A stretch of 31,820 nt of DNA. Source: a virus. The position numbers and the translations under genes were made by a program. The first letter of the stretch is position 1, and the number at the start of each line of letters is the position of its first letter. The stretch covers positions 1-31,820 of the IMG/VR virus record IMGVR_UViG_3300046532_001206; one strand, written 5' to 3'. The notes below the pieces were generated by a model. The model ran no database searches, had not been told where the DNA came from, and saw only the letters and a program-made list of their open reading frames with translations. Below are positions 1 through 31,820 of this stretch, piece after piece.

Positions 1-1213
1 ATAACAATGCTTTAGGTGTAGCTCTAGAATTATAAAAATGAGTCATTGCAACTTGCTTTATAATCTTTCTAGATACAGGTTTTGAAAGCTTTTGATTCAT
101 CATTTTAACTATTTCTGTATACAGATCATATCTAGTAGTTGAATCAATACAATTTACTAATTTAGCAGTTTTCTTGCACCCTGATATAACTGCCATTATT
201 TGCAATCCAGATGATGTAGCATCTAAGCTCATAACGTAACCTGAAGGTTTATTATTAAGAGTGTCTTCTAATGCTCTAATAGCTTTTCTGCCTAAAATAG
301 GTTCTTCCCAAGAAATGGAATCGATATTTTGAGAAAGAAACCACTTTTTACGTTCTTCCCAGGTAAGCTTATTTTTACCACCATGATTAGCTATTGCTAT
401 GTATAGATTAGATATGTTAGTAATTTTTTCTTTGTTGTGTAATGAAAGCAATGCTTTTCCATATTCATTACTTTGTAAATTTAAATCATAACCAGAAGAA
501 TAACTTCTACCTCTAGAATCATATCTCCATACAAAATAAAAGGGATTACCTAAATACTCATCAATTACTCTTAGAAATTTCTTTTTATCCATCATATTAT
601 TTGTTTGTTTTTCAAATAAATAAGTTGAAGAATCCACTTCCCAAGGAATATTTTGTAATTTGTTAATAACATCGTAAGCTAAAGGTTTGTTATGTTTAGT
701 AAATGTATTACCAAGTACTAAATGTTTACTTTCCCATAACCATCCTCCATTACGATTAGTAGACCAATTCTTAGGTATTACTTTCATAGGAGGCAGATAT
801 TGCAATTTATTTATTTTTTGTCTTGTACTTTTATTTAGGGCAAAATTAGGGTGCACGTACCAGTCCGTGTCAACTAACATTAAAGTGTACAAACCACTAT
901 CTTTACAAAGTTTAATAAGTAAAAATCCCCAATGAATTGCTTTTTCAGGATCTGAAACATGTGCAATATGTCCCAATTGCCCAGCAATAGCTTGAATAGG
1001 TTTAGCTATAGTGTCTTTAAGGATAATAGAAAAGAATTTAATAAGTATTGTTTTATTGTTTATTTTTCCTTTATTAATTTCAGTAATATTTTGTAAAATA
1101 GTTGATTCCATTTGCTCAGGAATAGATCCTTCAATAGATTGAAGTACAATTTCATCTGTAACTCGAGTAGACCAAGAAGTTTCTAATGCGTATTGTTTAG
1201 TAGCAGTTGTCAT
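1..1213 (-). CDS. T7-type single-subunit RNA polymerase, N-terminal 404 residues (cut by window edge)
   Basis: DNA-directed RNA polymerase of the phage/mitochondrial single-subunit family, which transcribes phage late genes. Starts at ATG 1213-1211 behind a strong AAGGGAGG ribosome site and stays open to base 1. Seen in order: the PPMKVIPKNW and GGW segment before the palm; YDSRGRSY (R236, like T7 R425); palm motif A SLDATSSGLQ with catalytic D331 (like T7 D537); motif B fingers helix SRKIIKQVAMTHFYNS with K386 (like T7 K631) and the Tyr that matches T7 Y639. The second catalytic Asp (T7 D812) lies beyond the edge. The stretch before R236 is about 190 residues shorter than in T7, and the D-to-K distance is 55 rather than 94, so this is a compact enzyme. 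It is the last gene seen of the leftward cluster and follows a terminator hairpin. Family assignment is secure. Confidence 0.95.
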   Translation of the reverse strand, partial: MTTATKQYALETSWSTRVTDEIVLQSIEGSIPEQMESTILQNITEINKGKINNKTILIKFFSIILKDTIAKPIQAIAGQLGHIAHVSDPEKAIHWGFLLIKLCKDSGLYTLMLVDTDWYVHPNFALNKSTRQKINKLQYLPPMKVIPKNWSTNRNGGWLWESKHLVLGNTFTKHNKPLAYDVINKLQNIPWEVDSSTYLFEKQTNNMMDKKKFLRVIDEYLGNPFYFVWRYDSRGRSYSSGYDLNLQSNEYGKALLSLHNKEKITNISNLYIAIANHGGKNKLTWEERKKWFLSQNIDSISWEEPILGRKAIRALEDTLNNKPSGYVMSLDATSSGLQIMAVISGCKKTAKLVNCIDSTTRYDLYTEIVKMMNQKLSKPVSRKIIKQVAMTHFYNSRATPKALL

Positions 1214-1231
1214 ATACCCTCCCTTAACTAT

Positions 1232-1271
1232 ATAAATAAAAAACGCCCCTAAGAACTAACGCTTAGAGGCG
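1232..1271 (-). terminator. Intrinsic terminator just upstream of the RNA polymerase gene
   Basis: Read on the minus strand, CGCCTCTAAG (1271-1262) pairs with CTTAGGGGCG (1253-1244), a 10-bp stem around an 8-nt loop, followed by TTTTTTATTT. One pair is G-U on the minus strand but would be a C-A mismatch on the plus strand, which supports the leftward reading. It ends only 19 bases before the polymerase ATG. Confidence 0.85.
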
Positions 1272-1304
1272 ATATACACTAGTATTATTTAATTGTTATT
1301 TACT

Positions 1305-1391
1305 TTAGTTAGCGTTAATCAGATGTCCTCCGATGTACACAATCGTAAAACAAATAGTTATCCATGCAAACCTATCTAAATACTTTTCCAT
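1305..1391 (-). CDS. 28-residue membrane peptide
   Basis: Begins at an ATG that overlaps the HU stop codon (TAATG) and ends in TAA. The product MEKYLDRFAWITICFTIVYI continues with GGHLINAN: a short charged start, then one hydrophobic segment (about residues 9-22). No family recognised. Tight coupling to the HU gene and the hydrophobic pattern are the only support; a chance ORF cannot be excluded. Confidence 0.45.
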   Translation of the reverse strand: MEKYLDRFAWITICFTIVYIGGHLINAN

Positions 1392-1666
1392 TACTTATTT
1401 ACCTCTTGTTTTAAGGTTTTAGAAGGGCTAAATGTTACAACTCTTCGAGCTGTAATAACAGCAGGTTCACCTGTTTTAGGATTACGCCCAGATCGTTCTC
1501 TTTTATTCTTAGTATTAAAATAGCCAAACTTTCGAATGGTTAAAGACCCATTCTTATTTAAGCCTTGTTTCATACATTTTAAAATTACATCTATACTATT
1601 CTCTGCTACTCCTTTTCTTATATTTGCTGTCTTAGCTACTATAGTTGCTATGTCTTCTTTAGTCAT
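1391..1666 (-). CDS. HU/IHF-family DNA-binding protein
   Basis: 91-residue histone-like protein, the usual length for HU/IHF. The N-terminal helices (MTKEDIATIVAKTANI) are followed by GSLTIRKFGYFNTKNKRER, the start of the beta-arm with its GRNPKTGEP tip (about residues 60-69), and the closing VVTFSPSKTLKQEVN. HU dimers bend DNA and may assist replication, packaging or promoter architecture. ATG with AAGGAG upstream; the start overlaps the preceding stop by 4 bases (ATGA), so it is translationally coupled to the diphosphohydrolase gene. Confidence 0.93.
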   Translation of the reverse strand: MTKEDIATIVAKTANIRKGVAENSIDVILKCMKQGLNKNGSLTIRKFGYFNTKNKRERSGRNPKTGEPAVITARRVVTFSPSKTLKQEVNK

Positions 1667-2067
1667 TTGGTCTCCTTAGGGTATTTTTTAAATAACTCAT
1701 CTACAATAACTTGTAGATAAGCTTTAGTTCCTTCAACATCTGACTTAGGTGGTCGATCATCTTCACACATACCTTGCAACTGAGCGTCTCTCAGTACGTA
1801 TAACGATGTTATAGCTTTAGTTATGTGATGAAGGTTACTATCTGGGTCAATATCTTGACCCTCCCAGTAATCAGCTAGATGGCCCATAGTAGCATCTAGG
1901 TAGACGCTAGCACGGACCCCTGTTACACGATAGTTATGGCGACCATATTTCATAGCCCCCTCCATCATCCCAATACTAACTTCTTTAGTTACATTTAATG
2001 GTAACCCAGAATAAAACCTAGGTTTTTTAATAGATATTGCATCTTTAGGATTAGTTTTCTTAGACAT
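1663..2067 (-). CDS. dATP/dGTP diphosphohydrolase-family protein (formerly DUF5664)
   Basis: 134 residues from MSKKTNPKDAIS. The patterns NPKDAISIKKP near the N-terminus, GMMEGAMKYGRHNYRVTGVR, YLDATMGHLADYWEG, HHITKAITSLYVLRDA and CEDDRPPK match the family I know as the N-terminal domain of phage dATP/dGTP diphosphohydrolases, an all-alpha fold with acidic metal-binding residues. Members may act on purine dNTPs to tune phage nucleotide pools. I chose ATG 2067 over an in-frame GTG at 2106 because CAGGAG lies 12 bases upstream and the longer start reaches far into the preceding gene. It overlaps that gene's stop by 8 bases. The enzymatic role is inferred from the family. Confidence 0.8.
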   Translation of the reverse strand: MSKKTNPKDAISIKKPRFYSGLPLNVTKEVSIGMMEGAMKYGRHNYRVTGVRASVYLDATMGHLADYWEGQDIDPDSNLHHITKAITSLYVLRDAQLQGMCEDDRPPKSDVEGTKAYLQVIVDELFKKYPKETK

Positions 2068-2383
2068 AGTTTGATGATTCTCCTGCTGTGGTGCTTGGAT
2101 TACCACCTACTTCTAGATCGTTTTGACTAAGAGTACTAATAGCTGCACGTAACTCATCACTAGTGATTGTTAGAGTTTCTTCTAACTCCCATATACGTTT
2201 ATTTAAGTTTGTAACTTTTTCTTCTAGTATACATATTTCATTTTTCTTAGCGTAAATACTATCTGCTTGCTCTTTAATAACTCCTAATAAACTAGAATCT
2301 GATGTATTGTTACTAGGTAGTAAATCCTTAACAACCCCAACTAAAGCAAGTGTATTACGGAATGATGGTATTGGTAGTTTCAT
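2060..2383 (-). CDS. Hypothetical coiled-coil protein
   Basis: 107 residues with AAAAGGAGGAG upstream of the ATG. The N-terminus (MKLPIPSFRNTLALVGVVKD) is mildly hydrophobic. Residues 40-85 have heptad-like spacing of Leu/Ile/Val with many charged residues (ILEEKVTNLNKRIWELEETL), predicting a coiled coil. No family recognised. Being upstream of, and overlapping, the diphosphohydrolase gene suggests joint translation. Confidence 0.7.
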   Translation of the reverse strand: MKLPIPSFRNTLALVGVVKDLLPSNNTSDSSLLGVIKEQADSIYAKKNEICILEEKVTNLNKRIWELEETLTITSDELRAAISTLSQNDLEVGGNPSTTAGESSNYV

Positions 2384-2519
2384 TTTTATGCTCCTCCTTT
2401 TTTGCGTTATAAGCTAGGTATCCTTTAGGTGGATATACCCAGCTCCATGTTCCACATTGATAAAGTCTCTCTGGTTTAGTAACAGGAATAAGAATAAGTT
2501 TTACATCTTTTTCTTTCAT
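2355..2519 (-). CDS. Small hypothetical protein, 54 aa
   Basis: ATG immediately follows the TAA of the upstream gene (TAAATG) and the ORF overlaps the start of the next gene by 29 bases. It starts MKEKDVKLILIPVTKPERLY and has a WSWVYPPKGYLAY core, then a Lys/Glu-rich tail. No family recognised. The ribosome site is weak, so expression would rely on coupling. It fits the gene-packed layout on this strand. Confidence 0.55.
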   Translation of the reverse strand: MKEKDVKLILIPVTKPERLYQCGTWSWVYPPKGYLAYNAKKEEHKNETTNTIIP

Positions 2520-2687
2520 TTAATACTCAGGTCCATCGTAGTACTCATCGGCATTTTCTGGATCGTCTAGTTTTTTCTTAATACTTTCTAAAACTTTAGA
2601 TTCATGTCCTGAGTAGTTATTTAACTTTTGAACTACTATATCTTGAAGATATGCTATTTCTTGTTCACTAAGCAAAACATGGTACAT
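2520..2687 (-). CDS. Small acidic hypothetical protein, 55 aa
   Basis: ATG 2687 with GGAG 8 bases upstream; ends in TAA directly abutting the next ATG. The product starts MYHVLLSEQEIAYLQDIVV, has a helical Lys/Leu middle and an acidic tail DDPENADEYYDGPEY. The LSEQEIAYLQ...VVQKL pattern resembles short phage proteins of unknown role; no function assigned. Confidence 0.6.
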   Translation of the reverse strand: MYHVLLSEQEIAYLQDIVVQKLNNYSGHESKVLESIKKKLDDPENADEYYDGPEY

Positions 2688-2860
2688 TACAGAAACTCCA
2701 TTTCAGGGATTATCATTACTTCTTCTAAGTTCTGCCCTATTTTATACAAATAGTAAACAGCATCAGATTCTGAATCAAACTCTAAAATATTGTTATCTTC
2801 ATCTCCTAATTTAGCAAGTTCTGGGCTGCCTTCCATATGATGAGCCACTATCCATTTCAT
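2687..2860 (-). CDS. Small hypothetical protein, 57 aa
   Basis: ATG 2860 with a clear AAGGAG 6 bases upstream; stop overlaps the next start by one base (TAATG). Product MKWIVAHHMEGSPELAKLGD followed by an acidic, Tyr-containing segment (DSESDAVYYLYKIGQ). No signal peptide or membrane segment; unknown function. Confidence 0.6.
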   Translation of the reverse strand: MKWIVAHHMEGSPELAKLGDEDNNILEFDSESDAVYYLYKIGQNLEEVMIIPEMEFL

Positions 2861-2861
2861 A

Positions 2862-3062
2862 TTAACTCCTTATTGTTACACCTCGTAACTTAGGTAAACC
2901 TTTAACTAATATACAGCCAAAGCTAGCTTTTACAGGTATATCTAAATCTAAAGCCCGTTGCACTTCTTTAGTACAGGACTTTTTACTTCCGTATGCACCC
3001 ATAACATCTATATGTGATATTTGATAAGGTTGACTAAACACAATCATTAGTAGTATCCACAT
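2862..3062 (-). CDS. Small hypothetical protein with hydrophobic N-terminus
   Basis: 66 residues. The first 11 residues (MWILLMIVFSQ) are hydrophobic but short for a standard signal peptide. The rest has two Cys (KKSCTKEV and FGCILV), which could form a disulfide if exported. A good AAAGGAG site lies at the end of the preceding gene. No family recognised. Confidence 0.6.
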   Translation of the reverse strand: MWILLMIVFSQPYQISHIDVMGAYGSKKSCTKEVQRALDLDIPVKASFGCILVKGLPKLRGVTIRS

Positions 3063-3066
3063 TATC

Positions 3067-3288
3067 TTATTGCTCCTTTAATTCACTAGGCTCTAACTTA
3101 TATATAGTATCCATGGATTTACCCTCTTTTACGCAATACGTAAACATAGTCCAATCTTCTACTTGTTTAATAAATTTAAGCAAAGCCTCTTTACTATACG
3201 TACCACTATAGTTTTTAGCCTTGTACTCTTGCCTAACCCATTCCTGGAATAGATCGTCTAGTTGATTAGTAAATTTTACAGAGCTCAT
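3067..3288 (-). CDS. Hypothetical soluble protein, 73 aa
   Basis: Starts at ATG 3288 with TAAGGAAAAGG upstream and overlaps the preceding stop by 4 bases. Predicted helical, charged and Trp-containing (FQEWVRQEYKAKNYSGTYS), no Cys pair or membrane segment. No family recognised; sits in the run of coupled small genes. Confidence 0.65.
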   Translation of the reverse strand: MSSVKFTNQLDDLFQEWVRQEYKAKNYSGTYSKEALLKFIKQVEDWTMFTYCVKEGKSMDTIYKLEPSELKEQ

Positions 3289-3470
3289 ACCTTTTCCTTA
3301 GTGTATGCATAGGCACGTGTAGTACTATACTCTTTATCAGTTCCAATAATTGCTTTCCGCCTAGCTGATTCGCTAGACATAGCAAGGACAGTATTAAATT
3401 TGACTAACCTAGGGTTAACTTTATTTTCTATCTTTTCCCTTTGAATCTCATATACTGTATAAGTTTTCAT
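3285..3470 (-). CDS. Hypothetical basic protein, 61 aa
   Basis: ATG 3470 with GGAGG 5-6 bases upstream. The product is basic (MKTYTVYEIQREKIENKVNP, later SESARRKAIIGTDKEYS). Small, positively charged phage early proteins often bind nucleic acid or host enzymes, but nothing here fixes a role. First gene after the hairpin at 3517-3549. Confidence 0.62.
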   Translation of the reverse strand: MKTYTVYEIQREKIENKVNPRLVKFNTVLAMSSESARRKAIIGTDKEYSTTRAYAYTKEKV

Positions 3471-3516
3471 AAAACCTCCACATTATAGAATCACTACCTA
3501 TTCTATCTTACCATTA

Positions 3517-3549
3517 AACCCTACGACCAGCTAACGCTGGTCTCGGGTT
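3517..3549 (-). terminator. Hairpin between leftward genes (weak terminator or processing site)
   Basis: GACCAGC (3525-3531) and GCTGGTC (3536-3542) pair perfectly around a TAAC loop; flanking AACCC/GGGTT can extend it past a small internal loop. On the minus strand it is followed by only TTTAA, so termination would be weak; it may instead be an RNase cleavage or stability element separating 3551-3906 from 3285-3470. Confidence 0.5.
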
Positions 3550-3550
3550 A

Positions 3551-3685
3551 TTACTTACAGTTATTATATAAGTCACACAATTTACCGTATGGATAGTTAT
3601 TAGCAACTTCCCATGTATTAACAACATCAGAAGTTACAAATAGTCCTATTACTACTAATAGCCAGATAATTATGTAGTTAATCAT
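3551..3685 (-). CDS. 44-residue membrane-anchored peptide
   Basis: ATG 3685 overlaps the upstream TGA (ATGA) and has GGAGG a few bases upstream inside that gene. The product begins with one clear membrane segment (MINYIIIWLLVVIGLFVTSD) and a short polar tail with two Cys (LCDLYNNCK). It looks like an inner-membrane peptide or uncleaved signal anchor. Function unknown. Confidence 0.6.
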   Translation of the reverse strand: MINYIIIWLLVVIGLFVTSDVVNTWEVANNYPYGKLCDLYNNCK

Positions 3686-3906
3686 GATGCCTCCAATATT
3701 ACAGGCTTTGGTTTATAGAACTCGTCAATTGGTAGATCACCCCATTCTTTAGGAATTAAGCGAGGTGATGATCTTTCGTAATTATGTATACGTTCGTATT
3801 CATCACATACAAATAGTACTCTTTTTATATTTGGATCAGGATCTACACCTATAATCCTATTGAAGTAATTAAAATACTCATGCTCTATAGCCTGATTGTA
3901 TGTCAT
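3682..3906 (-). CDS. Hypothetical protein, 74 aa
   Basis: Starts at ATG 3906 with GAGGAGG upstream. Soluble, with acidic and aromatic clusters (EHEYFNYFNRIIGVDPDPN; RLIPKEWGDLPIDEFY). No family recognised. First gene of a leftward unit whose leader carries the alternative hairpins at 3948-3979. Confidence 0.62.
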   Translation of the reverse strand: MTYNQAIEHEYFNYFNRIIGVDPDPNIKRVLFVCDEYERIHNYERSSPRLIPKEWGDLPIDEFYKPKPVILEAS

Positions 3907-3947
3907 TTCAAACCTCCTCTTTTGACGTTGAAAGAAGAAAACTTTTA

Positions 3948-3979
3948 GCGGGAAGAACCCGCCAACCCGCTGGAGGCGG
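3948..3979. promoter_or_regulatory. Leader with mutually exclusive hairpins (CTGGAGG copy A)
   Basis: Three helices compete: GCGGG/CCCGC (3948-3952 with 3958-3962); CCGC/GCGG around loop TGGAG (3967-3979); and CCGCC/GGCGG (3959-3963 with 3975-3979). Read leftward, the GCGGG hairpin is followed by a T-rich tract before the ribosome site of the 3906 gene. This resembles an attenuator but could be a simple stability element. Confidence 0.45.
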
Positions 3980-4001
3980 ATTAAGTTCTATCTATCTTAT
4001 A

Positions 4002-4042
4002 AGTAAAAAATAAAGGCAAACCTACAATTAAGTAGGTCTGCC
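4002..4042 (-). terminator. Intrinsic terminator after the 4064-4474 gene
   Basis: Read leftward, GGCAGACCTAC pairs with GTAGGTTTGCC (4042-4015, one mismatch) around a TTAATT loop, followed by a T-rich tract (TTTATTTTTTAC). It lies 22 bases beyond the stop of the leftward gene 4064-4474. Confidence 0.85.
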
Positions 4043-4063
4043 AATATTGATGAAACTGTTGTT

Positions 4064-4474
4064 CTACGCGGTAAACGCAGAAGCGATAGTAAGTTTATCC
4101 CTTACTGCGAGTATACTTACTTTAGCGGCTTCAATAATATCTTCACCGTGGACTTCTAAAGTAATTTCTTTATCAAAATTACTATGATTAACAAAGCCAC
4201 AAGAATCTCCGTTGTTACCTTTAATCTGGATGCCCTTGCCGTCAGAATCGACTAACTGGTAGTCGTCTCCTAGCTTAGCAAAGAAATTAGTGATACCTGT
4301 AACAGTCATCAATTTCCGAATCGCTTCTAAATTAGTGTCATGTGCTCCTACAGTAAATACATACTGATAAGGAGTATCTATACCAAGATTAAACTTAAAC
4401 TTTACATCTGTAGATTTTCGACCATTACCGTTAACAGGTAAATTTGAAACTAAACCAACTGTTTGATTAGACAT
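4064..4474 (-). CDS. Hypothetical protein, 136 aa, single-gene transcription unit
   Basis: ATG 4474 with CTAGGAGG upstream. The sequence is soluble, beta-rich and mixed in charge, with Gly/Asp turns (KLGDDYQLVDSDGKG, IKGNNGDSCGF) and a helical C-terminal part (EDIIEAAKVSILAVRDKL). No family recognised. It has its own structured 5' leader and its own terminator, so it appears to be transcribed alone, which in phages often marks an abundantly made early protein. A single-stranded-DNA-binding or host-takeover role is possible but unsupported. Confidence 0.7.
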   Translation of the reverse strand: MSNQTVGLVSNLPVNGNGRKSTDVKFKFNLGIDTPYQYVFTVGAHDTNLEAIRKLMTVTGITNFFAKLGDDYQLVDSDGKGIQIKGNNGDSCGFVNHSNFDKEITLEVHGEDIIEAAKVSILAVRDKLTIASAFTA

Positions 4475-4507
4475 AAAACTATCCTCCTAGGATAAAGAAT
4501 TAAAAGT

Positions 4508-4582
4508 ACAGTTGCGTCCAGTCTAAGAACACAACTGTTTGAAGCAGGAACGTTATTGTTCCTTTTCGCTGGAGGCGAAAGG
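4508..4582. promoter_or_regulatory. Structured leader with three hairpins (CTGGAGG copy B)
   Basis: Upstream of the 4064-4474 gene. ACAGTTG/CAACTGT pair at 4508-4514 and 4532-4538; GGAAC/GTTCC at 4547-4551 and 4558-4562; CTTTTCGC/GCGAAAGG at 4562-4569 and 4575-4582 around loop TGGAG. The last has a G-U pair only on the plus strand and is followed there by TTTTAT, so it could also terminate a rightward antisense transcript; the strand is unresolved. Read leftward, TATAAA beyond it may be a -10. Confidence 0.5.
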
Positions 4583-4668
4583 TTTTATAAAAACTTGCTA
4601 CTAGTAGAATCTATGTCTCTCGAGGCACTCTCTTACTGTGTTATCTTGTGTGTAAAAATAAGGGTTGC

Positions 4669-4694
4669 CCCCGAGCGTAGGAACACGCTCGAGG
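4669..4694 (-). terminator. Hairpin after the 4704-4937 gene, probable terminator
   Basis: On the minus strand CCTCGAGCGT pairs with ACGCTCGGGG around GTTCCT (10 bp with one pair G-U only on that strand). It lies 10 bases past the leftward stop codon. The T-rich tract (TTATTTTTA) begins about 8 bases downstream, so efficiency is uncertain. Confidence 0.6.
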
Positions 4695-4703
4695 ACAGGG
4701 CCT

Positions 4704-4937
4704 TTAGGATGCGATATGATACTTACGTTCATAGTAAGCTATACGCTCAGGACTAAGTTTACACTTATCGAGCGATTTACGCATAACGCCTTCAGAAGCG
4801 AGCTCCTGATGGAAGCACTCGTCTGTCATAACTCGGCGACCCATTTCGGCACCGATGGCTAAGGATTTACCTAGGTCAACTACTGGCTCTAGGACTCCTA
4901 CAACAGCATCTGAACCTGCTCTATACATCTTCTTCAT
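4704..4937 (-). CDS. Hypothetical protein, 77 aa
   Basis: I use ATG 4937 (MKKMYRAGSDAVVGVLEPVV) because AAGGAG lies 7 bases upstream; a start at 4964 would place that site inside the gene and overlap a hairpin. Product: a Gly/Val-rich weakly hydrophobic N-terminal half, then a charged helical C-terminus (LDKCKLSPERIAYYERKYH). No family recognised. It is the first leftward gene after the control region, so probably among the earliest expressed. Confidence 0.65.
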   Translation of the reverse strand: MKKMYRAGSDAVVGVLEPVVDLGKSLAIGAEMGRRVMTDECFHQELASEGVMRKSLDKCKLSPERIAYYERKYHIAS

Positions 4938-4956
4938 GTTAATCTCCTTGGATCTT

Positions 4957-4991
4957 GGAGGCATGATTGCCTCTGATGACTGGAGGTCATC
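4957..4991. promoter_or_regulatory. Tandem hairpins (CTGGAGG copy C)
   Basis: GAGGCA/TGCCTC (4958-4963 and 4968-4973, loop TGAT) is followed at once by GATGAC/GTCATC (4975-4980 and 4986-4991) around loop TGGAG. Both would form in the 5' leader of the leftward 4937 transcript. The flanking ATCTTGTGTGT...TAAAA (about 4989-5009) recurs near 4642-4658. Confidence 0.5.
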
Positions 4992-5032
4992 TTGTGTGTG
5001 GGTAAAAGATCGTTTTGTTTTAAAGGAGGGGG

Positions 5033-5121
5033 GATGGTCTTTGGTTTCTAGCTTTCAGCTAGTTAGTACTGCACATCTACCTAGAATGAAAAAATTGCTA
5101 ATGGCTTTTTCGTAGACCATC
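5033..5121. other. Structured intergenic block closed by an 8-bp inverted repeat
   Basis: GATGGTCT (5033-5040) is the reverse complement of AGACCATC (5114-5121). Inside lie a perfect hairpin CTAGCT-TTC-AGCTAG (5048-5062) and an A-rich/T-rich complementary pair near 5088-5111. It could be a folded RNA leader, a small RNA or a protein-binding site; no ORF in it is supported. Confidence 0.35.
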
Positions 5122-5150
5122 TTACTGTTTGCCTCTCTCATTTATATAAT
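5122..5150 (+). promoter_or_regulatory. Candidate sigma70-type promoter, rightward
   Basis: TTACTG (5122-5127), 17-base spacer, TATAAT (5145-5150): a perfect -10 with a moderate -35. Transcription would start near 5157 and run through the 5191-5225 hairpins to the gene at 5410. Confidence 0.5.
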
Positions 5151-5190
5151 ATAATAATAATATAGGCGGTAGCGAGGACGACAGACTGAA

Positions 5191-5225
5191 GCCCCGCAGG
5201 GGCGAGAAGTCTGGAGGACTCTTCT
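5191..5225. promoter_or_regulatory. Tandem hairpins (CTGGAGG copy D)
   Basis: GCCCC/GGGGC around a GCA triloop (5191-5203), then AGAAG/CTTCT (5205-5209 and 5221-5225) with an inner TC/GA helix around TGGAG and a 2-base bulge. No T-tract follows, so this is not an intrinsic terminator; it would lie in the rightward leader. Confidence 0.45.
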
Positions 5226-5274
5226 TATGTTCTTAAGGGGGAATAACTTCTTTAGATAGAACAAGTTACAAAAA

Positions 5275-5351
5275 GTTAAACGTTGTATACGTGGTTTAAC
5301 TGAGCCGTTAAGCGTTGTATACAACGTTAAACTGAAGTTAAGCATTGCTAT
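5275..5351. repeat. 30-32 bp tandem repeats with an internal palindrome (iteron- or operator-like)
   Basis: GTTAAACGTTGTATAC starts at 5275 and GTTAAGCGTTGTATAC at 5307 (15/16 identical); each is followed after three bases by GTTTAACTGA or GTTAAACTGA. A diverged third copy (GTTAAGCATTGCTA) starts at 5337. The second copy contains the perfect 14-bp palindrome CGTTGTATACAACG (5313-5326). Such arrays bind replication initiators or repressors. Confidence 0.65.
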
Positions 5352-5393
5352 TTGTAGTTTTTAGGGTACTATTGCTTTATAGTTAGCTAACTA
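5345..5393 (+). promoter_or_regulatory. Candidate promoter and palindromic operator upstream of 5410
   Basis: TTGCTA (5345-5350), 16-base spacer, TACTAT (5367-5372). Just downstream is the perfect 14-bp palindrome TAGTTAGCTAACTA (5380-5393), placed where a repressor could block initiation. Both boxes are imperfect matches. Confidence 0.4.
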
Positions 5394-5409
5394 AATAGGG
5401 GAGTGAAAG

Positions 5410-5631
5410 ATGATTCAAGGGAGAGAACCAAGGAGACATCGGAACTTTATTTATGTGATAGAGGAAAAGGTAAAAGGTGAGTGGGTGGTGAAATGGAACT
5501 GTGGGGTCTTTATGAATTATGAAATAGGGGAGACCTCTATGAAAGAACGAGAGACGTATATAAAGAATCCTAAGAACTACAGGCTAACTATGTATATCAG
5601 CGAGAAGCCACTAGAAGGAGGGTTTTGGTAA
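5410..5631 (+). CDS. Hypothetical protein, 73 aa
   Basis: First rightward gene; ATG with GGGGAG 6 bases upstream. Basic N-terminus (MIQGREPRRHRNFIYVIEEK), then short beta-like segments with Trp (EWVVKWNCGVFMNYEIGE). Overall charged and soluble. No family recognised. Its position next to the control region suggests early expression, possibly a small regulator. Confidence 0.65.
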   Translation: MIQGREPRRHRNFIYVIEEKVKGEWVVKWNCGVFMNYEIGETSMKERETYIKNPKNYRLTMYISEKPLEGGFW

Positions 5632-5634
5632 TAC

Positions 5635-5976
5635 ATGTTTAACAAATTTCAATTAGGTACACATCCAGCTACTTTTTTATCTAAAAATAAATTAAACAGC
5701 TCCGCAGCACTGGTGTTGCTCAAGATGATGTATCACATTAATAGAATAAATATGGTAGTAGGGACTCCTAAAGAAATAGCTAAAACAGTTGGGGTAACAA
5801 TAGGGGACTTTACAATAGGCGTTCGTGCCTTGAAGAAATGTGATTTGATTCGTAAATACACTAAAAAGGAGTATATGCTTAATCCAGATGTTATGTTTAA
5901 TGGAGATGACAGGCGGTATTTTATAGTTAAGCATATGTGGGATACACAAACTACTAAAGGACTTAGAACTAAATGA
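5635..5976 (+). CDS. RepL-like winged-helix protein (putative replication initiator or regulator)
   Basis: 113 residues. TPKEIAKTVGVTIGDFTIGV (about residues 44-63) is a helix-turn-helix, followed by RALKKCDLIRKYTK and the wing with YMLNPDVMFNGDDRR (about 80-94). The order helix-turn-helix, 'L..CDLI.K', then 'MLNP....GDD' closely resembles the end of RepL initiators of Firmicute rolling-circle plasmids. In this setting it could bind the nearby 5275-5351 repeats to start replication or control divergent transcription. It lacks the long N-terminal part of plasmid RepL. The stop overlaps the next start (ATGA). Confidence 0.7.
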   Translation: MFNKFQLGTHPATFLSKNKLNSSAALVLLKMMYHINRINMVVGTPKEIAKTVGVTIGDFTIGVRALKKCDLIRKYTKKEYMLNPDVMFNGDDRRYFIVKHMWDTQTTKGLRTK

Positions 5977-7586
5977 AAACATTCAGCCTTGTTTTGGTGG
6001 CACCTTCACATTATGACGATGACGGATATGTAATTCAGTGGTTTAGGTCTTGGCTGCCGGCAAATTCACTAGCTTGTCTTTATGGTTTAGCTACTGAATG
6101 TAAAAAGACTAGGGTATTAGGTAAAAATGTCAAAATAGACCTTCATGTATTTGACGAAACAAATACACACATTAATACAGATAAAATTGCTTCTTTAATA
6201 AAAAGTGCAGATGACGGAATGCTTATGCTTGTTGGTGTACAATCAAGTCAATTTCCCCGTGCATTAGATATTGCTACACCATTACGAGCAATGGGTATTA
6301 AAGTTGCTATGGGAGGTTTTCATATATCAGGAGTGTTGGCAATGATTAAAGAGCCTGATGCTTACATGCAAAAGGCTTTAGACATTGGTGTTTCAATGTT
6401 TTCAGGAGAAGTTGAAGACAGACTTGGACAAGTTTTAATTGATGCGGCTAATAACGAACTTAAACCAATTTACAACTTTTTAGATGATTTACCTGATATT
6501 AGTAATACTGCAATGCCATTTATTCCGGCAGATAGAGTTCGTCTGACGGCAGGTTTAACAGCTAGTTTTGATGCTGGACGTGGTTGCCCTTTTACTTGTT
6601 CGTTCTGCACGATTATAAATGTTCAAGGACATACATCAAGAAACAGGTCAGTTGAAAGTATTGAGCGCATAATCCGCTTTAACGTTAAACAGGGCTTACA
6701 TTTATTTTTTATTTCTGATGATGATTTTGCACGAAATAAGAATTGGGAAAGCATTTTAGATATGTTTATTGAGTTGCGTGAAGTTCATAAATTAAAAATC
6801 GAGTTTTCTTTTATGATTGATACTCTTGCCTATAAGTTGCCAGGGTTTATTGAAAAATCAAGACGCGCAGGTGTTACACAGGTTTTTATTGGTTTAGAAA
6901 ATATTAATTCTGATGCTCTTTTAAGTGTCGATAAGCGGCAAAATAAAATTTCTGATTACCGTAAAATGTTGCTTGCTTTAGATGAGGCTGGAATTATAAC
7001 CTCTTGCGGGTATATTTTAGGTTTCCCTAATGATACTCAAGAATCAATCTTGCGCGACATTGAAATTATTAAAAAAGAACTTCCTATGGATCTAATATCG
7101 TTTCTTTGTCTTACGCCTCTTCCTGGTTCAAAAGATCATGAGAAGTTATACACTGCTGGAGTTGCTATGGATGAAGATTTAAACATGTATGATTTAAATC
7201 ATGCAGTTACTGCACATCCTAAAATGTCAAAAGTAAATTGGGAAGAAACTTATTATAAAGCTTGGAATGCTTATTACACATATGAGCATACCAAAACTAC
7301 TTTAAAACGTATGATGGCAACTGGTACAAGTTCCAGTAAAGCACTAGACTTAGTTACCCTAATTACTATGTTTAAAGGTTGTATTGGTATTGAAAAGATT
7401 CATCCTACTAAAGGTGGGGTTTTCCGCCGTAAATCACGTAAAGATAGGCGACCTACTTTACCAATGGAATCGCCTCTTGTTTTCTATCCAAAATATTTTT
7501 CTGAAACTATTTGGAAACTTTGTCGTTGGATTGTAATTATTATAAGAATGCGCTTAATTAGTAGAAAAGTGTTAAATGACTCTTAA
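5973..7586 (+). CDS. B12-binding-domain radical SAM enzyme
   Basis: 537 residues. An N-terminal B12-binding-like Rossmann domain (about 1-150; MLVGVQSSQFPRAL, VAMGGFHISG) lacks DxHxxG, as in base-off/His-off members. The radical SAM core carries the 4Fe-4S motif CPFTCSFC (C205, C209, C212), the strand FISDDDFARN, FIGLEN and GYILGFPND. The C-terminal part (DLNHAVTAHPKMS; IHPTKGGVFRRKSRKDRR) matches a bacterial subfamily related in layout to hopanoid- and lipid-modifying enzymes. Likely chemistry is radical methylation or a carbon rearrangement; substrate unknown. Full length with all cluster cysteines, so probably active and needing host cobalamin and SAM. More CGC codons than its neighbours hints at acquisition from a bacterium. 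Translationally coupled to the RepL-like gene. Confidence 0.88.
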   Translation: MKTFSLVLVAPSHYDDDGYVIQWFRSWLPANSLACLYGLATECKKTRVLGKNVKIDLHVFDETNTHINTDKIASLIKSADDGMLMLVGVQSSQFPRALDIATPLRAMGIKVAMGGFHISGVLAMIKEPDAYMQKALDIGVSMFSGEVEDRLGQVLIDAANNELKPIYNFLDDLPDISNTAMPFIPADRVRLTAGLTASFDAGRGCPFTCSFCTIINVQGHTSRNRSVESIERIIRFNVKQGLHLFFISDDDFARNKNWESILDMFIELREVHKLKIEFSFMIDTLAYKLPGFIEKSRRAGVTQVFIGLENINSDALLSVDKRQNKISDYRKMLLALDEAGIITSCGYILGFPNDTQESILRDIEIIKKELPMDLISFLCLTPLPGSKDHEKLYTAGVAMDEDLNMYDLNHAVTAHPKMSKVNWEETYYKAWNAYYTYEHTKTTLKRMMATGTSSSKALDLVTLITMFKGCIGIEKIHPTKGGVFRRKSRKDRRPTLPMESPLVFYPKYFSETIWKLCRWIVIIIRMRLISRKVLNDS

Positions 7587-7755
7587 GACATATTTAACTG
7601 GATTGTGGCCTTTGTTTGTTATGTTACTAGTAACAAGTGTTATTAGATCTCCTTCAGCGCATCACGTTTATCAAGCTAAGTTACGAAAAACGCAAAAAAG
7701 AAAAAATCATTTAATGTACCTTCAGCTTACGCGATGGAAAAAAGAGAAGAAATAA
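7576..7755 (+). CDS. 59-residue membrane protein
   Basis: ATG 7576 overlaps the end of the radical SAM gene by 11 bases. One membrane segment (YLTGLWPLFVMLLVTSVI, about residues 5-22) is followed by a strongly basic tail (RKTQKRKNH, RWKKEKK), giving an N-out/C-in or membrane-tethered nucleic-acid-binding shape. Sandwiched between two enzyme genes; function unknown. Confidence 0.6.
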   Translation: MTLKTYLTGLWPLFVMLLVTSVIRSPSAHHVYQAKLRKTQKRKNHLMYLQLTRWKKEKK

Positions 7756-7756
7756 A

Positions 7757-8527
7757 ATGCTTAATGATAAGATCATACTTGTAGATGACCAAGAAATAAT
7801 TTTAGGATCTATTGATAACAAAAAACATTCTGTTTTACGAGACTTTGATAGTCTTTGGGACTCAGTTGTAAAACAGGAAAAAATCAGCCGAGGTAATACC
7901 AAAGCAGCAAGCAGTATGACTAGAAAACAAAAAGCAGCATGGTTACAGCAGTATGCTCCTAAAATTTGGCAAAAATTAACGGGTAAACGGGAAGAAAGAG
8001 CTGATTGGGGAGGAAAAACTCAGGAACTTGGGTATATTTTTCATACCAATCGTAACCACATAGCTACTTGGTATGGTCCTGTAGATGTATCAACTAATCT
8101 AGATGAAGAACAAGCATTTGGTTGTGTTGAATACGCGTATACAGATTTAAGGCACGAAGCTCAGGAAATGCCTGTTTTATTTCAAAACATTGCTAGAGAT
8201 ATAGAAAACCAGTTAGTGTTTTCTAATAACTATTTTAATAGTTTATTAGTTAATTTATATACTAATAAGGGTCTAGACCTTCACTCAGATGATGAAGCTG
8301 TTTTCACGGAAAATAACGGAATTGTAGGGGCTGTAGCAACTATCAGTTTAGGAGAAACAACAGTTGCTACTATAGCTAGGAATGATCGTAGTAAATATTT
8401 TAAGATTAAACTAACAGATAGAAGTTGTTACGTAATGCCTGAAGGTGACTTCCAGAATAAATACAAGCATTCAGTAAGTGCGCCATTAGGACGTAGAATA
8501 AGTTTAACATTTAGACATATACCTTGA
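7757..8527 (+). CDS. AlkB-like 2-oxoglutarate/Fe(II) oxygenase
   Basis: 256 residues. The C-terminal half has NLYTNKGLDLHSDDE (iron ligands H176 and D178), ATISLGE, a third ligand H238 in YKHSV, and RRISLTFR (R247 and R253, 2-oxoglutarate binding), the pattern of the AlkB family including viral members. These enzymes oxidatively remove methyl groups from DNA or RNA bases, or hydroxylate other substrates. The first ~115 residues are basic and not recognised. Likely roles are repair of alkylated phage nucleic acid, protection against host base marking, or work with the adjacent radical SAM enzyme. Starts one base after the previous stop. Confidence 0.85.
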   Translation: MLNDKIILVDDQEIILGSIDNKKHSVLRDFDSLWDSVVKQEKISRGNTKAASSMTRKQKAAWLQQYAPKIWQKLTGKREERADWGGKTQELGYIFHTNRNHIATWYGPVDVSTNLDEEQAFGCVEYAYTDLRHEAQEMPVLFQNIARDIENQLVFSNNYFNSLLVNLYTNKGLDLHSDDEAVFTENNGIVGAVATISLGETTVATIARNDRSKYFKIKLTDRSCYVMPEGDFQNKYKHSVSAPLGRRISLTFRHIP

Positions 8528-8862
8528 TGAGTAAATACATTAATACATATTGTGAAATAGAAGATGATGAGCCGTCTCGTATAGATGAGTTGTCTCGTAC
8601 CGGGCAAGCACTACTTTTACCACTTATGGTATTAGCTAATAAAGACAATGAGATAGACAAACATAAGTTTATTAGGACAGTAAAGTGGATAACAGACTAC
8701 CGTACTTGGGAGAAGTACTGGGTAGAATTAGTAGAAAAAAATTTCATAGTAAGATTAGATGACCACAAGTGGATGGTATCTCCGCATGAGTGTTACGCGG
8801 AAGACTCATCACATAATGCGTTAATTATTAAATGGAACGAGGCTAATAATGCAATTAACTAA
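8527..8862 (+). CDS. Putative winged-helix protein, possibly a second RepL-like protein
   Basis: 111 residues from ATG 8527, overlapping the oxygenase stop (TGATG). Residues 27-95 (ALLLPLMVLANKDNEIDKHK ... WEKYWVELVEKNFIVRLDD ... KWMVSPHECYA) have the helix, 'L...NFI', wing and 'M.SP.E.Y' order also seen in the RepL-like product of 5635, ending with a similar KW motif. Similarity is by pattern only and weak. Placed just before the packaging genes; could be a regulator. Confidence 0.55.
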   Translation: MSKYINTYCEIEDDEPSRIDELSRTGQALLLPLMVLANKDNEIDKHKFIRTVKWITDYRTWEKYWVELVEKNFIVRLDDHKWMVSPHECYAEDSSHNALIIKWNEANNAIN

Positions 8863-9613
8863 TTTAGCAGATGTAGATACTAATTTAGAAACAACAGATC
8901 ATTTAACTAAAGGTATGTTAGAAGGGGCCCTTCCGGATAAGCGCTTCCGTAAGCATATAACTGATGCTGTTGTAGAAGTTATTAATTCAGAGCCTGATTC
9001 AGAGTTAAGACGAGTATTTCGGGATAATACATTAACGTATGCTGCAGTGTTGTCTACCGGTAAATACTCATTAGCAGCTTATGTAAATGCTGTTAAGTTT
9101 GTGTCCCTTAAGTTAATGGGAGATAAGTCATCTACTGCGTATAGTAAAGTATTCCCGGATCGATATCAGAATTTAATAGATAAAGGGGCTTCTGGATCCT
9201 ATATAGCTAGTTTTGCAGATAACTATAGTAAAACAGGGCTCATAACTAAGATCATGGAACAAACTATGGTGCCTACGCATATATTAAATGCGGGAGTGTA
9301 TCAGGAAGCTATCAACGTACAAGCAGAGCTGATGCACACAGCTAAATCAGAGCTAGTAAGGCAGAAAGCTGCAGAAAGTTTAATTAGCAACCTAGCAGCT
9401 CCTGCTGTCGCTAAACTAGATATTGATATTAACTACAGTAATGACATAGTAGAGGATCTACGTGCAACTACTAAAGCACTTGCACAGCAACAACTAAAGA
9501 TGATCTTAAATGGGCAATCCAGTGCTAAGGAGATAGCACATAGTGAAATATTAGCTCGGAAGGTGAATACGCCGCCTGTTGAAACAACTTATGAGGTCAT
9601 TGATGAAAAATAA
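8849..9613 (+). CDS. Probable small terminase subunit
   Basis: 254 residues. Almost wholly alpha-helical; an N-terminal acidic region, a helical middle (DKRFRKHITDAVVEVINSE; SLAAYVNAVKFVSLKLM) and a helical C-terminal part with AKSELVRQKAAESLISNL and QQQLKMILNG. I infer the small terminase from size, helicity and its place two genes before the large subunit; no catalytic motif is expected. It would bind phage DNA and load it onto the motor. Overlaps both neighbours, which supports coupling. Confidence 0.6.
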   Translation: MQLTNLADVDTNLETTDHLTKGMLEGALPDKRFRKHITDAVVEVINSEPDSELRRVFRDNTLTYAAVLSTGKYSLAAYVNAVKFVSLKLMGDKSSTAYSKVFPDRYQNLIDKGASGSYIASFADNYSKTGLITKIMEQTMVPTHILNAGVYQEAINVQAELMHTAKSELVRQKAAESLISNLAAPAVAKLDIDINYSNDIVEDLRATTKALAQQQLKMILNGQSSAKEIAHSEILARKVNTPPVETTYEVIDEK

Positions 9614-10040
9614 CGTTTCAGAAATACTTAAAGTACTTCCACATAAATATCCGTTTCTTATGGTAGATAAGGTTATAAGTAAAACTGATACAAATATAGT
9701 TACTTTAAAAAATGTATCACATAACGAGCCTTATTTTAGTGGGCATTTTCCTAATTTTCCTATTATGCCAGGAGTACTTATATTAGAGGGGATGTTTCAA
9801 TCTGGAGGACTACTATTTGGTTGTGCTGATTTAGTTGAAGGACAATTAGCTTATGTAACTACAATAGATAAAGTTAAATTTATTAAACCTGCACTTCCTG
9901 GAGATCAAATAAAATTTGATATAAACATCACTACTAACTTATCCAAATATGCTAAATTTTCTGGTAAAGCATATGTTGATAACGTATTAATAACTCAAGC
10001 TACATGGACATCCGTTATAATAAATAACACAAAGGAATAA
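9603..10040 (+). CDS. fabZ-like: FabZ-type 3-hydroxyacyl-ACP dehydratase
   Basis: 145 residues, the usual FabZ length. ILKVLPHKYPFLMVDKV at the N-terminus, NEPYFSGHFPNFPIMPGVLI with catalytic H48, LEGMFQSGG with catalytic E62, and KVKFIKPALPGDQ all match FabZ. It should dehydrate 3-hydroxyacyl chains on an acyl carrier protein to trans-2-enoyl chains, acting as a hot-dog-fold dimer or hexamer in the cytoplasm. I use ATG 9603 with GAGGTCATTG upstream; longer in-frame starts extend into the small terminase gene. Odd placement: between two terminase subunits, 18.4 kb from the phage carrier protein and ketosynthase. Both catalytic residues are present, so activity is likely. Confidence 0.93.
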   Translation: MKNNVSEILKVLPHKYPFLMVDKVISKTDTNIVTLKNVSHNEPYFSGHFPNFPIMPGVLILEGMFQSGGLLFGCADLVEGQLAYVTTIDKVKFIKPALPGDQIKFDINITTNLSKYAKFSGKAYVDNVLITQATWTSVIINNTKE

Positions 10041-10041
10041 T

Positions 10042-10164
10042 ATGATTAAGCCAATAATTTTCAAATGGTTAATTTGGATGATAGCAATTAATACATTAAC
10101 TCTTCTAGCCAATAACTTTCTTATTACAATAATGATGGGTTGGTTCGATAGCCCATTTGGGTAA
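10042..10164 (+). CDS. 40-residue membrane peptide
   Basis: ATG 10042 just after the FabZ stop, with AAGGAA upstream. The sequence is one long hydrophobic stretch broken by a few polar residues (MIKPIIFKWLIWMIAINTLT, then NNFLITIMMGWF), so one or two short membrane segments. Unknown role; a pinholin-like or host-membrane function is possible. Confidence 0.55.
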   Translation: MIKPIIFKWLIWMIAINTLTLLANNFLITIMMGWFDSPFG

Positions 10165-10178
10165 ACGTGAGGTGAATA

Positions 10179-11777
10179 ATGTCCCTAGTTAAAAAAACAG
10201 TAGATGAATGGCTTAATGACATTGATTACAATGATGATCCTACTTACGTACCTAGTGAGTTTGCATTAGAGTTTGTGTCGTTTATTAAATTAGTTAATGG
10301 TGAAAAGGGGGAAGAGAACAAGACTCCGGTAATACATTACAAGATGATGGATAAAATAGCAGGTAAAAAAGAGAACACAGCTAACATGTGTGCTCGTGGT
10401 TTAGCTAAAACTACTATATTTGCTGAGTATTTGTTTTTGTATATAGCGGTTTACGGGTCAATTCCAGGATTTGGTAATGTAGACTATGCACTGTATGTAT
10501 CTGATAGTATTGAGAATGGTGTAAAGAAGATGCGTTTACGTATGGAACGCAGATGTGAAAATAGTGAGTTTTTAAAGAAGTACATTACTACTTCTAGATT
10601 TACAGACATTAGATGGTATTTTAAGAATGCTGAAGGTAAAGAGTTTGTTGTTACAGGACATGGTGCTAAAACAGGTGTTCGTGGTACGGTTGAATTAAAT
10701 ACGAGACCACAACTTGCTGTACTTGATGATCTACTAGGAGATGAAGATGCTAGGTCTGCAACTATTATCGAAAATGTGGAAAATACTGTTTACTCGGCCA
10801 TTGACTATGCGTTACATCCTAATAAGAGGAAAGTTATTTGGTCTGGAACTCCGTTTAATGCTAAAGATCCTTTATATAAGGCAATTGAATCGGGTGTCTG
10901 GTATGTTAATGTATATCCGGTTTGTGAGGCATTTCCGTGCTCTCGTGAAGAGTTTAAAGGCGCTTGGGAAGATAGGTTTAGTTTTGATTATGTAAATAAT
11001 CAGTATTTTAAATCTAAAGGTGCTGGTAAATTAGATTCATTTAATCAAGAGTTAATGTTACGTATTACGTCTCCTGAAGAAAGATTGATTAATGATTCAG
11101 ATATAATTTGGTATAAGCGTAGTAATGTACTACAAAATAAAGGTGCGTATAACTTTTATATTACTACTGATTTTGCTACTAGTGATAAGGAACACGCTGA
11201 TTTTAGTGTTATTAACGTATGGGCATACAATAATAATGGAGATTGGCTTTGGGTGGATGGGTTTTGTAAACGAACATTAATGGATAAGACTATTGATGAA
11301 TTATTTAGATTAGTTCAGGAATATCGACCACAGGAAGTAGGTATTGAAACTACCGGACAGCAAGGAGGGTTTATTAGTTGGATCCAAAATGAAATGGGAC
11401 AACGAAATAATTATTTTACTTTGTCTAAGGGAAGAAATAGTAATACAATAGGTATTAGGCCGACTAAAGATAAGATGAGTAGATTTCAACAGAATGCTAT
11501 TCCCTTATTTAAATCTAAAAAAATATGGTTGCCTGAAGAACTAAAAGACAGTGAAGAACTTGTAGAGTTGCTTTTTGAGTTATCTTTAGCTACTCTTAAG
11601 GGGTTTAAAAGTAAACACGATGATCAGATAGATACAATTACTATGCTAGCAGAATTAAATGCATGGAAACCAAGTGAAGTAGGGCCACAAACACAAGAAG
11701 ATGATGAATTAGAAAACTCAACTATGTGGGGTGATAGTACAACTAAGAAAGCAGGAGATAGCTCCTACTTTGTTTAA
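10179..11777 (+). CDS. Large terminase subunit (packaging ATPase/nuclease)
   Basis: 532 residues. The ATPase domain has Walker A ARGLAKTT (72-79), Walker B LAVLDD (179-184) and the coupling segment VIWSGTPF (about 219-226). The RNase H-like nuclease domain has D331 in ITTDFATSD, E390 in VGIETTGQQGG and D481/D482/D485 in HDDQIDT. The protein docks on the portal, pumps DNA into the capsid with ATP and cuts concatemers. Length and motif order are typical, all catalytic positions are present. GTGAGG lies upstream of the ATG. Followed by a terminator. Confidence 0.95.
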   Translation: MSLVKKTVDEWLNDIDYNDDPTYVPSEFALEFVSFIKLVNGEKGEENKTPVIHYKMMDKIAGKKENTANMCARGLAKTTIFAEYLFLYIAVYGSIPGFGNVDYALYVSDSIENGVKKMRLRMERRCENSEFLKKYITTSRFTDIRWYFKNAEGKEFVVTGHGAKTGVRGTVELNTRPQLAVLDDLLGDEDARSATIIENVENTVYSAIDYALHPNKRKVIWSGTPFNAKDPLYKAIESGVWYVNVYPVCEAFPCSREEFKGAWEDRFSFDYVNNQYFKSKGAGKLDSFNQELMLRITSPEERLINDSDIIWYKRSNVLQNKGAYNFYITTDFATSDKEHADFSVINVWAYNNNGDWLWVDGFCKRTLMDKTIDELFRLVQEYRPQEVGIETTGQQGGFISWIQNEMGQRNNYFTLSKGRNSNTIGIRPTKDKMSRFQQNAIPLFKSKKIWLPEELKDSEELVELLFELSLATLKGFKSKHDDQIDTITMLAELNAWKPSEVGPQTQEDDELENSTMWGDSTTKKAGDSSYFV

Positions 11778-11787
11778 GAACTCATGC

Positions 11788-11810
11788 CAACTCGTCTTCT
11801 CAACGAGTTG
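11788..11810. other. Hairpin downstream of the terminase gene
   Basis: CAACTCGT (11788-11795) pairs perfectly with ACGAGTTG (11803-11810) around a 7-base loop. No T-tract follows. It sits 13 bases before the terminator at 11823 and may protect the 3' end or be an RNase III site. Confidence 0.5.
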
Positions 11811-11822
11811 TTGTGCCTCCTG

Positions 11823-11862
11823 GGTAGGTAAGGGTTTCGGCACTCTTGCCTACCTCTTTTTT
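11823..11862 (+). terminator. Intrinsic terminator after the large terminase gene
   Basis: GGTAGGTAAG (11823-11832) pairs with CTTGCCTACC (11845-11854; one G-U) around a 12-base loop, followed by TCTTTTTT. It ends the FabZ/terminase operon, 45 bases past the stop. Confidence 0.9.
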
Positions 11863-11875
11863 AAAGGATATTAGT

Positions 11876-12556
11876 ATGAAAGTTTCTGAATATATTGATT
11901 ATTTGTCTACTGGAGAATGTAGTAAGCTTGCTATTGCTAGTGTTGGTGACATGTCAGCTAACCCAAGCCCAGCACCTTCTGCAGTACAAATAGTTAATCA
12001 AAATAAATTTATTAATTATGTAAATTTAGCTAATTTAGCTTTACATAAACGATTTCATTTAGTGATAAAAACATTAGAGATGGATAACCCACTAGACGGA
12101 GAAGAATTTACTTTACCTTCAGATTTTCTTGCTTCTATCTACGCATATTACGCTTCAGATTTTACAGAAATACCTATTAAAGATAATTCAGTAAAATTAG
12201 TACAAAAAATAGATCAACATGTATCTATTCTTATACCTGAACCATTTAAAGCAATTATTAAAGGTACAGATGCTGAAACACCTAAACGTACTCAAATTCT
12301 TTTAAAATACGCAGCAGCTCCTAAAAAAGCTAAGACAACTACTACAGATTTAAAAATTAATGAAGTATACACAGAAGCATTACTGAATTACTCGGCGTAT
12401 AAAGCACATGGGGCTATTAGCGGGGATATGAAAGATGAAAATAATACCTACTATCTACGATATGAAGCTAGTTGTAAACAGCTTATTAACTCAGGTATGT
12501 GGGGTAATAATGAAATTGAAGTTAATACTAAATTAGAAGATAACGGATTTGTATAA
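11876..12556 (+). CDS. Putative head-tail connector/adaptor protein
   Basis: 226 residues from ATG 11876, which has AAAGGA upstream; a longer in-frame start at 11846 overlaps the terminator and is unlikely. Segments EYIDYLSTGECSKLAIASVG, FINYVNLANLALHKRFHLV and a C-terminal ALLNYSAYKAHGAISGDMKD...YYLRYEASCKQLI resemble phage adaptor proteins that plug under the portal. Position at the start of the tail region agrees. Function by pattern, not certain. Confidence 0.65.
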   Translation: MKVSEYIDYLSTGECSKLAIASVGDMSANPSPAPSAVQIVNQNKFINYVNLANLALHKRFHLVIKTLEMDNPLDGEEFTLPSDFLASIYAYYASDFTEIPIKDNSVKLVQKIDQHVSILIPEPFKAIIKGTDAETPKRTQILLKYAAAPKKAKTTTTDLKINEVYTEALLNYSAYKAHGAISGDMKDENNTYYLRYEASCKQLINSGMWGNNEIEVNTKLEDNGFV

Positions 12557-12561
12557 TTAGT

Positions 12562-12589
12562 TTGACTTTATAAAGTATTAACGTATTCT
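12562..12589 (+). promoter_or_regulatory. Candidate promoter for the tail operon
   Basis: TTGACT (12562-12567), 16-base spacer, TATTCT (12584-12589), in the 88-base gap before 12645. The downstream ribosome site AGGAG at 12634-12638 can pair with CTCC at 12628-12631 in a small triloop hairpin. Confidence 0.4.
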
Positions 12590-12644
12590 AAAATAGCAAA
12601 TGCTGCATAGCCAATGCTGAGAAAAACCTCCTTAGGAGTTAAAA

Positions 12645-13022
12645 ATGGCTTACTACGAAACTATTAATTTAGTTGCTGGTGATGATAAACCAGAGATAAA
12701 CCTTACCTTAAAAGATTCCAACACCGCTTTAGCCGGTCTTACACTAGACCCAGATGACTCAAGTACCTGGGCTATAATCGATATTAGCGATCCCGCTGTT
12801 ACGGTAAAATTTAAAGCTTTAGGTAGTTCAACTATTTTAGATACGATGACTTGTACAAAGATTGCTCCATATACAAATGGAAAATGCTTTATGACATGGA
12901 ATCTAACTACTCTAGATGTTGCTGCTGGTACTTACGAAGGTGAAATTGCACTAACGTATGCCGATACACGAGTCCAAACTCTATTTGATAAACTTAAGTT
13001 TAAAGTAAGAAAGGACTTCTGA
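12645..13022 (+). CDS. BppU-type N-terminal-domain tail/baseplate protein
   Basis: 125 residues. The core KPEINLTLKDSNTALAGLTL, TVKFKALGSSTILDTMTC, CFMTWNLTTLDVAAGTYEGE and ALTYADTRVQT is the beta-sandwich pattern I know from the BppU N-terminal domain, which attaches receptor-binding proteins to tails. Only this domain is present, so it probably forms a collar or adaptor for the fibres encoded downstream. Start has AGGAG. Stop overlaps the next start. Confidence 0.75.
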   Translation: MAYYETINLVAGDDKPEINLTLKDSNTALAGLTLDPDDSSTWAIIDISDPAVTVKFKALGSSTILDTMTCTKIAPYTNGKCFMTWNLTTLDVAAGTYEGEIALTYADTRVQTLFDKLKFKVRKDF

Positions 13023-13660
13023 TGGCATTAGGAAAATCCTTAATTGGAAATGCACGTTCATCAATAGGTCATATTAATCCAGTCGCCGACATATCGGTTA
13101 TTAAGGCTGTTACTGATTTAGATTATATTAATGCTATCACAGATATTCATTTAGATTATGATAGTAAAAATAAATTACCAGATGATATTGTAACAGTTGA
13201 TGATAGTGCAGGATTTACAAGATTTGTAGCGTGGGAACGGGCTTTTACTGAGCAATTACTTGCTATTCAGGAACTTATTGCGATAAGTAATGCTAAAATT
13301 CTTGCAGATTCTGTAGCAAATACAGATCAAGTTGTATTAGCGCCTCAATTAAATAAAGCAGATAGTGTAGCAACTGCGGATGCACTTAATTTAATAGATA
13401 CTACTAAAGTACTAGCTGATATATCAGTTATTAACGAGCTTGTTTCTTTAGGTACTACGAAACCTTTTTCAGATTCGTTTAGTATTGCAGATGCATTAGG
13501 ATTACAAATTAATATACAAGTTGCTAATTCTATTACAGCAGCTGATGGGTACTTTACAGATTATGGTGGTGCAATTAATACTGCTCCATTGAATACCCAT
13601 GCTTTACTAGTGGACCCTGACAGATTTCGTACAGATAATATTACAGTTACTATAACTTAG
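13022..13660 (+). CDS. Tail protein with internal ADS-type repeats
   Basis: 212 residues. A middle section repeats a short unit of roughly 20-30 residues with Ala-Asp-Ser/Thr turns: LADSVANTDQVVLAPQLN, KADSVATADALNLIDTT, LADISVINELVSLGTT, FSDSFSIADALGLQ. Similar repeats occur in fibrous phage tail proteins and would form stacked turns. The C-terminal section (HALLVDPDRFRTDNITVTIT) looks like a cap. No enzymatic motif. ATG overlaps the preceding TGA. Confidence 0.7.
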   Translation: MALGKSLIGNARSSIGHINPVADISVIKAVTDLDYINAITDIHLDYDSKNKLPDDIVTVDDSAGFTRFVAWERAFTEQLLAIQELIAISNAKILADSVANTDQVVLAPQLNKADSVATADALNLIDTTKVLADISVINELVSLGTTKPFSDSFSIADALGLQINIQVANSITAADGYFTDYGGAINTAPLNTHALLVDPDRFRTDNITVTIT

Positions 13661-13676
13661 AAATATGGAGCTTACT

Positions 13677-14114
13677 ATGAGTATACAAGATAGAGTTGCC
13701 CTTACAGGCAGATTATCAATTTCGCTTAATGGCAAAGTTGTACAAGAAGTTAATAACCTTGTTGTTACAGCTGGTAAAAGTTGGATAGCATCTAGAATGA
13801 ATGCAGCTACTGCAAGTGTAATGACTCATATGGGTGTTGGAACTAATTCTACTGCAGCAGTCGTTGGAGATACCGCACTGGGAACACAACTTAGTACACG
13901 AAGTGGTTTAACTACTTCTGGCGGTACAGTAGCAGGAGCAGTTATTACATACGCGTGTACTTATGCTGCAGGTTCTCATACAGGCGCGATAACAGAAGCT
14001 GGTGTATTTAATGCTAGTAGTAGTGGCACTATGTTATGTCGAACAGTATTTGCTGTTATTAATAAAGGTGCTGCTGATACAATGACAGTTAGTTGGGCAG
14101 TAACTATTTCTTAG
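13677..14114 (+). CDS. Tail-fibre-associated structural protein
   Basis: 145 residues from ATG 13677, preceded by TGGAG; an alternative ATG at 13665 lacks a ribosome site. Beta-rich and Thr/Ser/Ala/Gly-rich (LTGRLSISLNGKVVQEVNNL, ASRMNAATASVMTHMGVGTN, EAGVFNASSSGTMLCRTVF). The 'IASRM...MGVGTN' and 'EAGVFN' segments occur in phage tail proteins of unknown role. Exact role not assignable. Confidence 0.65.
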   Translation: MSIQDRVALTGRLSISLNGKVVQEVNNLVVTAGKSWIASRMNAATASVMTHMGVGTNSTAAVVGDTALGTQLSTRSGLTTSGGTVAGAVITYACTYAAGSHTGAITEAGVFNASSSGTMLCRTVFAVINKGAADTMTVSWAVTIS

Positions 14115-14124
14115 GAGAATATTA

Positions 14125-14472
14125 ATGGCAGTTAAATTTACAAATAATGCTACTACCACACTGAGCGCTGGTATAACAGATACTGCTACCTCTATTAGTG
14201 TAACTAGTGTCCTTAGCTTCCCTAACTTAGCAGCTGGGGATCACATGTATCTAACTATAGTTAGTCTTGCTAATATTGAAGTTGTTAAAGTAACTAGTGT
14301 ATCGGTAAATACCTTCACATGTGTACGTGCACAAGATAATACAGCAGCTGCTTCTGCGCTGTCCGGGGATACTATTGAGTTACGACTTACAGCCGCTATG
14401 TTAAATGATTTAACTGGCGATGGTGATCATGCTTCTAAGGGTTTTTCAACAGCAATGAGTATTGCTCTGTGA
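14125..14472 (+). CDS. Tail structural protein, 115 aa
   Basis: ATG with AGGAG upstream. The sequence is beta-rich: FTNNATTTLSAGITDTATSI, SVTSVLSFPNLAAGDHMYLT, VKVTSVSVNTFTCVRAQDN. This 'ATTLSAGITD...TCVRAQ...T' pattern is common in tail proteins of phages and resembles an oligonucleotide-binding-like or knob-type attachment domain. Function inferred from context. Confidence 0.65.
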   Translation: MAVKFTNNATTTLSAGITDTATSISVTSVLSFPNLAAGDHMYLTIVSLANIEVVKVTSVSVNTFTCVRAQDNTAAASALSGDTIELRLTAAMLNDLTGDGDHASKGFSTAMSIAL

Positions 14473-14505
14473 GCATACCAGCATATATTTTATTGGAGAT
14501 ATTAA

Positions 14506-14835
14506 ATGGCTCAAGATTTTAGAAGATATACACAAAATAACGTAGGCACAGGAGCTGCACTTGTTTTTACTAGTGACAGTTACGACACTGTTATTGGAAT
14601 ACATGTTTCTAACATATTACCCAGTGCGTCTATCACTGTAGATGTTTATGTAAATGATGGTGCTCAGGATATTTATTTAGTTAAAAGTGCCCCTATTCCT
14701 CAAGGATCATCTTTACAAATTTTAGATGGTGGAGCCAAAATGGTTGTTCACTCTGGTGATGTAATGTATGTTAAAAGTGATACAGCTTCTTCTGCAGATG
14801 TATGGGTAAGCACAGTTGACGCAATTAGCATATAG
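14506..14835 (+). CDS. Tail structural protein, 109 aa
   Basis: Starts MAQDFRRYTQNNVGTGAALV with GGAG upstream. Beta-rich with IHVSNILPSASITVDVYVND and APIPQGSSLQILDGGAKMVV followed by SGDVMYVKS, the pattern of small jelly-roll-like tail/virion proteins. 33-base gap before it. No recognised enzymatic motif. Confidence 0.65.
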   Translation: MAQDFRRYTQNNVGTGAALVFTSDSYDTVIGIHVSNILPSASITVDVYVNDGAQDIYLVKSAPIPQGSSLQILDGGAKMVVHSGDVMYVKSDTASSADVWVSTVDAISI

Positions 14836-14844
14836 GAGAATTGA

Positions 14845-17355
14845 ATGGCATATATAGGAAATACACCTGCTGAAAATTACGGTAATTTAACAGTACAACA
14901 CTTTACAGTTACTGCAACTGCTGCGTACGTATTAGATACTGCAGCTGCTAATGAAAATGAAATAGCATTGTTTATTAACAATGTTAGGCAACAACCAGGA
15001 GCAAGCTACGCTTATACAGTAAGTGGTACAGCATTAACTTTATCTGCAGCAACAGCAGCAACAGATACAATGTATTGTTTGTTTTTAGGAAAAGCCCAGC
15101 ATACTTCTGTACCTACAATTGCTAATGGATCAATTACTAATGCTATGTTAGTAAGCATAGCAGCAAGTAAACTGACTGGTACAATAGATAACGCTAGAAT
15201 TAGTCTAGATGCTGCTGAAATACCTGATTTAGATACCAGTAAGATAACAACAGGCACAATTATAGATGCTAGGTTACCTTCTACAGCGTTAAATTCTAAT
15301 ATAGATTTAACTACGTTGTCAGCGACTAATCTAACTACAGGGACCGTAGCAGAAGCTAGACTTGCTACATTAGCTGCTAACAAGTTAACTGGAACAATAA
15401 TAGCTCAAGGTGATGGTTCATCTACAGACGGAAAGATTACTTTAAATTGTAGTCAAAATACACATGGAGTAAGTATTCAAAGTCCTGCTCATGTTACAAA
15501 CTCTTCTTATACATTAACTTTACCTACTACTGATGGGAATGCTGATGAAGTTTTAAAAACTGATGGTGCAGGAGTGCTTAGTTGGACTACACAGGCTTCT
15601 GGAGCGTTAGATTCTCCAGTAATCACTGGAACTTTATCGGTGCTTTCTGGTGGCTCAGTAAGTCATACAGTTGCTAATTGGTCAGATGATGTCTCTTATA
15701 CAATTGTTCCAACCAACTGCACAGTAGGAGCGGTGAATGGCTCTGGTGTATTTGTTGTGACTCATACAAGTGGCGTACCTTTTTATACAATTAAAGCAAC
15801 TACGGATTCTCTTGGATTAGCTGATTCTGCAGTAGTTACTAAAAATATAACAATTACACTAACAGCACCTACTTTAAGCAGTCCTGCAGATGTGGGTACT
15901 GCTATAGATGTTGTGTATACAATCACTTCAACTGATACTGGTGATGATAAACTTATATTAGACCCTGGTACAGCTAACTTTACCTACCAAAGTGAATCAG
16001 GGCCAGGTACGGCATCAAAAGTTGGTAATACTGTTGAATGTGTTGGTTTTGGTACTGGTAATCCTGTCGTAACAATCCAATTTACAGTCCAAGCAACTTA
16101 CTCTGTCACTGCTACAGCAGTTAAGATCGATGGTTCTTTCGGAACCTCAGCTGCCAGTAGTGCAGATAGTATCACTATTGCTAATCGAGCATTAACAGCT
16201 CCTGCTATCAGTAGTCCCGCAGATGTTGGGACTGCTACAGATGTTACTTATACAATTACTTCAAATGATGCAGAAGACAATAAACTTATATTAAATATAG
16301 GTTCATCTAACTTCACTTTGGTAAGTGTGACACCTGGTGCGGGAAGTATAGTAGGAAACACAGTTGAGGTAACAGGATTTACTACAAACAATCCTGCCGT
16401 AGTTATTCAGTATACAGCGGAAGCAACTTACTCTGTAACTGCCACAGCGGTAGATACAACAGGGTATTATGGAACTTCAGCCAGTAGTAGTGCAGATAGT
16501 ATTACTATTGCTAATTATGTCGGCATGGTTGCTAATGGTGGAGAGGTATCTGCTGGAACTATTGATGGAGATTATAAATATCATAGATTTATTAGTGGTA
16601 CTTCTAACTTCCAAATTACAACATTAGGTGATGATGCAGTTATAGAATACCTTGTTGTCGCTGGCGGAGGAGGAGGAGGTTGCTCTGGAACTGGCGGCGG
16701 GGCAGGTGCTGGTGCTGGAGGAGCAGGGGGTCTACTTTATGGCACAAACCTAACGGTGACGGCAGCTACTTTTACTGCAGTTGTTGGTGCGGGAGGGCCT
16801 GGAGCAACTGGTTCAACTTACCTAAGTGGAGCAAAGGGGGATACTAGTAGTTTTTCTGGAGGTTCTATTTCTACTTTAACAGCAACAGGAGGTGGTTTTG
16901 GGGCAGGTGGTTATAGTTCTTATATAACTCCGGGTAGTGGTGGTTCTGGAGGTGGTGGTGGACATTCCGTAACTGCTGGTGGAACAGGAATAGGTGGGCA
17001 GGGGAATAATGGTGGTGCAACTATAAGTTATACCTCTCCATATGGTGGAGGTGGTGGAGGTGGGCATAGTGCAGCTGGTCAAAATTCAATAAGTGGTAAC
17101 GTTGGTAATGGAGGAGCAGGAACAAATTATTCAATCACTGGATCGCCTGTTGGCTATGCTGGTGGAGGAGGAGGCGGCGGTACATCTTCTGCCTATGGAT
17201 CAGCTTCTCATGGTGGAGGTGTTGGTGGAAGTTCTAACACAAACGGAACTGGAGGAGTTATAAATACTGGCGGTGGAGGGGGAGGTTCAGGATCATTTGC
17301 TATCGCTGGAAATGGCGGTAGTGGTATAATAGTTATCCGCTACAAATTCCAATAA
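14845..17355 (+). CDS. Tail fibre/adhesin 1 with glycine-rich C-terminal domain
   Basis: 836 residues. N-terminal attachment region (MAYIGNTPAENYGNLTVQHF), a region with SKLTG.I.NARI-type repeats (about 95-190), a ~75-residue beta domain (about 255-335, TGTLSVLSGGSVSHTVANWS), two ~110-residue Ig-like repeats (about 340-557), and a ~235-residue glycine-rich domain (about 604-836) ending GGSGIIVIRYKFQ. Such domains form polyglycine-helix sandwiches in T4-type adhesins and bind the host surface. No chaperone is recognised, but the 121-aa gene after it may assist. Paralogous to 17734 and, in part, 21945. Confidence 0.85.
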   Translation: MAYIGNTPAENYGNLTVQHFTVTATAAYVLDTAAANENEIALFINNVRQQPGASYAYTVSGTALTLSAATAATDTMYCLFLGKAQHTSVPTIANGSITNAMLVSIAASKLTGTIDNARISLDAAEIPDLDTSKITTGTIIDARLPSTALNSNIDLTTLSATNLTTGTVAEARLATLAANKLTGTIIAQGDGSSTDGKITLNCSQNTHGVSIQSPAHVTNSSYTLTLPTTDGNADEVLKTDGAGVLSWTTQASGALDSPVITGTLSVLSGGSVSHTVANWSDDVSYTIVPTNCTVGAVNGSGVFVVTHTSGVPFYTIKATTDSLGLADSAVVTKNITITLTAPTLSSPADVGTAIDVVYTITSTDTGDDKLILDPGTANFTYQSESGPGTASKVGNTVECVGFGTGNPVVTIQFTVQATYSVTATAVKIDGSFGTSAASSADSITIANRALTAPAISSPADVGTATDVTYTITSNDAEDNKLILNIGSSNFTLVSVTPGAGSIVGNTVEVTGFTTNNPAVVIQYTAEATYSVTATAVDTTGYYGTSASSSADSITIANYVGMVANGGEVSAGTIDGDYKYHRFISGTSNFQITTLGDDAVIEYLVVAGGGGGGCSGTGGGAGAGAGGAGGLLYGTNLTVTAATFTAVVGAGGPGATGSTYLSGAKGDTSSFSGGSISTLTATGGGFGAGGYSSYITPGSGGSGGGGGHSVTAGGTGIGGQGNNGGATISYTSPYGGGGGGGHSAAGQNSISGNVGNGGAGTNYSITGSPVGYAGGGGGGGTSSAYGSASHGGGVGGSSNTNGTGGVINTGGGGGGSGSFAIAGNGGSGIIVIRYKFQ
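15862..16516 (+). repeat. Two tandem ~330-bp Ig-like repeats in adhesin 1
   Basis: Units begin at 15862 and 16195. Each encodes LTAP..SSPADVGTA.DV.YTITS ... FTV/TAE.ATYSVTATAV ... SADSITIAN. They match the three units in adhesin 2 (18301-19284). Identity is clear at protein level and partly at DNA level, so recombination among them is likely. Confidence 0.8.
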
Positions 17356-17367
17356 GGAGAATATAAA

Positions 17368-17733
17368 TTGAGTTACTTTGCAGAAATAGATAATAACAAC
17401 ATAGTACAAAGAGTTATATCGGCAGAGCAAAAATTTATAAATAGTGGAGCAGTCGGAGAAGCTAGTAAATGGGTTCAAACTTCGTATAACACTAGAAATG
17501 GTAAACACTATTCAGATGGTTCAACAGTTTCAGATGGTGAGGGGTTGAGAAAAAATTACGCTGGTGTTGGGTTTACATATGATGTCTCAAGAGATGCTTT
17601 TTACGCTCCACAACCTTATCCGTCTTGGACGTTAGATGATGATACGTGTTTGTGGAATGCACCAGCTACTCTCCCAGATGATGGCAAAAGGTATGGTTGG
17701 GATGAAGATAATTTAGAATGGAAGGAGATATAA
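17368..17733 (+). CDS. Small 'FAEID' tail accessory protein 1
   Basis: 121 residues with a TTG start supported by AAGGAGA upstream. MSYFAEIDNNNIVQRVISAE, LRKNYAGVGFTYDVSRDAFY, PQPYPSWTLDDDTC and RYGWDEDNLEWKEI match a small protein family found after adhesin genes in marine phages. Two paralogs in this window (20168, 22891) follow the other adhesin genes, so each adhesin has its own. Proposed chaperone or tip protein; unproven. Confidence 0.8.
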   Translation: MSYFAEIDNNNIVQRVISAEQKFINSGAVGEASKWVQTSYNTRNGKHYSDGSTVSDGEGLRKNYAGVGFTYDVSRDAFYAPQPYPSWTLDDDTCLWNAPATLPDDGKRYGWDEDNLEWKEI

Positions 17734-20157
17734 ATGGCAATTAGTAAAATTAATTCAAAGTCGTTAGAAGATTCGACTGTTCTTTCAGCTGATATTGCTG
17801 ATGATTCTATTATAGATGCTGATATCAAATCAGATGCAGCTATAGTAACTTCAAAATTATCAGGTGCAGTTACCTCAATTCCTTCTCATGGATTAGCTAC
17901 TTCAGCAACAACAGATACAACTAATGCTGATAATATTAGTAGTGGAACTGTAAATACAGCTAGATTAGGAACTGGTGCAGCAGATAACACAAAATTCTTA
18001 AGAGGTGACAATACTTGGCAAGTAGTAGCTATAGGGGCTACACAATTAGATTTACCAACAGTAACTGGAACTCTGTCAGTACTTTATGGTGGAACAGTAA
18101 CTCATACAATTACTAATTGGTCGGATGATCTTTCTTGGACTATTACTCCAACCAATTGTACTGTAAGTACAGTAAATGCTTCAGGCGAATTTGTAGTAAC
18201 TCACACAAGTGGCTTACCTTCTTACACAATTATAGCTACTACAGCTTCATTAGGTCTAGCTGATTCAAATACAGTAACTAAGAACCTTACAACAGCATTA
18301 ACAGCCCCTACTATTAGTAGCCCTGCTGACGTTGGTACTGCTATAGATGTTATTTACACAATAACTTCAACTACAGTTGATGACGATAAATTAATACTAA
18401 ATCCTGGAACAGCTAACTTTACCTTCGTAAATGTTTCAGGGGGAGGTACTGCATCGCACGTAGGAAATACTGTTGAGTGTGTTGGGTTTACTACCAATAA
18501 TCCGGTAGTAACTATCCAATTCACAGCTCAAGCAACTTATTCAGTAACAGCTACGTCTGTTAAAATTGATGGTTCTTTTGGAACTTCAGCTGCTAGTAAT
18601 ACTGATAATATTACAATTGCTAATAGAGTACTAACAGCTCCTAGTTTAAGTAGTCCTGCTGATGTCGGCACTGCTACAGATGTTGTATACACAATTACTT
18701 CTAATGATGCTGATGATAACAAACTTATATTAGATCCAGGTACAGCTAATTTTACTTATCAAGGCGTATCTGGAGCAACCGCTTCAAAAGTCGGTAACAC
18801 AGTTGAATGTGTTAGTTTTGGTGCTAGTAACCCTGTAGTAACTATTCAATTTACAGCAGAGGCTACTTATTCTGTAACAGCTACTGCTGCAGATACAGCA
18901 TCATATTATGGTACTTCGGCTGCTAGTAGTGCAGATAGCATTACTATTCTTAATCCAACATTATCAGCACCTGCTATAAGTAGTCCTGCTAACGTTGGTA
19001 CTTTAACAGATGCTGCATACACAATTACTTCTAATGACATTAACGATAATAAACTTATATTAGATATAGGTTCTAGTAACTTTAATTTTGGTAATGTCAA
19101 CACTGGTATAGCATCTAAGGTAGGTAATACCGTTGAATGTACTGGCTTTACTACTAATAATCCTGTAGTAACTATTCAATTCACAGTAGAAGCTACTTAC
19201 TCTGTAACTGCCAAAGCTATAGATACAGCAGGGTATTATCATGATTCAGCTTCTAGTAGCGCAGATAGTATCACTATTCAGAATTTTGTTGGAAATATAG
19301 AATATTTAGTTGTTGCAGGTGCAGGAGGTGGTGGTGGAACTTATGGCGGTGGGGGCGGGGCAGGAGGCTATAGAACAAATTATGGTAGCACAGTCATTAC
19401 GTTAACACAGGGTAATGTTTATACAGCATATGTGGGATTAGGAGGTGCAGGAGGGCCGTTAGGATCTTTTGGTACAAGTGGTGCTGCTACCGCAGGAGAC
19501 TATTCTTCATTAAGCGGAACTGGAATTACAACAATTACTGCAACTGCTGGTGGTCAGGGCGGTGGATATAATGGATATTCTCCGGGAACTGGTGGTTCTG
19601 GTGGTGGAGGATATCGTGGGGGATCGGGAGTAGCTGGTAATACTGGCGGTAATGGAGGCGCACCATCAATCCCTGAAGGTTATGCTGGTGGAAACGCTTG
19701 GTCAGGAGGAGGTTGGCCAGCTGGGGGCGGGGGTGGAGCTGGAGCAGTAGGGTCTAATTACGTAGGTATTACCACAGGTGGTGCAGGAGGTGTTGGCAAA
19801 TCAAATAGTATTACTGGAAGTGCGCTTTATTATGCTGGAGGTGGAGGAGGCGGTTCAGAAGGATGGGCTACAGGAATTGGTGGAGCTGGTGGAAATGGAG
19901 GCGGTGGAAATGGCGGTAAATATGCTGGTGCTTCGGGTCTAGGAGTCAACGGTACAGATGGGCGGGGAGGAGGCGGGGGAGGCTCATCATATGGATCGGG
20001 TTCATATGGAGGTGGTGGAGATGGTGGCAATGGGGTAGTTATTCTTAGAATAGCTACAACAGATTATAATAGTAGTGGTGTTAGTGGTGGTACAGCAGTT
20101 TCAAGCGGATCAGATACAGTAATAACTTTTACTGGGGCAGGAACATACACAGCTTAG
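17734..20157 (+). CDS. Tail fibre/adhesin 2 with glycine-rich C-terminal domain
   Basis: 807 residues. Short N-terminal region (MAISKINSKSLEDSTVLSAD), the ~75-residue TGTLSVLYGG domain, three ~110-residue Ig-like repeats (about 188-515), and a glycine-rich domain (about 520-770) whose end differs from adhesin 1: GVVILRIATTDYN followed by a Ser/Gly tail. Start ATG with AAGGAGATATAA. Built from the same modules as adhesin 1 but with one more repeat, so it arose by duplication and recombination. Probably a second receptor-binding protein. Confidence 0.85.
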   Translation: MAISKINSKSLEDSTVLSADIADDSIIDADIKSDAAIVTSKLSGAVTSIPSHGLATSATTDTTNADNISSGTVNTARLGTGAADNTKFLRGDNTWQVVAIGATQLDLPTVTGTLSVLYGGTVTHTITNWSDDLSWTITPTNCTVSTVNASGEFVVTHTSGLPSYTIIATTASLGLADSNTVTKNLTTALTAPTISSPADVGTAIDVIYTITSTTVDDDKLILNPGTANFTFVNVSGGGTASHVGNTVECVGFTTNNPVVTIQFTAQATYSVTATSVKIDGSFGTSAASNTDNITIANRVLTAPSLSSPADVGTATDVVYTITSNDADDNKLILDPGTANFTYQGVSGATASKVGNTVECVSFGASNPVVTIQFTAEATYSVTATAADTASYYGTSAASSADSITILNPTLSAPAISSPANVGTLTDAAYTITSNDINDNKLILDIGSSNFNFGNVNTGIASKVGNTVECTGFTTNNPVVTIQFTVEATYSVTAKAIDTAGYYHDSASSSADSITIQNFVGNIEYLVVAGAGGGGGTYGGGGGAGGYRTNYGSTVITLTQGNVYTAYVGLGGAGGPLGSFGTSGAATAGDYSSLSGTGITTITATAGGQGGGYNGYSPGTGGSGGGGYRGGSGVAGNTGGNGGAPSIPEGYAGGNAWSGGGWPAGGGGGAGAVGSNYVGITTGGAGGVGKSNSITGSALYYAGGGGGGSEGWATGIGGAGGNGGGGNGGKYAGASGLGVNGTDGRGGGGGGSSYGSGSYGGGGDGGNGVVILRIATTDYNSSGVSGGTAVSSGSDTVITFTGAGTYTA
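18301..19284 (+). repeat. Three tandem ~330-bp Ig-like repeats in adhesin 2
   Basis: Units start at 18301, 18634 and 18964 (333 and 330 bp apart). Each carries SSPA(D/N)VGT..D...YTITS, a variable loop, and F(T)(T/A)..NPVVTIQFT...ATYSVTA before SITI. Same family as 15862-16516. Confidence 0.8.
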
Positions 20158-20167
20158 GAGATAAGTA

Positions 20168-20512
20168 ATGGGTCGTTTTGTTAGATTAGATGAAAACAAT
20201 ATTGTAATACAGGGTGTTGTTGTAGCAGATGAGGTTGCTGTAGATGAAAGTTCTGGTATTAGCTATTTGCGTACTATTTACGATAGCAATTTTACGTGGA
20301 GACAAACGTATAAAGATAAAACAAGAAAAAACTATGCAGGGATAGGATATAAATATGACTCAACTAGAGATGCGTTTATACCCCCACAACCTTTTACATC
20401 TTGGACACTAAATGATGCTACTTGTAGATGGGAACCTCCAACAGTTCACCCAGATGATGGTAAAATGTATGATTGGGATGAAGACAACACCGAATGGAAG
20501 GAGATAGTATAA
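20168..20512 (+). CDS. Small 'FAEID'-related tail accessory protein 2
   Basis: 114 residues, MGRFVRLDENNIVIQGVVVA at the start, then RKNYAGIGYKYDSTRDAFIP, PQPFTSWTLNDATC and YDWDEDNTEWKEIV. Clearly paralogous to 17368 and 22891 but with a diverged first half and a shorter length. Has GGAG upstream and immediately precedes the next gene's ATG. Likely specific to adhesin 2. Confidence 0.8.
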   Translation: MGRFVRLDENNIVIQGVVVADEVAVDESSGISYLRTIYDSNFTWRQTYKDKTRKNYAGIGYKYDSTRDAFIPPQPFTSWTLNDATCRWEPPTVHPDDGKMYDWDEDNTEWKEIV

Positions 20513-21019
20513 ATGGCGTATATAGGAAGATCAGTTAACTACGGAAATGCAGGAACAGATAGTTTTGTAGGAGACGGGACAACAACCTATGCCTTAACTT
20601 ATGAAACTTTAACTAACGGAGTTATTGTTACGTTAGATGGGGTAGTTCAAAAAAATGGTACAGATTTCGAAATTACAAACACAAGTCTTGTATTTACAAC
20701 ATTAGTAGCTAATCCTATAGTAATACAAGTAATCTATCTTGGATTATCTATTTCATTTGGTACTCCAATAGCTGGATCAATTAATAGTTCAAATATTAAT
20801 TCAACATTTCTTGCTACAATATTAAATTCTAATGTAGCTTCATCACCTGAAGTGTATGGGTTTGATGTTGATGCAAATGGGCACTTACTTTTAACTACAA
20901 CTAATAGTGGAGCAGACAGTATTAGTGCATCTACCTATAGTGGGTTTAATGATGTAATCTTTGCTTCTTCTGGCCTTACTTGGTCGCTTGTTGGCACTCA
21001 ATTAAGATGTACAATTTAA
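20513..21019 (+). CDS. Tail fibre protein, short, 168 aa
   Basis: N-terminus MAYIGRSVNYGNAGTDSFVG resembles the attachment end of adhesin 1 (MAYIGNTP) and is followed by TYALTYETLTNGVIVTLDGV and a Ser/Thr-rich beta region. No glycine-rich tip, so it may be a fibre stalk or adaptor. Belongs to the third cassette with 21039-23256. Confidence 0.7.
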   Translation: MAYIGRSVNYGNAGTDSFVGDGTTTYALTYETLTNGVIVTLDGVVQKNGTDFEITNTSLVFTTLVANPIVIQVIYLGLSISFGTPIAGSINSSNINSTFLATILNSNVASSPEVYGFDVDANGHLLLTTTNSGADSISASTYSGFNDVIFASSGLTWSLVGTQLRCTI

Positions 21020-21038
21020 CTTTTAAAGGAAAATAATC

Positions 21039-21935
21039 ATGGCTACAGTAGACTTAGGAGCGATAAGGTTTAATTGGAAAGGGGCCTATTCAGGTGGAAC
21101 TGCTTATGTTGCACAAGATGTTGTATCATCTGGTGGATCTTCTTATGTGTGTATACTAGCAGTAACCGGAACTGCTCCTCCAAGTGCAACTTATTGGAGC
21201 ATAATGGCTCAATTAGGAACTGCTGGTACAGATGGCACAGACGGTACGGATGGTACAGATGGTACTAATGGGACAGATGTAGGAACTACTATAACAACTC
21301 AAGGTGATATACTTTTCAGAGATGGTAGTGGATTACAACGATTAGCTAAAGGAACTGCTGCACAAGCTTTAAAAATAAATGCAGGGGCTACGGCTCCAGA
21401 GTGGGTAACAAATTCTTTAGTTAACGCAGATATTAATGCTTCAGCAGCAATAGATCAAAGTAAATTGGTAGATATTGTGGATAATGACATTAGTGCAACA
21501 GCAGCAATAGACCAAAGTAAACTAGCTGGTCTTGATGCTACTCCAACTCCAGATTATACAATTAATGGCCCACAAACTAATGATGTACTTGCTGGGTATA
21601 CTACAGCTATTGGGGATTTAGTTTATCTTGATCCAAATGGTAGGTGGGAAGAAGCTGACGCAAATGGTACAGGTACTTCAATTAGTTTATTAGGAATTGC
21701 GATGGAAGTAAAAAGTGATGGAGCAGCTGTGAACGTAGCTCTTTCTGGTAGTTTTATTGTAAATTCTTCATGGAGTTTTGGTGTTGGTGTCCCGCTTTAC
21801 ATTCATACTACTGCTGGTGGGATTACAGCAACTAAACCTACAGGAACAAGTGATGTTGTTAGAACAGTCGGATATGCATTAACAGCTACAACTATATTCT
21901 TTGCGCCTTCATCTGATTACGTCACTCTAGCTTAA
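21039..21935 (+). CDS. Tail fibre protein with collagen-like segment
   Basis: 298 residues. A collagen-like run of Gly-Thr-Asp/Gly-Thr-Asn triplets near residues 66-83, then IDQSKL repeats and a C-terminal beta domain (YLDPNGRWEEADANGTGTSI; GIAMEVKSDGAAVNVALSGS) resembling phage capsid-decoration/fibre domains with a 'G.A.......VAL.G' pattern. AAAGGAAAATA precedes the start. Probably a trimeric fibre shaft bearing a small head. Confidence 0.75.
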   Translation: MATVDLGAIRFNWKGAYSGGTAYVAQDVVSSGGSSYVCILAVTGTAPPSATYWSIMAQLGTAGTDGTDGTDGTDGTNGTDVGTTITTQGDILFRDGSGLQRLAKGTAAQALKINAGATAPEWVTNSLVNADINASAAIDQSKLVDIVDNDISATAAIDQSKLAGLDATPTPDYTINGPQTNDVLAGYTTAIGDLVYLDPNGRWEEADANGTGTSISLLGIAMEVKSDGAAVNVALSGSFIVNSSWSFGVGVPLYIHTTAGGITATKPTGTSDVVRTVGYALTATTIFFAPSSDYVTLA

Positions 21936-21944
21936 GGAAAAATT

Positions 21945-22880
21945 ATGCCAACTTTAGCAACAATTAATGGAATAGCAGAAGATACTATAGCAACTCACAA
22001 TGGTGGAACTGCTGCACTCTACACATCTAAAAATGGTGATACTTGGCAACATGTATCTTGGACAGTGGCAAATGGTGGTAATACGCATGTTCAAGATGGG
22101 GTAACAGATTATAAAGTAGCTACATTTACTGGTGATGGAACATTCCAAATTACAACATTGGGTGATGATGCAATCATTCAGTATCTAGTTATTGCTGGTG
22201 GAGGTGCTGGCTCATCTGGGGCTGCTGGTGGAGGTGGTGCTGGTGGCTATCTTACCGCCTCAAGCTTTGCTGTAACCGCAGTTACGTATACCATAGATGT
22301 GGGTGGTGGTGGCTCTGGAATAGGTGGATCTGGAGGAGCTGGTACTAACGGTGAAAATTCATCAATCTCACATGCTTCTATAACAGACATTGTTGCAACT
22401 GGGGGAGGTCGTGGTGGTTACTGGGGTGCTGGTCAAGCAGGTGGATCTGGAGGTGGTGGATCTGGAGGTAACGGTGTCGTAACAACAGGAGGTGCTGCTT
22501 CTCCTGCTGGTCAGGGAAATGCTGGAGGTACTGGTGTTGTAGGCGCTCCATATTCAAGTGCAGGTGGAGGTGGTGCTGGAAGTATAGGTGGTAATGCTGG
22601 TTCAAATGGTGGTGTAGGTGGTTCTGGTTCATCTAGTTCTATAACTGGATCGCCAGTAATCCGTGCTGGTGGAGGTGGGGGCTCAGGTTATGCAGGTTAT
22701 AGCAATGGTGGGGCAGGAGGAAGTGGAATTGGTGGGGGTGGACATTCTGGCTCTGGCAATGGAAGTGGAGGTAATGGTACGGCAAATACAGGATCAGGCG
22801 GTGGCGGTGTGGGTTCAGGATCAGGAACTAGTGGGAATGGCGGTTCTGGTGTGGTAATTATTCGTTACAAATTTCAATAG
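21945..22880 (+). CDS. Glycine-rich adhesin 3
   Basis: 311 residues: a short N-terminal part with ATINGIAEDTIATHNGG and WQHVSWTVANGGNTHVQDGV, then a glycine-rich domain (about 85-311) ending GNGGSGVVIIRYKFQ, nearly the same as in adhesin 1. It lacks the Ig-like repeats, so it is a compact receptor-binding tip likely carried by the shaft encoded at 21039. AAGGAAAAATT upstream. Confidence 0.82.
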   Translation: MPTLATINGIAEDTIATHNGGTAALYTSKNGDTWQHVSWTVANGGNTHVQDGVTDYKVATFTGDGTFQITTLGDDAIIQYLVIAGGGAGSSGAAGGGGAGGYLTASSFAVTAVTYTIDVGGGGSGIGGSGGAGTNGENSSISHASITDIVATGGGRGGYWGAGQAGGSGGGGSGGNGVVTTGGAASPAGQGNAGGTGVVGAPYSSAGGGGAGSIGGNAGSNGGVGGSGSSSSITGSPVIRAGGGGGSGYAGYSNGGAGGSGIGGGGHSGSGNGSGGNGTANTGSGGGGVGSGSGTSGNGGSGVVIIRYKFQ

Positions 22881-22890
22881 GAAATAAATT

Positions 22891-23256
22891 ATGAGTCATT
22901 TTGCTGAAATAGATAATGAAAATATAGTTCAACGTGTTCATGTTGTAGATCAAGATTTTATCGACAGTGGTAAACTTGGTGATGCATCTATGTGGATACA
23001 AACTTCATACAACACCAGAGGTGGAGTTCATTATGCTCCAGATTCAAACACTCCAGATAGTGGTGTAGCACTAAGAAAAAATTACGCTGGCATAGGTTAT
23101 ACATACGATTCAACTAGAGATGCTTTTTATAGCCCACAACCTTACCCATCGTGGACGTTAGACGATGATACTTGTCAGTGGAACGCACCTACAGCTTATC
23201 CTGATTACAGCAAGTGGTATCAATGGGATGAAGATAATACACAATGGGTTGAATGA
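22891..23256 (+). CDS. Small 'FAEID' tail accessory protein 3
   Basis: 121 residues: MSHFAEIDNENIVQRVHVVD, IDSGKLGDASMWIQTSYNTR, LRKNYAGIGYTYDSTRDAFY, PQPYPSWTLDDDTC and YQWDEDNTQWVE. Closest to 17368. Immediately downstream of adhesin 3. Its TGA overlaps the next ATG. Confidence 0.82.
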   Translation: MSHFAEIDNENIVQRVHVVDQDFIDSGKLGDASMWIQTSYNTRGGVHYAPDSNTPDSGVALRKNYAGIGYTYDSTRDAFYSPQPYPSWTLDDDTCQWNAPTAYPDYSKWYQWDEDNTQWVE

Positions 23257-23342
23257 AATTAATACTCTACATATCAATATTACTGGGGTGCATGTATGGG
23301 CTTTATATTTTGCTTCCACAGGTAGCTCCGGCACCACACTAA
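23253..23342 (+). CDS. 29-residue hydrophobic peptide
   Basis: ATG 23253 overlaps the previous stop, and its TAA overlaps the next ATG (TAATG). Sequence starts MKLILYISILLGCMYGLYIL and ends QVAPAPH: a membrane segment with a Cys. The chain of overlaps suggests it is translated. Too short to assign. Confidence 0.45.
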   Translation: MKLILYISILLGCMYGLYILLPQVAPAPH

Positions 23343-23893
23343 TGAATTACTTTATTGTTCTTATTGTATGTATAATATTTTGGTTACCTTCTACGTTGTA
23401 CGCTGTTGATAGTAATACCGTTAGTTCTTCAACAGTTACTGGTACAACTACAGTAGATAGAACACCAAGCACAGCTGTATCCCCAAATATAATTATAAAT
23501 AATCAAGATGTGTGTACTACCGGTATTAGTGGTGCAGCTCAATCTGCATGGTTTGGTCTTTCTTTTGGTAGAACAGTTGAAGATAAAAATTGTGAAAGAC
23601 TAAAGCTTGCACGTTCTCTGTATGGTATGGGCATGAAAGTAGCCTCTGTGTCTTTACTATGTCAGGATACTAGAGTGTTTCAAGCTATGGAAATGGCAGG
23701 TACTCCATGTCCTATAGATGGAAAAATTGGAGAAGCCGCAAAAGTAATATGGGATAAAGAGCCATACCGAAGACCTGATTATCATGAATGGAGAAATAAG
23801 AAAGAAAACCACGATAAGGTTGTCAGGCTAGATACATTTAGCTCAGAAGATACAGATAAGTCATACAATGAGGGCTGGAATCCTTATGAATAA
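23342..23893 (+). CDS. Secreted Cys-containing protein of unknown function
   Basis: 183 residues from ATG 23342; an in-frame earlier start lies inside the preceding gene. A signal peptide MNYFIVLIVCIIFWLPSTLY-A (hydrophobic core, likely cleavage after residue 21) is followed by a Ser/Thr linker and a domain with four Cys (DVCTTG, DKNCERLK, LLCQDTRVF, GTPCPID) fit for two disulfides. The segment RLKLARSLYGMGMKVASVSL...CQDTRVFQAMEMAG recurs in tailed-phage proteins I cannot name. Exported before or during assembly; role unknown. Confidence 0.72.
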   Translation: MNYFIVLIVCIIFWLPSTLYAVDSNTVSSSTVTGTTTVDRTPSTAVSPNIIINNQDVCTTGISGAAQSAWFGLSFGRTVEDKNCERLKLARSLYGMGMKVASVSLLCQDTRVFQAMEMAGTPCPIDGKIGEAAKVIWDKEPYRRPDYHEWRNKKENHDKVVRLDTFSSEDTDKSYNEGWNPYE

Positions 23894-25058
23894 GATTTAC
23901 TTACATGTAGTTTTAATTATCTTGTTGTTTTGTACTCCTGTATTTGCAGATACAGCAACTACTGCTGATGTAACAGAGAAATCTACAGGAGCTACTCATG
24001 TTTGTGGCAGAAATGATGCAGCTTGTTCATGGGATCCACGATCTAATATTTACTCTGATGGCGGTTCTGACGATGATGTAGTGTACTGGGACAGTCATGG
24101 TGGCGATTGGAATATTACTAATAATATCAAAACATTTATGACTGAAGCTGAAATGCTTCAAGGGTTTACTATGGATAGTTCTATTGGCTTAAGAGATAGG
24201 AACTACATAGGCGGTGATGCATTTACAGTACAAATTAAAGTAACAGACGGTACTACTACTTATTCAGATACTCAGGAATTTACTACTCATGCAGGACAAT
24301 CATATGAAACAATAACTAGTCAATTAATAGTTCCTGAAAATACATTAGCGTATTCACTTGCTACATTTGGGTTAATACTTGAGGGCACTAGTTTAACTCA
24401 TGGGTATAATGGGCCACAAACAAATGCGATCAACTTAACTTCTACTTATAATCTTATTAATCAAGCAGAAGATACTATTTTAAATTTAGTTGCTAATGCT
24501 GTCGATGATATTCTTATAGATAGCATGAATATGAATACAGCAAATATGCAAATTAACGTTGTTACTCCAAGTGGAACACAATCTCTTAATATTCCTGTAG
24601 CAGCAAGCCCAGGTGCTATAAGTATGTCAGTTCCTTCTGTAGGAGGCGCAATCCAACAAATAAAGATTAATACTGGTATGGCTGCTCCTAGTACTCCAGC
24701 ACCAGTTGCACCTAAAGTTGCTACTGCTGTAGCTAAAGTTAAATCAGTAGTAAGTAAATCTAAAGCTGAATCAAAACAAACTAAATCAGATAAAGCTAAA
24801 GCTGTACAGGCTATAGTTACAAGAGTACTACAAGCAGTCTCGATGGCAGGAGGAGATACAGATAGTACTAAACTAGCATTAATGAGTATTCTTGGAACAC
24901 CAGGATTTCGTGCTTACCAACAACAAGAAATACCAGATGCTGCATTTTATACTAGTGAAGTTCCTTATGAGGCTACACTTATAGATCCTTTAGGTTCCAT
25001 TTACGCATTAGGTAGTGATACACTGATGGATAAGATGATTAATTCACAGTATAAATAG
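23886..25058 (+). CDS. Secreted protein, 390 aa, possible virion or periplasmic component
   Basis: I use ATG 23886 because the signal peptide MNKIYLHVVLIILLFCTPVF-A starts there; it overlaps the previous stop by 8 bases. Downstream: Cys-containing segment (ATHVCGRNDAACSWDP), beta region, a Lys/Ala-rich helix (VAKVKSVVSKSKAESKQT) and a C-terminal domain (GTPGFRAYQQQEIPDAAFY). No enzymatic motif recognised. An exported phage protein of this size may modify the envelope, aid exit or belong to the virion; undecided. Confidence 0.7.
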   Translation: MNKIYLHVVLIILLFCTPVFADTATTADVTEKSTGATHVCGRNDAACSWDPRSNIYSDGGSDDDVVYWDSHGGDWNITNNIKTFMTEAEMLQGFTMDSSIGLRDRNYIGGDAFTVQIKVTDGTTTYSDTQEFTTHAGQSYETITSQLIVPENTLAYSLATFGLILEGTSLTHGYNGPQTNAINLTSTYNLINQAEDTILNLVANAVDDILIDSMNMNTANMQINVVTPSGTQSLNIPVAASPGAISMSVPSVGGAIQQIKINTGMAAPSTPAPVAPKVATAVAKVKSVVSKSKAESKQTKSDKAKAVQAIVTRVLQAVSMAGGDTDSTKLALMSILGTPGFRAYQQQEIPDAAFYTSEVPYEATLIDPLGSIYALGSDTLMDKMINSQYK

Positions 25059-25067
25059 TAAGTAACT

Positions 25068-25643
25068 ATGGAAGTAGAATACGGAGGAATAAAAGCAACT
25101 GGCGGTAAATTATTCGTCATAATATCTTTATTAGGTACTGTTGGTGGTGCTCTTTGGGGTGGATTTGAGTTCTATAAAGATTACCAGGATATGAAGAAAC
25201 AAATAACGTCATATGTAGCACCAGATCTTTCTGCATTTGATAAGCAGTTAGGAATACTAGATATTGAGGTTAATACTACAAAAGAACTGATTAGTACTGA
25301 GATTAACTCTATAAAAGAAAGTGTAGATGAAGCTCAAGATACTACACGAGATATAAGAACAACTATGAAGACAGATATTAATGGATTTTCAGATCAAATA
25401 GCTGCAATAGATAAACGATCAAGAGAAGACGGCTTAGAGACGCGAACAGCAATGCGGAATGCGGAGAATGAAGTAAGAGCACTAATAGCTAACACATCTA
25501 AACGATGGGATGATAAGCTACAAAAAGTAGATAATAAATTACAACATGTAGATAGCCAAATAGAAGCATTAGAGAATAAACTAGATAAGAAAATAACTAA
25601 AGCTCTTGAAAATCCATTAGCAGCAATGAGTAAAACAAAATGA
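25068..25643 (+). CDS. Membrane-anchored coiled-coil protein 1
   Basis: 191 residues. One membrane segment (about 15-37, LFVIISLLGTVGGALWGGFE), then ~150 residues of heptad-like charged helix (KQLGILDIEVNTTKELIST; KVDNKLQHVDSQIEALENKL). Shape resembles an inner-membrane spanin or a tail-tape-measure-like helper. Followed by overlapping genes that have the same shape. Confidence 0.72.
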   Translation: MEVEYGGIKATGGKLFVIISLLGTVGGALWGGFEFYKDYQDMKKQITSYVAPDLSAFDKQLGILDIEVNTTKELISTEINSIKESVDEAQDTTRDIRTTMKTDINGFSDQIAAIDKRSREDGLETRTAMRNAENEVRALIANTSKRWDDKLQKVDNKLQHVDSQIEALENKLDKKITKALENPLAAMSKTK

Positions 25644-25972
25644 ATATAACAGCAAGTATTCTCGAGCATTTATGGGTGTTGTTTATTGGGCTTGGAAGCT
25701 GGGCCTTGAACCGCATAACAAGTAAAATCGATATTCTTGAAAAAGGAAAAGCTGATGCTCAAGATACAAAATTAGAACATGCTAATATAGCAACATTAGT
25801 ACATGAGTTAGATAGACGAGTAGATGAAAATCAGCATTTAAGTGTTGGACGTGGGGAACACAAAACAGATGTTACGTCAATTCATAGGCGTATTAACGAT
25901 ATGGAGAAAAACAAAGCAGATAAGATAAAACATATTAAAACTTACACATCTAGAGAAAAAAATGATATCTGA
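25640..25972 (+). CDS. Membrane-anchored coiled-coil protein 2
   Basis: 110 residues; ATG overlaps the preceding TGA. Membrane segment near residues 9-24 (EHLWVLFIGLGSWALN), then a helix with heptads (SKIDILEKGKADAQDTKLEH; RRINDMEKNKADKIKH). Candidate inner-membrane spanin or holin regulator; no direct evidence of function. Confidence 0.68.
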   Translation: MNITASILEHLWVLFIGLGSWALNRITSKIDILEKGKADAQDTKLEHANIATLVHELDRRVDENQHLSVGRGEHKTDVTSIHRRINDMEKNKADKIKHIKTYTSREKNDI

Positions 25973-26183
25973 TAAGTTTAATGAAATGTTAATTGGCGTT
26001 GTTGTGTTATTAGGCGGTTTTATCACAAAAAGGGTGTATTCTAAAAGTGATTTACTAGATCAACGTATATCTGCTCTTGAAAAAGTAGTGGCTACTAAAG
26101 AGGATCTACGTTTAGTAATAAAACCTATTGAACGTAATGTAGACATTATACTTACTCATATTTTAGATAAGAAAAATGACTAG
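25962..26183 (+). CDS. Membrane-anchored coiled-coil protein 3
   Basis: 73 residues overlapping the previous gene by 11 bases. Membrane segment LIGVVVLLGGFITKR (about 10-24), then SDLLDQRISALEKVVATKED, a short coiled coil. A miniature of 25640, consistent with duplication. Function unknown. Confidence 0.65.
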   Translation: MISDKFNEMLIGVVVLLGGFITKRVYSKSDLLDQRISALEKVVATKEDLRLVIKPIERNVDIILTHILDKKND

Positions 26184-26244
26184 AGTTTGGTTTTTTTTAG
26201 CTAGTGCGGTAACCTTAGCTATATGGCTAATAGCTCATAACTAG
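26176..26244 (+). CDS. 22-residue membrane peptide
   Basis: ATG 26176 overlaps the previous stop; MTRVWFFLASAVTLAIWLIA then HN. A single membrane segment. Whether it is made is uncertain; the overlap and hydrophobicity favour it. Confidence 0.4.
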   Translation: MTRVWFFLASAVTLAIWLIAHN

Positions 26245-26253
26245 GAGAATAAT

Positions 26254-26466
26254 ATGACACCAGTAATTTCAACTATAATTGGTTTTATAGATAAAGCAAT
26301 ACCAGGATATAAAACATATGCACTAATGTTAGTAGGTGCATTAATGATGGGATGTCAGATGATGGGTTTTCACAGTTTTTCACAGGAAGCATGGGGTCTA
26401 CTTGGTATAGGTGGTGCTGCTACTTGGAAAATGGGAACTGATCGGGATACGACTAAGAAAAAATGA
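26254..26466 (+). CDS. Holin-like small membrane protein
   Basis: 70 residues with GGAG upstream. One or two membrane segments (TYALMLVGALMMGCQMM, about 21-37, and WGLLGIGGAATWKMG, about 47-61) and a basic tail (DRDTTKKK) typical of holin topology. Start overlaps nothing; stop overlaps the next ATG. Holin function is inferred from size, topology and neighbours. Confidence 0.55.
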   Translation: MTPVISTIIGFIDKAIPGYKTYALMLVGALMMGCQMMGFHSFSQEAWGLLGIGGAATWKMGTDRDTTKKK

Positions 26467-26744
26467 ATGAGTTGATCATAACGATCATACTTATGATTCC
26501 ATCTCCAAGTAAATTAGTTAATTGGTCTGTGAATAAGATCCCAACACAAATACAGATTATACATAAATCCGGTTTAGAGGTAAGTTACAATGCTAATCCA
26601 GTATCATGTAAATTTAGACCAAGAAATGCTAATGAAATGGTATTTAAATCATCTAATGATAATTGCTATGCTATTTATGATATAAATAGCCCAACATTTA
26701 TTAGACATCCAAATCACTGGTATAAAGTAAACTTAGGAGAATAA
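26463..26744 (+). CDS. Hypothetical protein with hydrophobic N-terminus
   Basis: 93 residues. MNELIITIILMIPSPSKLVN could be a short signal or membrane anchor; the rest is basic and soluble with two Cys (NPVSCKFRPRNANE, NDNCYAIYD) and Trp/His at the end. No family recognised. Located among holin candidates. Confidence 0.58.
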   Translation: MNELIITIILMIPSPSKLVNWSVNKIPTQIQIIHKSGLEVSYNANPVSCKFRPRNANEMVFKSSNDNCYAIYDINSPTFIRHPNHWYKVNLGE

Positions 26745-26745
26745 T

Positions 26746-27033
26746 ATGGATATAGCTGCAATGTTTGAAGGACAAGGATGGTTTGCAATAGTAGGACAAA
26801 TAGTATTGCTATTTACAGCAATCACAGGTTCTTTACCTGATAAATTTGTACAAAAGATCCCAGTGCTTGGAACTGTTTGGCCTATATTCAACTGGTTAGC
26901 AGGTAATGTATTTAATAACATTAACCATCCTAAAGGAATGGCTGCTCAAAATGATGTGGAAAAAGAGATTGATGAAGCTAAAGCTAAAGTTAGGACTCGT
27001 GCTGGTATGCCTGATGTTCTCGATGGGATGTAG
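26746..27033 (+). CDS. Holin-like membrane protein, 95 aa
   Basis: GGAG upstream. Two hydrophobic segments (WFAIVGQIVLLFTAITGSLP, about 12-31, and VLGTVWPIFNWLAGNVF, about 41-57) and a charged tail (DVEKEIDEAKAKVRTRAG) give class II holin-like topology. Its 3' end overlaps the lipoprotein gene at 26972 in another frame. Function inferred. Confidence 0.6.
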   Translation: MDIAAMFEGQGWFAIVGQIVLLFTAITGSLPDKFVQKIPVLGTVWPIFNWLAGNVFNNINHPKGMAAQNDVEKEIDEAKAKVRTRAGMPDVLDGM

Positions 27034-27310
27034 TGGTTTACCTTTAGTTGAATTAATACCTCCTGTAGTTAATTTTGGTTTAGGATTTTATGACCATAAT
27101 GACTACTACTCTAAAGAGTGTTTATGGTATGACGAAATTAAACTAAATGACGCGACTAAGAAATGGTTACTGGACAGTAACCCTCCTGAAGTCGTCAGTA
27201 AAGATCTATCTAAAGTTAGTAGAAACAACGACATATATAGAGAAGTGTGTAAAAAAGATAAAGGTGTGGTTGATAAACTTAAAGGTAAAACAAAAAGAAT
27301 ACTCGAATAA
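26972..27310 (+). CDS. Lipoprotein, outer-membrane-spanin-like
   Basis: 112 residues from ATG 26972, nested in the +1-shifted frame over the end of the holin-like gene. MKLKLKLGLVLVCLMFSMGC is a lipoprotein signal peptide (KLKLKL positive start, hydrophobic core, lipobox FSMGC, Cys20). I prefer this start to longer ones because it gives a normal signal and has AAAGAG upstream. The mature part has Cys pairs in KECLWYDEIKLND and REVCKKDKG, a spacing seen in phage outer-membrane spanins. Spanins fuse inner and outer membranes in the last lysis step. Partner might be one of the coiled-coil proteins at 25068-26183. Confidence 0.68.
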   Translation: MKLKLKLGLVLVCLMFSMGCSGLPLVELIPPVVNFGLGFYDHNDYYSKECLWYDEIKLNDATKKWLLDSNPPEVVSKDLSKVSRNNDIYREVCKKDKGVVDKLKGKTKRILE

Positions 27311-27338
27311 CCTTGATGGCAACCAGGGAATAGCACGT

Positions 27339-27749
27339 ATGAATGAATACAAAGCAAAAGTAGTTAAAGTAGTAGATGGGGATACTATAGATGTAGATAT
27401 AGATCTAGGGTTTAGTATTATTCTTTCTAACCAAAGAATTAGACTATTTGGAATAGATACTCCTGAGTCACGAACACGCGATAAAGAAGAGAAATTCTAC
27501 GGTAAGCTATCAGCTCAGTTCTTAAAAGATAGGTGTAAGAAGGGCTCTTACATTACGCTTAGAACCTATTTAGATAAGAAGGGTAAATTTGGTAGAATAC
27601 TTGGTGAGATAGTAGTTGATGAAGTTAATTTAAACCAACAAATGGTTAAACAGCATTTAGCTGTTGAATACTTTGGACAGAGTAAAGAAAGTATTGAAAA
27701 AGAACATTTAAAGAATAGACTTAAAATCTCAAAACGGAAAAAACTATGA
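27339..27749 (+). CDS. Staphylococcal-nuclease-like (thermonuclease) protein
   Basis: 136 residues from ATG 27339. VVDGDTIDVD (D13, D15), IRLFGIDTPE (R35, D40, E43) and GKFGRILGE (R86) supply all catalytic and calcium residues known from staphylococcal nuclease, whose R35/D40/E43/R87 numbering is nearly the same. It should cut DNA and RNA with calcium. No signal peptide, so it would act in the cytoplasm, for example on host nucleic acid, or after lysis. Longer in-frame starts run through the upstream gene and are rejected. Confidence 0.9.
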   Translation: MNEYKAKVVKVVDGDTIDVDIDLGFSIILSNQRIRLFGIDTPESRTRDKEEKFYGKLSAQFLKDRCKKGSYITLRTYLDKKGKFGRILGEIVVDEVNLNQQMVKQHLAVEYFGQSKESIEKEHLKNRLKISKRKKL

Positions 27750-27850
27750 CTTACTATGAAAGATATGACGTAGTCAAACCAAATAAACAACCAATTACAA
27801 CTACACCGCGTAAACCTAAAAAGAAAAAGAAAGTAAAAAAGGGGTATTAA
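27746..27850 (+). CDS. 34-residue basic peptide
   Basis: ATG overlaps the nuclease stop and the TAA overlaps the next ATG. Product MTYYERYDVVKPNKQPITTT then TPRKP followed by a Lys-rich tail. Nucleic-acid binding is plausible from charge alone. Weakly supported but tightly coupled. Confidence 0.4.
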   Translation: MTYYERYDVVKPNKQPITTTPRKPKKKKKVKKGY

Positions 27851-27942
27851 TGAAACTGTTTCTTTGGATTATGGGAGGATCAGTAGCTGTGTTTGTATTA
27901 TTAGCAAGTTTTTATGTTATAGCAATGTCAAGAATGCATTAA
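27850..27942 (+). CDS. 30-residue membrane peptide
   Basis: Starts MKLFLWIMGGSVAVFVLLAS and ends MSRMH: one membrane segment. Shares the TAATG overlap with the preceding peptide. Its last base abuts the endolysin stop codon on the other strand. Unknown function; pinholin-like size. Confidence 0.45.
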   Translation: MKLFLWIMGGSVAVFVLLASFYVIAMSRMH

Positions 27943-28305
27943 TTAAGAATACATCCAAACTACACCGGCAGTCTTGTTAGCATCTACATCTACGTGTATA
28001 AAAGTCTTTGCAATCCCAACCCTGTCAAAGACTTGCATAGCAGCATGCAGTAGCTCATACCTATTTGAGGCTCCGTTGTATGCTAAATCAGCAGCCCATC
28101 CTTCTATATGACTAGATGTAGGTGTTGCATTAATTGCACTATTATGATTACTGCATCTAATGCCACTATTTATAGTTATAGATCTACCTAAGATATCTCT
28201 AACTTGCTGCACTTTTATAGCTAGTTCATCTTTAATATTATCTTTTCCACATCCACATTTACAGGTATATTCAGCTCTACTAAAATTATCTGTTAGGTCT
28301 CCCAC
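27943..28305 (-). CDS. M15-family peptidase endolysin
   Basis: 120 residues. NFSRAEYTCKCGCG at the N-terminus, SGIRCSNHNSAINATPTSSH with H66, GWAADL with D73 and FIHVDVD with H104 give the zinc ligands of peptidase M15A (D-Ala-D-Ala carboxypeptidase-like endolysins). It cuts peptidoglycan cross-links after the holin opens the membrane. GTG start with AAGGAGATAAC upstream. It lies alone on the minus strand in a rightward region, back-to-back with the 27850 peptide and divergent from the carrier protein. No signal peptide. Confidence 0.92.
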   Translation of the reverse strand: MGDLTDNFSRAEYTCKCGCGKDNIKDELAIKVQQVRDILGRSITINSGIRCSNHNSAINATPTSSHIEGWAADLAYNGASNRYELLHAAMQVFDRVGIAKTFIHVDVDANKTAGVVWMYS

Positions 28306-28351
28306 GTTATCTCCTTTTTAATTGATTACTTTAATAAGCTATAGTTCTAAT

Positions 28352-28382
28352 TTGCACTATACACGCATATTTGTTATATAAT
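28352..28382 (+). promoter_or_regulatory. Candidate promoter for the ACP-ketosynthase-portal operon
   Basis: TTGCAC (28352-28357) and TATAAT (28377-28382) are separated by 19 bases, longer than ideal. The 149-base gap also must drive the leftward endolysin gene. CATTGCTATT at about 28394-28403 recurs at 5344-5353. Confidence 0.4.
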
Positions 28383-28454
28383 ACATAAGTAACATTGCTA
28401 TTATAGGTTTAATGCATATTTATTATCCCTTTTAATGATAATATATTTAATACT

Positions 28455-28829
28455 ATGGAAAAAGTTAAATTTACATTCGATGATCCAGAATTTTTATACA
28501 TTGTTAATATAATTTTAAAAGAAGATCATGATGAAGATGAGGAATACGAACCAATAACTAGTATGGATGATAGTTTTAACCTTCATGGGTTAGATAGCCT
28601 AAGTGTTATGATGTTTTTTATTTGGGTATCTGATTTTTTTGGCATTCCTGAAGATAAATTTCAAGAGCTTGCAAAAGAAAAGGATTTTACTATTAGAACT
28701 TTAAAAGATTTTATAAGTAGAGAAGCTACTCAAACTTTTACGTATAATGATGCTATGGCGTATTCTAAACATTCATTTAATAATGATGATGACGCTATAC
28801 GATCTAAAACGGATAATTCAAAGTCCTAA
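28455..28829 (+). CDS. Acyl carrier protein
   Basis: 124 residues. LHGLDSLSVMMFFIWVSDFF contains the carrier motif with S48, the expected 4'-phosphopantetheine site, followed by helix 3 (GIPEDKFQELAKEKDFT) and TIRTLKDFI. Strongly acidic, with an Asp/Glu run near residues 23-31. Longer than a usual ~80-residue ACP, by a ~35-residue polar C-terminal tail. It should be activated by a host phosphopantetheinyl transferase and hold acyl chains for the downstream ketosynthase. No clear ribosome site, so the start rests on family length. Confidence 0.88.
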   Translation: MEKVKFTFDDPEFLYIVNIILKEDHDEDEEYEPITSMDDSFNLHGLDSLSVMMFFIWVSDFFGIPEDKFQELAKEKDFTIRTLKDFISREATQTFTYNDAMAYSKHSFNNDDDAIRSKTDNSKS

Positions 28830-28830
28830 T

Positions 28831-29844
28831 ATGCTACTGACTCATACTAATTCTGTTTATTCAGAAAAGTTGACTTTATTAGATCATATTCCATATCCTC
28901 AGTATGTTCATCAAGTCGGAAATGGAGGAGGCAAGTTAGTTACAAAAGGAATTAAACTAGTAGCTAGCGAATTAGTACGATATGTTCTTACAGGTAAACA
29001 TGGAGCTGCCCCTGGAACTCGGGATTATATTAAAAAATTATTAGCTACTCCTACTCGTAAAGTAGGGTTAATATTAGCTTCAGGCAGTACTTGTTGGATG
29101 GGGTACACAACATGTATTCCTAAAACTGATCAGTATCCTGTGTTTAGATTAGCACCTATGGCAGTTACTCAAGTATACGCTGGGTATTTAGCTAGTCAAT
29201 TAGGATCTTTTGATTATATATCAACAGATAGTGTAAGTTGTATTAGTGGGCATTCTGCTTGGTATACTGCTTACACTTTATTGCAATTAGAGCGTCTTGA
29301 CGCAGTTGTAGTTATCGCAGTAGATAATGGGCTTTCAGAAGAATACTTACATGTATTTGGCGAACATGAATTAAGTAAATTAGCTAATGAAGAAGATAAC
29401 TTAGATATTATTAAATTTCACTTAGGACAAGCATGCAATATATCAGTATTTGAAAGTGAATCGTGTAATTACAATACAAACAACAATGTATTAGCTAAAA
29501 TTAAAGATATACATATAGCAGCGGAATATCATGTGTCTCCATTAGGTATTTCATGTGAAGGCATTGGATATAAAAAAGTAATGACTAGAGTTAATACAGA
29601 TAATATTGATTTTATAAAAACTCATAGTACTTTTTCAAATGATAATGATATAGAAAGTAAGTTAATTAAAGATATATTTGGAGATATTAAAACAATTAAC
29701 TATAAATTACGCATTGGCCATACTATGGGAGTGTCTACTGCTGTAGAAACAGCATTAGCAGTACAAGAAGAATCTGGTAAGTTTCTTAGCTTAGGAGCTG
29801 GTATGGGTAATACATTTTCATCTGCTGTAGTGGAGATTTTATAA
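28831..29844 (+). CDS. Compact beta-ketoacyl synthase
   Basis: 337 residues from ATG 28831, one base past the carrier-protein stop. Conserved features: active Cys137 in DSVSCISGHSA, H265 in FIKTHSTFSNDND, K292 and H297 in YKLRIGHTMG, E306 and the C-terminal SLGAGMGNTFSSA. The spacing K292-H297 and H297-E306 equals FabF K335-H340-E349. Usual FabF-type enzymes are ~410 residues, so the N-terminal region is trimmed. It should condense acyl and malonyl groups on a carrier protein. With the carrier directly upstream, this is the core of a fatty-acid- or polyketide-like step. A non-condensing (chain-length-factor) role is unlikely because Cys is present. Confidence 0.9.
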   Translation: MLLTHTNSVYSEKLTLLDHIPYPQYVHQVGNGGGKLVTKGIKLVASELVRYVLTGKHGAAPGTRDYIKKLLATPTRKVGLILASGSTCWMGYTTCIPKTDQYPVFRLAPMAVTQVYAGYLASQLGSFDYISTDSVSCISGHSAWYTAYTLLQLERLDAVVVIAVDNGLSEEYLHVFGEHELSKLANEEDNLDIIKFHLGQACNISVFESESCNYNTNNNVLAKIKDIHIAAEYHVSPLGISCEGIGYKKVMTRVNTDNIDFIKTHSTFSNDNDIESKLIKDIFGDIKTINYKLRIGHTMGVSTAVETALAVQEESGKFLSLGAGMGNTFSSAVVEIL

Positions 29845-30185
29845 TGATATTTGCGCATAGTAGTTTAATACAAGAAGGAGAAGCTGTTTTATTTTATAGA
29901 TTTAATCGTGCTTTGAATGGCTATATGGTAGCAGGGTTATATATTGCTCCTGATATGGTATCTAAAATGAATTTTGCTAAAGTATGGAAATATTTTGTGT
30001 CTGAAATAGTACAAGCAGATGATATATATTGTACTATTTCTTTAGATGTAATGAATTCTATGTTTAAAAAATATATAGATTATCACAGTACAGTAGATGG
30101 TATTAAGATATATAAAGTTGATAAGTTTCTTAAAAAGAAATACAGTAGCTATGATAAACATATAGCAAGTGTTACTAAGCCATAA
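29844..30185 (+). CDS. Hypothetical protein between ketosynthase and portal
   Basis: 113 residues. Starts at an ATG overlapping the ketosynthase stop (TAATG). Sequence features: EGEAVLFYRFNRALNGYMVA, APDMVSKMNFAKVWKYFVSE, CTISLDVMNSMFKKYIDY and a basic C-terminus (KFLKKKYSSYDKH). The alternating helix/strand pattern recalls phage acetyltransferase-fold (GNAT) proteins near the portal, but the acyl-CoA-binding motif is not visible. Could be an acyltransferase partner of the upstream genes or a structural helper; not assigned. Confidence 0.62.
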   Translation: MIFAHSSLIQEGEAVLFYRFNRALNGYMVAGLYIAPDMVSKMNFAKVWKYFVSEIVQADDIYCTISLDVMNSMFKKYIDYHSTVDGIKIYKVDKFLKKKYSSYDKHIASVTKP

Positions 30186-30210
30186 AATATAGTTAATAGG
30201 TAATAAAGAT

Positions 30211-31820
30211 ATGAGTCATGAAGATGATCCTAATTTAGATACAACTGAAACAGATGCTGCTAGTTTAGTAGATTGGGAAAACCCGCCTACTCTTGCAGAG
30301 CTTAAAGCAGATTATGATTCTGCTCGAGTAGCTCATCAAGTTCATACTGATGAAGTAGATGCTTGGTTAAGAGTACTTAATGGGGAACAAACAATTAATG
30401 CAAAGAGAGGTCGTTCTAAACTCGTACCTCGATTAGCGCGTAAACAAGCTGAATGGCGTTACGCTGCTTTATCAGAACCATTCCTATCTACAGATGATTT
30501 ATTTAACACTTCCCCTCAAACTTTTGAAGATAAAGAAGCAGCAGTACAAAATGGTATGTTATTAAATTACCAGCTTAACTGCCGTATGGATAAAGTAAGT
30601 TTTATTGATAACTATATTCGTACAGCTGTAGATGAAGGTACTGTAGTTGTACGTGTAGGTTGGGAATTTGAAGAAGATAAACGTAAAGTCTATACAGATA
30701 TAATAGAAGTGCAAGTAGTTGCGGGCCCAGATGGGCAACCTATTCAACAAGAAGTTAAAACAGGTGAAAAAGCGTCAACAAAAACTATTACTACTAAGAA
30801 TCAACCAGTATTAACAGTATGTGATTATAACAATTTAGTATTAGATCCTACTTGTGAAGGGGATATAGAAAAAGCTAATTTTGCTGTGTTTAGTTTTGAA
30901 ACTTCATTATCAGAACTTAAAAAAGATGGACGGTATAAAAATCTTGATGATATTAACTTTGAAAGTGCTTCAGTATTGTCTGAACCTGATCATGCAGTTA
31001 ATTCAGATGATGATTCTTTTACATTTAAAGATAAAGCACGTAAGAAAGTTATTGCTCGTGAATACTGGGGATATTGGGATATTGATGATACTGGGGAGGT
31101 TAAACCTTTTGTAGCTACTTGGGTAGGTAGTACTTTTATTAGATTAGAAGAAAATCCTTATCCAGATAAAAAACTTCCTTTTGTATTAGTTCAATACCTA
31201 CCTAGACGTAAAAATATATACGGAGAACCAGATGCAGCTCTTATCGAAGATAATCAAAAAATCGTGGGTGCTGTTACTCGTGGCATTATTGACATTATTG
31301 GCCGTAGCGCTAGTGGGCAACAAGGTATTAGAAAAGATGCCCTTGATGTAACTAACGCTCGTAAATTTGAACGAGGTGAAGATTACAAGTTTAATGCTAA
31401 TGTAGATCCTAAACAAGCATTTCATATGGAGATATACCCTGAGATTCCCCGGTCTGCTCTTGAAGTATTAAACATGCAAAATAACGATGCTGAAGCATTA
31501 ACAGGTGTTAAAGCATTTACTCAAGGTATTTCAGGACAAGCTTTAGGAGCTACAGCTACTGGTATTAGATCAGCACTTGATGCTACATCTAAACGGGAGC
31601 TAGGTATTTTACGCAGATTGTCTAATGGGTTAAATCAAATTGGACGTAAAGTTATTTCTATGAATTCAGAATTCTTAGAAGATGAAGAAATTATTCGCAT
31701 CACTAATGAAGAATTTGTAGCAATTAACCGCAATGACTTAGGTGGTAAATATGATATTAAGCTTAATATTTCTACTGCTGAAGCGGATGAGCAAAAAGCT
31801 AGTGAGTTAGCTTTTATGCT
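30211..31820 (+). CDS. Portal protein, N-terminal 536 residues (cut by window edge)
   Basis: Starts MSHEDDPNLDTTETDAASLV and remains open to the edge. VDAWLRVLNGEQ near residue 49, KLVPRLARKQAEWRYAALSE, FIDNYIRTAVDEGTVVVRVG, LPFVLVQYLPRRKNIYGEPD, LIEDNQKIVGAVTRGIIDII and the long helix ATGIRSALDATSKRELGILR followed by RLSNGLNQIGRKVI match podovirus-type portal proteins. It forms the 12-subunit DNA gate to which terminase and connector bind. Only a weak TAGG precedes the start, but the N-terminus and frame are convincing. Confidence 0.9.
   Translation, partial: MSHEDDPNLDTTETDAASLVDWENPPTLAELKADYDSARVAHQVHTDEVDAWLRVLNGEQTINAKRGRSKLVPRLARKQAEWRYAALSEPFLSTDDLFNTSPQTFEDKEAAVQNGMLLNYQLNCRMDKVSFIDNYIRTAVDEGTVVVRVGWEFEEDKRKVYTDIIEVQVVAGPDGQPIQQEVKTGEKASTKTITTKNQPVLTVCDYNNLVLDPTCEGDIEKANFAVFSFETSLSELKKDGRYKNLDDINFESASVLSEPDHAVNSDDDSFTFKDKARKKVIAREYWGYWDIDDTGEVKPFVATWVGSTFIRLEENPYPDKKLPFVLVQYLPRRKNIYGEPDAALIEDNQKIVGAVTRGIIDIIGRSASGQQGIRKDALDVTNARKFERGEDYKFNANVDPKQAFHMEIYPEIPRSALEVLNMQNNDAEALTGVKAFTQGISGQALGATATGIRSALDATSKRELGILRRLSNGLNQIGRKVISMNSEFLEDEEIIRITNEEFVAINRNDLGGKYDIKLNISTAEADEQKASELAFM

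Follow-up and report, generated by a model that had tools for sequence, protein, structure and literature searches.

An apparently virus-specific acyl carrier protein and ketosynthase family, with a GNAT-like partner, among the virion genes of ocean bacteriophages

Why would a bacteriophage keep genes for an acyl carrier protein (ACP) and a ketosynthase (KS) beside its portal gene? The question is raised by a stretch of DNA of 31,820 bases (hereafter, the window), which is one complete IMG/VR record, and in which an ACP gene (28455 to 28829, plus strand, 124 aa) is followed by a KS gene (28831 to 29844, plus strand, 337 aa), with only one base between the ACP stop codon and the KS ATG at 28831; a second contig (L002, 37,070 bases) encodes an identical KS. 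The original prediction had read these frames correctly, as an ACP with a DSL serine and a ketosynthase one base further on, but its statement that the portal comes next was inexact. The portal gene does lie downstream (30211 to 31818, plus strand, extending past the contig end), but a third gene on the same strand, X113 (29844 to 30185, 113 aa), sits in between, overlapping the KS stop codon (29842 to 29844) by one base (TAATG) and preceding the portal. We give a probability of roughly 45% to the reading that ACP, KS, and X113 constitute a virus-specific acyl-ACP module, which makes and transfers an acyl chain late in infection.

The genomic context identifies the carrier as an N4-like phage. 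The portal protein is of the SU10/N4 type (PF23899, E 2e-128) and shares 54% identity with its counterparts in N4-like Salmonella phages, and an N4-like RNA polymerase gene occupies positions 2 to 1213 of the window, which together place the phage in the Schitoviridae; no giant virion RNA polymerase was seen within the window fragment. The upstream neighbor of the ACP gene, on the opposite strand to the ACP and KS genes, encodes an M15-type peptidase/endolysin (27943 to 28305, minus strand). From its position, the module is probably expressed late, together with the virion genes.

The ACP carries the motif D47-S48-L49 within GLDSL, and S48 is the predicted site of phosphopantetheine attachment. 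As a single sequence, the window ACP matched the Pfam PP-binding model at E 0.019, which is under the cut-off, and a family profile built from 29 sequences, searched against the PDB, matched ACPs almost throughout (best E 3e-4, others weaker), with very few non-ACP families among its matches. The D-S pair is invariant in the family (75/75 sequences), and DSL or DSM is present in 129 of the 130 ACPs from later scans, the sole exception being clipped by the start of its contig, so that both the motif and homology to ACPs mark these proteins as carrier proteins.

The KS is similarly faint when taken alone. Pfam ketoacyl-synt matched it at E 0.04, under the cut-off, and NCBIfam ketoacyl-ACP synthase models matched it at E 9e-11, with scores far under every NCBIfam cut-off (35.9 bits for the FabF equivalog, against a curated cut-off of 493.75). 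Its homologues in another phage lineage, the second one considered here, score above the Pfam gathering cut-offs for both ketoacyl-synthase domains, and a profile of 40 KS sequences matched FabF structures in the PDB at E 4.7e-30 over profile positions 90 to 359 of 370, that is, across most of the enzyme. The profile searches thus gave the ketosynthase (E about 5e-30) and ACP matches that had been foreseen, and none of them placed the KS in a non-ketosynthase thiolase-like family. In an hhalign alignment, KS residues 107 to 311 pair with residues 134 to 355 of E. coli FabF, and C137 (the nucleophile), H265, K292, and H297 fall on the FabF Cys, His, Lys, and His, exactly the residues and the FabF-like spacing originally proposed. 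C137 is a cysteine in all 83 KS sequences, and H265, K292, and H297 are identical in 84/84.

The family departs from elongating ketosynthases of the FabF/FabB type at its gate. FabF has a GFGG gate loop with the gating residue Phe400 (PMC7138838), whereas GMGN stands there in all 70 of the KS sequences that cover the loop; in the window's lineage, moreover, H-S-T-F-S replaces H-G-T-x-T. The enzyme is also 76 residues shorter than E. coli FabF (337 versus 413 aa; about 75 had been predicted), and by the hhalign end points ∼27 of the missing residues are N-terminal, ∼17 internal, and ∼32 C-terminal. Because of the GMGN loop and the missing residues, the KS may do something other than elongation. 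Judged from its sequence, it is apparently intact despite the shortening: dN/dS is about 0.17 to 0.37 (Nei-Gojobori, comparisons with the window), and ACP distances correlate with KS distances (r 0.90).

The third protein looks like an acyltransferase. The AlphaFold model of X113 is modest (pLDDT 66), and the PDB matches listed for it are nearly all GNATs, with Z-scores of 7.3 or less, a range common for chance arrangements; on this model, X113 appears GNAT-like and resembles GNAT acyltransferases. In the second lineage, KS is followed by a gene for a protein of mostly 143 to 152 aa, which has a confidently modeled (pLDDT 94.3) GNAT fold, with Z 12.1 to HP0935, 11.8 to RimI, and GNATs filling the matches listed. 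No sequence homology between X113 and this protein was found by hhalign. Neither protein has the usual acyl-CoA loop: Q/R-x-x-G-x-G/A occurs in 0/58 X113 sequences, and the few matches to the CoA-loop motif among 45 second-lineage third proteins all lie elsewhere in the sequence. This absence from X113 is as expected if the acyl donor is the ACP, and may equally betray a dead, purely structural GNAT fold. GNAT-fold enzymes that use acyl-ACP are established, HlyC/ApxC, LuxI, and FeeM among them. As for other identities of X113, hhalign found no homology to P22 gp14 or T7 gp13, and N4 gp60, a spanin, was rejected.

The arrangement of these genes among relatives indicates which of them belong together. 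Our X113 scan gave 51 testable loci, each with 1,450 bp or more of sequence ahead of X113, and in the window's lineage an ACP lies upstream of X113 in every one (51/51). A KS lies between the two in 39 of these loci and is absent from 12; a 13th, shorter locus (L230) is likewise without KS. At each of the 13 loci without KS, the ACP gene runs directly up to X113 or overlaps it and still encodes an intact DSL motif; in one of these records, the whole 73,993 bp contain no KS. Mapped on the portal tree, the presence or absence of KS requires 10 changes, at least 7 of them forced by starred branches, and KS state clusters no more than shuffled labels do. On an ACP tree built without the C-terminal tail, the KS-less ACPs form one clade (SH-aLRT 97); both trees are short, and recombination is likely. 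The type of ACP therefore tracks the presence of KS, which argues for a cognate ACP-KS pair, and the ACP seems to travel as a cassette, whether or not a KS accompanies it. The best reading for the window's lineage is a core of ACP plus GNAT-like protein, with the KS as an optional upstream chain-builder; this constant partnership, and the optional place of the KS within it, had escaped the original prediction. KS-less ACPs (L195, L219, L229 to L232, and L240) are extended at the C-terminus by a tail in which a GNY pattern recurs (KGNYKGNYFGG or similar), a feature absent from the KS-associated ACPs seen.

The family is also widespread, a further feature that had been missed. IMG/VR scans recovered 34 loci close to the window and 66 close to Caudoviricetes sp. 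ctpbd312 (MW202545), and a scan with the family profile recovered at least 578 viral contigs. A collection of genomes from 84,980 species yielded one contig (62,951 bp, from a Hyphomicrobiales MAG), which carries a portal gene of the same type downstream and is therefore probably a phage contig; because the peptide patterns searched for in IMG/VR and in the genomes were not the same, the contrast between the two is strong without amounting to an exact ratio. A clear family member was found in only one of 50,697 phage records, MW202545. The ACP-KS family thus constitutes a widespread, apparently virus-specific branch situated among virion genes, and its carriers are a group of ocean bacteriophages. 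Bordetella phage BPP-1, which had been expected to carry ACP and KS genes, gave no hits with the KS, ACP, or X113 profiles, and the other phage matches of the MW202545 KS in tblastn (unannotated Listeria, Enterococcus, Staphylococcus, and Pseudomonas phage or fecal records) look like contaminating bacterial fab genes.

MW202545 is one of the closest parallels. Like the window, it has in a row an ACP, a KS (28.5% identity; named 3-oxoacyl-ACP synthase in the record), and a gene of the GNAT fold family, but it belongs to another phage lineage, and its third gene is unrelated to X113 in sequence. This third gene is flanked by a gene of the P22 gp10 type on one side and a transglycosylase gene on the other, a position similar to that of gp14 in P22. 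We found no study of the MW202545 module in the literature, strict searches of open-access literature for a phage ketosynthase returned nothing, and the same literature yielded no virus-specific ACP-KS family that combines a compact, gate-altered KS with a GNAT-like partner in a virion operon. The original prediction knew of no phage pathway using such a pair, but phage ACP and fabF genes as such have been reported (PMC8224337; PMC11705849). What was already known is the occurrence of ACPs and fab genes in phages; what appears to be new is the apparently virus-specific family and its GNAT-like partner.

How might such a module work? A host phosphopantetheinyl transferase would attach the arm to S48 of the ACP. 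In phages that have the KS, an acyl group would be loaded on C137, as the invariant catalytic residues suggest, and H265 and H297 (with K292) would condense it with malonyl-ACP, so that the phage ACP would end up carrying a beta-ketoacyl chain. The cycle could be completed by reductases of the host, given that neither a phosphopantetheinyl transferase nor a FabG-type reductase was found in the 11 virus records searched. X113 would then pass the chain from the ACP to an acceptor, a step to which its fold and linkage point, and the likeliest acceptors would be proteins of the virion or of the ejection machinery produced at the same time, the alternatives being lipids and small amines. The original proposal of a carrier and condensing pair in a late structural operon is supported, as is acyl-chain chemistry in general, by (i) the invariant residues, (ii) the low dN/dS, and (iii) the correlated divergence of ACP and KS. 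Any of the three uses it had named (membrane lipids, lysis, or virion acylation) may apply. What suggests a virion target is gene position and the resemblance to T7 and P22 proteins described below. A full viral lipidation pathway, in which ACP, KS, and the GNAT-like transferase would make a special acyl group and attach it during assembly to the portal, an ejection protein, or another virion protein to give acylated particles, we regard as doubtful. If the GNAT-like protein does transfer the chain, acyl chemistry would be linked to virion assembly, and a possible clue would be at hand to the role that GNAT-like proteins play in the morphogenesis of T7 and P22.

The main rivals to the acyl-ACP module are redirection of host lipids and a nonchemical role in assembly. 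In the first, ACP and KS would be auxiliary metabolic genes that boost or redirect host fatty-acid synthesis, for instance for membrane lipid, and X113 would be an unrelated virion gene. The ACP-KS order is the acpP-fabF order of E. coli, where the ACP gene is also directly upstream of an enzyme with a Cys-His-Lys-His active site of matching spacing. Rhodobacteraceae (Roseobacter) prophages, too, carry an ACP followed by a KS, as fabG-acpP-fabF, and these have been described as auxiliary metabolic genes (PMC8224337); the prophages keep the cellular gene order, with no GNAT-like partner mentioned in the available text of that report. Furthermore, in a third lineage a predicted ferritin-like diiron protein lies beside ACP and KS (L149, 6455 to 7243; L151, 6978 to 7685; L153, 344 to 1198), and its invariant EExRHG and DExRH motifs resemble those of acyl-ACP desaturases; it could be assigned to no single enzyme family, since its matches to acyl-ACP desaturase, rubrerythrin, and AcsF were all weak, and its presence would also suit the acyl-ACP module.

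Unlike cellular FabF and its acpP-fabF setting, however, the highly diverged and apparently virus-specific KS of the window sits beside structural genes, close to the portal, with no fabG and no phosphopantetheinyl transferase seen. Moreover, the adjacency of ACP and X113 in 13/13 KS-less loci indicates that X113 is not incidental, and an ACP without a KS would hardly raise lipid synthesis. The latter point extends to the cultured Alteromonas schitoviruses R22Y and its relative V19, in which an ACP in the structural operon is followed by an overlapping, conserved 167-aa gene (these gene pairs span 23774 to 24554 in PP212876 [L170] and 24951 to 25701 in OP751378 [L171]). For R22Y, the ACP gene has been classed as auxiliary metabolic (PMC11705849). 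The family profile found no KS in R22Y, and neither the ACP nor the 167-aa gene of these phages is detectably related to the window's ACP and X113. Their operons are of the same kind, however, and their being in culture makes part of the proposal testable now. On balance, we consider redirection of host lipids unlikely.

In the second rival, the ACP and the GNAT-fold protein would serve as assembly factors or chaperones for the portal or ejection apparatus, as T7 gp13 and P22 gp14 may, with no acyl chemistry at all. The module does adjoin the portal. Among viral matches in Foldseek, the second-lineage third protein, which has a similar genome position, resembles, though more weakly than it does the GNATs of the PDB, "internal virion protein A" (T7 gp13-type, E 8e-5) and, at E 3e-3, a member of DUF2824, the family of P22 gp14, and its gene precedes a transglycosylase gene, as gp14 precedes gp7/gp20/gp16. 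ACPs, furthermore, are known to bind some partners without chemistry. T7 gp13 differs from X113 in carrying an R-x-x-G-x-A loop motif. A scaffold would not be expected to conserve the ACP serine so strictly, or to keep the KS catalytic residues in sequences of down to ∼28% identity, and we know of no scaffold role for a KS. A nonchemical role therefore also seems improbable to us.

Still less probable is poisoning or diversion of the host, in which ACP and KS would sequester malonyl groups or phosphopantetheine, so that lipid synthesis in the host would cease once the lysis stage is reached. The module lies beside a lysis-type gene; the virus records are without a reductase, so that the KS alone would leave beta-keto products; and the gate loop is altered, where an F400A gate mutant of FabF is known to form an off-pathway lactone (PMC7138838). 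Yet the constant ACP-X113 pair and the KS-less relatives would remain unexplained. That the KS is a decayed relic, an inactive ORF of thiolase fold, is hardly credible, since, for all its shortness and changed gate loop, its catalytic residues are invariant and its dN/dS is low.

Apart from the acyl-ACP module as seen in the window, other arrangements exist. At loci L154, L155, and L157, ACP and KS are present but X113 was not found, which counts against the module reading. At L154, a gene for a DUF2269 integral membrane protein (5561 to 6004, E 1.5e-11) lies between ACP and KS, just ahead of an N4-type portal gene. Elsewhere in the window, three genes (14845 to 17355, 17734 to 20157, and 21945 to 22880) all match phrog_2295, a family of unknown function, and are apparent paralogues; a gene at 7757 to 8527 matches an alkylated-DNA-repair family (phrog_21963), and one at 27147 to 27749 belongs to an endonuclease family (phrog_452).
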